The translations under genes and the position numbers were made by a program. The notes below the pieces were generated by a model that did not search any database, was not told the origin of the DNA, and was given only the letters and a program-made list of their open reading frames with translations. A DNA stretch of 64,000 nt from Candidatus Thiothrix putei (GTDB lineage: Bacteria > Pseudomonadota > Gammaproteobacteria > Thiotrichales > Thiotrichaceae): NCBI GenBank assembly GCA_029972225.1, contig CP124756.1, positions 3,578,001-3,642,000 on the forward strand, written 5' to 3'. Shown here piece after piece: positions 1-64,000 of the stretch (position 1 is its first letter; each line of letters begins with the position of its first letter).

Positions 1-240
1 AGCAGCCTACTCACCTTGACACAAATGGTAGACGCCGATTTGGGCATATCCTACTTACCGGAAATGGTCAAAGGTTCCACGTTACTCACCGGCACAAATG
101 TCAAAATCTGGTCATTACAAGACGAAAGCTATCGAGAGATTGGCTTAGCTTGGCGGCGGGGTAGTGCTCGTGAAGTCGAGTTTAAACAACTGGGAGCCTT
201 CATCAAAACAACTTGGCTAAAACTGTTGGAAGCGGTTTGA
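1..240 (+). CDS. LysR-type transcriptional regulator, C-terminal part
   Basis: This is the 3' end of a gene cut by the window edge; the frame is open from base 1. The visible 79 residues match the end of a LysR/OxyR-type effector-binding domain. A stretch resembling 'MVDADLGISYLP' corresponds to the conserved segment before the last strands, followed by an 'IGLAWRRGS' strand and a final helix. A TTG at 16 lies inside the domain and is not the true start. The target genes and the effector cannot be seen. It could be OxyR-like by sequence feel, but the sensing cysteines would lie outside the window. A hairpin with a T-run follows the stop. Confidence 0.7.
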   Translation, partial: SSLLTLTQMVDADLGISYLPEMVKGSTLLTGTNVKIWSLQDESYREIGLAWRRGSAREVEFKQLGAFIKTTWLKLLEAV

Positions 241-252
241 TCCCCAATACTG

Positions 253-275
253 GCTGATCCGCCCATCGGCTTTTT
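253..275 (+). terminator. Rho-independent terminator of the LysR-type gene
   Basis: Six-base arms GCTGAT and ATCGGC (one G-T pair) enclose a six-base loop and are followed directly by five T. It lies 12 bases after the stop codon. Confidence 0.55.
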
Positions 276-391
276 ATACAAGGCAATTTCCACTAATCGG
301 TCTTATCATTCATTTTGAGCAAGCGGCATAAGCAAACTGCATAAGCATGGCATACAACATCCTCAGGAACACTACTTTTCCCGAGGACACC

Positions 392-1498
392 ATGCTTATA
401 CTATCATTGATAACAAGCCTGTGCGTGACATGGATTGCGCTTCATTTACTCAAGCCCGTCGCTTATCGCGCTCATTTGCTTGACATTCCCCAAGGCCGCA
501 AACAGCATATTGGTGCGGTTCCACTCATCGGTGGCATCTCCGTATTTCTCGGTGTCTCTGCGGCTGTATTACTCACAGTACCCAACGACGTCGCTGTCAC
601 TACATGGTTGTTGTGTGCTTTAGGTATCGTGTTATTGGGTGTTGCCGATGATGCGGAAGACCTTTCCGTCAAATTACGCATCGCCATGCAAATTACCCTA
701 ACGTTAGCACTGTGCATTGGCAGTGGCGTATCCCTGGCAAATCTCGGTAACTTGTTAGGGCTAGGTGAAATCGACTTAGGTGTATTCAGCTACCCTTTCA
801 CTGTGTTGATTGTACTGGGAGTTATCAATGCCTTTAACATGATTGACGGTATAGATGGCTTGTTAGGTTCTGTCGCCTTGGTTTCATTACTTAGCTTGGT
901 TATGTTATTTGGCTTATCTACTCATGCACATCTCTTGAGCGTCAGTGTGATTTTTGTTGCCGCACTGGTTCCATACTTACTGAATAACTTGGTACTTCCA
1001 CCGTTTAAAGAAAAGATTTTCATGGGAGATGCAGGCTCTATGCTGATTGGCTTAACCATCAGTTGGCTGTTAATTGAAGGCACACAAGATACTACTCAGC
1101 AAGCGTTCCGCCCAGTAACAGCATTGTGGCTGATTGCGCTACCGCTGATGGATATGGTGCGTGTTATTTTAGTACGCCTACGGGATCGCCGCTCACCTTT
1201 TGCTGCCGGGCGTGATCACTTGCATCATCTGCTGTTAAATATCGGCATGAGTAAAGGCGCAACATTACTGACCATGGCTGCCATAGCCTTAGTGTTAGCG
1301 AGTGTTGGTATCCTCACCGAATACCTGCAAACCAGCGCCAGCGTAATGTTCTACGGTTTTTTACTGACCTTCTTGGCTTATCTGCTGATGGTCGCGCCAT
1401 TGGTTGATGCTGAAAAAGACAGTCTGAAAAACTGGCTCGAAGCAGCCTCACTTACTCAAACTGCGCGGAAGATTCTTGCAAGATACGGAAATAATTAA
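392..1498 (+). CDS. WecA-family undecaprenyl-phosphate N-acetylglucosaminyl-1-phosphate transferase
   Basis: This polytopic membrane enzyme of the MraY/WecA family transfers a sugar-1-phosphate from a UDP-sugar to undecaprenyl phosphate, the first step of O-antigen or exopolysaccharide assembly. Family marks are visible in order: 'GVADDAEDL' with the paired aspartates, 'NAFNMIDGIDGL', 'MGDAGSM', and the WecA-type 'RDHLHHLLLNIG' near residue 275. About ten hydrophobic segments span it. The ATG at 392 is preferred over 347 because GAGGA stands just before it and the extra 15 residues are not membrane-like. The 3' end overlaps convergent gspK by 47 bases. WecA and WbpL-type enzymes cannot be separated from the sequence alone. 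Confidence 0.85.
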   Translation: MLILSLITSLCVTWIALHLLKPVAYRAHLLDIPQGRKQHIGAVPLIGGISVFLGVSAAVLLTVPNDVAVTTWLLCALGIVLLGVADDAEDLSVKLRIAMQITLTLALCIGSGVSLANLGNLLGLGEIDLGVFSYPFTVLIVLGVINAFNMIDGIDGLLGSVALVSLLSLVMLFGLSTHAHLLSVSVIFVAALVPYLLNNLVLPPFKEKIFMGDAGSMLIGLTISWLLIEGTQDTTQQAFRPVTALWLIALPLMDMVRVILVRLRDRRSPFAAGRDHLHHLLLNIGMSKGATLLTMAAIALVLASVGILTEYLQTSASVMFYGFLLTFLAYLLMVAPLVDAEKDSLKNWLEAASLTQTARKILARYGNN

Positions 1499-2339
1499 TA
1501 AACGGCGGGGTTTGCCCCGGTCTTAGGCGTAACGACCGCTCCTCAAAATACGGGGGAGCGGTTTCGTCAGTGTAGACTCTGATTTGCATACGGTATAAGG
1601 GTTGTTGACTGGCATCAAGGAAAGCCCCACCGAAATCCGGCTGCACGTATTGCCCTTCAGACTCCTCGCGCTGACGCATGTAAGCATCAACTTTTGCTGC
1701 ATCCCCTTCTGCCAACAGCAACAAGGTCTGACGTGGGGCAAGCATTGGGTTAATACCCGCAGCACCGGAGTTGACTGTCAGAAAACGAGTCAATGCCTGA
1801 TAAAGTGGTGGTGTCATACCCAACACTTGTTGTAATTCTTCAATACGCTCAAACGGCGCATCCTTCGCCCCGAATGGCAAACCGGCATTCTCATAATCAC
1901 CATCTTCTGCACCGTTGACACGCCTTAGATCGTCCACATCACGGAAATCCTCCAGAATATCCAACATGTTTTGGGTCGCTTGCTCATCCAAGCCCGCTTG
2001 CTCCAGAATAAGTTGCAGCAACGGACGGCTGGCGTAATTGATGTCGATCAAGCCGTTTTCACCCACCACCCGGATTTCGGCTTTCATGCCCTCGTATTCC
2101 CACAACAACGGCGCACCACCTAGCTTGAGATCACGCTCTTTATTTGGCAGGAACAATTGCAACACCGCATAATGCGCCGCCGCATCCGCAGCAGCACGCG
2201 CTTGCGCACTGCGCCGTGCGTAATCCACCATACTGGTTTCGGTACGGGTCGCGTATAACAGACTGGCAGCAAGCGTCATCATCACCATAATCATCCATAA
2301 CACAACGATCATGGCAACGCCGGATTGTTTATTTTGCAT
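1452..2339 (-). CDS. gspK: Type II secretion minor pseudopilin GspK
   Basis: This large minor pseudopilin sits at the tip of the type II secretion pseudopilus with GspI and GspJ. The N-terminus shows the prepilin pattern: a short positive leader ending 'KQSG', then a hydrophobic helix starting 'VAMIVVLWMIMVMM'. GspK characteristically lacks Glu5, and none is seen here. The following domain carries 'INYASRPLLQLILEQAGL', typical of the GspK helical insertion. The ATG at 2339 is preferred; an in-frame GTG at 2345 is also possible. It overlaps gspJ by about 11 bases, and its 3' end overlaps the convergent wecA-like gene. The usual downstream partners gspL and gspM are missing. Confidence 0.88.
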   Translation of the reverse strand: MQNKQSGVAMIVVLWMIMVMMTLAASLLYATRTETSMVDYARRSAQARAAADAAAHYAVLQLFLPNKERDLKLGGAPLLWEYEGMKAEIRVVGENGLIDINYASRPLLQLILEQAGLDEQATQNMLDILEDFRDVDDLRRVNGAEDGDYENAGLPFGAKDAPFERIEELQQVLGMTPPLYQALTRFLTVNSGAAGINPMLAPRQTLLLLAEGDAAKVDAYMRQREESEGQYVQPDFGGAFLDASQQPLYRMQIRVYTDETAPPYFEERSLRLRPGQTPPFINYFRILQESSAQFE

Positions 2340-2946
2340 AATCACTTACCTGTGGCAAATCCACCAACATCTCAGGCCATGCACGTTCTGGGTCTGCCAA
2401 GGTCAGCTTCAATATATCGGGGTAACGCGGCTTATCCTCCCAGTCAGATACCCAATCAGGGTCTTCACCTTCCGTTTCTGCGCCAAAATATTCAAAAGCC
2501 GCCGCTTGCAAGCCCTCGAATACCAACACGGGTTCGGCTTCTGCAAAGGCATCGTCCCACGTCAATTCGGGGCGATAAGGTGCAAACAGCATTTCCAGCT
2601 TTTTACCTTCTTTCGCCGCCACGATATTCAGTTCAATCAGGAATACGCCCCCTTGATGCTGCAACGGTTGCAAGGGTGCGGCATAACGTAACGACGTCGC
2701 CGTTCCCTCAAACGCATACACCTTCGCCTCTTTTTCACCGGCAATCTTCACCACCATCGCTTGGCTTAACTGACGGCGTAAAAAATCGCTGATAAGGCGC
2801 ATGTCTTCGGTTTTGTTCATGCGGGTATCGGCTGCATCCCAACTGCGCCCAATCGTATTGAAACTGGCAAACAAGGCGAGGAACAACAAGGACACTAACG
2901 CGAATGCAATCAGCATTTCCAGCAAAGTGAAGCCACGTTGCTTCAT
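2329..2946 (-). CDS. gspJ: Type II secretion minor pseudopilin GspJ
   Basis: This 205-residue minor pseudopilin starts with a very short leader 'MKQRG' followed by 'FTLLEMLIAFALVSLL', the class III prepilin cleavage site with Glu5 and a membrane helix. The beta-rich C-terminal domain with 'LRYAAPLQP' and 'GGVFLIELNIV' segments fits GspJ, which binds GspI and GspK at the pseudopilus tip. Its start overlaps the gspI stop by four bases and its end overlaps gspK, which points to translational coupling in the gspE-K operon. Confidence 0.88.
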   Translation of the reverse strand: MKQRGFTLLEMLIAFALVSLLFLALFASFNTIGRSWDAADTRMNKTEDMRLISDFLRRQLSQAMVVKIAGEKEAKVYAFEGTATSLRYAAPLQPLQHQGGVFLIELNIVAAKEGKKLEMLFAPYRPELTWDDAFAEAEPVLVFEGLQAAAFEYFGAETEGEDPDWVSDWEDKPRYPDILKLTLADPERAWPEMLVDLPQVSDYAK

Positions 2947-3338
2947 GTTTGCTCACCAAAACGTAACGATGACAGGTGGAATTCGCGAGCACTGTCACCA
3001 CTTTTCCATGTCACGACCACTTCGACACGATAGAGTTGTAATGGCAGCGGCATTTTTTCCAGTGCCTCACTGAGTTCGATGGTCGACATTTGGACTTCCC
3101 AACGGTAAGCAGAACCCGGCTCAGTGCCACTGACGTTACCCTCTTCGACTTCAATTTCACTGCCGACGGCGGCAAGGCGCGATTCTGCCACTTGCACGGC
3201 GAAACTGTATTCATCCGCCAGTGCCACACTGCGCATCGCAGAGCCAAACAATTGCAGTAACACCCCCACGACTAACCCCATCACCACAAAAGCGACGAGA
3301 ACTTCCAGCAGGGAAAAACCTTTATTGGATTGAGACAC
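2943..3338 (-). CDS. gspI: Type II secretion minor pseudopilin GspI
   Basis: This 131-residue protein has the leader 'MSQSNKG' and prepilin helix 'FSLLEVLVAFVVMGLVVG'. The 'ALADEYSFAVQVAESRLA' stretch after the helix is a common GspI pattern, and the length is normal for the family. GspI nucleates the tip complex with GspJ and GspK. Its 5' end overlaps gspH by 17 bases and its 3' end overlaps gspJ by four. Confidence 0.88.
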   Translation of the reverse strand: MSQSNKGFSLLEVLVAFVVMGLVVGVLLQLFGSAMRSVALADEYSFAVQVAESRLAAVGSEIEVEEGNVSGTEPGSAYRWEVQMSTIELSEALEKMPLPLQLYRVEVVVTWKSGDSAREFHLSSLRFGEQT

Positions 3339-3768
3339 GCCCCGTCACCCATTCCACATTGACCTTGTAGGTCTGTTGATTGTGTGTCAATTCCACCGAA
3401 CCACCCGTGGAACTGCCATCAGGAAAAAAGCGAATACCGCCTTGCTTAGCGGTATCAACTTCAGCAGCACTGGTATTGATTTTGGCGGTAATCGCCGTAC
3501 TGAATTGGCGGTCGGCATCGGCAGCACCACCATCAATCCAGAAACGTTTTTCCTGGACATTCATCTTCCACAAGGTAGGCTGTTGACGCATCACCGCTTG
3601 CGCCCGCGCATGACGCAAGCTGGCAGCCACCTCCCGGCTACTTTTACGCAAGACGGGCCCTTCAGACAACGAAGTAGCCACCACGCCCATCAATAACCCA
3701 CCGATGATCAACACCAGCAGGACTTCAAGGAGCGTGAACCCCTTATTTCCAGAGCGTAATATCGGCAT
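3322..3768 (-). CDS. gspH: Type II secretion minor pseudopilin GspH
   Basis: This minor pseudopilin joins the tip to the GspG shaft. From the ATG at 3768 the protein begins 'MPILRSGNKG' followed by 'FTLLEVLLVLIIGGLLMG', a normal leader plus prepilin helix. A GTG at 3801 would lengthen the leader by 11 residues and the gspG overlap to 59 bases, so the ATG, with GAAGGCG upstream, is preferred. 'EVAASLRHARAQAVMRQQP' after the helix is the usual GspH/FimT signature. Confidence 0.86.
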   Translation of the reverse strand: MPILRSGNKGFTLLEVLLVLIIGGLLMGVVATSLSEGPVLRKSSREVAASLRHARAQAVMRQQPTLWKMNVQEKRFWIDGGAADADRQFSTAITAKINTSAAEVDTAKQGGIRFFPDGSSTGGSVELTHNQQTYKVNVEWVTGRVSIQ

Positions 3769-4186
3769 CTTCGCCTTCACCCCCGGCGACACCATCCGCA
3801 CCCAAGGAAATCAGATCATACGGTTGACCGTTGCTACCGGGGCGCTTGTACTGGTAGTCATTGTTCCAGGCATCTTTAGGGACTTCACCTTTTTTCAGGT
3901 AAGGGCCATTCCAGCCACGCGCACTCGACGGTGCTGCTACCAACGCTTTCAAGCCATCCGCCGTGGTGGGGTAACTACCCACTTCCAAACGGTACATATC
4001 GAGTGCCGCGCTGATATTTTCAATCTGCACTTTGCTGGATTGGCTTTTGCCTTTGCCGAGGTATTTCATCGCCTGTGGGCCGACGATCCCCGCGATTAAA
4101 CCGAGGATAACCAACACGATCATCAGCTCAATCAGGCTGAAACCACGTTGTTGCACAGACGGGTATTGTTGAGACTTGGATTGCAT
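3743..4186 (-). CDS. gspG: Type II secretion major pseudopilin GspG
   Basis: GspG is the subunit that polymerises into the pseudopilus shaft. The leader ends 'VQQRG' and the helix runs 'FSLIELMIVLVILGLIAG'. The C-terminal domain keeps 'YRLEVGSYPTTADGLKAL', 'GWNGPYL', 'PKDAWNNDYQY' and an acidic calcium-site loop 'SLGADGVAGGEGEDADI', all diagnostic of GspG. The length (147 aa) is standard. A clear AAGGAG lies upstream, which fits strong translation of the most abundant subunit. A 54-bp gap separates it from gspF. Confidence 0.95.
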   Translation of the reverse strand: MQSKSQQYPSVQQRGFSLIELMIVLVILGLIAGIVGPQAMKYLGKGKSQSSKVQIENISAALDMYRLEVGSYPTTADGLKALVAAPSSARGWNGPYLKKGEVPKDAWNNDYQYKRPGSNGQPYDLISLGADGVAGGEGEDADITLWK

Positions 4187-4240
4187 TATTAACTCCTTGT
4201 TATTATTTATCTTTCAATAGTTTGTGATTTTCTTAGGAAA

Positions 4241-5476
4241 CTATTTCACCAAATCAGCCATATTGATCATCGGCAATAACACCGCACCAATAATGACCAA
4301 AATGGAAAGCGCCATGACCAGAATCAGCACCGGTTCCAACAGTGCTAACATCTGTTTCACCGACGTTTTCACTTCATCGTCGTAAATATCAGCGACTTCG
4401 CGTAACAGCTCTTCCATACGCCCCGTTTCCTCACCCACGCGCAGCATGTGCAAGGCATAAGGAGGAAACACGCCTTTGCCCAATAATGTACGGGTCAGGC
4501 TTTCGCCTTGCTTAAGGCTATCCGCTGATTCTTCGACAGCCGCTGCCATCACCCGATTGCCGACGGTATTCTTCGCAATTTTTAACGCCCCCAAGAGCGG
4601 CACACCGTTATGCAGCAAGGTGCCAAGGCTACGCGAAAAACGAGCCGTTTCGATCTTGCCAATCAAATCGCCAACAATGGGCCAGCGCAACATGCTGCGA
4701 TCCAATCCAGTCCGAGCCTTTTCATTGCTAAAAACGTACTGAACCCCCAACAAAATCAACAAAAAGCCACCCAACACTGCCCACCAATAATGCTGTAACG
4801 TCGCAGCAGCACCCATAACCACCTTGGTAATCGTTGGCAACTCCGCCCCCATATCGCCAAACATTTGTGCAAACTGCGGCACAACGAAGGTGAGCAACGC
4901 AAAAATCGACACCACTGCCACGAAAGCGAGAATCGCAGGGTAAATCAGCGCGGAAATCACCGTACCACGCAACTCTTTCGCCCTTGCCATGTATTCGACC
5001 AAACGTGCCAACGCATCATCAATCGAACCACCGGCCTCACCTGCCCGCACCATATTGATGTAAAAGCGTGAAAACTTACCGCTAGCTTCCAATGAATCAG
5101 CAAAGCGTTTACCACTGCGCACACTGTTTTGGATACCTTGCACCAACGCAATCACCGGCGGTTTATCGCCGATTTCCAGCAAAATACCCAAGGCACGGTC
5201 TAACGGCAAACCCGCACGTAACATGGTGGAAAGTTGCTGAGTCAAGGCCATAATATCGGGCTGACTCACGGCTTTACTGGCAAAGAAACCACTGGATTTT
5301 TTACTGGCAGTATTTGGCGCACTGACAGAAGCAGCGGATTTACCCGCGCTGATTTTGATGGGAATCAGCCCTTGCGCATTGAGACTTTCGGCGGCTTGCG
5401 CTTCATTAGTCGCTTCCAGTGTGCCCTCTTTCGCCACGCCTTGCGGAGTAATGGCTTTGTAGCTATACGTTGGCAT
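4241..5476 (-). CDS. gspF: Type II secretion inner-membrane platform protein GspF
   Basis: This polytopic inner-membrane protein couples the GspE ATPase to pseudopilus assembly. The N-terminus 'MPTYSYKAITPQGVAKEGTLEA' is the usual GspF/PilC start. Two repeated T2SSF helical domains follow, each ahead of a transmembrane stretch ('LIYPAILAFVAVVSIFALLTFVVP' and 'WWAVLGGFLLILLGV'), and a last helix closes with 'LLEPVLILVMALSILVIIGAVLLP'. The 411-aa length is normal. Its start overlaps the end of gspE by 14 bases. Confidence 0.94.
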   Translation of the reverse strand: MPTYSYKAITPQGVAKEGTLEATNEAQAAESLNAQGLIPIKISAGKSAASVSAPNTASKKSSGFFASKAVSQPDIMALTQQLSTMLRAGLPLDRALGILLEIGDKPPVIALVQGIQNSVRSGKRFADSLEASGKFSRFYINMVRAGEAGGSIDDALARLVEYMARAKELRGTVISALIYPAILAFVAVVSIFALLTFVVPQFAQMFGDMGAELPTITKVVMGAAATLQHYWWAVLGGFLLILLGVQYVFSNEKARTGLDRSMLRWPIVGDLIGKIETARFSRSLGTLLHNGVPLLGALKIAKNTVGNRVMAAAVEESADSLKQGESLTRTLLGKGVFPPYALHMLRVGEETGRMEELLREVADIYDDEVKTSVKQMLALLEPVLILVMALSILVIIGAVLLPMINMADLVK

Positions 5477-7193
5477 TCGGGGTCTCCTCCGCCACGCGCA
5501 ACACCTCTTCCAACGTCGTTACCCCTTTGAGCGCTTTGAGCAAGCCGTCTTCATACATGGTGCGCATTCCGCTTTTACGGGCTTGTTCTTGCAATACACC
5601 GGCGTCTTCATGCTTAAGAATCAAACGGCGCAACGGGTCATCGACAACTAACACTTCGTGGATAGCGCTACGGCCTTTGTAGCCAGAATTGCCACACGCG
5701 CTACAGCCTCTGGCGTGCCACAAACGCAATTCGCCTTCGGGTTGATAGTGACGCAAACCGAGTTCCTGCTCAATTTCCGGCAATACCGGATGCGATTCGC
5801 GGCATTGCGGGCAAAGACGCCGCACCAAACGCTGGGCAAGAATCCCATTCACCGTTGAGGTGATGAGGTAATCCTCAATTCCCATATCCATGAGCCGGGT
5901 AATGCCGCTGGCAGCATCATTGGTGTGCAAGGTGGATAAGACCAAGTGACCCGTAAGAGCCGATTGAATCGCAATGCGGGCAGTTTCCACGTCGCGCATT
6001 TCCCCGATCATAATAATGTCCGGGTCTTGACGCACGATGGAACGCAAGGCATCCGCAAAATTAAGGCCAATTTTGGGGTTAGCCTGAATCTGGTTAATCC
6101 CTTCGAGTTCGTATTCCACCGGGTCTTCAACCGTTAAGACCTTATTTTCAGGCGTATTCAATTGGGTCAAGGCAGAATACAGCGTGGTCGTTTTTCCTGA
6201 TCCCGTAGGGCCTGTCACCAGAATCACGCCGTGGGGGGCATCCAATTGCTGTTGCACTTTGCGCAAATTATCATCGGAAAAGCCCAGGGTATTCAGATCA
6301 AGTTTGACACTGTGCTTATCCAGCAAACGCATGACGACACTTTCACCGTGCATGGTAGGAACCGTAGACACCCGCATGTCTATTTCTTTGCCCTGCGCCC
6401 GTAACTGGATGCGCCCGTCTTGTGGCAAGCGACGTTCAGCAATGTTGAGTCGTGCCATAAGCTTGAGACGTGAAATAATCGCGGCGGTCAGTTGTGGCGG
6501 GGGAGACTCGACTTCGTGAATCACGCCATCAATCCGGTAACGGACTTTCAGATGGGTTTCAAACGGTTCAATGTGAATATCAGAGGCGCGTTGGCTCATC
6601 GCATTGGTCATGATTTGGTTCACCAGACGAATAACCGGCGCTTCACTCGCCATGTCTTTCAGGTGTTCGATGTCATCCAAATTATGATCCTGGCTGGTAA
6701 TCTCGAAATCGTCATCGCCACCACCGGCCTCTTTTTTGCTGGCGTCACTGCCATACAAGCGTTCAATATTGGCACGAATTTCGGTAGGAAGCCCTAACAA
6801 GGGTTCAACTAATTTACCACTTGCCATGCAAATGGCATGACGGGCAAATTCATCTTGTGGGTTGGACATGGCCACCACCAAGCGGTCGTCTTCTGCCTGC
6901 AAGGGAACAATCTCAGCATTACGCATGTAATTGATGGCAATGCCGGGGTTTTCGACGGGTAATGAGGGGTAGTCTTTGCTCAATGCCATGCGCACATTCA
7001 AATGACGCGACAGCACAAACGCAACCTCTTGTTCGGTAAGCATACCTAAGCGTACCAGCACGCTACCTAAGGGCTGACGAATTTCTGCCTGCGCTCGCAA
7101 CGCACGCTCAAGATCAGTGGGTTTTAATTTGCCTAGTTTGACCAGCCTTTCGCCAAACAGTGCGGCTGGAGCATGGGATGTCGCAACCTGCAT
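5463..7193 (-). CDS. gspE: Type II secretion assembly ATPase GspE
   Basis: This cytoplasmic hexameric ATPase drives pseudopilus assembly. An N1E/MshEN-type domain covers about residues 10-145, then the NTPase domain carries Walker A 'GPTGSGKTTT' at 328-337, the Asp box, Walker B 'DPDIIMIGEMRD', and the GspE tetracysteine zinc site split between 'CPQC' near 465 and 'CSAC' near 500. At 576 aa it is slightly longer than E. coli GspE because of a glycine- and acid-rich linker around 155-163. It is the first gene of the cluster. No good Shine-Dalgarno is visible; a TATAAT lies at 7216-7211 without a convincing -35 box. Confidence 0.94.
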   Translation of the reverse strand: MQVATSHAPAALFGERLVKLGKLKPTDLERALRAQAEIRQPLGSVLVRLGMLTEQEVAFVLSRHLNVRMALSKDYPSLPVENPGIAINYMRNAEIVPLQAEDDRLVVAMSNPQDEFARHAICMASGKLVEPLLGLPTEIRANIERLYGSDASKKEAGGGDDDFEITSQDHNLDDIEHLKDMASEAPVIRLVNQIMTNAMSQRASDIHIEPFETHLKVRYRIDGVIHEVESPPPQLTAAIISRLKLMARLNIAERRLPQDGRIQLRAQGKEIDMRVSTVPTMHGESVVMRLLDKHSVKLDLNTLGFSDDNLRKVQQQLDAPHGVILVTGPTGSGKTTTLYSALTQLNTPENKVLTVEDPVEYELEGINQIQANPKIGLNFADALRSIVRQDPDIIMIGEMRDVETARIAIQSALTGHLVLSTLHTNDAASGITRLMDMGIEDYLITSTVNGILAQRLVRRLCPQCRESHPVLPEIEQELGLRHYQPEGELRLWHARGCSACGNSGYKGRSAIHEVLVVDDPLRRLILKHEDAGVLQEQARKSGMRTMYEDGLLKALKGVTTLEEVLRVAEETPNANV

Positions 7194-7291
7194 GATAGTA
7201 TTTCTTTATTATTATAATGCGACCCCATTTTAGGGATAGGAGGGAAACATGCAAGCAGTTTCCCCCCAAACGGTCGAAAAATGACTACCGT

Positions 7292-7801
7292 TTAGATACC
7301 ACTATTGCCCACAATCATTGCACCACCGATACCCGCAACCAGCGCGACAACCATCAGCACGATGGAAACCAAGGCCAAAATACCGATCAACTTCCAAAAA
7401 CTGGCTTGTTGGCTCAGCGCTGTTTCCAAATCAGCGACGCTCAATGAACTCGTCAGACGTTTAATCGCGCTGGCATAGCGCAACAGATACAACGAGGCCA
7501 TGAAGTAAATAACCCCAATGACTAAATACAAAACGCCCATACCGATCATCATACCGCTGCCAAACGGCGCAATGTCAGCATCGACACCCTCCATATTGCC
7601 CATCATGGCTCCCCCCATCATCATGGGAACCGCTGCTAATACCGTAAATGCCGTGCCAATAAATCCCAAAATAGCCAAGAATAACACCCATGGACGGGTT
7701 TTCTGCATCGCACTGATAATCTGGTCAGTCATGACACCCGTTCCACCCGCCACATCACGGACAGCCGCACGCGGGGTTGCAAAAGCTTCTTGAACACTCA
7801 T
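7292..7801 (-). CDS. DUF5362-like integral membrane protein
   Basis: This 169-residue protein is predicted to have three or four membrane segments, at about 38-62, 80-105 and 135-162. The 'FMASLYLLRYASAIKRL' segment, followed by an acidic amphipathic stretch and 'FWKLIGILALVSIVLMV', resembles the DUF5362 family, whose function is not known. A methionine- and glycine-rich loop 'MMMGGAMMGNMEG' links the first two helices. AAAGGAAA precedes the ATG. Neither the neighbours nor the domain reveals a role. Confidence 0.7.
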   Translation of the reverse strand: MSVQEAFATPRAAVRDVAGGTGVMTDQIISAMQKTRPWVLFLAILGFIGTAFTVLAAVPMMMGGAMMGNMEGVDADIAPFGSGMMIGMGVLYLVIGVIYFMASLYLLRYASAIKRLTSSLSVADLETALSQQASFWKLIGILALVSIVLMVVALVAGIGGAMIVGNSGI

Positions 7802-7887
7802 CGTCTTTTCCTTTTGTTGTAAAAAATAGCCAATCTAGCACCAAACTAGACTGAACACATACTTTACTGGATAAAGTGCAGCGGGCA

Positions 7888-8718
7888 TTAATCAGACATA
7901 ATCGACGTAAGAATGCGTACCATCCGCTCCCGATTTTTAGCGCGGAAATAGTCTTTGTTTTGATAAAAATCCACGGTTTCATTAGCCCACCACCTCGGTA
8001 CACCCAACAGCGGGAAAGGATTTAAGCTAGCAGTGGAAGACAAGCCCCCCTCCTGCAACAGGTTTACCACCACCTGATCCAAATAAGCGTGTTGCTGCGC
8101 CAATGATCGCAAGAAAAAGTCAGGCTCCACTTGCACCAATAAGGCATGAGCTGTCATCCCGACATAAGGTGTCAGCATCTTCTCCAAAGTGGCATGACCG
8201 ATCATGAAACAGTCAATTTCACGCCCCCACGCAGCACGTTCCTGCCAAAACAAAGCCTCCCACGCGAAATCCACGACTTGCTGCAAATGCTCACGACGAC
8301 TGGCGACAATGATCACACCACTCTCATCCAATACAGTTAACGCATCGCGCTGCGGGGTACGCGGTTTGCCATACCGCACTATGTCAGCAGCGTGTAAGGC
8401 ATTAATCATCACCTTGGTTTGTGGAAACAAGCTCCACATTAAAGCATTAAAACAATCGTGCCAATTAGCGCGAGTGGCCACCATGCCATGCTGAAAAATT
8501 CGCTCCTCGTAGTACAACTCAGGAAACGGCAAGGTATGGTCTTGCGGTACAAAATGCACCGGCAAACCCGATTGTGCACAAAGATCAGCAGGCAATAAAA
8601 GGTTTAAATATTCACAGTCAGGCCAGTTTTCCAGGTTCGACCAACCGTCACGATTCCGCAACTGCTGGAAACACGGGTGCAAACTCTCAAAAGCAGGATT
8701 CCAAAGGTCAGGCTTCAT
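7888..8718 (-). CDS. DUF3025 family protein
   Basis: From the ATG at 8718 the protein is 276 aa. It carries the DUF3025 signature, 'NWHDCFNALMWSLFPQTK' followed by 'INALHAADI' and 'RDALTVLDESGVIIVAS'. The family is widespread in beta- and gammaproteobacteria and has no established function. It is soluble, with no signal peptide. An upstream in-frame start at 8868 would add 50 residues but would overlap the divergent SPOR-protein gene, and DUF3025 proteins normally begin near the 'WNPAF' segment, so the shorter form is chosen. Confidence 0.78.
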   Translation of the reverse strand: MKPDLWNPAFESLHPCFQQLRNRDGWSNLENWPDCEYLNLLLPADLCAQSGLPVHFVPQDHTLPFPELYYEERIFQHGMVATRANWHDCFNALMWSLFPQTKVMINALHAADIVRYGKPRTPQRDALTVLDESGVIIVASRREHLQQVVDFAWEALFWQERAAWGREIDCFMIGHATLEKMLTPYVGMTAHALLVQVEPDFFLRSLAQQHAYLDQVVVNLLQEGGLSSTASLNPFPLLGVPRWWANETVDFYQNKDYFRAKNRERMVRILTSIMSD

Positions 8719-8809
8719 CCTGTATCCGCTAATAACATAAACCGTGAATTTTAGCGCAACTGTGCCTCCCTTATCCGCGTCTTTTTGTCTATAGTCATAG
8801 GGCAGCAAT

Positions 8810-9364
8810 ATGCCGAAAGAGGTTGGAGTGAAGTATTCAAGCAATGTGTCATCAAGTTCCCTTGGCAAACAACACGGCTTTGTATTTAAGCTGATTCACT
8901 CATTGATATTGGTGGTAGGCGTGGTTAGCCTCGTTGTCATGTACAAAGCAGGTAAACTACCTTTTATTAATTACCGACCTGACTTATCAGGCTTGAATTT
9001 TGGTGGGAGTACCAGCAATAACAGCGACAACTTATGGGAATCAACGAATAACTACATTCAAGCACAGCAACGCAGGGCTGAACCCGTTACGCAACAGCGT
9101 GAGGACACAAAATACACGACCAATCGTTATACCGTACAGGTGGCGGCTGGTTATGATTCAAGACAATTGTATGGCTGGCGTGATGCTCTCGCCGCAGATG
9201 GCTATGATGCTTATCTGGTCAGCCTGAATACGCCGCGTGGGCTAATGTTCAAACTCAGAGTAGGTGCTTTTACGTCGCACAAACAAGCTGAAAACTTACA
9301 AGCAAAAATTCGCAAACGTTACCCCAACAATTTTGGCGCGAGTTTTATTGTGGAAGGCGACTAA
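8810..9364 (+). CDS. SPOR-domain membrane protein
   Basis: This 184-aa protein has a short cytoplasmic N-terminus, one membrane helix at about residues 25-45, a Ser/Asn/Gln-rich periplasmic linker, and a C-terminal SPOR domain at about 105-181 ('RYTVQVAAGYDSRQ', 'LRVGAFTSHKQAENLQAKIRKRY'). SPOR domains bind denuded peptidoglycan glycans at the division septum, so a cell-wall or division role is likely, but the exact counterpart (FtsN, DedD or other) is not clear. A GTG at 8828 preceded by AGAGG is an alternative start. It is divergent from the DUF3025 gene. Confidence 0.8.
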   Translation: MPKEVGVKYSSNVSSSSLGKQHGFVFKLIHSLILVVGVVSLVVMYKAGKLPFINYRPDLSGLNFGGSTSNNSDNLWESTNNYIQAQQRRAEPVTQQREDTKYTTNRYTVQVAAGYDSRQLYGWRDALAADGYDAYLVSLNTPRGLMFKLRVGAFTSHKQAENLQAKIRKRYPNNFGASFIVEGD

Positions 9365-9380
9365 ACCTAATCATCATTTA

Positions 9381-9863
9381 TTATCTGGCAAACAATTCGT
9401 ACTGGAAGTTTTGTAAGCCCTGATCAGCACAGTGGACACTCCCCTGCATCACATAAGCAGAAGGCGTTACCACCCCACCTTTAATAACCACACCCTGAAC
9501 TTCCTGACCACAACGGTTGCCTTTAACGGGCGTTCCCACCACCGCCACGACTGACGTGGTTTTATCATGCCGATAGACTTGGGCTTGCGCTGAACCCGGT
9601 GATTTTATGAAATAACAAGGCGCCATCGGCTTGAGCCAAAGCTGGGGTTCTGTTTTTCCTACCTGCAACCGACAGCCCCCCCCTTCATCACGTAACACTA
9701 AAGCTAAACCCGCCACCTGCATTTGATCGGTAACATGTGGCGTGGCAAGACGCTCAGGCAATACCAACGTTTGCGTTGCTGAAGACTGGTCAGATTCACA
9801 AGCCGTTAGCAACAACACTAACAGGGTTATACTCACATAACTTAATGAACCGGCCAAAACCAC
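9381..9863 (-). CDS. Predicted lipoprotein, candidate immunity partner of the adjacent amidase
   Basis: The 160-aa product starts with a signal peptide ending in the lipobox 'LLTAC' (Cys22). The mature part has several further cysteines ('GGGCRLQVG', 'APCYF', 'NRCGQE', 'VHCADQG') that could form disulfides. No family is recognised. Its first 22 bases overlap the end of the Tae4-like amidase gene, so the two are probably translated together. A periplasmic partner translated with a peptidoglycan amidase suggests an immunity protein. That is inference: it does not look like known Tai4 proteins. Confidence 0.6.
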   Translation of the reverse strand: MVLAGSLSYVSITLLVLLLTACESDQSSATQTLVLPERLATPHVTDQMQVAGLALVLRDEGGGCRLQVGKTEPQLWLKPMAPCYFIKSPGSAQAQVYRHDKTTSVVAVVGTPVKGNRCGQEVQGVVIKGGVVTPSAYVMQGSVHCADQGLQNFQYELFAR

Positions 9864-10627
9864 ACCTCCTCCGAACGCTCGAAGTAATCCAGCGACCCAT
9901 CAGCTAACGCAGGCCCTTCCCAACCCGGATTTTTTTCACGCATCAGAATACCCGTGCCATCCCACAGGTCGATATGATCACCTTGGTTGCCTACCCCCCA
10001 AAAATTGTGAAAACACACAAAGCCAGTACGTCCTTTGAAGGCTCCCCACGACACATTGCTGCGAATTTCCACGGTTCCAAAGCGCCCCGGATTGCGGCGC
10101 ATCCACTCGGCTACTTCACGCGCTCGCAAGGTGTGTCCCTTATGCCCCCGATACCAACAGGTTGTTTTGTCATAACCTTGCAGCAAGTTACTACGCAACA
10201 AACACGTTCCCATTAAAATGGCGCACTGATTACCAAAATGTGGATTGCCATCGGCATCACGGCAGGGAAAGGTCTCTCCCGTTTCAACCGTCGGATGATT
10301 ATTCCAAAGGATGCGAAAACCTAAATTTGGTCCTTCCGCTGGCAATGTTTGTACCGGCGTTTCCACATCACTGTCAGCAGGCGGATGCGTATCCCCTAAC
10401 GGCACAAACGCTGGCGGGGGGGGCGGCAATGAAGGTGCATCCCGCAACTCTTCCACAATAGCCGCACGTTCTGGTTCAGTTGTTGGCAGTGCAGGAGCAG
10501 CAACCGGCGCTGGATTAACGGGGGAAACGGCTGCCGGTACTGAATGACTGGCGGGAGCTGCTGGCGTTGAGCGACGCCACCGCAATAACGACAGCAACCA
10601 GTTCCAGAACGAATTTGACTCAGGCAT
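9842..10627 (-). CDS. Tae4-like peptidoglycan amidase with proline-rich N-terminal region
   Basis: The C-terminal half (about 103-261) matches the type VI amidase effector 4 family. It has 'FRILWNNHP' at the start, the nucleophile segment 'GNQCAILM' (Cys135), 'GRTGFVCFHNFW', and 'GDHIDLWDGTG' with His218 and nearby Asp residues. Known Tae4 enzymes cut the D-Glu-mDAP bond of peptidoglycan. Residues 20-100 are a Pro/Ala-rich linker not seen in classic, short Tae4. There is no clear signal peptide, as expected for an exported effector. AAGGAG precedes the ATG. No type VI secretion genes occur in the window, so the delivery route is unknown. Confidence 0.72.
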   Translation of the reverse strand: MPESNSFWNWLLSLLRWRRSTPAAPASHSVPAAVSPVNPAPVAAPALPTTEPERAAIVEELRDAPSLPPPPPAFVPLGDTHPPADSDVETPVQTLPAEGPNLGFRILWNNHPTVETGETFPCRDADGNPHFGNQCAILMGTCLLRSNLLQGYDKTTCWYRGHKGHTLRAREVAEWMRRNPGRFGTVEIRSNVSWGAFKGRTGFVCFHNFWGVGNQGDHIDLWDGTGILMREKNPGWEGPALADGSLDYFERSEEVWFWPVH

Positions 10628-10672
10628 GAGACACTCCTTGGTAAACGTGCTATGACTATAGGCAAAAATCCC

Positions 10673-10700
10673 CGTATTAGCCCGACTAAAATCCTGTCAA
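10673..10700 (-). promoter_or_regulatory. Candidate promoter of the amidase/lipoprotein pair
   Basis: On the minus strand a perfect TTGACA (10700-10695) lies in the last codons of the HNH gene. A weak -10 (AATACG at 10678-10673, 16-bp spacer; or TAATAC with 15 bp) follows, about 45 bases before the amidase start. Confidence 0.35.
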
Positions 10701-11288
10701 CTGCCTACGTTCCCGTAACTTACTGCTACGTGGAAAATGCGCACTCAAAAACTCCATCTGGTCAGCCAGAATATTGCGCCCTTGCAAGAAAACATATTCT
10801 GCATACGTTGGCTGAAAAGGAATAGCCAACAAGGGCATGTGCGCCTGTTCTGGGGTTCGCCCACCTTTGCGGCTATTACACAGTTTACAAGCGGTAACTA
10901 CATTCGTCCAACGGTCAGGCCCCCCATGTACCAAAGGATGTACATGGTCACGGGATAAGTCTTTTTCTTGAAAATGTTGACCACAATACAAGCAAATGTG
11001 GTTATCACGCCGAAACAACAACGGGTTACTGAGGGGGGGGACATAATCCTGATGCAACTGCTGTTTGCTGCCTAGCGTCGCGATAATGGAATGGAGTTCG
11101 ATGCGGCTACGTTGCCCGGTGATGGCGTTAACCCCCCCGCGAATGGAGAGAATGGGAGTCCCGCAGGTGTAAGCCACTTGCTCAGTGTAATAAAGTTTGA
11201 CTGCCGTTTGGAAATGAATCCATTCCAACGGCATCCCACTGACATCCGTCCGCAGAATTAGCTGGTTCAAGCTGATCATGTGCAGCAT
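10686..11288 (-). CDS. HNH endonuclease family protein
   Basis: The 200-aa protein carries an HNH module at about residues 93-145. A zinc-binding 'CLYCG' (Cys99, Cys102) is followed by 'LSRDHVHPLVHGG' with the catalytic Asp-His pair, 'WTNVVTACKLCNSRKGGR' with the HNH Asn, and the second Cys pair (134, 137). The N-terminal 90 residues form a beta-rich domain. Such stand-alone HNH proteins are common in proteobacterial chromosomes and their substrate is generally unknown; no methyltransferase or other restriction partner is nearby. An internal ATG three codons in (11279) is an equally good start. Confidence 0.8.
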   Translation of the reverse strand: MLHMISLNQLILRTDVSGMPLEWIHFQTAVKLYYTEQVAYTCGTPILSIRGGVNAITGQRSRIELHSIIATLGSKQQLHQDYVPPLSNPLLFRRDNHICLYCGQHFQEKDLSRDHVHPLVHGGPDRWTNVVTACKLCNSRKGGRTPEQAHMPLLAIPFQPTYAEYVFLQGRNILADQMEFLSAHFPRSSKLRERRQLTGF

Positions 11289-11394
11289 GATTGCAGATTC
11301 CTGACATAAATCAAGTATTCATCATATTTTTCATGAAGTTGTCATCACCTGCTGAAATCATTGAGCCATGTCAAGTTTCAACAGCCGCACTTCA

Positions 11395-11408
11395 GGCACA
11401 CTGCACGC
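11395..11408 (+). promoter_or_regulatory. Weak sigma-54-like -24/-12 site before the 31-aa protein genes
   Basis: GG and GC dinucleotides are separated by exactly ten bases, and GGCAC is present at the -24 side. Other consensus positions (TTGC) are poorly kept. The site lies about 37 bases before the ATG. It may be chance. Confidence 0.2.
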
Positions 11409-11444
11409 ATTGATTACTTTGAAGATACCCGAAAGGAGACCAGC

Positions 11445-11540
11445 ATGTTTAGTTTTGATTATGGCCTGCCCGCAGCGATTGTGATTGCACTGATCCTGTT
11501 CGCATGGTTCAGCTTCTTTTCGGTGGTTTTCTCTGGCTAG
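11445..11540 (+). CDS. 31-residue single-helix membrane protein, copy 1
   Basis: ATG at 11445 is preceded by AAAGGAGA with a six-base spacer, an excellent ribosome site, and the frame runs 31 codons to TAG. The product begins 'MFSFDYGLPAAIVIALI' and ends 'FAWFSFFSVVFSG'. It is almost wholly hydrophobic, so it should be one membrane helix with short ends. It is a clear paralogue of the next small gene: both are exactly 31 residues, both begin MFS-aromatic-D-aromatic-G, and both share 'FAWFSF'. No known family is recognised. A small hairpin (11563-11584) follows. Function is unknown. Confidence 0.75.
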   Translation: MFSFDYGLPAAIVIALILFAWFSFFSVVFSG

Positions 11541-11562
11541 ATTCTCTTAGCTTACAGTAACA

Positions 11563-11584
11563 CTTCCTGATCTTGTCAGGGAGA
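11563..11584 (+). other. Hairpin between the two 31-aa protein genes
   Basis: Eight-base arms CTTCCTGA and TCAGGGAG (one G-T pair) enclose a five-base loop. There is no T-run, so it may be an mRNA processing or stability element, or a weak attenuator, between the tandem copies. Confidence 0.4.
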
Positions 11585-11635
11585 TGCTATTCCTTTATCC
11601 TCTTATACACATAAGTATTTTAGAGGTATGTGGAT

Positions 11636-11731
11636 ATGTTTAGCTGGGATTTTGGCATTCCGATGCTGATTGTTGTTGGTCTGATTGCTTTCGCGTGGTT
11701 TAGCTTCTTGTCAGTTGCTCTTCTTGGTTAA
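11636..11731 (+). CDS. 31-residue single-helix membrane protein, copy 2
   Basis: ATG at 11636 follows GAGG with a nine-base spacer, and the frame runs 31 codons to TAA. The product begins 'MFSWDFGIPMLIVVGLI' and ends 'FAWFSFLSVALLG'. About half the residues match copy 1 at identical length, and most changes are conservative (Y/F, L/I, V/L), which is the pattern of protein-level selection. A single membrane helix is predicted. A strong bidirectional terminator follows the stop by 13 bases and closes the two-gene unit. Function is unknown. Confidence 0.75.
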   Translation: MFSWDFGIPMLIVVGLIAFAWFSFLSVALLG

Positions 11732-11744
11732 GCATCATGCAAAT

Positions 11745-11772
11745 AAAAAAGGCCGCTCACGCGGCCTTTTTT
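11745..11772. terminator. Bidirectional Rho-independent terminator between the small genes and rpoH
   Basis: A perfect 12-bp stem, AAAAAAGGCCGC with GCGGCCTTTTTT, encloses the loop TCAC. The A/T ends give a U-tract in both directions, so it can stop transcripts from the 31-aa genes (+) and from rpoH (-). It overlaps the rpoH stop codon by two bases. Confidence 0.85.
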
Positions 11773-12640
11773 ATGCGGCTTCCACTACAGCCAAGCGCAG
11801 TTTACTTACCGCTGCATTTTCGAGTTGGCGAATCCGCTCTGCAGACACATTGTATTTTTCTGCCAAGTCATGCAACGTTGCTTTTTCTTCAGCCAACCAA
11901 CGACTCGCCAGAATATCACGGCTACGGGCATCTAAATTAGCCAGCGCCGTTTGGAAACGCCCACGAGTATAAGTGTCCCATTCTTCCGCTTCCAACATTT
12001 CTGCCGGATCAGCAGACTCTGCCACTAAATATTGGCTAGGTGAGAAATTGGTGGTGTCATCCTCGTCTTGGTCGATACTGAGATCAAATGATATGTCATG
12101 CGCACTCATGCGTTTTTCCATTTCTAGCACTTCAGCCGTACTGACGCCTAAATCATCAGCCATCGACTGCGCTTCTTCCTGATTTAGCCACCCCAAACGC
12201 TTTTTGCCACTGCGTAAGTTGAAGAATAATTTACGTTGCGCCTTCGTCGTTGCTACTTTGACAATTTTCCAGTTACGCAGGATGAACTCGTGAATTTCCG
12301 CCCGAATCCAGTGAACCGCGAAAGAAATCAAACGCACATTCATATCAGGATCAAAGCGTTTTACCGCTTTCATCAACCCTACATTACCCTCTTGAATTAA
12401 ATCACCTAAGGGCAAACCATAACCACTATAGCCACGCGCCACCTTCACCACAAAGCGTAAATTGTGGAGAATCAACTGACGGGCTGCTTCTAAATCTTCT
12501 GCATATTTCAGGCGTTCTGCTAAACCACGCTCTTCTTCTGTTTCCAACACAGGAATGGCATGGATCGCATGAATGTAACTCTCCAAATTTCCAACAGGAA
12601 CGGGGAGGGTCTGTCCTCTAAGCATCATTGCGTAAGTCAT
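11771..12640 (-). CDS. rpoH: Heat-shock RNA polymerase sigma factor RpoH (sigma-32)
   Basis: This sigma-70-family group 3 factor directs RNA polymerase to heat-shock promoters. Region 2 has 'NLRFVVKVARGYSGYGLPLGDLIQEGNVGLMKAVKRFDP' and 'WIRAEIHEFILRNWKIVK'. The RpoH box, target of chaperone and protease control, is seen as 'QRKLFFNLRS'. The C-terminus has the region 4 HTH 'ATLHDLAEKYNVSAERIRQLE'. The ATG at 12640 (289 aa) has GAGGAG seven bases upstream and is preferred over an upstream start at 12670. A perfect CIRCE element lies 32 bases upstream. Confidence 0.95.
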   Translation of the reverse strand: MTYAMMLRGQTLPVPVGNLESYIHAIHAIPVLETEEERGLAERLKYAEDLEAARQLILHNLRFVVKVARGYSGYGLPLGDLIQEGNVGLMKAVKRFDPDMNVRLISFAVHWIRAEIHEFILRNWKIVKVATTKAQRKLFFNLRSGKKRLGWLNQEEAQSMADDLGVSTAEVLEMEKRMSAHDISFDLSIDQDEDDTTNFSPSQYLVAESADPAEMLEAEEWDTYTRGRFQTALANLDARSRDILASRWLAEEKATLHDLAEKYNVSAERIRQLENAAVSKLRLAVVEAA

Positions 12641-12671
12641 GCGTGATCTCCTCATTAATTCTGGCATCATT

Positions 12672-12698
12672 TTAGCACTCTTATCCTTAGAGTGCTAA
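12672..12698. promoter_or_regulatory. CIRCE operator (HrcA-binding site) upstream of rpoH
   Basis: TTAGCACTC, nine bases, GAGTGCTAA: this is the exact CIRCE consensus with no mismatch and the exact nine-base spacer. CIRCE is the binding site of the HrcA repressor, classically before groESL or dnaK. Here it lies 32-58 bases upstream of the rpoH ATG and about 100 bases from the divergent coiled-coil gene, so rpoH is the likely target. hrcA itself is not in the window. Confidence 0.92.
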
Positions 12699-13666
12699 TA
12701 ACCTGTTTGGTTGCGGTTTTAGTCTGGTTCATGCCACGTTATTTTTAACCCATTATGCTTTATGATAGCGCATAAACAGATAAGCAGAATATTATAACAA
12801 TGAATCGTGAAGAACAGACTCTTATCGAGAAAATTGAAGGCAATCGCTTTTTAACCGCTAGCGACCGGCAAACCCTGATAGACCGATGGCGTGATGCTTG
12901 CGAGCGTTTACAACAAAGCGAAGCCAAACTACAAAGCCTTCATGATGCACTGCATAGCAAAGAGCAGCTCATTGACGCTATTGAGCAGTCATTACGGGAA
13001 CGCGACCAACACATGGAGCGGAAAGAGCAATTACTCACCGACAAAGAGCAACTGTTACTGAGCAATCAACAAAACGTCTTAGAACGCGAGCAGCAAATAG
13101 CGCAACGTGACGCTGTTATTCAACAAAAAGAAGCTGTTATTCACGAACGTGACCAAATCATCCGTGAGTTAGGAACTCGCTCACGTGAAATCGAACAACT
13201 CGCCAGTCAAAAAGAAAAGTACATTCTAGAACGCGAAGATCAGATCCACATTCGTAACCGCCGCCTGGAAGAGAAAGACAATCATATCGGCAAGCGTGAC
13301 CGTGAAATCGACAATCGCGACAAACAAATCAGCAAACGCGATACCAACATTCAAGAACTCAGCCAGCAACTTGAAGAGCTTAACCGCTGGATACGTGACC
13401 ATCAACAACGCATTTACGCCCAAGAACAACTGTTAAGCGAACGCAACCGTCAATTATCCGAACGTGATCGCCATCTCAAAGAACGTGATCAACACATCCA
13501 ACAGCGTGATTATCGCCTACGTGATTTCGATCGCTTATTGCAACGCCGCGATGATTTGATCTTCGAAAAAGATCAACAAATTCACCAACGTGACAGCCTC
13601 GTGCGGCGCAAAGTCGACCAGATCAGTTTACGCAATGAACAACTCGCGGAGCAAACCCGCCTACTA

Positions 13667-14802
13667 TACCTTACAGCGTCAAGACCTGAACATTTTTAAA
13701 GGTTTGAAAATTTGTTGTCATCAACTGGGTCAGTTCTTTCTTGTGATCGGTATCCAGCTTGTCGAGACAGTTGGTGATGGCCTCCTTGAAAGCGGGAAAC
13801 TTATCATAGTATTTCGAGTACAAGCATTTTTTCTTGACGAACTTCCACAACCGTTCAATCAGATTGAGGTTGGGTGAATAGGTCGGTAAAAATAATAGTT
13901 CAATATTGAGCCTTTTCGCACAGGCAAACACGGCTTCACAGCGTTGATACTTGGCATTATCCAAGACCAAAGTGATCGGTATTTTGAGTGCTAACGCTGC
14001 AATTTTTTCCAATAATTCACACACGCTGTTAGCGTTGATATAGGAGTCGTTAGTGATCGTGATGAGTTGTAGCGTTATCGCATTGAGTGCGCCCAATACG
14101 TTGTAGCGTTGTCGACCACAGGGGGCTTTGATGAATACGCGGGAAAATGACCACAAAAACCCCAGAAACGGTGCTAACACGAAGTGGGCGGCATCGACAA
14201 AAAAAGGGCGCGTTTGCCCTCCTTAGCCTCCTGAATGCGCGGTTTTAGTTCATTTTCCAGGAACTTTTCTTGTGCTTCCACATCAGCTTTGGCGGGTATC
14301 ATCCCCACTTTATGGATGTCCATCCCTATTTTCTTCATAAAGACACGTACCCTGTCCTCACTGCGTTTGATGCCTGTCAGCTCCTCAATCTTAGCGGCTG
14401 CCGCCTTGCTGGTTGCGGGGGGATATTCACGAAAATAGGCTTCAATCTTGTCTTTATATGCCATCAAATCACTCTGTGGTTTATTGAATCGTATTTCTTT
14501 AAGAGCTTCTAAACCGTTAGGTTGTAGGTAGGCGTTTAGGTAGGCAAGCAGCGTGGCTTCTGTAATCCTTTCCAATCGTTTGATTTCCTTATGCGTCAAC
14601 TGTTGGGATTTCAGGTACAGCACGGACATTTTCTTACGGACTCTGGGATGAGGATGGCGCTCCTTCCAGTAGAACAGCTCCGCTATCTCATCCTCAGTGA
14701 AAGTGATTTTTAATGTCATACATTACTCATGGCTGCTTTTGTTACCAGTCATCTAACCATATTTCCCTGATCAAAAAAACTATTTTATGGCACGGACTGG
14801 TA
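13667..14802 (-). mobile_element. IS630-family insertion sequence (1136 bp) with TA target duplication
   Basis: The element is bounded by TACC at the left and GGTA at the right, flanked by TA at 13665-13666 and 14803-14804, the IS630 target duplication. These limits come from exact restoration of the host reading frame. Terminal repeats beyond the four outer bases are poor by eye. Inside, two overlapping minus-strand frames encode one DDE transposase by frameshift. The length is normal for the family. An internal TACCAGTC near 14740 is inverted with respect to the right end. Confidence 0.82.
13671..14719 (-). CDS. IS630-family DDE transposase, produced by -1 frameshift
   Basis: The first frame (14719-14174, 181 aa) holds the helix-turn-helix N-terminal domain ('LTHKEIKRLERITEATLLAYLN' and 'ATSKAAAAKIEELTGI'). 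The second (to 13671) holds the catalytic core. The frames join at a run of seven T on the minus strand (14205-14199), reading CTT TTT TTG in the first frame. A -1 slip gives '...ALFFVDAAHFV', bringing the first catalytic Asp into the protein. 'LVLDNAKYQRC' and 'LPTYSPNLNLIERLWKFVKK' supply the second Asp and the Glu. The fused product would be about 349 aa, the normal size. All catalytic residues are intact, so the element may be active. Confidence 0.82.
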
Positions 14803-15696
14803 TACACGAAAAAGAACGCATTGCCCAAGAGCGTGAACAACTGCTGCTCCAACAAGGCAATCAAGTGCTTGAAAAAGACCAACACCTTGCTCTGCGTGAT
14901 CAAACAATAGGTGAACGAGAACACCATCTGCAACGGCGCGATGAACAAATCGCGGCACAATTTTTACAACTTCAAGAACGTGACAAAGAAATCCAGCAAC
15001 GTGATCAGTCGATCCAAACACTGCAAGCGCACCTCAGTACGTTAGAACAACGCTTACTAGAACAGCAACAGCACATCGACACCCACCACCAACGTGTTGC
15101 AGAACTGGAGGCTGCCTTACTGAACAAGGAAAAACACCTTGCTGAATACGCTAATCTTGTTCAACACAAAGACACCTTACTGATAGAAAAAGACCAGTTC
15201 ATCCAACGCTTAGAACACCAGCAACAAGACATTACCCAACAAATTGGCGAACGCGACAAAACCCTACAAGCCAAAGATCAGCATGTCTTAGAACAACACA
15301 CCTTACTGCATGAACGCGAACAACGCCTACGCGAGCGTGAAGCCGAACTACAACAACGCGAAGCGCAACATGCCAACCGTGAAAACTTACTGCTGCAACA
15401 TATCGCCGCATTGAGTGAACTCACTGAAAAACAACACACCCAAGAGAATAGCCTACTAGACCAGATCGACACACTGACGGTAATGGCGACCCAATACCAA
15501 GCATACAACAGGGATAATCATGCGTGGGAACTTAAACTGGAACAACGCGATAAAGTGATAAATCTAAAAGACACCATCATTGCTCAGCTCAATCAGCAAC
15601 TACTGCACAAGGAAAAAGCGTTACAACAGCGGGATGCATTGCTGCAAAAACTGGGGCAACAGTTGCGCATATATAGCGCAACTGCCTAAACAAAAT

Positions 15697-16176
15697 TTAG
15701 TGAACTTGTGCAACCTGAACAATCTGCATGTCATTCAGGACAGCACGAAAATCCCGTTCCCAAGCAACAAGCTGTTCAGCCAATGCTTTATCCGCATTCA
15801 ACAACGGGGCGAGTTCAGCGGGATTCAACACGGAAAATAGCGTATCTTTGCCTTCTGCATACACGGCTAGTTTAAAAGGAAACAAAGGGACTAATTCCGG
15901 GTGTGTCTTGCTTAACTCACGCACTTCTTCCAAACGCCCGAAAAAGACTATTTTGTAGTTATCCGTGGTATAGCCCATATCCTGTAAACCGCCGTCACAT
16001 TTCTGGATATGCGCAACAGTAAAGTTATGTTTTCTCAAAACCTCTTGCACTTGTTCCAACGCAAGGTCAAACGCTTGCGGAGAACGTACTGTTAGCAATT
16101 TCTCATCTGCCTGTACGGGTACTGCCAGCATCCATGCCAACAATGCTCCCCATACTCCCATGGTTAAGCGATTCAT
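15697..16176 (-). CDS. Exported DUF302 protein, second gene of the pair
   Basis: The 159-aa protein has a signal peptide of about 23 residues ('WGALLAWMLAVPVQADE') and a DUF302 domain with 'NFTVAHIQKCDGGLQDMGY', 'YKIVFFGRLEEVRELSKTHPELVPLFPFKLAVYAE' and 'VLNP'. DUF302 proteins are common in sulfur and metal-handling bacteria and their biochemical role is unsettled. The cysteine in 'QKCDGG' is a possible functional residue. Its start overlaps the stop of the upstream DUF302 gene by four bases (ATGA), so the pair is translationally coupled. Confidence 0.8.
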   Translation of the reverse strand: MNRLTMGVWGALLAWMLAVPVQADEKLLTVRSPQAFDLALEQVQEVLRKHNFTVAHIQKCDGGLQDMGYTTDNYKIVFFGRLEEVRELSKTHPELVPLFPFKLAVYAEGKDTLFSVLNPAELAPLLNADKALAEQLVAWERDFRAVLNDMQIVQVAQVH

Positions 16177-16649
16177 AACGTCACCTCGTCAATAATTGCC
16201 TGATATTTCTGCTCCAGATCCTGGAAGGCTGCTGTCAGCTCAGGGTTGTCAAACAATGTCAACATGGCTTGCACATTGCCCGTTAACAGTTGGACTTTAC
16301 CATCCTCACCTTCTATCACCGTGATGGTACAAGGCAACACAACCCCCACCTGTGGCTCAATCTGAATCGCGGCGTATAGGTCGCTGAAATTACAAAAACG
16401 TACACTAACCTGGCGTGTATTCACTGAAAATTCATCCACTAAGCCCTCCTCAAGATAACGATCAGGAAATACCCGAAAGTTGTGGGCATGAATCGTATTG
16501 CGCAGGGATTCCAATGTCTCGTCAAACCCATACGGTGAGTCATACACCAAGGTTAGTTTAAGGTTATTGCCGTGCTCAGCACCCGTTGCAGTCATGGTCG
16601 TTGCCAACCACAACACACTCATCAGCATTAACTTTTTTAAGCGTTTCAT
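16173..16649 (-). CDS. Exported DUF302 protein, first gene of the pair
   Basis: The 158-aa protein has a signal peptide ('KLMLMSVLWLATTMTATGAE') and a diverged DUF302 domain: 'DSPYGFDETLESLRNTIHAHNFRVFPDRYLEEGL', 'VRFCNFSDLYAAIQIEPQVGVVLPCTITVIE', then a helical tail 'AFQDLEQKYQAIIDEVTL'. Two cysteines, in 'RFCNF' and 'LPCTI', differ in position from the downstream paralogue. It is probably periplasmic. A 32-base AT-rich palindrome stands directly upstream, and the remnant of a third copy lies further upstream at 16735-16887. Confidence 0.78.
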   Translation of the reverse strand: MKRLKKLMLMSVLWLATTMTATGAEHGNNLKLTLVYDSPYGFDETLESLRNTIHAHNFRVFPDRYLEEGLVDEFSVNTRQVSVRFCNFSDLYAAIQIEPQVGVVLPCTITVIEGEDGKVQLLTGNVQAMLTLFDNPELTAAFQDLEQKYQAIIDEVTL

Positions 16650-16664
16650 TGTAATAGCCCATTA

Positions 16665-16696
16665 CCAATAAATATTAGATTTTTCTAATATATTGG
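16665..16696. promoter_or_regulatory. Extended AT-rich palindrome upstream of the DUF302 pair
   Basis: CCAAT, two bases, ATATTAGA, loop TTTT, TCTAATAT, ATTGG: eight-base perfect inner arms and five-base perfect outer arms with a two-base bulge. It lies 15 bases before the DUF302 start codon, in a normal operator position. No regulator is identified. Confidence 0.5.
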
Positions 16697-16734
16697 CAAA
16701 TTTATTTAACTTCAAGCAATAGTATATTTTTTAA

Positions 16735-16887
16735 TCAAAAGGTCACTTCATCCAGAATGGTGTCGTAGCTCGCCTTGATATGCGCAAACACCTCATCCAA
16801 TTGATGGTTATTAAAAAGCTTTGCCAAGGCTGTGACGTTTGCAGCCACCAGTTTAACTGAGCCATCCTCCTGCTCAATTGATGTGGG
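16735..16887 (-). pseudogene. Remnant of a third DUF302 gene (C-terminal part only)
   Basis: The frame translates to 'EQEDGSVKLVAANVTALAKL' followed by 'IKASYDTILDEVTF' and a stop. It lines up with the last 50 residues of the adjacent DUF302 protein ('GEDGKVQLLTGNVQAMLTL ... QKYQAIIDEVTL'). Upstream the frame is closed by a stop at 16890-16888 and no start codon is available, so the N-terminal two thirds have been lost. Confidence 0.72.
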
Positions 16888-16996
16888 TCAGTATATTAGG
16901 CTTAAGCACTGGCAGATTGATAAACATCAATTACCCTGAATTTCATGGAGGGGGATAATGAAACAATTCCACCACATACCCACAAGGTAAGCGCTC

Positions 16997-17254
16997 ATGA
17001 ATGAAACATCTCTCACCCGCCTTATGTATACACTCATTATTGTAGGGTTAGGCATTGCAGCGGTGGGCGTCGGGCTGGTTATTTTCACCGACATTGTGAC
17101 GGGGTATGGCATACAAGGTATCGCACTCGTGGCAGGCTTGATTGCAGGTGGCTTGTTTTTATCAATTCCAGCAAAAATTTACCTGACACTGCAACTGATG
17201 AAACGCAATGATGAAAAAGTAAAAGCCAGGCGCGAACGTGGCGAAATCCGTTAA
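16997..17254 (+). CDS. Small two-helix membrane protein
   Basis: This 85-aa hypothetical protein has two clear membrane helices at about residues 8-31 and 39-61, linked by a short loop 'VTGYGIQG', and a strongly basic and acidic cytoplasmic tail 'KRNDEKVKARRERGE'. AAGGTAAG lies upstream of the ATG. No family is recognised. A hairpin follows the stop. It is probably a real gene because its hydrophobic pattern is regular and it has its own terminator, but no function can be assigned. Confidence 0.65.
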   Translation: MNETSLTRLMYTLIIVGLGIAAVGVGLVIFTDIVTGYGIQGIALVAGLIAGGLFLSIPAKIYLTLQLMKRNDEKVKARRERGEIR

Positions 17255-17270
17255 GCGATAGCCCTAAAGC

Positions 17271-17297
17271 AAGAAGGCCGCCAATGGCAGCCTTCTT
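17271..17297. terminator. Hairpin between convergent small membrane and DoxX genes
   Basis: Perfect arms AAGAAGGC and GCCTTCTT enclose an 11-base loop in which GCC and GGC can also pair. It lies between two convergent genes and probably stops both transcripts; the U-rich run is short. Confidence 0.55.
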
Positions 17298-17320
17298 CGC
17301 ACCACAATCAAACGACCGTA

Positions 17321-17944
17321 TTACAGCTTGCTGATACCTAGTTCGTCAGTTGCATCAATTTCAAAAGGGTCATGATGCGCGGTTTTACTGTCAATACGTT
17401 TCATGAAACCACGGTAAATGAACCAGTCTAAACTCACCCAACGCCCGGCTCCCATGAAAAATAGTGCCAGCAACAGCACGAAATAGACCAAATAGACTTC
17501 TGTCTGGTTATTCACCATAGTGGTATAGCCATGGCTCATGACTAACTGCTGCATAGTGGTGAGGAAACCCGCTTCGCCCATTGCCATTAAACCGAGTACG
17601 ACAACCACAAACATTAACGCCAACACCACCCAACGCACTGCGAAACCTAAAACCAACAGAATCGCCGCTACAATTTCAATCGTACCAAGCAAAATCAGCA
17701 GCGTTTCAGCACCCATTCCAGAAAGCACCGTATTGCTCATCGCGGCAACACTTTGCTGAAAAGCTTCCGTATTAACCCAAGTTAACGGGTTATAAATCAC
17801 AAAATCAGAACTGGAAAACAGTCCTAAATGCTTCACGCCAGATACCCAAAACATCGGCGCAAGAAACAGGCGGATCGCAAGCGGTGCAATAAAATCAAAG
17901 ATACGCATCCATTCGAGGCTGAAAAAGCCAACAAGAAACTTCAT
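17321..17944 (-). CDS. DoxX-family membrane protein
   Basis: This 207-aa protein has about four membrane helices. The first shows the DoxX pattern 'APLAIRLFLAPMFWVSGVKHLG', followed by an inserted loop and 'ETLLILLGTIEIVAAILLVLGFAVRWVVLALMFVVVVLG', the family core. The long C-terminal cytoplasmic tail 'FMKRIDSKTAHHDPFEIDATDELGISKL' is typical of the larger proteobacterial DoxX proteins. The family is variously linked to thiosulfate or quinone metabolism and to HvfX-type operons; no partner gene is present here, so no specific role is claimed. Confidence 0.78.
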   Translation of the reverse strand: MKFLVGFFSLEWMRIFDFIAPLAIRLFLAPMFWVSGVKHLGLFSSSDFVIYNPLTWVNTEAFQQSVAAMSNTVLSGMGAETLLILLGTIEIVAAILLVLGFAVRWVVLALMFVVVVLGLMAMGEAGFLTTMQQLVMSHGYTTMVNNQTEVYLVYFVLLLALFFMGAGRWVSLDWFIYRGFMKRIDSKTAHHDPFEIDATDELGISKL

Positions 17945-18019
17945 GAAACAACTCCTCAGGAATTGGGAAATACGGGTGAAATCAAACTTTTCAGGGGATT
18001 ATAGTCGATTTCTGACACA

Positions 18020-19909
18020 TCAGTTTGTGTTGTATTGTGGCACAGGATATAAGGTTACGCCAATGCGAATCCGCCCACCATACCCGGCTTTAACCCGTTG
18101 CACGATACCCTTGGCATCTAAACCACAACTAGCCAGTTGCTCTTCACGTTGGGCATGGTCGATATAACTATCCGGCAACCCCAGATTCAACACCTCCACG
18201 CTTAATCCCGCTTCGTGCAAGTATTCGTTCACCGCACTGCCAGCCCCGCCCATAACAGCATTGTCTTCCAACGTCACCAAAAGTTCGTGGGATTGCGCCA
18301 ACTCTTTCAGCATCGCTTTATCCAACGGCTTGACGAAACGCATATTGACCAGTGTTGCATTCAGATCTGCGGCAGCGGCTTGCGCTTCAGGCAATAACGA
18401 ACCAAACAACACAATGGCAACCGCCTGACCGGTGCGTAACTTTACCGCTTTGCCTAAAGGAATCGCTTGCATCTCCGTTTGGGGTTCAATACCCATCCCT
18501 TTGCCACGCGGGTAACGTACTGCCGTTGGGCAATTCATCTGAAATGCCGTATACAACATCTGGCGGCATTCATTTTCATCGGCGGGAGCCATCACCACCA
18601 TGTTCGGAATACAGCGCAAGAAAGACAAATCGTAATTCCCCGAATGCGTCGGGCCATCCGCCCCCACCAAACCGGCACGATCAATCGCAAATACCACCGG
18701 CAAGTTCTGAATCGCCACATCGTGTATTAATTGATCATACGCCCGTTGCAAAAAGGTCGAATAAATGGCTACCACCGGCTTTAAGCCTTCACACGCCAAA
18801 CCCGCCGCCAGTGTGACAGCGTGTTGTTCAGCAATACCGACGTCGAAATAACGCTCAGGAAAACGTTCTGAAAATGCCACCAAACCCGAACCTTCACGCA
18901 TCGCAGGGGTAATCCCCACCAAACGCTGATCCTGCTCTGCCATATCACACAACCATTGCCCAAACACTTGCGTATAAGTCGGTGTGGATTTTTTCGCGTT
19001 GGCGACCAGACCCGTTTTCAAATTGAAGGGGACAACGCCATGATAGGTACAAGGGTCTTCCTCGGCTGGCTCGTAGCCTTTACCTTTTTGGGTCAGTACA
19101 TGCAACAAGCGTGGACCTTTGATGCTTTTGAGATTTTGCAGCACCCGTACCAACTCTTCAACATCATGCCCATCAATAGGGCCATAGTATTTGAAGCCCA
19201 TCTCCTCAAACAACGTCCCCGGCAACACCATGCCCTTCATGTGTTCTTCGGTCAGTTTCGCCAGTTTGGAAAGGGATTTGCTGTGTGATAACGCTTTTTT
19301 ACCACTTTCACGCATAGTGGAATACATCCGCCCCGATAATAAACGCGTCAGGTATTTACGCAAAGCACCCACATTAGGTGAAATCGACATTTCATTATCA
19401 TTAAGAATCACGATCAGGTTAGCGTCTACATCACCCGTATGATTCAAGGCTTCATACGCCATCCCCGCCGTCAAAGCACCATCGCCGATAATCGCAATCG
19501 AATGGTAATCCTCGCCTTTGTGCTGTGCGGCTAACGCCATCCCCAACGCCGCACTGATCGACGTGCTGGAATGCCCTACACCAAACGTATCGTATTCACT
19601 TTCACTGCGTTTAGGGAAACCGGCTAACCCCTCTTTCTGACGAATGCTGCTCATCTGCTCACGTCGCCCCGTGAGGATTTTATGCGGGTAAGCCTGATGA
19701 CCGACATCCCACACCAGCTTATCCTTCGGTGTATCAAAAGCATAATGCAAGGCTACCGTCAATTCGACCGTACCTAAATTGGAAGAAAAGTGCCCGCCGC
19801 CTGTCGACACAGAATTCAGCAAAAACTCGCGCACTTGAGCACATACTGCTGGCAGTTGCTCAAGTTCCAGGCGACGTAACTCGGCAGGAGAATAAATCGT
19901 ATTAAGCAC
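18020..19909 (-). CDS. dxs: 1-deoxy-D-xylulose-5-phosphate synthase
   Basis: This thiamine-diphosphate enzyme condenses pyruvate and glyceraldehyde 3-phosphate to DXP, the entry step of the non-mevalonate isoprenoid pathway and a precursor of thiamine and pyridoxal. '[18 protein letters not shown]' near 142 is the ThDP/metal motif, '[15 protein letters not shown]' holds the catalytic Glu, and '[15 protein letters not shown]' and the C-terminal transketolase domain follow. The 629-aa length is standard. It lies 69 bp downstream of ispA, giving the common xseB-ispA-dxs isoprenoid cluster. Confidence 0.97.
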
Positions 19910-19978
19910 GTTGGCTAACCCCTAATCGTCAAACCGTAAATATGGCATTGTGGTGGGTTTTGATCTTACTATTGATAT

Positions 19979-20875
19979 TTATCGTATACGCTTAACCGTG
20001 AACTCGGCAATTTCACGCAACAAATGGGCAGAGTCGCCGAAGGATACCAAAGCTTCCAGTGCTTCGTCATACAAATCCTGTAGTTTCATTTTAGAAGCCG
20101 ACAAACCGATAATAGAAGGGTAAGTCGGCTTACCGGCCGCCTCATCCGCACCACGGGTTTTACCCAATGTTTGGGTATCGCTTTCCACATCCAAAATATC
20201 GTCTTGCACTTGGAATGCCAGCCCGATGCACTTGGCAAAATGATCGAGTTGTTGCAAATGTTGGACATCCAATACATCCACACTATACGCGGCTAACAAC
20301 ACACTAGCACGAATCAATGCGCCCGTTTTGTGGATGTGCATGTTTTCCAACTCAACTTCAGTCAATGTTTGTCCAACTGCTGCCAAATCAATTGCCTGCC
20401 CCCCCACCATACCGCGAGAACCAGCCGCCTGCCCCAACAATTCCATCATGCGCAAACGTTGCGCGGGTGAAGCCGTCATACGCGGATGAGCAGCTAATAA
20501 CTGAAATGCTAACGCCTGCAAAGCATCTCCCACCAAAATCGCCGTCGGCTCATCAAAGGCTTTGTGGCAGGTGGGCTTGCCTCTGCGCAAATCATCGTCA
20601 TCCATTGCAGGCAAATCGTCATGCACTAATGAATACACATGAATCAGCTCAAGTGCCGCAGCAGGAATATCCAGATGTTCAGGCGTAATTCCCAGCGCAT
20701 CACCGGTAGCATAGACCAACAATGGGCGCATCCGCTTACCGCCATTCAACACCGAATAGCGCATGGCTTCATGCAACATGGCTGGATGAGTAGTGGCAGA
20801 CGGCAACACCTCTTCCAACACAGATTCAATACGCGCTTGCCAAGCTTGTAGACGAGTATGCACATTCAGCATCAA
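19979..20875 (-). CDS. ispA: Farnesyl diphosphate synthase (polyprenyl synthetase)
   Basis: It makes C15 (geranyl/farnesyl) diphosphate from IPP and DMAPP. The first aspartate-rich motif 'DDLPAMDDDD' (about 86-95) and the second 'QVQDDILDVE' near 228 are intact, with 'NGGKRMRPLLV' at 45-54 for substrate binding. The residues before the first motif ('IHVYSLVHDD') match short-chain enzymes rather than octaprenyl synthases. The start is one of two adjacent ATGs (20875 or 20872); the latter overlaps the xseB stop. It lies between xseB and dxs, the usual arrangement. Confidence 0.95.
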   Translation of the reverse strand: MMLNVHTRLQAWQARIESVLEEVLPSATTHPAMLHEAMRYSVLNGGKRMRPLLVYATGDALGITPEHLDIPAAALELIHVYSLVHDDLPAMDDDDLRRGKPTCHKAFDEPTAILVGDALQALAFQLLAAHPRMTASPAQRLRMMELLGQAAGSRGMVGGQAIDLAAVGQTLTEVELENMHIHKTGALIRASVLLAAYSVDVLDVQHLQQLDHFAKCIGLAFQVQDDILDVESDTQTLGKTRGADEAAGKPTYPSIIGLSASKMKLQDLYDEALEALVSFGDSAHLLREIAEFTVKRIR

Positions 20876-21120
20876 GCGTCCCCCTGTTGCGGAAAATCGC
20901 TTTCCTGCCCATCAGCACTCAACAACTTAACACGCTGCTCAGCGATTTTAAGCGCCTCTTGACACAACCGAGTCAACTTCACCCCGCGTTCAAATTCTTT
21001 AAGGGAATCTTCCAGCGATAGCTCACCGCCTTCCATACGTTGCACCAAGGTCTCTAGTTCAGTCATTGCCGTCTCAAAATCCGGTTGTGCCTGGCTAGCT
21101 TCAGCCTGTTTTCTCGGCAT
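20872..21120 (-). CDS. xseB: Exodeoxyribonuclease VII small subunit
   Basis: This 82-residue protein has the XseB core 'FETAMTELETLVQRMEGGELSLEDSLKEFERGVKLTRLCQEAL', a helical hairpin that binds several to one XseA large subunit to form the single-strand-specific nuclease. It is the first gene of the xseB-ispA-dxs unit and overlaps ispA by four bases. xseA is not in the window, as is usual. Confidence 0.93.
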   Translation of the reverse strand: MPRKQAEASQAQPDFETAMTELETLVQRMEGGELSLEDSLKEFERGVKLTRLCQEALKIAEQRVKLLSADGQESDFPQQGDA

Positions 21121-21208
21121 GTTTATCCTGCCTATGCATATAAATTAAGATAGTAAAGCGTAAGTTGTCGCAAGGGGCAAGCCTAGACAGCGTATTCTTT
21201 GGAGAACG

Positions 21209-21253
21209 TACTGCAAATACAGTAAACTCTTTTTCATGAATATTATAATATTC
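21209..21253 (+). promoter_or_regulatory. Promoter region of the DUF2914 gene with two palindromes
   Basis: TACTG, six bases, CAGTA (21209-21224) is followed by a perfect 16-bp palindrome GAATATTATAATATTC (21238-21253), which contains a TATAAT-like -10. The second palindrome would place an operator directly over the -10. No -35 box is convincing. Confidence 0.35.
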
Positions 21254-21274
21254 TAATTTTAAGAGAGCAAAACC

Positions 21275-21895
21275 ATGTTGAACAACTGCATGAAAACAAC
21301 AGCCTTCCTGATGCTAACAGGGGTAATTAACCCGATCAGTTGGGCAGAAGAAGCGCCGATTATCTCACACCCCACCACCATACCAGCAGCAGCTCCTCCA
21401 GCACCAAGCGTTGCACCGCAACCGCAAGTAGCACGTGCCACGTTTACCACCAACATTAGCGCCCGTGAACCCGCTAATGCAGTAACGCGCATTAGTGCTG
21501 GACAAACCGTGTATTACTTTACAGAACTGGTTGGATTACAAGGTCGTGTCATCACCCATCGTTGGGAAAAAGATGGTACATTCCAACTAGGCTTGCAATT
21601 TCCTGTAGGCGGGCAACGCTGGCGAGTACACTCCAACAAAACGATCCCCCCCACCCTACCGGGGACATGGACAGTTACAGTCCTTAATGACGACGGTTCA
21701 ACTTTACGGCAAGACACGTTAATCGTTGACCCGATCACACCAAGCGAACCCACCCCCACTCCTGTACCAGCCCCTGCCGCCGCGTTACCTACCTCTCCAC
21801 CACCCAATGTAACAACACCGGCTATTGAGACACCAAAGGACGCCGCCACACCAGAAAAAAACTCACAAGCGATCTGGGATACGCTAACACGTTAA
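21275..21895 (+). CDS. Exported DUF2914 protein with proline-rich flanks
   Basis: The 206-aa product has a signal peptide ending near 'ISWAEE', an Ala/Pro-rich spacer, and a DUF2914 domain at about 48-155. Domain marks are 'ARATFTTNISAREP', 'YYFTELVGLQGRVITHRWEKDG', 'QRWRVHSNKTIPP' and 'GTWTVTVLNDDGSTLRQDTL'. The tail is Pro/Thr-rich. DUF2914 has a carbohydrate-module-like beta fold in models, and its role is unknown. It is probably periplasmic. Upstream palindromes suggest regulation. Confidence 0.78.
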   Translation: MLNNCMKTTAFLMLTGVINPISWAEEAPIISHPTTIPAAAPPAPSVAPQPQVARATFTTNISAREPANAVTRISAGQTVYYFTELVGLQGRVITHRWEKDGTFQLGLQFPVGGQRWRVHSNKTIPPTLPGTWTVTVLNDDGSTLRQDTLIVDPITPSEPTPTPVPAPAAALPTSPPPNVTTPAIETPKDAATPEKNSQAIWDTLTR

Positions 21896-21912
21896 ACGTA
21901 ACAACCAGAAAC

Positions 21913-21940
21913 GGCAAGCGGGCCAAAAAGCCCGCCTGCC
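21913..21940. terminator. Terminator hairpin between DUF2914 and zapD genes
   Basis: GGCA-A-GCGGGC and GCCCGC-C-TGCC arms (one internal mismatch) enclose a six-base A-rich loop, placed between convergent genes. The T-run after it is short. Confidence 0.6.
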
Positions 21941-21966
21941 ATTACCTAATTTTCACCGCACAACGC

Positions 21967-22731
21967 TCAGAAAGAACACAACACTAATGTGAAAGGTACA
22001 TCCTTTTGATTCTGCTTACCCCGCTCTGCCAACATATCAGCATTCACGAAACGCAGGGTAAAACGCTGCTTACCTGCACTGATTTCAGGGTAATAATCAA
22101 CATTATCAGGCAATTCAACCCGCATCATCTGATAAGGCTTTCGTGCTTCTAACATCGACTGGTAGAAACCTTCCTTAGCCAATTCATCCTGACGCTCACC
22201 GAAATCACGCACGATATTCAGCAAGTCACGGGCTGCTGCATTAGCCGTTACATACGGTTCGATCCATTCGCGCAAATCATCGACCCGCACATGAATCGCT
22301 TGCTCTTGCCAGTAATGAAAGAGTGGAATATCAAAACCATTAAGCCCACCTGGCAACGTGGAACGTTGGCGCAAGCTATTGAAGAACATATGATTTTTTA
22401 AATGCTGTCCCAACTGCCCCCGCTGTTGATACAGCACATCGCTATGGTAATTGAGCTTTTCCAACACAGCATCAAGACGGGTAGCATCCGCCTCTTCCTT
22501 GCGCAACAATAAACGTGCTGACTGCCCCATCCGGTCAATTTCTTTGAGAATTTCACTTTTGACATCAAGGCGGGCAGACAAGTTATAAAGATCCAGCAAC
22601 AAATGCAAAGCCGCTACCGTATCTTCAGGTTTAGGATCAGTGGAAATATGGTATTGAAATCGCCCCATTAGCAATTCCAATCGCATAAATAGGCGAATCT
22701 TTTCGTTTAGCGGTTGCTCATAACCAATCAT
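21967..22731 (-). CDS. zapD: Cell division protein ZapD
   Basis: ZapD binds the FtsZ C-terminal tail and bundles FtsZ filaments at the Z-ring. 'YEQPLNEKIRLFMRLELLMGRF' at the N-terminus is the family hallmark. 'GGLNGFDIPLFHYW', 'LLNIVRDF' and a C-terminal 'YPEISAGKQRFTLRFV' also match E. coli ZapD. The ATG at 22731 (254 aa) aligns with the E. coli start; an upstream ATG pair at 22788 would add 19 unconserved residues. Neither has a good ribosome site. It lies downstream of coaE, a conserved pairing. Confidence 0.92.
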   Translation of the reverse strand: MIGYEQPLNEKIRLFMRLELLMGRFQYHISTDPKPEDTVAALHLLLDLYNLSARLDVKSEILKEIDRMGQSARLLLRKEEADATRLDAVLEKLNYHSDVLYQQRGQLGQHLKNHMFFNSLRQRSTLPGGLNGFDIPLFHYWQEQAIHVRVDDLREWIEPYVTANAAARDLLNIVRDFGERQDELAKEGFYQSMLEARKPYQMMRVELPDNVDYYPEISAGKQRFTLRFVNADMLAERGKQNQKDVPFTLVLCSF

Positions 22732-22847
22732 GTGTGGCTCAGAAATTCGACGGATACCGTCACTCAGCGGTTGTGCATAAATCATCATAAAACACTTAAA
22801 AGCCCTGTTGAGTCGTCTTTATATCAAAAAGCCAACAGAACAAGCAA

Positions 22848-23447
22848 CTAAGCATCTGACAATTTCATGTATTTAAAATTTAAATTATCAATTTTTTCAT
22901 AAAAATCAGTAATTGATGAAGTATTGCTAATAATGTCATGAGCTTGCTGCAAACGTGCCTCACGCCCAATTTGCGATTGCATGATAGACGTGATCACACT
23001 ATCATCACTGCCATCACGCTGCTGAACACGAACATGCTGCTGCTCTGGCAAGCAATCAATTACCAAAATACGCTCGAAAAGTTGAGTATAGCCCTTTTCA
23101 AACAATAGGGGTACATCAACGATAACATAAGCATTGCGAGTACAAGCAGCTATTCTGGCAAGTATTTCAGTGCGAATGCGCGGATGAAGAATGGATTCAA
23201 GTTGTTGTAAACGCACAGGGTCACTAAAAACCGCTTGACGCAACCAAGCACGATCAAGTCCACCATCAAGTTGAAGTGCTTGTGTACCGAAGACATTAGC
23301 AATTTCCCGCAAAGCAGGTTGACCTACGGCTACAACTTCACGGGCAATAACATCCGCTTCGATCACAGGAATACCGAGTTCTCGAAAACGCTGCACTGCT
23401 GTGGATTTACCACAACCAATACCACCCGTTAAACCAATTTTTAGCAT
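22848..23447 (-). CDS. coaE: Dephospho-CoA kinase
   Basis: It phosphorylates the ribose 3'-OH of dephospho-CoA, the last step of coenzyme A synthesis. A P-loop 'GLTGGIGCGKST' lies at residues 5-16, 'IEADVIAREVV' holds the catalytic Asp, 'LDRAWLRQAVFSD' and 'LHPRIR' bind dephospho-CoA, and 'VDVPLLFEKGY' is conserved. The ATG at 23447 gives 199 aa, the family length; the longer frame would translate through the rpsT terminator. Confidence 0.95.
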   Translation of the reverse strand: MLKIGLTGGIGCGKSTAVQRFRELGIPVIEADVIAREVVAVGQPALREIANVFGTQALQLDGGLDRAWLRQAVFSDPVRLQQLESILHPRIRTEILARIAACTRNAYVIVDVPLLFEKGYTQLFERILVIDCLPEQQHVRVQQRDGSDDSVITSIMQSQIGREARLQQAHDIISNTSSITDFYEKIDNLNFKYMKLSDA

Positions 23448-23466
23448 AAACACCACACAAACGCGA

Positions 23467-23492
23467 AAGGCCGGTTGAATACAACCGGCCTT
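23467..23492 (-). terminator. Terminator of rpsT
   Basis: A perfect 11-bp GC-rich stem (AAGGCCGGTTG with CAACCGGCCTT) with loop AATA lies 28 bases after the rpsT stop. The T-run on the minus strand is short (TTTCGCG). Confidence 0.7.
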
Positions 23493-23519
23493 GAACAACA
23501 CTAAAAACCAATCAAATGA

Positions 23520-23786
23520 TTAGGCTTGCAGCGCTTTAATATGTGCGTTCAGACGGCTTTTATGGCGTGCTGCTTTGTTCTTGTGAATGATGCCTTTGTC
23601 AGCAATGGAATCAATCACAGGCACAGCCGCTTGATAAGCAGACAAAGCAGCTTCGCGGTCGCCAGCGTCAATCGCACGCAGGACATTTTTAATTTGTGTA
23701 CGTAAACGTGTGCGCATATGACGGTTATGCATACGGCTTACTTCGCTCTGGCGAACACGTTTCTTAGCTGAAGCTATGTTAGGCAA
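23520..23786 (-). CDS. rpsT: 30S ribosomal protein S20
   Basis: This 88-aa basic protein begins 'MPNIASAKKRVRQSEVSRMHNRHMRTRLRTQIKN' and carries the S20 three-helix pattern ending 'KGIIHKNKAARHKSRLN'. It binds 16S rRNA in the 30S body. It is a single-gene unit with its own promoter and terminator, as in other proteobacteria. GGGAG precedes the ATG. Confidence 0.96.
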   Translation of the reverse strand: MPNIASAKKRVRQSEVSRMHNRHMRTRLRTQIKNVLRAIDAGDREAALSAYQAAVPVIDSIADKGIIHKNKAARHKSRLNAHIKALQA

Positions 23787-23827
23787 GGGTATTCTCCCGA
23801 AAAACCAATCCGAAAAACAAGGCGCAT

Positions 23828-23856
23828 ATTATGCAGCGATTCCACTGTCACAGCAA
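23828..23856 (-). promoter_or_regulatory. Promoter of rpsT
   Basis: TTGCTG (23856-23851), a 17-base spacer and CATAAT (23833-23828) on the minus strand, about 42 bases before the rpsT ATG. Confidence 0.55.
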
Positions 23857-23873
23857 CACCTTGAGCATAAAAT

Positions 23874-24728
23874 TTACTGAATATGACCGAGAATACCGTC
23901 GAGTTCATCTAGACTATTGTATTCAATGACTAATTTACCTTTGCCGGTGCGATTGTAGCGAATAGCAACTTTAGCACCAAGGGTATCAGCTAGCGTTTGT
24001 TCCAACTTCAACACATCAGGTGATGACTTAAATTCGGGTTCTGGCTTTTGCCCTACCTCTAGAATATTTTTAACTAGACGCTCCGTTTCCCGCACCGACA
24101 GTTGGCGCTCAGCAACTTTCCGGGCAATGTCCACTTGTTGTTGCCCCGCCAATGCGAGTAAAGCACGAGCGTGTCCCATTTCAAGCTGCCCTGCATCCAC
24201 CAACGCTTTGGTTTCAGGCTGTAATTCTAACAAGCGTAATAGATTGGTCACCGCTGCGCGTGAACGTCCCACGGCTTCGGCGGTTTGCTGATGCGTCAAA
24301 CCAAACTCGTCGATCAAGCGACGTAAAGCCGTTGCCTCTTCCAGCGAATTAAGGTCTTCGCGCTGAATATTTTCGATCAGCGACATTGCAGCGGCTGACT
24401 GATCGGGAATATCGCGCACAACCGCCGGAATTTCATGCAATCCCGCTAACTGTGCTGCCCGCCAGCGACGCTCGCCTGCAATCAGCTCGTATTCGCCACC
24501 ACCCAGTTTACGCACCACTACCGGCTGCACCAAGCCTTGGGCTTTAATGGAATCAGCCAACTCTTGTAGGGCGTCAGGATCCATCCGAGTACGCGGTTGA
24601 TACTGACCGGGGCGAATCCGTTCTACAGGAAGTCTTTTCAGAACGGTATCCTCAGCCTGCTCTCCCTCACCTCGCACAGAACTCAACAAAATATCGAGAC
24701 CGCGCCCTAAAGCCGGTTTTTTTACCAT
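23874..24728 (-). CDS. parB: Chromosome partitioning protein ParB
   Basis: ParB is a CTP-dependent DNA clamp that loads at parS and guides origin segregation with ParA. The N-terminal ParA-interacting stretch is 'KPALGRGLDILL', then the CTP-binding region 'LQELADSIKAQGLVQPVVVR' and 'YELIAGERRWRAA', with 'IENIQREDLNSLEEA'. The helix-turn-helix 'LTHQQTAEAVGRSRAAVTNLLRL' follows, and a C-terminal dimer domain closes the 284 aa. It overlaps parA by seven bases. I saw no parS-like palindrome in the window. Confidence 0.96.
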   Translation of the reverse strand: MVKKPALGRGLDILLSSVRGEGEQAEDTVLKRLPVERIRPGQYQPRTRMDPDALQELADSIKAQGLVQPVVVRKLGGGEYELIAGERRWRAAQLAGLHEIPAVVRDIPDQSAAAMSLIENIQREDLNSLEEATALRRLIDEFGLTHQQTAEAVGRSRAAVTNLLRLLELQPETKALVDAGQLEMGHARALLALAGQQQVDIARKVAERQLSVRETERLVKNILEVGQKPEPEFKSSPDVLKLEQTLADTLGAKVAIRYNRTGKGKLVIEYNSLDELDGILGHIQ

Positions 24729-25519
24729 GCCTGTTCTCCATCCGCTGCTACTTTGCTGGAATCTTTGCGCAGCATTTCAGCAGCCAAGGCAAGGTAAGCC
24801 AATGCACCTCGTGAACCTTTGTCGTATTCCAGCACAGATAAACCATGGCTGGGCGCTTCTGCCAAGCGGATATTGCGTGGAATAGCGGTATTGTAGACCT
24901 TGTTGCGAAAGAAGGCGTGAATCTGCTCGGATACATCACGCGCCAAATTACTGCGGGGGTCATACATAGTGCGCACTAAGCCCATCACTTGTAATTCAGG
25001 GTTGGCGGTTTGGGTAATACGTTCAATCGTGCCGACCAAAGCGCTTAACCCTTCGAGTGCGTAGTATTCACACTGCATCGGGATAATGACCCCATCAGCA
25101 GCCACGAGAGCGTTCACGGTAAGCATATTGAGAGAAGGCGGGCAGTCAATCAGAATGTAATCGTAAGCCCCGCGCAGTGGCGATAAGGCTTCACGTAAGC
25201 GGTATTCACGGCGCTCGCTGTTCATCAGCTTGACTTCAGCGACCGTCACTTCCGGCGACCCCGGCAACACATGCAGGGAACTGTCAGGCAATTTTTGCAA
25301 AATCTCCGTGACATGGGCTTCGCCTAACAAGACATCTGTCAAGGTGGTTTTCTGACCGTGCTTTTCCAAACCTAAGCCAGTCGTGGCATTGCCTTGCGGG
25401 TCTATATCCACCAACAAAATACGGCGCTTCATCGCTGCTAAAGAGGCGGCTAAATTGACAGTGGTCGTGGTTTTGCCGACGCCGCCCTTTTGATTGGCGA
25501 TGGCGATAACTCGCGTCAT
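24722..25519 (-). CDS. parA: Chromosome partitioning ATPase ParA (Soj)
   Basis: This ParA/MinD-type ATPase has the deviant Walker A 'KGGVGKTTTT' at 11-20, the A' motif 'LLVDIDPQGNAT', and Walker B 'YDYILIDCPPSL'. ParA-ATP dimers coat the nucleoid and draw ParB-parS complexes apart. The 265-aa length without an N-terminal DNA-binding domain marks the chromosomal type. It follows rsmG by 15 bp in the conserved mnmG-rsmG-parA-parB order. Confidence 0.97.
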   Translation of the reverse strand: MTRVIAIANQKGGVGKTTTTVNLAASLAAMKRRILLVDIDPQGNATTGLGLEKHGQKTTLTDVLLGEAHVTEILQKLPDSSLHVLPGSPEVTVAEVKLMNSERREYRLREALSPLRGAYDYILIDCPPSLNMLTVNALVAADGVIIPMQCEYYALEGLSALVGTIERITQTANPELQVMGLVRTMYDPRSNLARDVSEQIHAFFRNKVYNTAIPRNIRLAEAPSHGLSVLEYDKGSRGALAYLALAAEMLRKDSSKVAADGEQAW

Positions 25520-25534
25520 GAAATGATTCTCGCT

Positions 25535-26113
25535 TTATACGTGCTGTAATTCCAACAGATGCCGTTCCGCATCCAGACCGGGTACATGCAGGGTGTGCTG
25601 CGCCATGACCTGCCAGCCGCTGGGCAATTCTGCCAGTTCACTGTCAGGGTAACGCCCCTTCATCGCGTAGAGGATACCATTTTCACAGACATGTTTACCG
25701 GTAAAGGTCACAAAATCCTGTAGGGAGGCGAAAGCCCGACTGATAATCGCGTCAAAACACCCGACAGGCTGCCAGCTTTCAACACGAGTTTGGATCACCG
25801 TCACGTTGGATAAGCCCAATTCCAACACCGCTTGTTGCATGAAACGGGTTTTCTTGCCATTGGTATCCAGCAAAGTGAATTGGCGCTGCGGCTGAATAAT
25901 AGCCAGCGGAATCCCCGGCAACCCTGCCCCGCTGCCCACATCAAGGCACGTCGCACCCCGCAAATAGGGTGCAACACTCAGGCTATCCGCGATATGTAAA
26001 GACTGCATTTCCGCCGGATCACGTACCGCTGTCAGGTTGTAAACTTTGTTCCAGCGTTGCAATAATTGCAGGTAACGGTTGAGCAATTGTTTTTCACACG
26101 CATCCACCTCCAT
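25535..26113 (-). CDS. rsmG: 16S rRNA (guanine527-N7)-methyltransferase
   Basis: It methylates G527 of 16S rRNA using S-adenosylmethionine. The SAM site is 'CLDVGSGAGLPGIPLA' at about 56-71. 'WNKVYNLTAVRDP' and 'HIADSL' before it, and 'SRAFASLQDFV' after it, are family signatures. At 192 aa it is slightly short at the N-terminus compared with E. coli (207 aa). AGG precedes the ATG. It lies 3 bp after mnmG. Confidence 0.95.
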   Translation of the reverse strand: MEVDACEKQLLNRYLQLLQRWNKVYNLTAVRDPAEMQSLHIADSLSVAPYLRGATCLDVGSGAGLPGIPLAIIQPQRQFTLLDTNGKKTRFMQQAVLELGLSNVTVIQTRVESWQPVGCFDAIISRAFASLQDFVTFTGKHVCENGILYAMKGRYPDSELAELPSGWQVMAQHTLHVPGLDAERHLLELQHV

Positions 26114-26116
26114 GCT

Positions 26117-27991
26117 TCAACCTGCCTTTTTCAAATGCACCAGCAATAAAGAAATCGCAGCGGGGGTAATACCGGGTGTTCGTGCGGCTTGCCCAACGGT
26201 TGCAGGGCGTTGCATTTGCAATTTCTGGCGGACTTCGTTGGAGAGGCCGCGTACTTGGGTGTAATCCAACCAATCCGGTAAACGGGTTTCTTCGTGGCGA
26301 CGTTGCTTGTCGATTTCCTCGTGCTGGCGCTCAATGTATCCGGCGTATTTGCACTGAATTTCGACTTGTTCCGCCACTTTTTCATCGGTAACGGGGCTAC
26401 CAACCGCTGGCAGACTGGTTAAAGCGGCATAAGTGACGTTAGGACGGCGTAATAAGTCGTGTAACTTGTAATCACGAGACAAAACATCACCGAATACCCG
26501 CTGGCTATCTTCCACGCTGACCGCTGTGGGTTGCAATACCGTGGCACGGAGGCGTTGTTGTTCTTGCTCAATCGCTTCACGCTTAGTGCAAAATGCTTCC
26601 CAGCGTGAGTCATCCACCAAGCCCAGCTCATGCCCTATTTCGGTCAGGCGCAAATCGGCATTGTCTTCACGCAGCAATAAACGGTGTTCGGCGCGGCTGG
26701 TAAACATGCGGTATGGCTCTTTCGTACCCAGCGTGATTAAATCATCGACCAATACACCAAGGTAAGCTTGGTCACGGCGTGGATACCAGCCATCTTTTTC
26801 TTGGGCGTATAAACCGGCGTTCAAACCTGCCAGCAAACCTTGCGCAGCGGCTTCTTCGTAACCCGTCGTGCCGTTAATTTGCCCTGCGAAAAACAAACCC
26901 TGCACCGCTTTGGTTTCCAAGGTGGGCTTGAGATCACGCGGGTCAAAGAAATCGTATTCGATGGCGTAACCGGGGCGGGTGATATGTGCGTTTTCCAAGC
27001 CTGCCATTGAGCGCACCAGAGCGTATTGCACATCAAACGGCAAACTGGTGGAAATGCCGTTGGGGTACACTTCATGCGTGTCTAGCCCTTCGGGTTCAAT
27101 GAAAATCTGGTGGCGGTCTTTGTCGGCAAAGCGTACCACTTTGTCTTCAATCGACGGGCAATAGCGCGGACCAATGCCTTCGATCACGCCGGTATACATT
27201 GGTGAACGGTCTAAACCGCCACGGATAATCTCGTGGGTTTCGGTGTTGGTGTAGGTGATGTAGCACGAAATCTGCGGCGGGTGTTCATCGACACTACCCA
27301 AAAACGAAAATACCGGCGTAGGCGTGTCGCCGGGCTGCTCTTCCAGCTTGCTGAAGTCGATACTGCGGGCATCAATGCGCGGCGGCGTACCCGTTTTTAA
27401 GCGATCAACACGGAACGGCAGTTCGCGTAAACGTTGCGACAACGCAATAGAAGGCGGATCACCGGCACGTCCACCGGCATGATTGCTTAAACCAATGTGG
27501 ATTTTGCCCGCAAGAAACGTTCCTGAGGTTAATACCACCGCACGGGCGGAAAAACTCAAGCCCATTTGGGTACGCACCCCCACGACCTGATCGCCTTCCA
27601 CGAGCAAATCATCCACCGCTTGTTGAAATAGCTGCAAATTGGGCTGATTTTCAACAATGGTGCGAATCGCGGATTTGTAGCGGATGCGGTCTGCTTGGGC
27701 GCGAGTCGCTCGCACTGCCGCACCTTTGCTGGAATTGAGGGTGCGGAATTGGATCCCACCACGGTCAGCGGCGTGCGCCATTGCGCCGCCCATCGCATCG
27801 ACTTCCTTAACCAAATGACCTTTGCCGATACCGCCGATGGCGGGGTTGCAGCTCATTGCACCGATGGTTTCGATGTTGTGGGTCAACAGGAGGGTGCGCT
27901 GCCCCATGCGGGCGGCGGCAAGTGCGGCTTCTGTTCCCGCGTGTCCGCCACCGATCACAATAACATCGTAGGCTTGTGGGTAATGCATCAT
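26117..27991 (-). CDS. mnmG: tRNA uridine-5-carboxymethylaminomethyl modification enzyme MnmG (GidA)
   Basis: This FAD enzyme works with MnmE to install cmnm5 on the wobble uridine of several tRNAs. The Rossmann motif '[21 protein letters not shown]' starts near residue 9, '[21 protein letters not shown]' follows, and '[12 protein letters not shown]' and '[17 protein letters not shown]' are diagnostic. ATG at 27991 with AAGGAG upstream is chosen (624 aa); a longer frame would start inside bioB. MnmE is not in the window. Confidence 0.97.
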
Positions 27992-27998
27992 GCGCTCC

Positions 27999-28970
27999 TT
28001 ACATGTGAACGCTGCCAGCCTGTCCTGCTTCCGCCTGAATCCCCAAGCGTGCAAACAGTTGCTGGTCGTGGCTTTCGCCGGGATTTTCCGTGGTCAACAG
28101 TTTGTCACCGTAAAATATCGAATTTGCACCCGCAAAGAAGCACCATGCCTGCATTTCATCGGTCATCTCGGCGCGACCAGCCGATAAACGAACGTAAGAT
28201 TTCGGCATCATAATACGAGCTGCCGCGACAGTACGGATGAACTCAAATGGATCAAGTTTTTCCACTCCAGCCAATGGCGTGCCTTCGATTTTAACCAAAT
28301 CGTTAATAGGCACAGATTCGGGGTGGAATTTCATATTAGCCAGTTGCTGTAACAGACGCGCCCGATCCTGACGGGTTTCACCCATGCCTAAAATACCACC
28401 CGAACACACATTGATACCCGCATTACGCACGTGCTCTAGCGTATTCAAACGGTCTTGGAAGGTGCGGGTAGAAATCACATTACCGTAAAATTCCGGCGAG
28501 GTATCGAGGTTATGATTGTAATAATCCAACCCAGCATTTTTGAGACGATCTGCCTGACGGTCAGTCAACATGCCCAACGTAACGCAGGTTTCCATCCCTA
28601 AGCCTTTGACCGCCTGCACCATTTCGATGACACGCTCAAGGTTCTTGTCGGTAGGATTGCGCCACGCAGCCCCCATGCAAAAACGGGTTGCCCCCTGTGT
28701 TTGCGCGGTTTTGGCGGAGTCGATGACCTCTTGCAACGGCAACAACGTTTCACGTTCCAGCGAAGTGTCGTGTTTCGCACTTTGCGAACAATAGCCACAA
28801 TCTTCCGGGCAAGCACCCGTCTTAATGCTCAGCAAAGTACTCACTTGCACCTGATTCACGGGGAAATTTTCCCGGTGTACTTGATGTGCGGTAAACATCA
28901 AATCACTGAAGGGCATAGCTAACAAGGCGTTGATTTCTTCGATGCGCCAATCATGACGTAATTCAGGCAT
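27999..28970 (-). CDS. bioB: Biotin synthase
   Basis: This radical-SAM enzyme inserts sulfur into dethiobiotin. The cluster motif '[11 protein letters not shown]' is near residue 53, followed by '[12 protein letters not shown]', 'TLGMLT', '[20 protein letters not shown]' and '[11 protein letters not shown]', which contain ligands of the auxiliary 2Fe-2S cluster. The length of 323 aa is normal. The other bio genes are absent. It sits unusually just before mnmG, 7 bp upstream of its start, with the mnmG ribosome site lying at the bioB stop. Confidence 0.97.
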
Positions 28971-28980
28971 GTTCCACTCC

Positions 28981-29364
28981 TCAGTGGGATAAGGGCTTAA
29001 CAGTATCTTGCCAAGATTCGCGGTTAATCCGCAGGATTTGGCGAATAGACAACGGCACTAACACCACAACACAGGTAAGCCACAACGCCCACCACCAATT
29101 CACAAAAAAATCACCGGGGGCAAACGTTAAAATCGGTACTAAACCACCCGCCAGACCGTAATAATGGTAGGTAGCAATCTGCGTATAATAGCCTACCCGT
29201 GGGTTAGGATGATGGCGTAGCATTGCATAAACCAAAATCCCAGCCCCGAACCATAAGATAAACACCGGGAATGGAATGAGTACCGCCAACAAATTGCCAT
29301 AATAAAACAACTTAGCAGTTTTACGAGCGCTTTCTGCAGTTACTACTTGTGGATCATTTTGCAT
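28981..29364 (-). CDS. Small integral membrane protein upstream of bioB
   Basis: From the ATG at 29364, with AGGGG upstream, the protein is 127 aa with three membrane segments. They are at about 20-43 ('[29 protein letters not shown]'), 58-75 and 86-108 ('[22 protein letters not shown]'). '[25 protein letters not shown]' between the first two is unusual for its tyrosines. No family can be named with confidence. It lies 10 bp before bioB and probably shares its transcript; a function in biotin metabolism is not implied. Confidence 0.65.
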
Positions 29365-29385
29365 ACTATCCCCTGAAGATGAGAA

Positions 29386-29415
29386 ACGCAAAAAGGCCGA
29401 ACAGTGTCGGCCTTT
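29386..29415 (-). terminator. Terminator of the alpha operon (after rplQ)
   Basis: Nine-base arms AAAGGCCGA and TCGGCCTTT with a six-base loop, followed on the minus strand by TTTTTGCG. It lies 22 bases after the rplQ stop and immediately before the membrane protein-bioB-mnmG series. Confidence 0.8.
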
Positions 29416-29436
29416 GCAGGAAGCTTAAAGCGCTGC

Positions 29437-29820
29437 TTACTCGGCTGCGGCTTGCGCAGCGTCTGCTTCATCAACCAGTGCAACGTAAGCCATTGGCGCA
29501 TTGTCACCCGCACGGAAACCGCACTTGATGATACGCAGATAGCCACCTTGGCGCTCCTTAAAGCGAGGACCAAGATCGTTGAACAACTTGCCAACGACTT
29601 CTTTATCACGCAAACGTGAAAAAGCGATACGGCGGTTGTGAACAGAGTCTTCTTTGGCACGGGTGATCAGTGGCTCTGCTACACGGCGCAATTCTTTCGC
29701 CTTTGGCAGAGTTGTTTTGATCGTCTCGTGACGAAGCAGTGAGTTAGTCAGCGCTTGCAGCAGGGCTTTACGGGCGCTGCTGTCGCGGCTTAATTGACGA
29801 CCAGTATTACGGTGACGCAT
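29437..29820 (-). CDS. rplQ: 50S ribosomal protein L17
   Basis: The 127-aa protein begins '[46 protein letters not shown]', the conserved L17 core, and ends with an Ala/Glu-rich tail. L17 binds 23S rRNA near the exit tunnel. It is the last gene of the alpha operon, 25 bp after rpoA. Confidence 0.97.
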
Positions 29821-29845
29821 CTTCTATATCCTTCAAAACCCGTGG

Positions 29846-30850
29846 TTAAGCCACTTTGCTGTCACGGTGATCGAGACCTGCCGGAGGCCTGCTATCCAGC
29901 TTAGCGCCCAGTGTCAGACCATGCTGTGCCAGCACATCTTTAATTTCAGTCAAAGACTTTTTGCCCAGATTCGGAGTCTTCAGCAATTCAGTCTCAGTAC
30001 GTTGTACGAGATCACCGATGTAGAACAGGTTCTCTGCTTTCAGGCAGTTAGCTGAACGTACAGTCAGTTCCAGATCGTCAACCGGACGCAACAGAATCGG
30101 GTCAATTTCTGGTTGAGATTCTTCACGGCGAACCGGCTCTTCAATACGTAAATCGAAGAATACTGCCAATTGCTGTTGCAGAATCTGTGCTGCCATCCCA
30201 ATGGATTCTTCCGCGTTAACGGAACCATTGGTCTGGATTTCCAGCACCAGCTTGTCCATGTCAGTACGCTGCTCAACACGAGCGCTATCCACATTGTAGG
30301 CAACACGTGTAATTGGGCTGTAGCTGGCATCCAACACCAAAGTACCTAAAGGCAGTTCGGGTGAATCTGGGCCACGGCGTACCGATGCTGGCTGATAACC
30401 ACGACCACGGGTAATGGTCAGGCTCATTTCCAGATCAGCGTCATCCTTGGTAATGTGTGCAATGACATGATCAGGGTTAATGATGTCCACATCATGATCG
30501 CGCTCAATATCCGCAGCCGTTACAACACCTTTGCCTTTTTTCTTTAAGGTCAAGGTTGCTTCATCACGGGCATTAAGGCGAATCGCCAAGTTTTTGAGAT
30601 TCAACAGAATCTCAACCACATCTTCTTGCACACCTTCAATACTGGTGTATTCGTGTACCACGCCAGTGATCTGCACTTCCGTCACTGCACTGCCCGGAAT
30701 AGAGGACAATAAAATGCGGCGCAAGGCGTTACCCAACGTGTGACCGAAACCACGCTCTAATGGCTCAAGTGTGATGCGATAGGTATTTAAACCCGTCTCC
30801 TGCACATGAACATTGCGTGGTTTCAGCAGTTCTGTTGTTTTCGAGGTCAT
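29846..30850 (-). CDS. rpoA: DNA-directed RNA polymerase subunit alpha
   Basis: This 334-aa protein has an N-terminal dimerisation domain ('[28 protein letters not shown]'), a flexible linker near 235-250, and the alpha-CTD ('[34 protein letters not shown]'), which binds UP-elements and activators. It dimerises to start core polymerase assembly. Position between rpsD and rplQ is canonical. Confidence 0.98.
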
Positions 30851-30876
30851 ACTTTTCCTCTCGAACGAGTCAATGA

Positions 30877-31497
30877 TTACTTGGAGTACAATTCCACGAT
30901 CAGTGATTCATTAATTTCGGCTGGCAGATCGCTACGGTCTGGTACAGATTTAAACGTACCAGACAATCCCTTTGCATCAACTTCAACCCAAGATGGGAAG
31001 CCAAGTTGTTCCGCTACAGCGACAGAATCCTGTATACGAGTTTGCTTTTTGGACTTTTCACGAACCGCTACGACATCACCGGCTTTAACCTGGTAGGATG
31101 GGATGTTCACTGACTGACCGTTAACAGTAATAGCTTTGTGGCTAACCAATTGACGGGATTCAGCGCGGGTAGAACCGTAACCCATGCGGTAAACGACGTT
31201 ATCAAGACGGCATTCCAGCAGTTTCAACAGGTTTTCACCTGTGGAACCCTTGCGGCGTGCAGACTCTTTAAAGTAGTTGCTGAACTGACGCTCTAGAACA
31301 CCGTACATGCGGCGAACTTTTTGCTTTTCACGTAACTGAACACCGTAATCAGACAAGCGTGCTTTGTTCTCGCCGTGCTGACCCGGAACTTTGTCCAGTT
31401 TACATTTCTTTTCGAGGGAAACACTGCGGCTTTTCAGAAAAAGGTCAGTGCCTTCGCGTCTGCTCAGTTTGCAGGTAGGGCCAATATAACGTGCCAT
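30877..31497 (-). CDS. rpsD: 30S ribosomal protein S4
   Basis: From the ATG at 31497 the protein is 206 aa, the E. coli length, starting '[20 protein letters not shown]'. The S4 RNA-binding fold '[32 protein letters not shown]' is present. S4 nucleates 30S assembly and in E. coli represses the alpha operon. GGAG lies upstream; the longer frame would extend into rpsK's spacer. Confidence 0.97.
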
Positions 31498-31508
31498 ATG
31501 ACTATCTC

Positions 31509-31913
31509 CTACACACGACGTTTCTTTGGTGGACGGCAACCGTTATGCGGAATCGGCGTTACATCCACAATGCTGTTAATTCTGTAGCCAACGCTGTTCA
31601 AAGCGCGTACCGCAGATTCACGACCAGGCCCTGGACCTTTGACTTCTACGTCAAGGTTTTTCAAACCGTAATCCTTGGCTGCGTTACCCGCACGTTCAGC
31701 AGCAACTTGCGCCGCAAACGGGGTGCTTTTACGTGAACCACGGAAACCAGAGCCACCAGAAGTAGCCCATGCCAGTGCGTTGCCTTGGCGATCGGTGATA
31801 GTCACAATAGTGTTATTAAAGGATGCATGGACGTGTGCAACACCGTCAGTGACAGTTTTCTTGACCTTCTTACGAAGGTTAACAGTTGCACCTTTTCTAG
31901 GCTGTCTTGCCAT
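31509..31913 (-). CDS. rpsK: 30S ribosomal protein S11
   Basis: The 134-aa protein carries '[46 protein letters not shown]' and ends '[17 protein letters not shown]', the conserved S11 tail. It forms part of the platform and mRNA exit site. A basic N-terminal extension '[18 protein letters not shown]' is normal. It is the second S-protein gene of the alpha operon, between rpsM and rpsD. Confidence 0.97.
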
Positions 31914-31939
31914 TACTTACTCTACCTGCAATCTATGTA

Positions 31940-32296
31940 TTATTTGCGAATAGGACGACGCGGGCCTTTACGGGTACGCGCGTTAGTCTTGGTACGCTGA
32001 CCGCGCATCGGCAGGCCACGTCTGTGGCGGATGCCACGATAGCAACCCATATCCATCAAACGTTTGATCGACATGGAAACTTCACGACGCAAGTCACCTT
32101 CAACTAGGAGTTTACCTACTTCAAGACGCAAACGTTCAACTTGATCTTCACTGAGGTCACGGATTTTAGTGCTTGGCACCACATCCGCCGCCTTACAAAT
32201 ATCAGCAGCACGAGGACGACCCACACCATAAATAGCGGTCAAACCGATCACTACGTGCTTACCAACAGGAAGATTGATACCCGCAATACGAGCCAT
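31940..32296 (-). CDS. rpsM: 30S ribosomal protein S13
   Basis: This 118-aa protein begins '[30 protein letters not shown]' and ends with the basic tail '[21 protein letters not shown]' that contacts P-site tRNA. It is the first gene of the alpha operon proper, after rpmJ, with a 75-bp gap to rpmJ. Confidence 0.97.
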
Positions 32297-32371
32297 TAAA
32301 ATCTCTCCAGACTACCGGGAAAACGGGCGATTGTGCCAGAACCCCTTTTAATTATCAACCCAAATCGGCTC

Positions 32372-32485
32372 TTAACCTTGGCGCTGTTTGTGGCGCGGGT
32401 CAGAACAGATAATGCGAACCACACCGTTTCTGCGGATAACCCGACAGTTACGGCACAATTTTTTAACTGAAGCTCGAACCTTCAT
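32372..32485 (-). CDS. rpmJ: 50S ribosomal protein L36
   Basis: A 37-codon frame encodes a protein starting '[20 protein letters not shown]' and ending 'DPRHKQRQG'. It has the zinc-ribbon Cys-x2-Cys plus later Cys and His typical of L36 (the zinc-binding, non-paralogue form). It lies between secY and rpsM, its standard place. The zinc ligands are all kept. Confidence 0.96.
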
Positions 32486-32512
32486 GATAAAAACCTCTCG
32501 AAAGTGATCAGA

Positions 32513-33862
32513 TCAGCGCACTGTGCTGGGGCGTGCCTGCGCTTTGAAATTGGCCTTTTTCATCAGACCTTCGTATTGGTGTGACATCATGTGTGCTTGC
32601 AACTGAGACAAGAAATCCATGACTACAACCACGATGATCAGCAGTGAAGTTCCCCCAAAGTAGAAAGGAACATTCCAGCCCAAAATCAGAAATTCAGGCA
32701 ACAGACAGACCAATGTAATGTAGATAGCGCCGACTGCTGTCAAGCGAGTCATAACACCATCAATGTATTTAGATGTTTGTTCACCCGGCCTAATACCCGG
32801 AATGAAAGCACCTGCTTTTTTCAAATTATCAGCAGTTTCACGCGAGTTGAATACTAGAGCTGTATAAAAGAAGCAGAAGAATACAATAGCAGTGGCATAA
32901 AGCAAGACATAAACGGGTTCACCAGGCTTTAACATATCAAAAAAGCCTTTTAACCACCCCATACCCTCGGCATTACCAAACCACTGCCCAAGTGTTGCTG
33001 GAAACAAAATAATACTAGAAGCGAAAATTGGCGGGATAACCCCTGCCATATTCAGCTTCAAAGGCAAGTGACTAGACTGCCCCATCATCATTTTGCGACC
33101 TTGTTGACGATTAGCGTAGTTCACTGTAATGCGCCGCTGACCACGCTCCACAAAAATCACGAATGCTGTGACAGCCAACACTAACAACAACAAACCAATA
33201 ACAAACAGGGAGTGCAATTCGCCGGTATTCACCAGCTCTAATGTGCCACCAATAGCAGCAGGTAAACCCGCAACGATGCCCGCAAAAATAATCAAGGAAA
33301 TACCGTTACCAATACCACGTTCGGTAATCTGCTCACCTAACCACATTAAGAAAAGCGTGCCTGTCACCAAGGTAACAACCGTCGTAATTGTGAAACCAAT
33401 GCCTGGATTCAAAGCAATGGTTTGACCATTGCCTGCGTCAGTACCACCTAAAGCAATCGCCACACCGAAGCTTTGGAACAAAGCCAAAACCACCGTGCCG
33501 TAGCGCGTATATTGCGTAATTTTACGGCGACCAGACTCACCTTCTTTCTTAATTTGCTCCAGTGCAGGAACAACCGTCGCCATCAACTGCATAATGATGG
33601 AAGCTGAGATATACGGCATAATCCCCAGTGCAAATACGCTCAGGCGCTCTAATGCGCCACCTGAAAACATATTAAAAACGCCGAGAATTGTACCATTATT
33701 CTGGTCAAAAAATTGCGCCATAGCCGCAGGATTTACACCAGGAACAGGAATATAGGTACCAATGCGGTAAACGATCAACGCCAGCAGCACAAAAACTAGC
33801 CGCTGGCGGATTTCAACCATGTTTCCAAAGCCCCCAAGGGAACCTGTAGGGTTCTTGCGCAT
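32513..33862 (-). CDS. secY: Protein translocase subunit SecY
   Basis: This 449-aa, ten-helix membrane protein forms the Sec channel. '[13 protein letters not shown]' in helix 1, '[29 protein letters not shown]' around the plug and helix 2, '[35 protein letters not shown]' and the cytoplasmic loop '[26 protein letters not shown]' are hallmarks. SecE is encoded at 58741-59136. It follows rplO by 12 bp, as in the spc operon of E. coli. Confidence 0.98.
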
Positions 33863-33874
33863 ATTTTTTATCCG

Positions 33875-34312
33875 TTATTCTTCGATTTTGCCGCCTGCGG
33901 CTTCGATCGCGGCACGTGCACCCTTCGTCACGCCAACACCCTTTACAGTGACTGCTTTCGCAACTTCACCAGAAAGAATGATTTTAGCTTGCAAGGTACG
34001 TGCATCAACCACATTCGCAGCAATCAGACCAGCCAGATCAATGACATCGCCTTCTACTTGAGCTAATTCGCTCAAACGAACTTCGGCGGTACGTTGACCA
34101 ATACGTGACGTAAAGCCAAACTTAGGCAGACGGCGGTGCATAGGCATCTGACCACCCTCGAAGCCCTTACGGTGATGGAAACCACCTTTACGGGATTTTT
34201 GACCTTTGTGACCACGACCAGCAGTCTTACCCAGACCGGAGCCAATACCACGGCCTACACGAATCCCGTCAGGACGGCTACCCAGTTCAGGTTGTAGCGT
34301 ATTCAATTTCAT
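33875..34312 (-). CDS. rplO: 50S ribosomal protein L15
   Basis: From ATG 34312 the protein is 145 aa, starting '[26 protein letters not shown]' with the glycine- and lysine-rich loop '[17 protein letters not shown]' that threads into 23S rRNA. GAGGAAG precedes this ATG; an in-frame start 15 bases upstream would lie within rpmD. Its ATG immediately follows the rpmD stop. Confidence 0.96.
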
Positions 34313-34313
34313 C

Positions 34314-34502
34314 TTAAGCTTCCTCAACCTTGAGCATGTAGGAAATCTTGTTGATCATGCCACGGTTTTCAGGGGTATCAGTCACAGTCACGGTATTATG
34401 AATTTTACGGATACCAAGACCACGCGCACACTGCTGATGGGCTTTCAAGCGACCATTCAGACTGCGGTATAGCGTCACTTTAAGTTGTTTCGCGGAAGTC
34501 AT
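34314..34502 (-). CDS. rpmD: 50S ribosomal protein L30
   Basis: This 62-aa protein contains '[57 protein letters not shown]', the complete L30 fold. It sits between rpsE and rplO, the usual spc order, 3 bp after rpsE. Confidence 0.96.
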
Positions 34503-34505
34503 TGT

Positions 34506-35015
34506 TTACCCCTTAATGTCTGCAACGGCTTTACCACGTTTCGCCGCAATCATTTCAGGTGATTGCATTGAACCCAGTGCAGCGATAGTAGTACGTACTA
34601 CATTGCCTGCATTGCGTGTGCCTTGGCATTTGGACAGTACGTTACGTACACCCGCTACTTCCAAAACCGCACGCATCGCACCACCGGCGATAACGCCTGT
34701 ACCTTCAGAAGCTGGCTGCATGTAAATACGTGCTGCGCCCTGTTCGTATTTGATAGGGTATTGCAATGTACCGTCTACCAAAGAAACTGTCACCATGTTA
34801 CGACGTGCTTGATCCATCGCTTTTTGAATAGCAGCAGGCACTTCACGCGCCTTGCCGTAACCAAAACCCACGCGACCATTACCATCGCCCACTACGGTCA
34901 ACGCAGTGAAACTCATGATACGACCACCTTTAACAGTCTTCGCAACGCGGTTAACTTTAACCAATTTTTCTTGCAAGCCGTCTGACGGTGCTGATGTATG
35001 TTCTGCCTTAGCCAT
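34506..35015 (-). CDS. rpsE: 30S ribosomal protein S5
   Basis: The 169-aa protein has the double-stranded RNA-binding N-terminal domain ('[49 protein letters not shown]') and the C-terminal domain '[29 protein letters not shown]'. S5 helps decoding accuracy. Position between rplR and rpmD is canonical. Confidence 0.97.
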
Positions 35016-35024
35016 GATAAATCC

Positions 35025-35378
35025 TTAAAATTTCAGACCGGCTTCACGAGCGCTATCTGCCAACGCCTTGATGCGACCATGATATTTAAAACCAGAGCGA
35101 TCAAAAGCAACCGCGTCAATACCTTTTGCCAATGCACGCTCAGCAACCAACTTGCCTACTGCGATAGCAGCAGCAACATTGCCGGTGTAATCCAGACCTG
35201 CTTTCAGATCTTTATCCAGCGTGGAAGCTGAAGCCAGCACTTGAGAACCATCAGAAGTCACCACTTGTGCATAGATATGCAGAGAAGTACGGTGAATACT
35301 CAGACGGTTAACACGCAACTCACGCATTTTCATGCGGCTACGCTTACCACGACGGATGCGGGATGTTTTCTTGTCCAT
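35025..35378 (-). CDS. rplR: 50S ribosomal protein L18
   Basis: This 117-aa protein starts '[39 protein letters not shown]' and ends '[26 protein letters not shown]', the L18 pattern. It binds 5S rRNA with L5, which is encoded in the same operon (36673-37215). Confidence 0.97.
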
Positions 35379-35390
35379 CTTTAGTTCACC

Positions 35391-35930
35391 TTACTTCTTC
35401 TTCTTGGTCTCTTTACGCAGAATCACTTCGTCTGAATACTTCACACCTTTGCCTTTGTAAGGCTCTGGTGGACGGTATGCACGAACTTCTGCTGCAACTT
35501 GACCAACTTTCTGCTTATCGCTACCACGGATCAGGATTTCTGTCTGACTAGGGGTCTCGACCGTAATGCCTTCTGGCATATCGTGTACCACAGGGTGAGA
35601 GAAACCCAAGCTGAGATTCAATTTATTGCCTTGTGCTTGGGCACGATAACCGACCCCAACCAACTGCAATTTTTTCTCAAAGCCTTGGCTAACGCCAATC
35701 ACCATATTGTTTGCCAATGCACGTGTCGTACCTGCCAACGCCCAACCAGCAGAATCGCTGTCACGCTTAGCTTTAAACTTCAGCACATTGTCTTCTTGTG
35801 AAACTTCTACAGCATCATGCACTGCGAAATCAAAAGAGCCTTTGCCGCCTTTGACCTTCAGGCTTTGCCCGCTGATACTGACTTCCACACCCTTGGGTAC
35901 AGTCAGTGCTTTCTTTGCAATTCTAGACAT
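35391..35930 (-). CDS. rplF: 50S ribosomal protein L6
   Basis: The 179-aa protein begins '[22 protein letters not shown]' and has two similar alpha/beta domains. The second ends '[28 protein letters not shown]', near the GTPase-associated centre. It lies between rpsH and rplR. Confidence 0.97.
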
Positions 35931-35944
35931 TTCAAAGCCCGCCT

Positions 35945-36340
35945 TTATTCAACCGTGCAAATGACTTCGCCGCCTTGACCAGAAGCCTTGGCTGCGCGAC
36001 CACTCATGACGCCTTTAGATGTGGAAACTATAGCAATACCGTAACCACCCATAACAGTTGGCAACTCATCTGCACCACGGAAAATACGCAACCCAGGACG
36101 GCTAATACGCTTAACCTTGGTAATGACTGGCTTACCCTGAAAATATTTCAGCTTAACTGTTGTAACTGGTTTGCCATCTGCGGCATCTGTTACAAACTCA
36201 GCAACATAACCTTCACTTTGCAACACCTCTAAAATCGCCGTTTTCTGCTTGGAAGACGGAAATTTAACGCTCGCCTTAGTTGCCATTTGACCGTTGCGGA
36301 TGCGGGTCAGCATATCGGCGATAGGATCACTCATACTCAT
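35945..36340 (-). CDS. rpsH: 30S ribosomal protein S8
   Basis: This 131-aa protein opens '[18 protein letters not shown]' and closes with '[31 protein letters not shown]', where S8 contacts 16S helix 21. In E. coli S8 represses the spc operon at the rplE region; no matching fold was examined here. Confidence 0.97.
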
Positions 36341-36352
36341 TTTGTTTCTCCC

Positions 36353-36658
36353 TTACCAACTTGCTTTAGTCAAACCAGGCACATCACCACGCATGGCAGC
36401 TTCGCGCAATTTATTACGGCACAGGCCAAATTTGCGGTAAACCGCATGTGGACGACCGGTCAGACGGCAACGGGTCATTTGACGAACCGGGCTGCTGTCA
36501 CGTGGTAACTTTTGCAGCTTTTCAACAGCTTCCATCACAGCTTCATAGGAGCTTTCTGGATTACTGATGATAGCTTTCAGCTCATCACGCTTAGCTGCGA
36601 ATTTTGCGACAGCAGCAGTACGGCGTGTTTCACGAGCGATCATGGATTTCTTAGCCAT
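36353..36658 (-). CDS. rpsN: 30S ribosomal protein S14
   Basis: The 101-aa product '[17 protein letters not shown]...' is the long, zinc-free (C-) form of S14: the C-terminal '[39 protein letters not shown]' lacks the CxxC pairs of the zinc form. It is 14 bp after rplE. Confidence 0.96.
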
Positions 36659-36672
36659 GTGATCTTATCCTC

Positions 36673-37215
36673 TTACTGCTGACGGAAAGGGAATTTGAAT
36701 GCTTCAAGCAGCGCTTTCCCTTCTTCGTTGTTTTTTGCGGTGGTCGCAATCGTAATGTTCATACCACGCAAGGCATCAATTTTGTCGTACTCGATCTCTG
36801 GAAAGATGATCTGTTCTTTGATGCCCATATTGTAGTTGCCACGACCATCAAAGGCACGGGCGTTGAGACCACGAAAGTCACGGATACGCGGGATGGAAAT
36901 ATTGACGAGACGATCAATGAACTCGTACATTTTCTCGCCACGAAGCGTTACCATACAGCCAATCGGCCAGCCGTCACGGATTTTGAAACCCGCAACAGAT
37001 TTGCGGCTTAATGTCACCACAGGTTTTTGACCTGCGATTTTAGACATATCACCGGTTGCATGTTCAATAATCTTCTTATCACCGACAGCTTCGCCCAAAC
37101 CCATGTTCAGGCTGACTTTCACCAGCTTCGGCACTTCCATCACATTGTTGTACCCGAACTTGTCCATCAATTCTTTGATGACAGTATCGCGGTAATACTG
37201 TTGCAGTCTCGACAT
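36673..37215 (-). CDS. rplE: 50S ribosomal protein L5
   Basis: This 180-aa protein has '[19 protein letters not shown]', '[38 protein letters not shown]' and '[32 protein letters not shown]', the full L5 signature. It carries 5S rRNA into the central protuberance and touches P-site tRNA. Confidence 0.97.
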
Positions 37216-37223
37216 TTTACACC

Positions 37224-37544
37224 TTAAGCGTCTACGCGCTCACCATTGGACTTAAAGACACGGATTTTCTTACCATCGTCCAGGAGCTTGAATCCAACGC
37301 GGTCACCCTTGCCAGTGGCAGGATTAACCAGCATCACATTTGAAGTATCCATCGGCATTTCTTTTTCAATAATGCCGCCTTGAACACCTGCATTTGGGTT
37401 AGGCTTAACGTGTTTTTTGACACGGTTAATACCTTGAACCAAAACCTTACCTTCGTCTACCAACACCTGCATGATCTTGCCGCGACGGCCTTTATCTTTG
37501 CCGGTGATGACAACTACTTCGTCATTGCTGCGAATTTTACGCAT
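37224..37544 (-). CDS. rplX: 50S ribosomal protein L24
   Basis: This 106-aa KOW-domain protein begins '[28 protein letters not shown]' and continues '[40 protein letters not shown]'. It starts 50S assembly at the 23S 5' end. It lies between rplN and rplE. Confidence 0.96.
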
Positions 37545-37572
37545 TTCGTCACCTACTTCTGTCGTTGCAGTC

Positions 37573-37941
37573 TTACAGCACTTCAGGTGCCAGAGAAATA
37601 ATCTTCATGAACTTTTCACCACGCAATTCGCGTGTGACAGGCCCAAAAATACGTGTGCCGATTGGGTCGAGCTTATTATTAAGCAGGACAGCGGCATTAT
37701 TGTCAAAGCGGATCTTAGAACCGTCATTACGACGCACACCGTGAGCGGTACGGACGATAACAGCGTTATAAACATCGCCTTTCTTAACCTTGCCGCGCGG
37801 AATCGCATCTTTAATGCTGACTTTGATGATATCACCAATGCCTGCATAACGACGATGAGAACCGCCCAGAACTTTGATGCACATAACTCGTTTGGCACCA
37901 CTGTTATCTGCAACTTGCAGAATAGATTGCATCTGGATCAT
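37573..37941 (-). CDS. rplN: 50S ribosomal protein L14
   Basis: The 122-aa protein '[48 protein letters not shown]' is a textbook L14 at the subunit interface. In E. coli it opens the spc operon. Here it follows rpsQ by 16 bp with no visible separate promoter, so S10 and spc genes may form one transcript. Confidence 0.97.
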
Positions 37942-37957
37942 TTATGCTCTCCGTCCC

Positions 37958-38233
37958 TTATGCTTGGCCTGGGGCGCGTTCAACAACTTTGATCAAGGTC
38001 CAATGCTTTGTCTTCGACAAAGGACGGCACTCCTTGAACATTACGGTATCACCTTCACGACATTCATTGTTTTCGTCGTGAACATGGTATTTTTTAGAAC
38101 GCTTAATGAACTTACCATACATTGGGTGCTTTACTTGACGTTCCATCAGCACCACGATTGACTTGTCCATCTTGTTACTGACTACACGACCCATCAGGCT
38201 GCGTTCAACTTTTGCTTCTTCGCTAACAGTCAT
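37958..38233 (-). CDS. rpsQ: 30S ribosomal protein S17
   Basis: This 91-aa OB-fold protein has '[73 protein letters not shown]', the S17 consensus. It is the last gene of the S10 section, separated from rpmC by 2 bp. Confidence 0.96.
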
Positions 38234-38235
38234 CG

Positions 38236-38436
38236 TTATTCACCTGCCACTTGCTTTTGTGCAAGCACTGTCTTGATACGGGCAATCTGACGACGCACAC
38301 GCTTCACTTCGGAAGGACGTGATAACTGGCCAGCGGCTTTTTGCATACGCAGCTTAAACTGCTCCTTCAGGTTTTCTACCAGCTCAGTTTTAAGCTCAGT
38401 AGCTGATTTTTGCTTAAGTTCTGCTGCGTTCATCAC
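38236..38436 (-). CDS. rpmC: 50S ribosomal protein L29
   Basis: This 66-aa, two-helix protein carries '[56 protein letters not shown]'. L29 sits by the peptide exit and helps dock SRP and trigger factor. Its start overlaps the rplP stop by four bases. Confidence 0.96.
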
Positions 38437-38846
38437 ATCACCTGACGGGAAACAAATGTAGTCTTAACCGGCAGTTTTGCAGAAGCAAGGCGGAAAGCCT
38501 CGCGTGCAATTTCTTCTGCCACACCTTCAATTTCATAGAGAACCTTGCCAGGCTGAACCAGTGCCACCCAGTATTCAACGTTCCCTTTACCTTTACCTTG
38601 ACGGACTTCCAACGGCTTTTTGCTGATTGGCTTGTCCGGGAACACGCGAATCCAGATTTTACCGCCACGACGTACATAACGGTTGATCGCACGACGTGCC
38701 GATTCAATTTGACGTGCCGTCAAGCGACCACGCTCTACCGTTTTCAGTCCGAAATCGCCGAAGCTGACTTTGCTGCCCGCCAATGCCAGACCGCGATTGC
38801 GGCCTTTCATCTGTTTGCGGAATTTGGTTCTCTTGGGTTGTAACAT
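38433..38846 (-). CDS. rplP: 50S ribosomal protein L16
   Basis: The 137-aa protein opens '[78 protein letters not shown]', the L16 signature with the GKG-type loop near the peptidyl-transferase centre. It lies between rpsC and rpmC. Confidence 0.97.
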
Positions 38847-38858
38847 CTCAAACCTCTA

Positions 38859-39563
38859 TCACTTCTTCTTTCTGCCTTGACCTTGGTTCTGACCTTGGCT
38901 TTGGCTAGATTGCTGTTTCTGTTCCAGGTCGAAGACTTCGCCCTTGTAGATCCAAACTTTCACACCGATGATACCATAGGTGGTGAGAGCTTCCGCAGTT
39001 GCATAGTCGATGTCAGCACGCAGTGTATGAAGCGGCACACGACCTTCGCGGAAAAATTCAGTCCGCGCGATTTCTGCACCATTCAAACGACCTGCCACAC
39101 AAACTTTGATGCCTAACGCACCTAAGCGCATTGCGTTCGCAACAGCACGCTTTGCAGCGCGGCGGAACATAATACGACGCTCAAGCTGGCTAGCAATGCT
39201 TTCGGCAACCAATTGGGAATCCAATTCAGGCTTACGAATTTCTTCGATATTTAGCTTCACGTTATTGACGTGTAAGCCCAGCTTTGCAGCCGTTTCTGCA
39301 CGCAGCTTCTCAATATCCTCGCCTTTCTTACCAATCACCACGCCCGGACGTGCTGTATGAATGGTAATAAACGCAGACTTTGCAGGACGCTCAATTTGAA
39401 TGCGGCTAACCGAAGCCTCTTTCAGCTTCTTTTTCAAGAATGTGCGCACTTCCAAATCTTTGAACAGGAAGTCGGCATAATCCTTGCCTTCAGCGTACCA
39501 CTTAGAGCGCCAGTCGGTGGCGATACCAAGACGAATACCGGTTGGATGTACTTTCTGACCCAT
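38859..39563 (-). CDS. rpsC: 30S ribosomal protein S3
   Basis: The 234-aa protein has the KH domain with '[21 protein letters not shown]' and the C-terminal domain '[61 protein letters not shown]'. The tail is a Gln/Ser/Gly low-complexity stretch ending KKK. S3 lines the mRNA entry tunnel. Confidence 0.97.
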
Positions 39564-39571
39564 ACTAAACC

Positions 39572-39904
39572 TTACTTCTCGCCTACAGCGACGGTAATGT
39601 GACTGGTGCGCTTCAGGATGCGGTTAGCACGACCTTTAGCACGCGGCATGATACGTTTCATGGTTGGACCTTGATCAACGAATACGCTTTTAATGCACAA
39701 TTCGTCCACATCGGCACCGTCATTGTGTTCAGCGTTAGCAATCGCAGATTCCAGAACTTTTTTCAGCATCGCCGCACCTTTCTTCGGGCTAAACGCCAGA
39801 ATATTCAGTGCTTTGTCCACCGGCAGTCCACGAATCTGATCAGCGACCAGTCGGCACTTCTGAGGTGAAATGCGTGCGAAACGCAATTTTGCAGCAACTT
39901 CCAT
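39572..39904 (-). CDS. rplV: 50S ribosomal protein L22
   Basis: The 110-aa protein '[61 protein letters not shown]' is typical L22. The C-terminal hairpin '[26 protein letters not shown]' reaches the exit tunnel, the site of macrolide-resistance changes. It follows rpsS by 9 bp. Confidence 0.97.
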
Positions 39905-39913
39905 TTCGACCTC

Positions 39914-40186
39914 TTACTTCGACTTTTTGTCGGCAACGTGACCACGGTAAGAACGGGTCAGTGCAAACTCACCCAACTTATGGCCTACCATATTTTCATT
40001 AACCAGCACCGGAACATGCTGCTTGCCGTTGTGTACGGCCACAGTCAAGCCGATAAATTCGGGCAGGATCATGGAGCGGCGGGACCATGTTTTGATTGGA
40101 CGACGATCATTAGCAGCTTTAGCAGTTTCGACCTTCTTCATCAGGTGATGGTCAACGAAAGGACCTTTTTTGAGTGAACGTGGCAC
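39914..40186 (-). CDS. rpsS: 30S ribosomal protein S19
   Basis: The 90-aa protein begins '[20 protein letters not shown]' and has '[48 protein letters not shown]', the S19 consensus. It lies in the 30S head with S13. It is 12 bp after rplB. Confidence 0.97.
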
Positions 40187-40198
40187 TGTGTAATCCTC

Positions 40199-41026
40199 TT
40201 ACTTTTTGTTCCGGCGACGGACAATCATATTGTCAGTGCGTTTGTTGCTACGAGTTTTGTAACCCTTGGTTGGAACACCCCAAGGAGTAACAGGGTGACG
40301 ACCACCAGAGGTACGACCTTCACCACCACCGTGCGGATGGTCTACCGGGTTCATGACCACACCACGGACAGTAGGACGGACACCGCGCCAGCGTTTTGCA
40401 CCAGCCTTACCCAGCTTAATCAAGCCATGTTCAGAGTTACCGACTTCGCCTACCGTTGCACGGCAGTCTACCGGAACCTTCCGCATTTCACCTGACCGCA
40501 GGCGAATGGTGGCATAAGCGCCTTCACGCGCCACCAACTGGGCAGAAGCACCTGCACTACGTGCCAACTGAGACCCCTTACCCACTTTCATTTCAATGCA
40601 GTGAATCACGCTACCAACCGGAATATTACGCATCGGCAGGCAGTTACCGGCAGCAATCGGCGCATGGATACCAGAAATGACTTCTGCACCCGCACTCAAC
40701 CCTTTCGGCGCAATGATATAGCGACGTTCACCATCGGCATACAACAGCAATGCAATATTGGCACTGCGGTTAGGGTCATATTCCAAACGCTCAACACGAG
40801 CAGGAATATCATCCTTACGACGTTTGAAGTCGACGATGCGATAGTGTTGGCGATGACCACCACCCACATGACGGGTAGTAATACGGCCTGTATTATTACG
40901 TCCACCACTCTTACGCTTGTTTTCCAACAAACTCTTACAAGGCTCACCCTTGTGTAACTCTTTGTTGACAACCTTAACCTGGAAGCGACGCCCTGGGGAG
41001 GTTGGTTTTGCCTTAACGACTGCCAT
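40199..41026 (-). CDS. rplB: 50S ribosomal protein L2
   Basis: The 275-aa protein carries the OB and SH3-like domains and the C-terminal '[39 protein letters not shown]'. The histidine in 'DHPHGGG' is the conserved residue near the peptidyl-transferase centre. It lies between rplW and rpsS. Confidence 0.98.
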
Positions 41027-41040
41027 GATTCACCCTTGCC

Positions 41041-41334
41041 TTATTCCGCTGCCGCATCCAGAGAGAAACCTTCGGACAGGCTAACATAAGCCTTTTTCCA
41101 GTCATTGCGATGACCGCTACGACGCCCAAAGTTCTTCTGCTTGCCTTTTACGTTGATGGTACGAACCTGATCAACCTTGACTTCAAACAAAGTCTCGACA
41201 GCATCCTTGATTTCTTGTTTGGTTGCAGTTTTGGCAACCTTGAACACGTACTGGTTTGCTTTTTCAGAAGCACGGACAGTTTTCTCTGTCACACGCGGCG
41301 CAACCAAAACATGATAGAGACGTTCCATACTCAT
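41041..41334 (-). CDS. rplW: 50S ribosomal protein L23
   Basis: From ATG 41334 the protein is 97 aa, starting '[34 protein letters not shown]'. The ATG overlaps the rplD stop (ATGA) and has AGGAG eight bases upstream, whereas a GTG nine bases earlier is too close to that site. L23 is the docking point for trigger factor and SRP at the exit tunnel. Confidence 0.95.
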
Positions 41335-41933
41335 GCCAGCCACTCCTGAATCTTGCTTACTGCACCAGTGGTCACAACAACCTTCTGATGACCAACCAAG
41401 CTAACCGGATTCAAACCAGCCACCGTGGCAACTTCACAGTAAGGGATATTGCGTGCCGCCAGCAGCACATTCACATCATCCACATCCGATACCAACAATA
41501 CGTCGTTCGAGCCGTACTCTTTCAACTTTGCCAGCATCAACTTGGTTTTAGGCTCTTCAATATTGAAAGAGTCAACCACCACAAAACGTTCTTGACGCAC
41601 CAACTCAGAGAAAATCGCACGCATAGCTGCGCGGTACATTTTCTTGTTCAGCTTTTGCGTAAAGTCACGGGGACGTGCTGCAAAAGACTTACCACCTGTA
41701 CGCCACAGTGGGCTACGGATGCTGCCTGCACGGGCGCGACCGGTACCCTTTTGCTTAAAAGGCTTAGCACCACCACCGCTGACATCAGAACGGGTCTTTT
41801 GCGCTTTAGTACCCGCACGACCCGCCGCCATATAAGCAACAACCGCCTGATGCACCAAACCCTCATTAAATTCACGTGCAAAAACGTCGTCACTTACCGC
41901 GACTGAACCACCATTTGCAATCTGTAATTCCAT
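41331..41933 (-). CDS. rplD: 50S ribosomal protein L4
   Basis: From ATG 41933, with AGGTGG upstream, the protein is 200 aa. It shows '[64 protein letters not shown]', the loop that lines the exit tunnel. E. coli L4 represses its operon through the S10 leader; here the leader-like hairpin lies before rplC, not before rpsJ. Confidence 0.96.
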
Positions 41934-41944
41934 TGCTGCCACCT

Positions 41945-42577
41945 TTATGCCTTGACCGACAGCTTGACAACCACATCGCCGTTAGTAGCGCCTGGAACAG
42001 CACCCTTAACCAACAACAGATTGCGCTCAGCGTCTACACGTACCACTTGCAGATTCTGGGCAGTACGCTGTACAGCACCCATATGACCAGCCATTTTTTT
42101 GCCCGGGAATACCCGGCCTGGCGTTTGGTTCTGACCAATGGAACCCGGAACCCGGTGTGACAAAGAGTTACCATGTGTGCGGTCTTGACCAGCAAAATGA
42201 TGGCGTTTCAGCACACCAGCAAAACCTTTACCTTTGCTCATCCCTGTCACATCAACCATCTGACCCGCCTCAAACATGCTTACCGCAAGCTCAGCACCCA
42301 ATTCATAACCCGCAGCATCATCAATACGCGACTCACGAACACAAGTACCAGCAGGCACGCCTGCCTTGGCAAAATGACCAGCTTCCGACTTGGAAACGCG
42401 GGAAGACTTTTTCTCACCTGTAGATAACTGAATGGCACTATAGCCATCTGTTTCTACCGTCTTGACTTGTGATATACGGTTCGCCGCAATCTCAAGCACA
42501 GTGACGGGGGTCGAGCCTCCATCTTCACCGTATATCCGGGTCATACCTACTTTGCGACCCAGCAGACCGATAGCCAT
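41945..42577 (-). CDS. rplC: 50S ribosomal protein L3
   Basis: From ATG 42577 (GAGG eight bases upstream) the protein is 210 aa, beginning '[21 protein letters not shown]'. It contains '[58 protein letters not shown]', the loop near the peptidyl-transferase centre with the Gln methylated by PrmB. It is the first gene after a dedicated promoter and attenuator. Confidence 0.96.
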
Positions 42578-42630
42578 TTGCATACCTCTTCGAATTACTC
42601 ACACCGAGCAACTTTCATTCTATACTTCTA

Positions 42631-42660
42631 GAAAAACTCGGCTCGAGCTAAGTCGAGCCG
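42631..42660 (-). terminator. Attenuator-like terminator in the rplC leader
   Basis: Perfect eight-base arms CGGCTCGA and TCGAGCCG with a six-base loop, followed on the minus strand by AGTTTTTC. It begins about 14 bases after the -10 box of the rplC promoter, so it would act on the start of the new transcript; it could also stop transcripts from rpsJ. Confidence 0.7.
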
Positions 42661-42673
42661 TGGAAAGCCGCGC

Positions 42674-42701
42674 ATTATAGCAGAAAATCTTCTGCCGTTA
42701 A
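42674..42701 (-). promoter_or_regulatory. Promoter between rpsJ and rplC
   Basis: A perfect TATAAT (42679-42674) follows TTAACG (42701-42696) with a 16-base spacer. The spacer (42680-42695) is itself an inverted repeat, GCAGAA-4-TTCTGC, filling it exactly. It would drive rplC and the genes after it. Confidence 0.65.
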
Positions 42702-42717
42702 GTCTTTTTTTTACAAA

Positions 42718-43029
42718 TCAGTTAAGCTTGATTTGTACATCAACGCCCGCAGCCAGATCCAGCTTCATCAGGGCATCAACAGTCTTGTCAGTCGGATCAA
42801 TAATATCCATAAGACGCTTGTAAGTGCGAATCTCATACTGGTCACGCGCATCCTTATCAACATGAGGCGAAACCAGAATGGTGTAACGCTCTACACGTGT
42901 TGGCAAAGGGATTGGCCCTTTCACACGCGCACCAGTACGCTTGGCCGTTTCAACGATTTCAGTCGCAGAACGATCAATCAGACGGTGATCGAATGCTTTC
43001 AGGCGAATACGGATTCTTTGATCAGACAT
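42718..43029 (-). CDS. rpsJ: 30S ribosomal protein S10
   Basis: The 103-aa protein '[79 protein letters not shown]' is standard S10 (NusE), also part of antitermination complexes. It lies 6 bp after tuf and is cut off from rplC by a promoter and attenuator, so it behaves as the last gene of the str unit. Confidence 0.98.
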
Positions 43030-43035
43030 AATCTA

Positions 43036-44226
43036 TTACTCAATAATTTTAGCAACAACACCGGCGCCGACAGTACGGCCACCTTCACGGATCGCGAAAC
43101 GCAGTCCATCTTCCATCGCAATCGGGTTAATCAAGCTAACAACCAGCTTGACATTATCACCCGGCATGACCATTTCCACGCCTTCCGGCAGGTCGCAAGC
43201 GCCTGTCACATCGGTAGTGCGGAAGTAGAACTGTGGGCGGTAGCCTTTAAAAAATGGCGTATGACGACCACCCTCATCCTTAGACAGAACATAAACTTCC
43301 GCTTCAAATTTGGTATGCGGCTTGATAGAACCTGGCTTACATAGCACCTGACCACGCTCCACATCATCACGCTTAGTGCCACGCAACAACAAGCCAACAT
43401 TATCACCCGCCATACCTTGATCTAACAGCTTACGGAACATCTCAACACCCGTGACAGTCGTGGTTTGAGTGGCACGAATACCAACAATCTCAATACTCTC
43501 ACCCACTTTGACCACACCACGCTCAATACGACCAGTGACAACCGTACCACGCCCCGAAATAGAGAAGACATCTTCGACCGGCATCAAGAAAGTACCGTCA
43601 ACCGCACGAACAGGATCTGGAATAAACGTATCAATTGCCTCGATCAAGCGAGTGATAGATGGCTCGCCGATGTCAGATTGATCACCTTCCAGAGCCATAC
43701 GCGCAGAACCTTTAACGATCGGCGTATCATCACCAGGAAAATCATAGCTAGACAGCAGTTCGCGCAACTCCATCTCAACCAGTTCCAACAACTCTTCGTC
43801 ATCGACTAGGTCGCACTTGTTCATGTAAACCACGACATAAGGAACACCCACCTGACGCGACAGCAAGATATGTTCACGTGTCTGAGGCATGGGACCGTCA
43901 GCAGCGGAGCAGACCAAAATAGCACCATCCATCTGTGCCGCCCCAGTAATCATATTTTTTACATAGTCAGCATGCCCCGGACAGTCAACGTGCGCATAGT
44001 GACGAGTATCGGATTCGTATTCCACATGAGCAGTAGAAATCGTAATACCACGTGCTTTTTCTTCTGGCGCAGCGTCGATTTGATCATAAGCTTTCGCCTC
44101 ACCGCCGAACTTACGAGCCTGCACAACAGTCAATGCTGCTGTTAGCGTGGTTTTACCATGATCAACGTGACCAATTGTACCTACGTTCACGTGCGTCTTG
44201 GTGCGCTCAAATTTACTCTTAGCCAT
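43036..44226 (-). CDS. tuf: Elongation factor Tu, copy in the str operon
   Basis: This 396-aa GTPase delivers aminoacyl-tRNA to the ribosome. It has '[10 protein letters not shown]' (P-loop), 'DCPGHADYV' (switch II) and '[12 protein letters not shown]' (NKxD). It lies 2 bp after fusA and 6 bp before rpsJ. It differs from the second copy (59373-60563) at 21 of 396 residues by direct comparison, which is more than the near-identity usual for paired tuf genes. Confidence 0.98.
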
Positions 44227-44228
44227 CG

Positions 44229-46334
<2,106 letters not shown>

Positions 46335-46352
46335 TGATGGTCACTCTTATCA

Positions 46353-46826
<474 letters not shown>

Positions 46827-46842
46827 TCATATCACCTGTGAA

Positions 46843-47217
46843 TTACTTCTTGGGACGCTTCGCGCCGTATTTGGAACGAGCCTGTTTACGGTTTTTAACG
46901 CCCTGTGTATCCAGACTACCGCGAACCGTATGGTAACGGACACCCGGAAGGTCTTTTACACGACCGCCGCGAATCAGTACAACCGAGTGTTCCTGGAGAT
47001 TATGACCCTCACCACCGATATAGCTGGTGACTTCAAAGCCATTGGTCAGACGCACACGAGCAACCTTACGCATAGCGGAGTTCGGCTTCTTTGGCGTGGT
47101 TGTATAAACACGGGTACAAACACCGCGACGTTGTGGACAAGCCTCCAACGCTGGCACCTTACTCTTTTCTACTTTGCTTTGGCGCGGCTTACGCACCAAC
47201 TGGTTTACTGTTGCCAT
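46843..47217 (-). CDS. rpsL: 30S ribosomal protein S12
   Basis: The 124-aa protein has '[94 protein letters not shown]'. The Lys in 'TPKKPNS' is the wild-type residue at the streptomycin-resistance position. It is the first gene of the str operon, with its own promoter and hairpin upstream. Confidence 0.98.
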
Positions 47218-47275
47218 ATCCTGAAATTATCTCCTGGAATCACTAGGAACCTGCCTGGCTTGCCTTGTCCCCATA

Positions 47276-47300
47276 AAAACAATAGACCGAAGATCGGTCT
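47276..47300 (-). terminator. Attenuator-like hairpin in the rpsL leader
   Basis: Seven-base arms AGACCGA and TCGGTCT with a three-base loop, followed on the minus strand by ATTGTTTTT. It starts about 16 bases after the -10 box of the str promoter, the same geometry as before rplC. Confidence 0.6.
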
Positions 47301-47315
47301 GTTTGAGGACGCCAG

Positions 47316-47344
47316 ATTTTAGGGATCGGGAAGACTTCTGTCAA
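47316..47344 (-). promoter_or_regulatory. Promoter of the str operon (rpsL-rpsG-fusA-tuf-rpsJ)
   Basis: A perfect TTGACA (47344-47339), a 17-base spacer and TAAAAT (47321-47316), about 100 bases before the rpsL ATG. It is one of the strongest promoter matches in the window. Confidence 0.8.
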
Positions 47345-47360
47345 GGAAGTTTTCCCGATC
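47324..47360 (-). terminator. Long hairpin after rpoC, overlapping the str promoter
   Basis: Nested arms GATCGGGAA/TTCCCGATC and ACTTC/GAAGT (one mismatch between them) enclose a seven-base loop, 31 bases after the rpoC stop. There is no T-run. The stem covers the -35 box and spacer of the str promoter, so one element may end rpoBC and shape str initiation. Confidence 0.55.
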
Positions 47361-47391
47361 AGTCAGTTAAATCGGAAACCTGATCGAATAA

Positions 47392-51579
<4,188 letters not shown>

Positions 51580-51594
51580 CACCAAAATCCTGTG

Positions 51595-55680
<4,086 letters not shown>

Positions 55681-55756
55681 CGTCTTTCCTCTCTGGAATC
55701 AGAACCCCGGCTCACAACAACACTGCCGGATTTTTTCACCCGCTCTAATAAGCGAG

Positions 55757-55788
55757 AAAAGGCCGACAGTACTTGTGCACTGCCAGCC
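55757..55788 (-). terminator. Attenuator between rplL and rpoB
   Basis: A ten-base stem (GGCTGGCAGT with ACTGTCGGCC, two G-U pairs) with an eight-base loop is followed by TTTTC. In E. coli a partial terminator in this position keeps rpoBC expression below that of the ribosomal proteins; this hairpin fits that role. Confidence 0.75.
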
Positions 55789-55837
55789 TACAAGGTATGT
55801 AAGAACTAATTGCTACGCAACACGCTCTCTCTCAATC

Positions 55838-56215
55838 TTACTTGAGTTCGACAGTCGCGCCTGCGTCTTCCAATTCTTTCTTCAACTTAGCTGCATCGTC
55901 CTTGCTTGCGCCTTCTTTCACGACGGAAGGAACGCCTTCAACCATGTCTTTCGCTTCTTTCAAGCCCAGACCGGTTGCGCCACGGACTACTTTGATAACG
56001 TTGATTTTGTTAGCACCGAAGCTAGTCATTACAACGTTGAATTCAGTTTGTTCTTCAACTACCGCAGCCGCTTCGCCGCCAGCAGCAGGACCAGCAGCAA
56101 CAGCAACAGCCGCTGTTACGCCGAATTTCTCTTCGATCGCTGAAATCAGGTCAACGATTTCAGTCACAGTCATGTTGGCAAACGTTTCCAACATATCTTC
56201 TTTAGTACAAGCCAT
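55838..56215 (-). CDS. rplL: 50S ribosomal protein L7/L12
   Basis: The 125-aa acidic protein has the N-terminal dimer domain, the Ala/Gly hinge '[22 protein letters not shown]', and the C-terminal domain '[68 protein letters not shown]', which recruits translation factors. It lies 28 bp after rplJ. Confidence 0.98.
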
Positions 56216-56243
56216 TTTGTTTCTCCAAAACCTAAATCAGTAA

Positions 56244-56762
56244 TCAATCTAAGCTAATGCCAGCGGCTTCAGCTTTTTGGTCACGCAATGCAGCAAGAGT
56301 GCGAGCGAATTTATCCAACGGTGCACGCAGGACAGCAGCCAAGGTGGCCAGTGCCTGATCGCGAGTTGGCAATTTCGCCAGACGATCCAATTCAGCAGCA
56401 GGAAGCATTTTGCCGTCGATAGCAACAAACTTTACTTCCATCTTGTCATTGGCTTTGTCTTTCTTGAAGTCTTTAATCAAGCGTGCCGCTGAGCCTGGGT
56501 CTTCCTGAGAAAACGCCAATACCAACGGGCCAACCAAACCGTCTTGGATACACTCGAAAGCAGTACCTTTAACAGCGATTCGCGCCAGATTATTCTTCAC
56601 AACACGCAGGTACACCCCATTCTTACGTGCGTTTTGACGCAACGTAGTGAGTTGAGCTACGGTCAATCCACGGTACTCAGCAGCTACCGCAGAATAAGCA
56701 CTTGCAGCAACTGCGGCCACTTCAGAGACAATCTCTTTTTTCTCTTGCAGTGTTAATGCCAC
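56244..56762 (-). CDS. rplJ: 50S ribosomal protein L10
   Basis: The 172-aa protein starts at a GTG (56762) with AGGAG upstream: 'MALTLQEKKEIVSEVAAVAASAYSAVAAEYRGLTVAQLTTLRQNARKNGVYLRVVKNNLARIAVKGT'. It anchors L7/L12 dimers in the stalk. In E. coli the L10-L12 complex represses the operon by binding the mRNA leader; a long leader is present here. The GTG start may lower its yield relative to rplL. Confidence 0.96.
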   Translation of the reverse strand: MALTLQEKKEIVSEVAAVAASAYSAVAAEYRGLTVAQLTTLRQNARKNGVYLRVVKNNLARIAVKGTAFECIQDGLVGPLVLAFSQEDPGSAARLIKDFKKDKANDKMEVKFVAIDGKMLPAAELDRLAKLPTRDQALATLAAVLRAPLDKFARTLAALRDQKAEAAGISLD

Positions 56763-57000
56763 GTTATCTACTCCTGGTTTGGCGGATAATCCACCATTTA
56801 TCGATCACTTACCGGAATCCCGGTTTGCGAAGGAAACAGCGTCCCAAACCATCTTACTGACTCGGGGAACGCCATCTGCGCAGGTTCTCTACATTAGATG
56901 CAGAACCATTAAGCTTCCGAAAAAGCACCTACGGTCTCTGACGACATACGTCCTGTATATCTTTTTGCCTTGCGGCTGCTTCCATCCTTGGAAACGGAGA
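56763..57000 (-). promoter_or_regulatory. rplJ mRNA leader, candidate L10 leader
   Basis: The 262-bp gap between rplA and rplJ holds no gene. On the minus strand it carries segments like 'GACCGTAGGTGC' and 'CTGCGCAGATGGCG' that resemble the paired elements of the known L10-binding leader. The match is by eye only; a covariance-model search would decide it. Confidence 0.45.
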
Positions 57001-57001
57001 A

Positions 57002-57019
57002 TGGGGCGATAACGCCCCA
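57002..57019 (-). terminator. Hairpin after rplA
   Basis: TGGGGCG and CGCCCCA arms with loop ATAA, six bases after the rplA stop. A pyrimidine-rich but not T-rich run (TTCTCCGTTTCC) follows, so termination is probably partial. Confidence 0.45.
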
Positions 57020-57024
57020 ATCCA

Positions 57025-57720
57025 TTAGTAAGACAGTGATGAATTATCGACTGTCAAACCAGTACCCATGGTGGTGGATACAGAAACTTTCTTCAGGTAA
57101 ACACCCTTGGAAGTGGATGGCTTCATTTTCACCAAATCCGCCACCAAGGCATTGATATTGCCGACCAGCTTGTCAGTATCAAAATCAACATTACCAACGG
57201 AGCAATGGATGATACCTGCCTTGTCAGTACGGTAACGAACTTGACCCGCTTTAGCATTGCGAACCGCACCAGCAACATCAGGGGTTACGGTGCCAACTTT
57301 AGGATTGGGCATCAAACCACGCGGACCGAGGATTTGACCCAACTGACCGACCACACGCATCGCGTCTGGGCTGGCAATAACCACGTCAAAATCCATCTTG
57401 CCCGCTTTGATTTCAGCCGCAAGATCGTCAAAACCCACGATATCTGCACCAGCAGCCATCGCTGCCTCAGCATTTGCACCTTGTGCAAATACTGCAACGC
57501 GAACTGTTTTGCCGTTGCCGTTTGGCAGTACCGTAGAGCCACGCACAACTTGGTCAGATTTACGCGGGTCAACACCCAAGTTAACACTGACATCAACACT
57601 TTCTAAAAACTTCGCACGTGGCAGCGATTTCAGGGTATCAAGCGCATCAGCTATAACATAAGACTTGGCGCGGTCGATTTTTTCTGCGATTGCTTTTTGG
57701 CGTTTGGTTAGTTTTGCCAT
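57025..57720 (-). CDS. rplA: 50S ribosomal protein L1
   Basis: From ATG 57720, with GGAGGG upstream, the protein is 231 aa. It shows '[36 protein letters not shown]' and '[33 protein letters not shown]', the L1 signature. It forms the mobile stalk at the E-site. The longer frame would begin inside rplK. Confidence 0.97.
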
Positions 57721-57721
57721 C

Positions 57722-58153
57722 TTACACACCCTCCACTTCAAGACCCATACTACGGGCTGTGCCTGCGATAGTACGTACCGCAGCATCTAAACTAGCCGCA
57801 GTCAAATCAGGGGTTTTAGCTTTAGCAATGTCTTCCAACTGCGCCAGCGTAACTTTGCCTACTTTATTGCTGTTAGGTTTGGCACTACCGGACTGGATGC
57901 CAGCGGCCTTTTTCAACAACACAGAAGCAGGTGTTGTTTTCATTACAAACGTAAAGCTCTTATCGCTGTACGCAGTAATAACGACCGGAGTAGGCAGGCC
58001 GACTTCAAGATTCTGTGTTGCAGCATTGAATGCTTTGCAGAACTCCATGATATTCAGACCACGTTGACCCAGTGCAGGACCGATAGGTGGACTTGGGTTT
58101 GCTTTACCAGCCGGAACTTGCAGCTTGATAAAAGCGATGACTTTCTTTGCCAT
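57722..58153 (-). CDS. rplK: 50S ribosomal protein L11
   Basis: The 143-aa protein '[47 protein letters not shown]' has the N-terminal domain with the thiostrepton-region prolines and the C-terminal RNA-binding domain. It is needed for RelA activation. It follows nusG by 54 bp and overlaps nothing. Confidence 0.97.
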
Positions 58154-58207
58154 GATACTTTCCTATAAATGGGTAGTAGCGCCTGACGGCTCCCCGTGAT
58201 TATCTGA

Positions 58208-58741
58208 TCAGGCTTTTTCGACCTGATAGAATTCCAGCTCAACGGGCGTTGAGCGACCAAAAATCTGCACTGCCACCAACAAGCGGCTTTTTTCGTAATT
58301 GACTTCTTCGACTACGCCGTTGAAATCTTTAAATGGCCCATCAGTCACACGCACGACCTCACCAGCCTCAAAGAGAACTTTAGGGCGTGGCTTTTCAGCC
58401 CCCTCCTCCACACGACGCATGATGTTATCGACCTCTTTTTGCGTAATAGGGGCTGGCCTATCTGCTTTACCGCCAATGAAACCGAGCACTTTAGGTGTTT
58501 CTTTCACCATATGCCATGTTTCATCATTCATTTCCATTTCAACCAAGACATAGCCAGGGAAAAATTTACGATCGCTTTTACGCTTCTGACCATCACGCAT
58601 CTCTACGACTTCTTCCGTAGGAACCAGCACACGCCCAAAAGCATCTTGCAACCCAAAACGCACAAGGCGCTCTTCAAGCGAGCGCTTTACTTGATTTTCA
58701 AAACCAGAATAAGCTTGTACAACATACCAGCGCATTGCCAT
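58208..58741 (-). CDS. nusG: Transcription termination/antitermination protein NusG
   Basis: The 177-aa protein has the NGN domain ('[23 protein letters not shown]', '[30 protein letters not shown]') and a C-terminal KOW domain ('[48 protein letters not shown]'). It binds RNA polymerase and links it to Rho or S10. Its ATG overlaps the secE stop by one base. Confidence 0.97.
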
Positions 58742-59136
58742 CAGACACCTCCTCCGCCAAGCAGACTTTTAACGCCCCAACCAAGCAGGGAATCAACACC
58801 CCAGAGGAAAATGGAAAGGATTATGACGATGACCATCACCATTAATGTGGTTTGAAGCGTCTCGGCACGGGTAGGCCATACCATTTTACGAACTTCGAGA
58901 CGCGAATCCCTCATGAAGCTCAACAACCGCCTACCGGAAAGGCTCGACAGTGCAACAGCAACCCCCGCACCAACAATAACCAACAAACCCAACACACGGA
59001 ACAGAACAGAAACAGGCTGACCCTGCCAATTCTCAAAGTAGTAGAAACCAACAATGCCCGCAAGCAACAATGCAACGGCAATAATAAGCTTTACTGTATC
59101 AAGCGACGAACCCTGTTCTTCGGTATGTACTGACAT
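58741..59136 (-). CDS. secE: Protein translocase subunit SecE
   Basis: The 131-aa protein has three membrane helices, like E. coli SecE: two N-terminal ones ('[19 protein letters not shown]', '[20 protein letters not shown]') and the essential third one after the amphipathic '[35 protein letters not shown]'. It clamps SecY. It lies between tRNA-Trp and nusG. Confidence 0.95.
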
Positions 59137-59237
59137 TTATTTTTACCAAACCTGATAGCCGAATGACTCTGGATAACACACTGCGAACAACCTAACAGCA
59201 ACAACTACAATTTATTATCCAAAGCCATCTATAAAGA

Positions 59238-59313
59238 TGGCAGGCCAAGAGGGAATCGAACCCCCAACCTGCGGTTTTGGAGACCGCCGCTCTGCCAATT
59301 GAGCTATTGGCCT
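59238..59313 (-). tRNA. tRNA-Trp (CCA)
   Basis: A 76-nt cloverleaf with 7-bp acceptor AGGCCAA/TTGGCCT, D-loop 'AGCTCAATTGGCAGAGC', anticodon loop CTCCAAA (anticodon CCA), T-loop GTTCGATTC and encoded 3' CCA. A seven-base hairpin (59224-59241) overlaps its 3' end. Its place between tuf and secE is common in gammaproteobacteria. Confidence 0.95.
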
Positions 59314-59323
59314 GTAAAGGCAA

Positions 59324-59355
59324 GAAAGAGCAGAGAGGATACTCTCTACTCTTTC
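59324..59355 (-). terminator. Long hairpin between tuf and tRNA-Trp
   Basis: A 14-bp stem (one G-U pair) with loop TATC lies 18 bases after the tuf stop. The following run is TTGCCTTT, so it may terminate weakly or serve as a processing site before tRNA-Trp. Confidence 0.6.
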
Positions 59356-59372
59356 AAAACACAAGGTATTAT

Positions 59373-60563
<1,191 letters not shown>

Positions 60564-60596
60564 GATCGATAACTTCCCGTTAAATTCCTGAATAAT

Positions 60597-60672
<76 letters not shown>

Positions 60673-60701
60673 AAAACCATTTTAACGACTCAGCCAGAAA
60701 T

Positions 60702-60775
60702 TGGAGCGGGTGATGGGAATCGAACCCACACAATCAGCTTGGAAGGCTGAAGTTCTACCATTGAACTACACCCGC
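60702..60775 (-). tRNA. tRNA-Gly (TCC)
   Basis: A 74-nt cloverleaf: acceptor GCGGGTG/CACCCGC, anticodon loop CTTCCAA (anticodon TCC), T-loop GTTCGATTC, encoded TCCA end. It is second in the Tyr-Gly-Thr-tuf unit. Confidence 0.95.
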
Positions 60776-60845
60776 CTGAAGTCGTGTGCCCGCACGGCAT
60801 AGCATGACGCTATAAATCAAGCTGAACGTGCAAACCAAAATAATA

Positions 60846-60930
<85 letters not shown>

Positions 60931-60946
60931 AACTGGAAAGGACGGC

Positions 60947-60975
60947 ATTTTGAGTGAATCACTCGTCAATGTCAA
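60947..60975 (-). promoter_or_regulatory. Promoter of the tRNA-Tyr/Gly/Thr-tuf unit
   Basis: A perfect TTGACA (60975-60970), a 17-base spacer and CAAAAT (60952-60947), followed by a GC-rich discriminator GCCG, a feature of stringently controlled stable-RNA promoters. The tRNA starts 17 bases after the -10. Confidence 0.7.
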
Positions 60976-61115
60976 CCTTGAAAAAGCAGAATTTTGTTAT
61001 TAATTTTCGACGGCTAAACTAGTAAGTTTGTCGGCTTAATTGTTACAAAAATTAGCGCGATCAATCATAATGCGTATCGCATACAAAAATCCATTTTTTA
61101 TTTCAGGAACCATCA

Positions 61116-62449
61116 ATGAAAGTTACAATTTACGGTTCAGGCTATGTTGGCCTAGTGACAGGGGCGTGCTTAGCACAAGTTGGCAATGACGTACTCTGCG
61201 TCGATGTTGATGAGCGTAAAATCACCATGTTATTGAATGGAGAAATCCCTATTCACGAGCCAGGTCTCGATAAAATGGTACAGGCGAACATCGCGGCTGG
61301 TCGCCTGAAATTCACCCTCTCAGCAGCCGAAGGCGTTGCACATGGTTTATTCCAATTTATTGCAGTTGGCACACCACCCGACGAAGATGGTTCAGCCGAC
61401 TTGCCGACTTGCGCTATGTATTGACTGTTGCCCGCTCGATTGCACAGCACATGGATGGCTACCGTATCGTCGAGGATAAATCCACTGTACCCGTTGGAAC
61501 GGCTGATAAGGTAAGAACTGCCATGCAGGAAGTTCTGGAACAGCGTGCTTTCAATACCGAATTTGACGTGGTATCCAACCCCGAATTTCTCAAGGAAGGG
61601 GCTGCGCTGGACGATTTCATGAAACCTGACCGCATTGTGATAGGCACAGATAACCCACGCACGACCGAACTGATGCGTGAATTATATGCCCCCTTCAACC
61701 GCAGCCACGACCGTCTGGTAGTCATGGACATCCGTTCAGCAGAACTCACCAAATACGCCGCAAACGCCATGCTTGCCACTAAAATCAGCTTTATGAATGA
61801 ACTGGCAAACATGGCTGAATTATTAGGGGCTGACATCGAAAAAGTACGGATTGGAATCGGCTCAGATCCCCGCATTGGCTACCACTTCATCTATCCCGGC
61901 TGCGGGTATGGCGGCTCTTGCTTCCCTAAAGATGTACAAGCATTGGAACGTACTGCGCGTGAAATCGGCTACAACGCTGAATTATTGTCTGCGGTCGAAG
62001 CGGTTAACTACCGCCAGAAGGACAAACCTTTCGAGAAACTACAAAAGCATTACGGTGCGAACCTCGAAGGCAAAACCGTAGCACTCTGGGGTCTGGCCTT
62101 CAAACCCAACACCGATGATATGCGCGAAGCCTCTAGCCGCACACTCATGGAAACCTTATGGAAACAAGGTGTGAAGGTACAAGCGTTTGACCCAGTAGCG
62201 ATGGAAGAATGCACCCGCCTCTACGGTCAACGGGACGACTTAACACTGTGTAAAACCGCTGATGACGCGCTGGATGGCGCAGATTGCCTAGTAATCGTCA
62301 CTGAATGGCAACAATTCCGCAGCCCCAACTTTGATACGATCAAAACCAAACTGAAAGACCCAGTGATTGTGGATGGGCGCAACCTCTACTCACCCGAACA
62401 AATGATGAAAAAAGGCATCACCTACTACGCTATCGGACGTGGCTGCTAA
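61116..62449 (+). pseudogene. ugd: UDP-glucose 6-dehydrogenase gene frameshifted by an 8-bp tandem duplication
   Basis: Two overlapping frames (61116-61424 and 61409-62449) encode the two parts of one enzyme that oxidises UDP-glucose to UDP-glucuronate for polysaccharides. The first has the NAD site '[29 protein letters not shown]'. The second has '[13 protein letters not shown]', '[10 protein letters not shown]', the catalytic '[15 protein letters not shown]', and '[18 protein letters not shown]'. The break falls exactly at a tandem GCCGACTT-GCCGACTT (61395-61410). Removing one copy restores '...[14 protein letters not shown]' and a 441-aa protein, the normal length. AGGA precedes the ATG. 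It may be a recent mutation, a reversible switch or a sequencing error. Confidence 0.9.
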
Positions 62450-62458
62450 GCTCAACCA

Positions 62459-64000
62459 TCAGCGTTTTAATAATCCCTTATCGGTGTCGATCCTGTAAAT
62501 CAAATCGACACCTTGCTGAAGACCTGCCTGCGCCTCAATCTGTAAATGCTTGTTAATTTGATAAGTAATGGCTACCCGTTGCAGCGAATCAAACAAACCA
62601 ACAATATAACGCACATACAAACGTGCACCCAAACGCTTACCTAACGCCAATTCACTCTGGTCAAAATTACCATTTTTAGCTTTCAACCCAACCTCATCCA
62701 AACCGAGACTCCCGCCCAAGCGTTGTGCGAGGTTTTCCCCACCAGCAATCCCCAGACCAGTAATGGCCTCCATTAATAAAGAGGACTGTTCACCGCTAAG
62801 GCTAGACATGGCTCGCCCTGTTAACAAATAACTCAAGGTATCGCTTTGCGTTTGCTGCGGTGAGGAAAACAACGTCGACTCCGGCTGCTGCACCGTACCG
62901 GCTAGCGCAATACCCACTTTAATATCGCCCTCATCCACTTCACGCACTGCCCTCACATCCAACCCCGGATTATTGAGCGGGCCGTTGAAAATCAAACGCC
63001 CACGCTCAATCGCCAAACGTTGTTCATACGCGTTATAAACCCCGTCCACAACGCTTAAAACACCCTCAGCAATAATATCCTGGCGAGTACGCAGCACCCG
63101 TAGCTTACCGATTAAACGTGCATCCAAGCCAAATCCATTAAACTTCACTTTATCGCCCAGCTCAATCACCACATTTGGCTTGATATTCAATGGCGCATCT
63201 TTCACCAAAACCTGGGGTTGCCCACTTCCTCCTGTTTCGGCAGCAGAACGCCCCACGATGACCACATCATCCGAACGGGCGCTGGCCGTCTGCGGAATTT
63301 CCCGCAAACTAACCGTCGCCTCAGGAATCAATACCGAACCACTGATCGACACATCCGCAGGACTAGCTTGAATGCTCAAATCCGGGGAAACCAATGCCTG
63401 TATTTCATGCGTATCCATCAAGGTCAGGTTATTACCCTGCAACGCTACATCAGCCTGCCAATGCGGTAAATTTGCCAATGACAACACCCCATTAGCCGTC
63501 ATCATCCCCGCTCCTGCCCGCAACGAACCCTTAATGGTCGCACGCTCTGTACCACGGGCTTGCATATCAAGGATAATTGCCTCCAGCGTCACGCCCGCTT
63601 CAGGTAAATGTACCTGCCCCCCCGTCAGCTTTACACCCCCATTCACAACCGGCTTTTTAAGCAACCCTGTTAGCGTCACATCCCCTGTCACACTGCCCCG
63701 TAAGCGCTCAATCTGTGGGGAAAAACGTTCCAACCAAGCAATATCCGGCAGCGCCGCATTCAGCCGCGCATTGATACGATGATTACCATCCAACGGCGAC
63801 AAATCAATCCGCCCATCAGCCCGTAACTGCCCATAGCGCACCAAATCCACTTGCGCTTGCACATCCATTTGACGGTCATTGAGACTCAAATCGGCACGGG
63901 TACTGGTGTACTGTAAGGTTTCCACCTTCCCCTTGTTACCCCGCAACTTTACCGAACTGTCAGGCAAACGCACTGCCACGCTCGCCTGTGGCTTCCCACC
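62459..64000 (-). CDS. TamB-family translocation and assembly protein, C-terminal part
   Basis: The frame is open to the window edge, so the gene continues beyond 64000; the GTG at 63979 is internal. The 513 visible residues are beta-rich repeats. They contain 'GDVTLTGLLKKPVVNGGVKLTGGQVHLPEAGV', 'NVVIELGDKVKFNGFGLDARLIGKLRV' and 'RGRLIFNGPLNNPGLDVRAVR', and close with 'LAQRLGGSLGLDEVGLKA', 'GKRLGARLYVRYIVGLFDSLQRVAITYQINKHLQIEAQAG'. This is the DUF490/TamB C-terminal domain that joins TamA (or moves lipids to the outer membrane). It is convergent with ugd, with only 9 bp between the stops. Confidence 0.9.
   Translation of the reverse strand, partial: GGKPQASVAVRLPDSSVKLRGNKGKVETLQYTSTRADLSLNDRQMDVQAQVDLVRYGQLRADGRIDLSPLDGNHRINARLNAALPDIAWLERFSPQIERLRGSVTGDVTLTGLLKKPVVNGGVKLTGGQVHLPEAGVTLEAIILDMQARGTERATIKGSLRAGAGMMTANGVLSLANLPHWQADVALQGNNLTLMDTHEIQALVSPDLSIQASPADVSISGSVLIPEATVSLREIPQTASARSDDVVIVGRSAAETGGSGQPQVLVKDAPLNIKPNVVIELGDKVKFNGFGLDARLIGKLRVLRTRQDIIAEGVLSVVDGVYNAYEQRLAIERGRLIFNGPLNNPGLDVRAVREVDEGDIKVGIALAGTVQQPESTLFSSPQQTQSDTLSYLLTGRAMSSLSGEQSSLLMEAITGLGIAGGENLAQRLGGSLGLDEVGLKAKNGNFDQSELALGKRLGARLYVRYIVGLFDSLQRVAITYQINKHLQIEAQAGLQQGVDLIYRIDTDKGLLKR

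Follow-up and report, generated by a model that had tools for sequence, protein, structure and literature searches.

Two short frames converging on rpoH

Within the window, the 64,000-nucleotide stretch of Candidatus Thiothrix putei DNA that was analysed, two frames of 31 codons stand in tandem beside rpoH, and the locus raises the question of whether such short frames are genes and, if so, what their products serve. Copy 1 occupies 11445-11540 of the forward strand, stop included (frame 11445-11537 followed by TAG), and copy 2 occupies 11636-11731 of the same strand (frame 11636-11728 followed by TAA). Both begin with ATG and would encode single-helix proteins of 31 residues, MFSFDYGLPAAIVIALILFAWFSFFSVVFSG and MFSWDFGIPMLIVVGLIAFAWFSFLSVALLG respectively, with a computed mass of about 3.45 kDa. 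The two proteins are 60% identical over 30 residues, and a search of the 4.28 Mb window genome found no third copy.

Each frame is preceded by a motif resembling a ribosome site: AAAGGAGA at 11432-11439 (+), as read from the sequence, and AGAGG at 11622-11626 (+), which is invariant in 15 aligned sequences of the genus. A strong symmetrical terminator hairpin spans 11738-11774, between copy 2 and the convergent rpoH; the portion at 11745-11772 with its T run folds at -23.5 kcal/mol (z -5.7; shuffled mean -10), and is absent from the list of a simple terminator scan. The rpoH gene itself (11771-12670, reverse strand; NCBIfam TIGR02392, 399 bits) is a convergent neighbour of conserved position that lies outside the peptide unit. 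The sequence-only reading of this locus, which described two 31-codon genes, each with a good ribosome site, and a strong terminator after them, was borne out in these respects.

Conservation and selection among relatives

At E ≤10, the frame was matched in 39 of 57 relatives' genomes, the window genome counted. Within the same taxonomic family it is carried by 35 of 36 genomes, the exception being G035, which exceeds chance; the earlier reading had named a lack of such conservation as grounds for refutation. Outside the family, two genomes of the relatives' set match (G044 and G054), while matches in G049, within an MgtE-like transporter, and in G055, within a long frame, were set aside as chance. 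Several open frames of about 450-490 residues among the relatives' matches were likewise taken to be MgtE-like transporters with a chance one-helix match (five were read, and labelled by eye).

Two copies are present in 15 of the 16 genomes of the genus, again including the window genome, and the remaining one, G008, has a single copy. Copy 1 is broken near its 3' end in G004, and in G015 the two copies are far apart, with copy 1 away from rpoH. NG86 counts over 91 pairs of 14 genus sequences put the pN/pS of copy 1 at 0.089, with a median omega of 0.042 in the 73 unsaturated pairs; for copy 2 the values are 0.136 over 105 pairs of 15 genus sequences and 0.071 in the 70 pairs that are unsaturated. 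Both copies are under strong purifying selection, and the proposal that these are real paralogous genes with selection acting on the protein therefore stands on a count of synonymous and nonsynonymous change.

The 16 proteins compared for copy 1, which include one from a neighbouring genus and the broken one from G004, share a mean identity of 0.86, and the 15 for copy 2 one of 0.83; across the copies the mean falls to 0.58, with ranges that overlap (lowest within a copy 0.58, highest between copies 0.71). Since identity is higher within than between copies, the duplication probably predates the genus.

A family of predicted single-helix peptides

Two profiles of the peptide, A1 with 30 sequences and A2 with 77, were searched against a sample of 369 genomes of the class, taken as Gammaproteobacteria from the named relatives, and matched 55 and 57 genomes, respectively. 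In a phylum sample that included members of the class, 3 of 369 genomes matched, all from the class and one of them the window genome. Lengths of 27-39 residues prevail among the members, whose consensus is M-F-x-F-x-x-x-x-P-M-x-I-V-x-x-L-I-x-x-A-W-x-S-F-x-S-V-V-F-x-G, in which P9, W21, F24 and V27 are kept in at least 90% of members.

AlphaFold2 predicts one long helix across residues 8-30 (mean pLDDT 90.7), and charged residues account for only 6 of 2059 core positions in 103 sequences. The charges collect at the N termini, which hold 25 K/R and 80 D/E, as against 2 and 1 at the C termini. The peptide is thus predicted to be a single membrane helix, as the sequence-only reading had supposed for each protein.

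That reading had also known of no family for the pair, and searches of Pfam, NCBIfam, PHROGs, PADLOC and the PDB returned weak matches at best. The nearest Pfam candidate, DUF3149 (PF11346), resembles copy 1 over 18 N-terminal residues and was rejected, scoring 14.2 bits against a cut-off of 23.2 (E 0.033) in one of the 30 A1 members. A scan of these 30 members against NCBIfam at E ≤1 listed YoaK and PRK09835.1 only, the single PHROGs match was that of copy 2 to phrog_6936 (E 0.03), and a profile search of the PDB gave caveolin alone at E 1.7 in a first search and nothing in a later one. Plasmids and phages yielded no match to the peptide, nor was it described in the titles and abstract openings of the literature matches listed.

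A strict pattern scan of named genomes located 39 loci, including those of Thiothrix, Cocleimonas, Leucothrix, Thiogranum, Thioalkalivibrio, Halothiobacillus, Sulfurimicrobium and Sulfuriferula, and the names of many carriers mark them as sulfur bacteria. One record, titled Aquificaceae bacterium, holds a Cocleimonas-like peptide (L200:6956-7048), and is possibly a misbinned contig.

Gene neighbourhood outside and inside the family

In other families the peptide gene has a recurrent setting, in which it stands just after ccoS at the end of the order ccoNO(Q)P-ccoGHIS. Of 53 genomes beyond the window's family, 50 have a same-strand ccoS within 12 kb upstream of the peptide, and the distance from its stop to the start of the peptide is at most 300 nt in 47 and at most 100 nt in 37 of the 53; ccoI was found in 42. 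A convergent rpoH lies within 2.5 kb at 31 of these 53 loci. Both neighbours are present at 28 loci and none lacks both, leaving 22 loci that keep ccoS with no rpoH within 2.5 kb.

These counts exclude L149, L151, L152 and L153 (weak second or partial matches), L154, in which no peptide was found, and L060(+), L061, L062 and L069:439, which were dropped as chance; nor do they take in L071 to L073, which are second loci of G015 and G001. The labels ccoO, ccoP, ccoG, ccoS and copper P-type ATPase come from NCBIfam on one reference locus, L167, and ccoN from TIGR00780, whereas ccoH, ccoQ and ftsX/E/Y were assigned by eye.

The arrangement in the window's own family is different. Within the genus, rpoH is kept at 16 of 16 counted loci (in G015 by way of copy 2), and no cco gene was seen at any of the 16, the flanks covering at most 1.5 kb for 14 of them. 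In all 12 genomes of the family that were examined, ccoS is far from the peptides or on another contig. In the window genome, the peptides are at 3.59 Mb, whereas ccoNOQP of the second cbb3 set is found at about 1.53 Mb and ccoG and ccoS near 1.20 Mb. Among other loci of the same family, 16 of 26 have neither rpoH nor cco genes nearby, some of them near contig ends. The conserved link to oxidase genes that characterizes accessory proteins of terminal oxidases is found outside the family and is absent within it. Because the cco genes lie elsewhere in the window's family while the order ccoS-peptide><rpoH is found outside it, the rpoH neighbour is best read as a remnant of that older order, which accounts for the position of rpoH with no stress role.

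Co-occurrence with one type of CcoN

The cbb3 oxidases, whose catalytic subunit is CcoN, allow bacteria to respire at very low oxygen. With the second CcoN of the window genome as query, 194 of the 369 class genomes match at E ≤1e-100, and a type line could be placed between identities of at least 68% (740 bits or more) and at most 66% (696 bits or less), a narrow gap whose 68% boundary was drawn after the same data had been seen. In 54 class genomes a CcoN reaches 68% identity to the query or more, and the peptide is present in every one of them. In the other 315 genomes there are three weak matches, about three being expected at E 0.01: G236 (6e-4, in a 191-residue frame), G055 (0.0084) and G397 (0.01), the latter two partial. 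All three were taken as chance, although 6e-4 is better than the usual chance level. Such co-occurrence is what accessory proteins of a terminal oxidase would display.

Profile A1, to which just 5 of the 54 genomes had contributed, still found 53 of them (missing G061), together with the outsiders G378 and G397, so the result is independent of members that were added later. The 140 genomes with only other ccoN genes gave two weak matches (G236 and G397) and nothing convincing, and the peptide therefore follows the type of the catalytic subunit. Fisher's test gives p 1e-61, a value that ignores kinship and linkage and is inflated by both, since a linked operon and peptide may be lost in a single deletion.

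In seven families (f10, f44, f89, f121, f131, f141 and f151) some genomes have this CcoN type and others do not, and the peptide tracks it in every listed member. The same holds for G078 and G325, which belong to one genus and differ in CcoN type. In the window genome, G123, G175, G303 and G396 the peptide and this CcoN are unlinked, being far apart or on other contigs, and these genomes nonetheless retain the two. In a tree built from 31 CcoN sequences, with one partial row (L142) omitted, a 100/100 branch divides 21 of this type from the remaining 10. The window genome's other CcoN is closest to that of P. stutzeri (3mk7/5djq, 819 bits), from which the second CcoN is further removed at 650 bits.

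Within the relatives' set, the family member without the peptide, G035 (89% complete), also has no ccoN, whereas G031 (83% complete) has peptides and no ccoN was found in it, which makes it either a counter-case or an assembly gap. The number of peptide copies does not match the number of cbb3 types, as a single ccoN accompanies two peptides in G001, G005, G009 and G011. As a separate observation, an other-type ccoN and ccoG appear in several frames at G003:C1:2040554-2045273, and a second, whole ccoN and both peptides are kept in that genome.

Comparison with known small oxidase proteins

Small subunits of cbb3 oxidases are, to our knowledge, well known for a few model species only. Among them, the protein most like the peptide in kind is CcoM (PDB 5djq chain N), which also has one helix and a similar size and is tied to a cbb3 oxidase; it is described in PMC10433244 as a 36-residue subunit of the P. 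stutzeri cbb3 oxidase. However, CcoM and the peptide have no sequence similarity (hhalign probability 0.1 for A2, 77 rows, against the single CcoM sequence), and in the oxidase to which CcoM belongs, 3mk7/5djq, the CcoN most resembles the window genome's other CcoN and not the peptide-associated type. Given this probability and the empty PDB profile search, membership in the CcoM family was rejected.

In Campylobacter jejuni, CcoX (Cj1486, DUF4006) and CcoY (Cj1485, 33 residues) are reported in PMC8267372 as small one-helix proteins needed for normal oxidase activity, with CcoY required for full Cco activity. They share with the peptide their size, their single helix and a place among cco genes, but they sit between ccoP and ccoH; DUF4006 was not among the families listed for the 30 A1 members. 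Together with CcoM, they set a precedent for cbb3 oxidases being served by proteins of a single helix. CcoS (TIGR00847), a small membrane protein of the ccoGHIS group, is the usual upstream neighbour outside the family; it is encoded by a separate gene alongside the peptide, and identity with it was rejected because no TIGR00847 match was listed for any of the 30 A1 members. As far as these searches show, the peptide would represent a new family of a known functional kind.

Promoter-like elements of the two copies

An FNR/ANR-like box, TTGAGCCATGTCAA, lies at 11361-11374 (+), 84 nt before the start of copy 1. None of the 15 genus sequences upstream of copy 1 lacks the box, which reads TTGAGCCA in 14 and TTGAGTCA in one, although much of the flanking sequence diverges. 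Its genus form is TTGAG[CT]CA[TG][AG]TCAA, placed 79-85 nt before the copy 1 start; the box thus begins with TTGAG where the FNR consensus, TTGAT-N4-ATCAA, has TTGAT. Since the window contains five instances of the bare TTGA-N6-TCAA, it is the conservation of the box that counts. A -10-like hexamer, CACACT, lies at 11397-11402 (+) within a block, GGCA.ACT, that is conserved in the genus alignment, and its first base is 29.5 nt from the box centre as counted by hand, a spacing seen in class II promoters of FNR and other activators. By sequence, copy 1 has a conserved FNR-like box at class II spacing throughout the genus.

Similar box patterns were found in 4 of 10 ccoN upstream regions of 250 nt, namely those of the window genome's two ccoN genes and of one each in G001 and G017; the other six had none, nor did two stretches around ccoG and ccoS of G000 and G001. 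The HNH endonuclease gene at 10686-11288 (reverse strand) is divergent from the peptide pair and often adjoins it in the genus. The box at 11361 lies between this gene and the pair, and could serve either side.

Copy 2 has a candidate promoter of its own, a sigma-70-like TTGTCA-17-TATCCT at 11573-11601 (+), which is one of four such sites found by a consensus scan of 521 bases in which 0.7 were expected. In this region, CTTGTCAG and TTTAT are identical in 15 of 15 aligned genus sequences. Each copy therefore has its own conserved promoter-like footprint, and the pair need not be one transcript, which corrects the picture of a self-contained unit in the sequence-only reading.

Proposed role and alternatives

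Because the peptide family accompanies one branch of cbb3 oxidases, it is probably an overlooked small part of the enzyme. With moderate confidence, we propose that the two copies are accessory subunits, of one helix each, dedicated to one clade of cbb3-type cytochrome c oxidases, in keeping with the general idea that small single-helix proteins serve membrane complexes. The helix would pack against the core made of CcoN, CcoO and CcoP, with the conserved face around W21, S23, F24, S26 and V27, after P9, as the probable contact, and as a lipid-facing accessory helix it may stabilise or tune the oxidase in the way of CcoM in Pseudomonas. In Thiothrix-like bacteria, the cco genes would have moved away and left the peptide gene beside rpoH, where it could then have been duplicated, the copies coming under different promoters: copy 1 putatively under an FNR-like, low-oxygen box, and copy 2 under a sigma-70-like promoter. 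If this is true, the known small subunits would gain a protein that is missing from the searched family libraries and that occurs in all 54 sampled genomes with one CcoN type.

Mitochondria switch isoforms of COX4, and a bacterial counterpart of this exchange would be two isoforms swapped in the same cbb3 core as oxygen changes, one expressed from an FNR-type low-oxygen promoter and the other from a housekeeping promoter. This extension of the proposal is doubtful, and we hold it to be quite unlikely.

Alternatively, the peptide may be an assembly factor confined to this type of cbb3 oxidase, comparable to CcoS or to the early role of CcoH, which is needed to build the oxidase or load it with copper and is absent from the finished enzyme. 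Its place directly after the assembly genes ccoGHIS is equally consistent with such a function, as is its persistence beside ccoS at loci with no other cco gene upstream (L117, L131, L134, L135 and L216, with about 6 kb or more covered). Against this, the missing peptide in genomes with only other CcoN types (140 genomes, two weak matches) fits a subunit better, although it would also fit an assembly factor confined to one type. Since genomes with only other CcoN lack a convincing peptide, the peptide more likely contacts a structural subunit particular to the type than takes a general part in assembly, and we consider the assembly factor a tentative, somewhat unlikely alternative to an accessory subunit.

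The distribution of extra paralogs bears on a broader possibility, namely that the family provides general helpers of several respiratory complexes (cbb3, aa3, bd and bc1), with a specialised paralog for each. G034 and G028 each have an extra paralog beside genes for haem A/O synthesis and SCO, accompanied in G034 by cydAB; at the loci L057 and L060 the extra paralog stands between ctaB/SCO/ctaA and a DUF2189-like membrane gene, cydAB being next in L057. A tandem peptide pair is found directly after rplM-rpsI at L042 and L053 (G031 and G025, of genus g6), all of these labels having been assigned by eye, and some other paralogs of the same family lie near unrelated genes. However, no convincing peptide was found in the 315 genomes without the CcoN type, 140 of which have another ccoN, and a general helper is accordingly improbable.

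Finally, the regulator or stress protein linked to rpoH that the sequence-only reading had suggested draws on the convergent rpoH at every counted genus locus and at 31 outside-family loci, but is highly improbable given that 22 of the 53 outside-family loci keep ccoS with no rpoH within 2.5 kb, that presence follows the cbb3 type, that copy 1 of G015 is away from rpoH, and that convergent genes share a terminator and not a promoter.

Other features of the window

Two further features were noted near the peptide pair. A gene for a coiled-coil repeat protein at 12800-15689 seems to be split (12800-13699 and 14787-15689, forward strand) by a transposase pair at 13671-14719 (reverse strand), in which DDE_3 scores above its cut-off and the HTH domains below theirs; in relatives (L034, L040 and L072) the coiled-coil gene is one frame of 596-769 amino acids. 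A Tae4-like amidase effector gene lies at 9842-10627 (reverse strand; Pfam 4.7e-13), and its small downstream neighbour at 9381-9863 (reverse strand) could encode an immunity protein; the gene pair is also found in several relatives.
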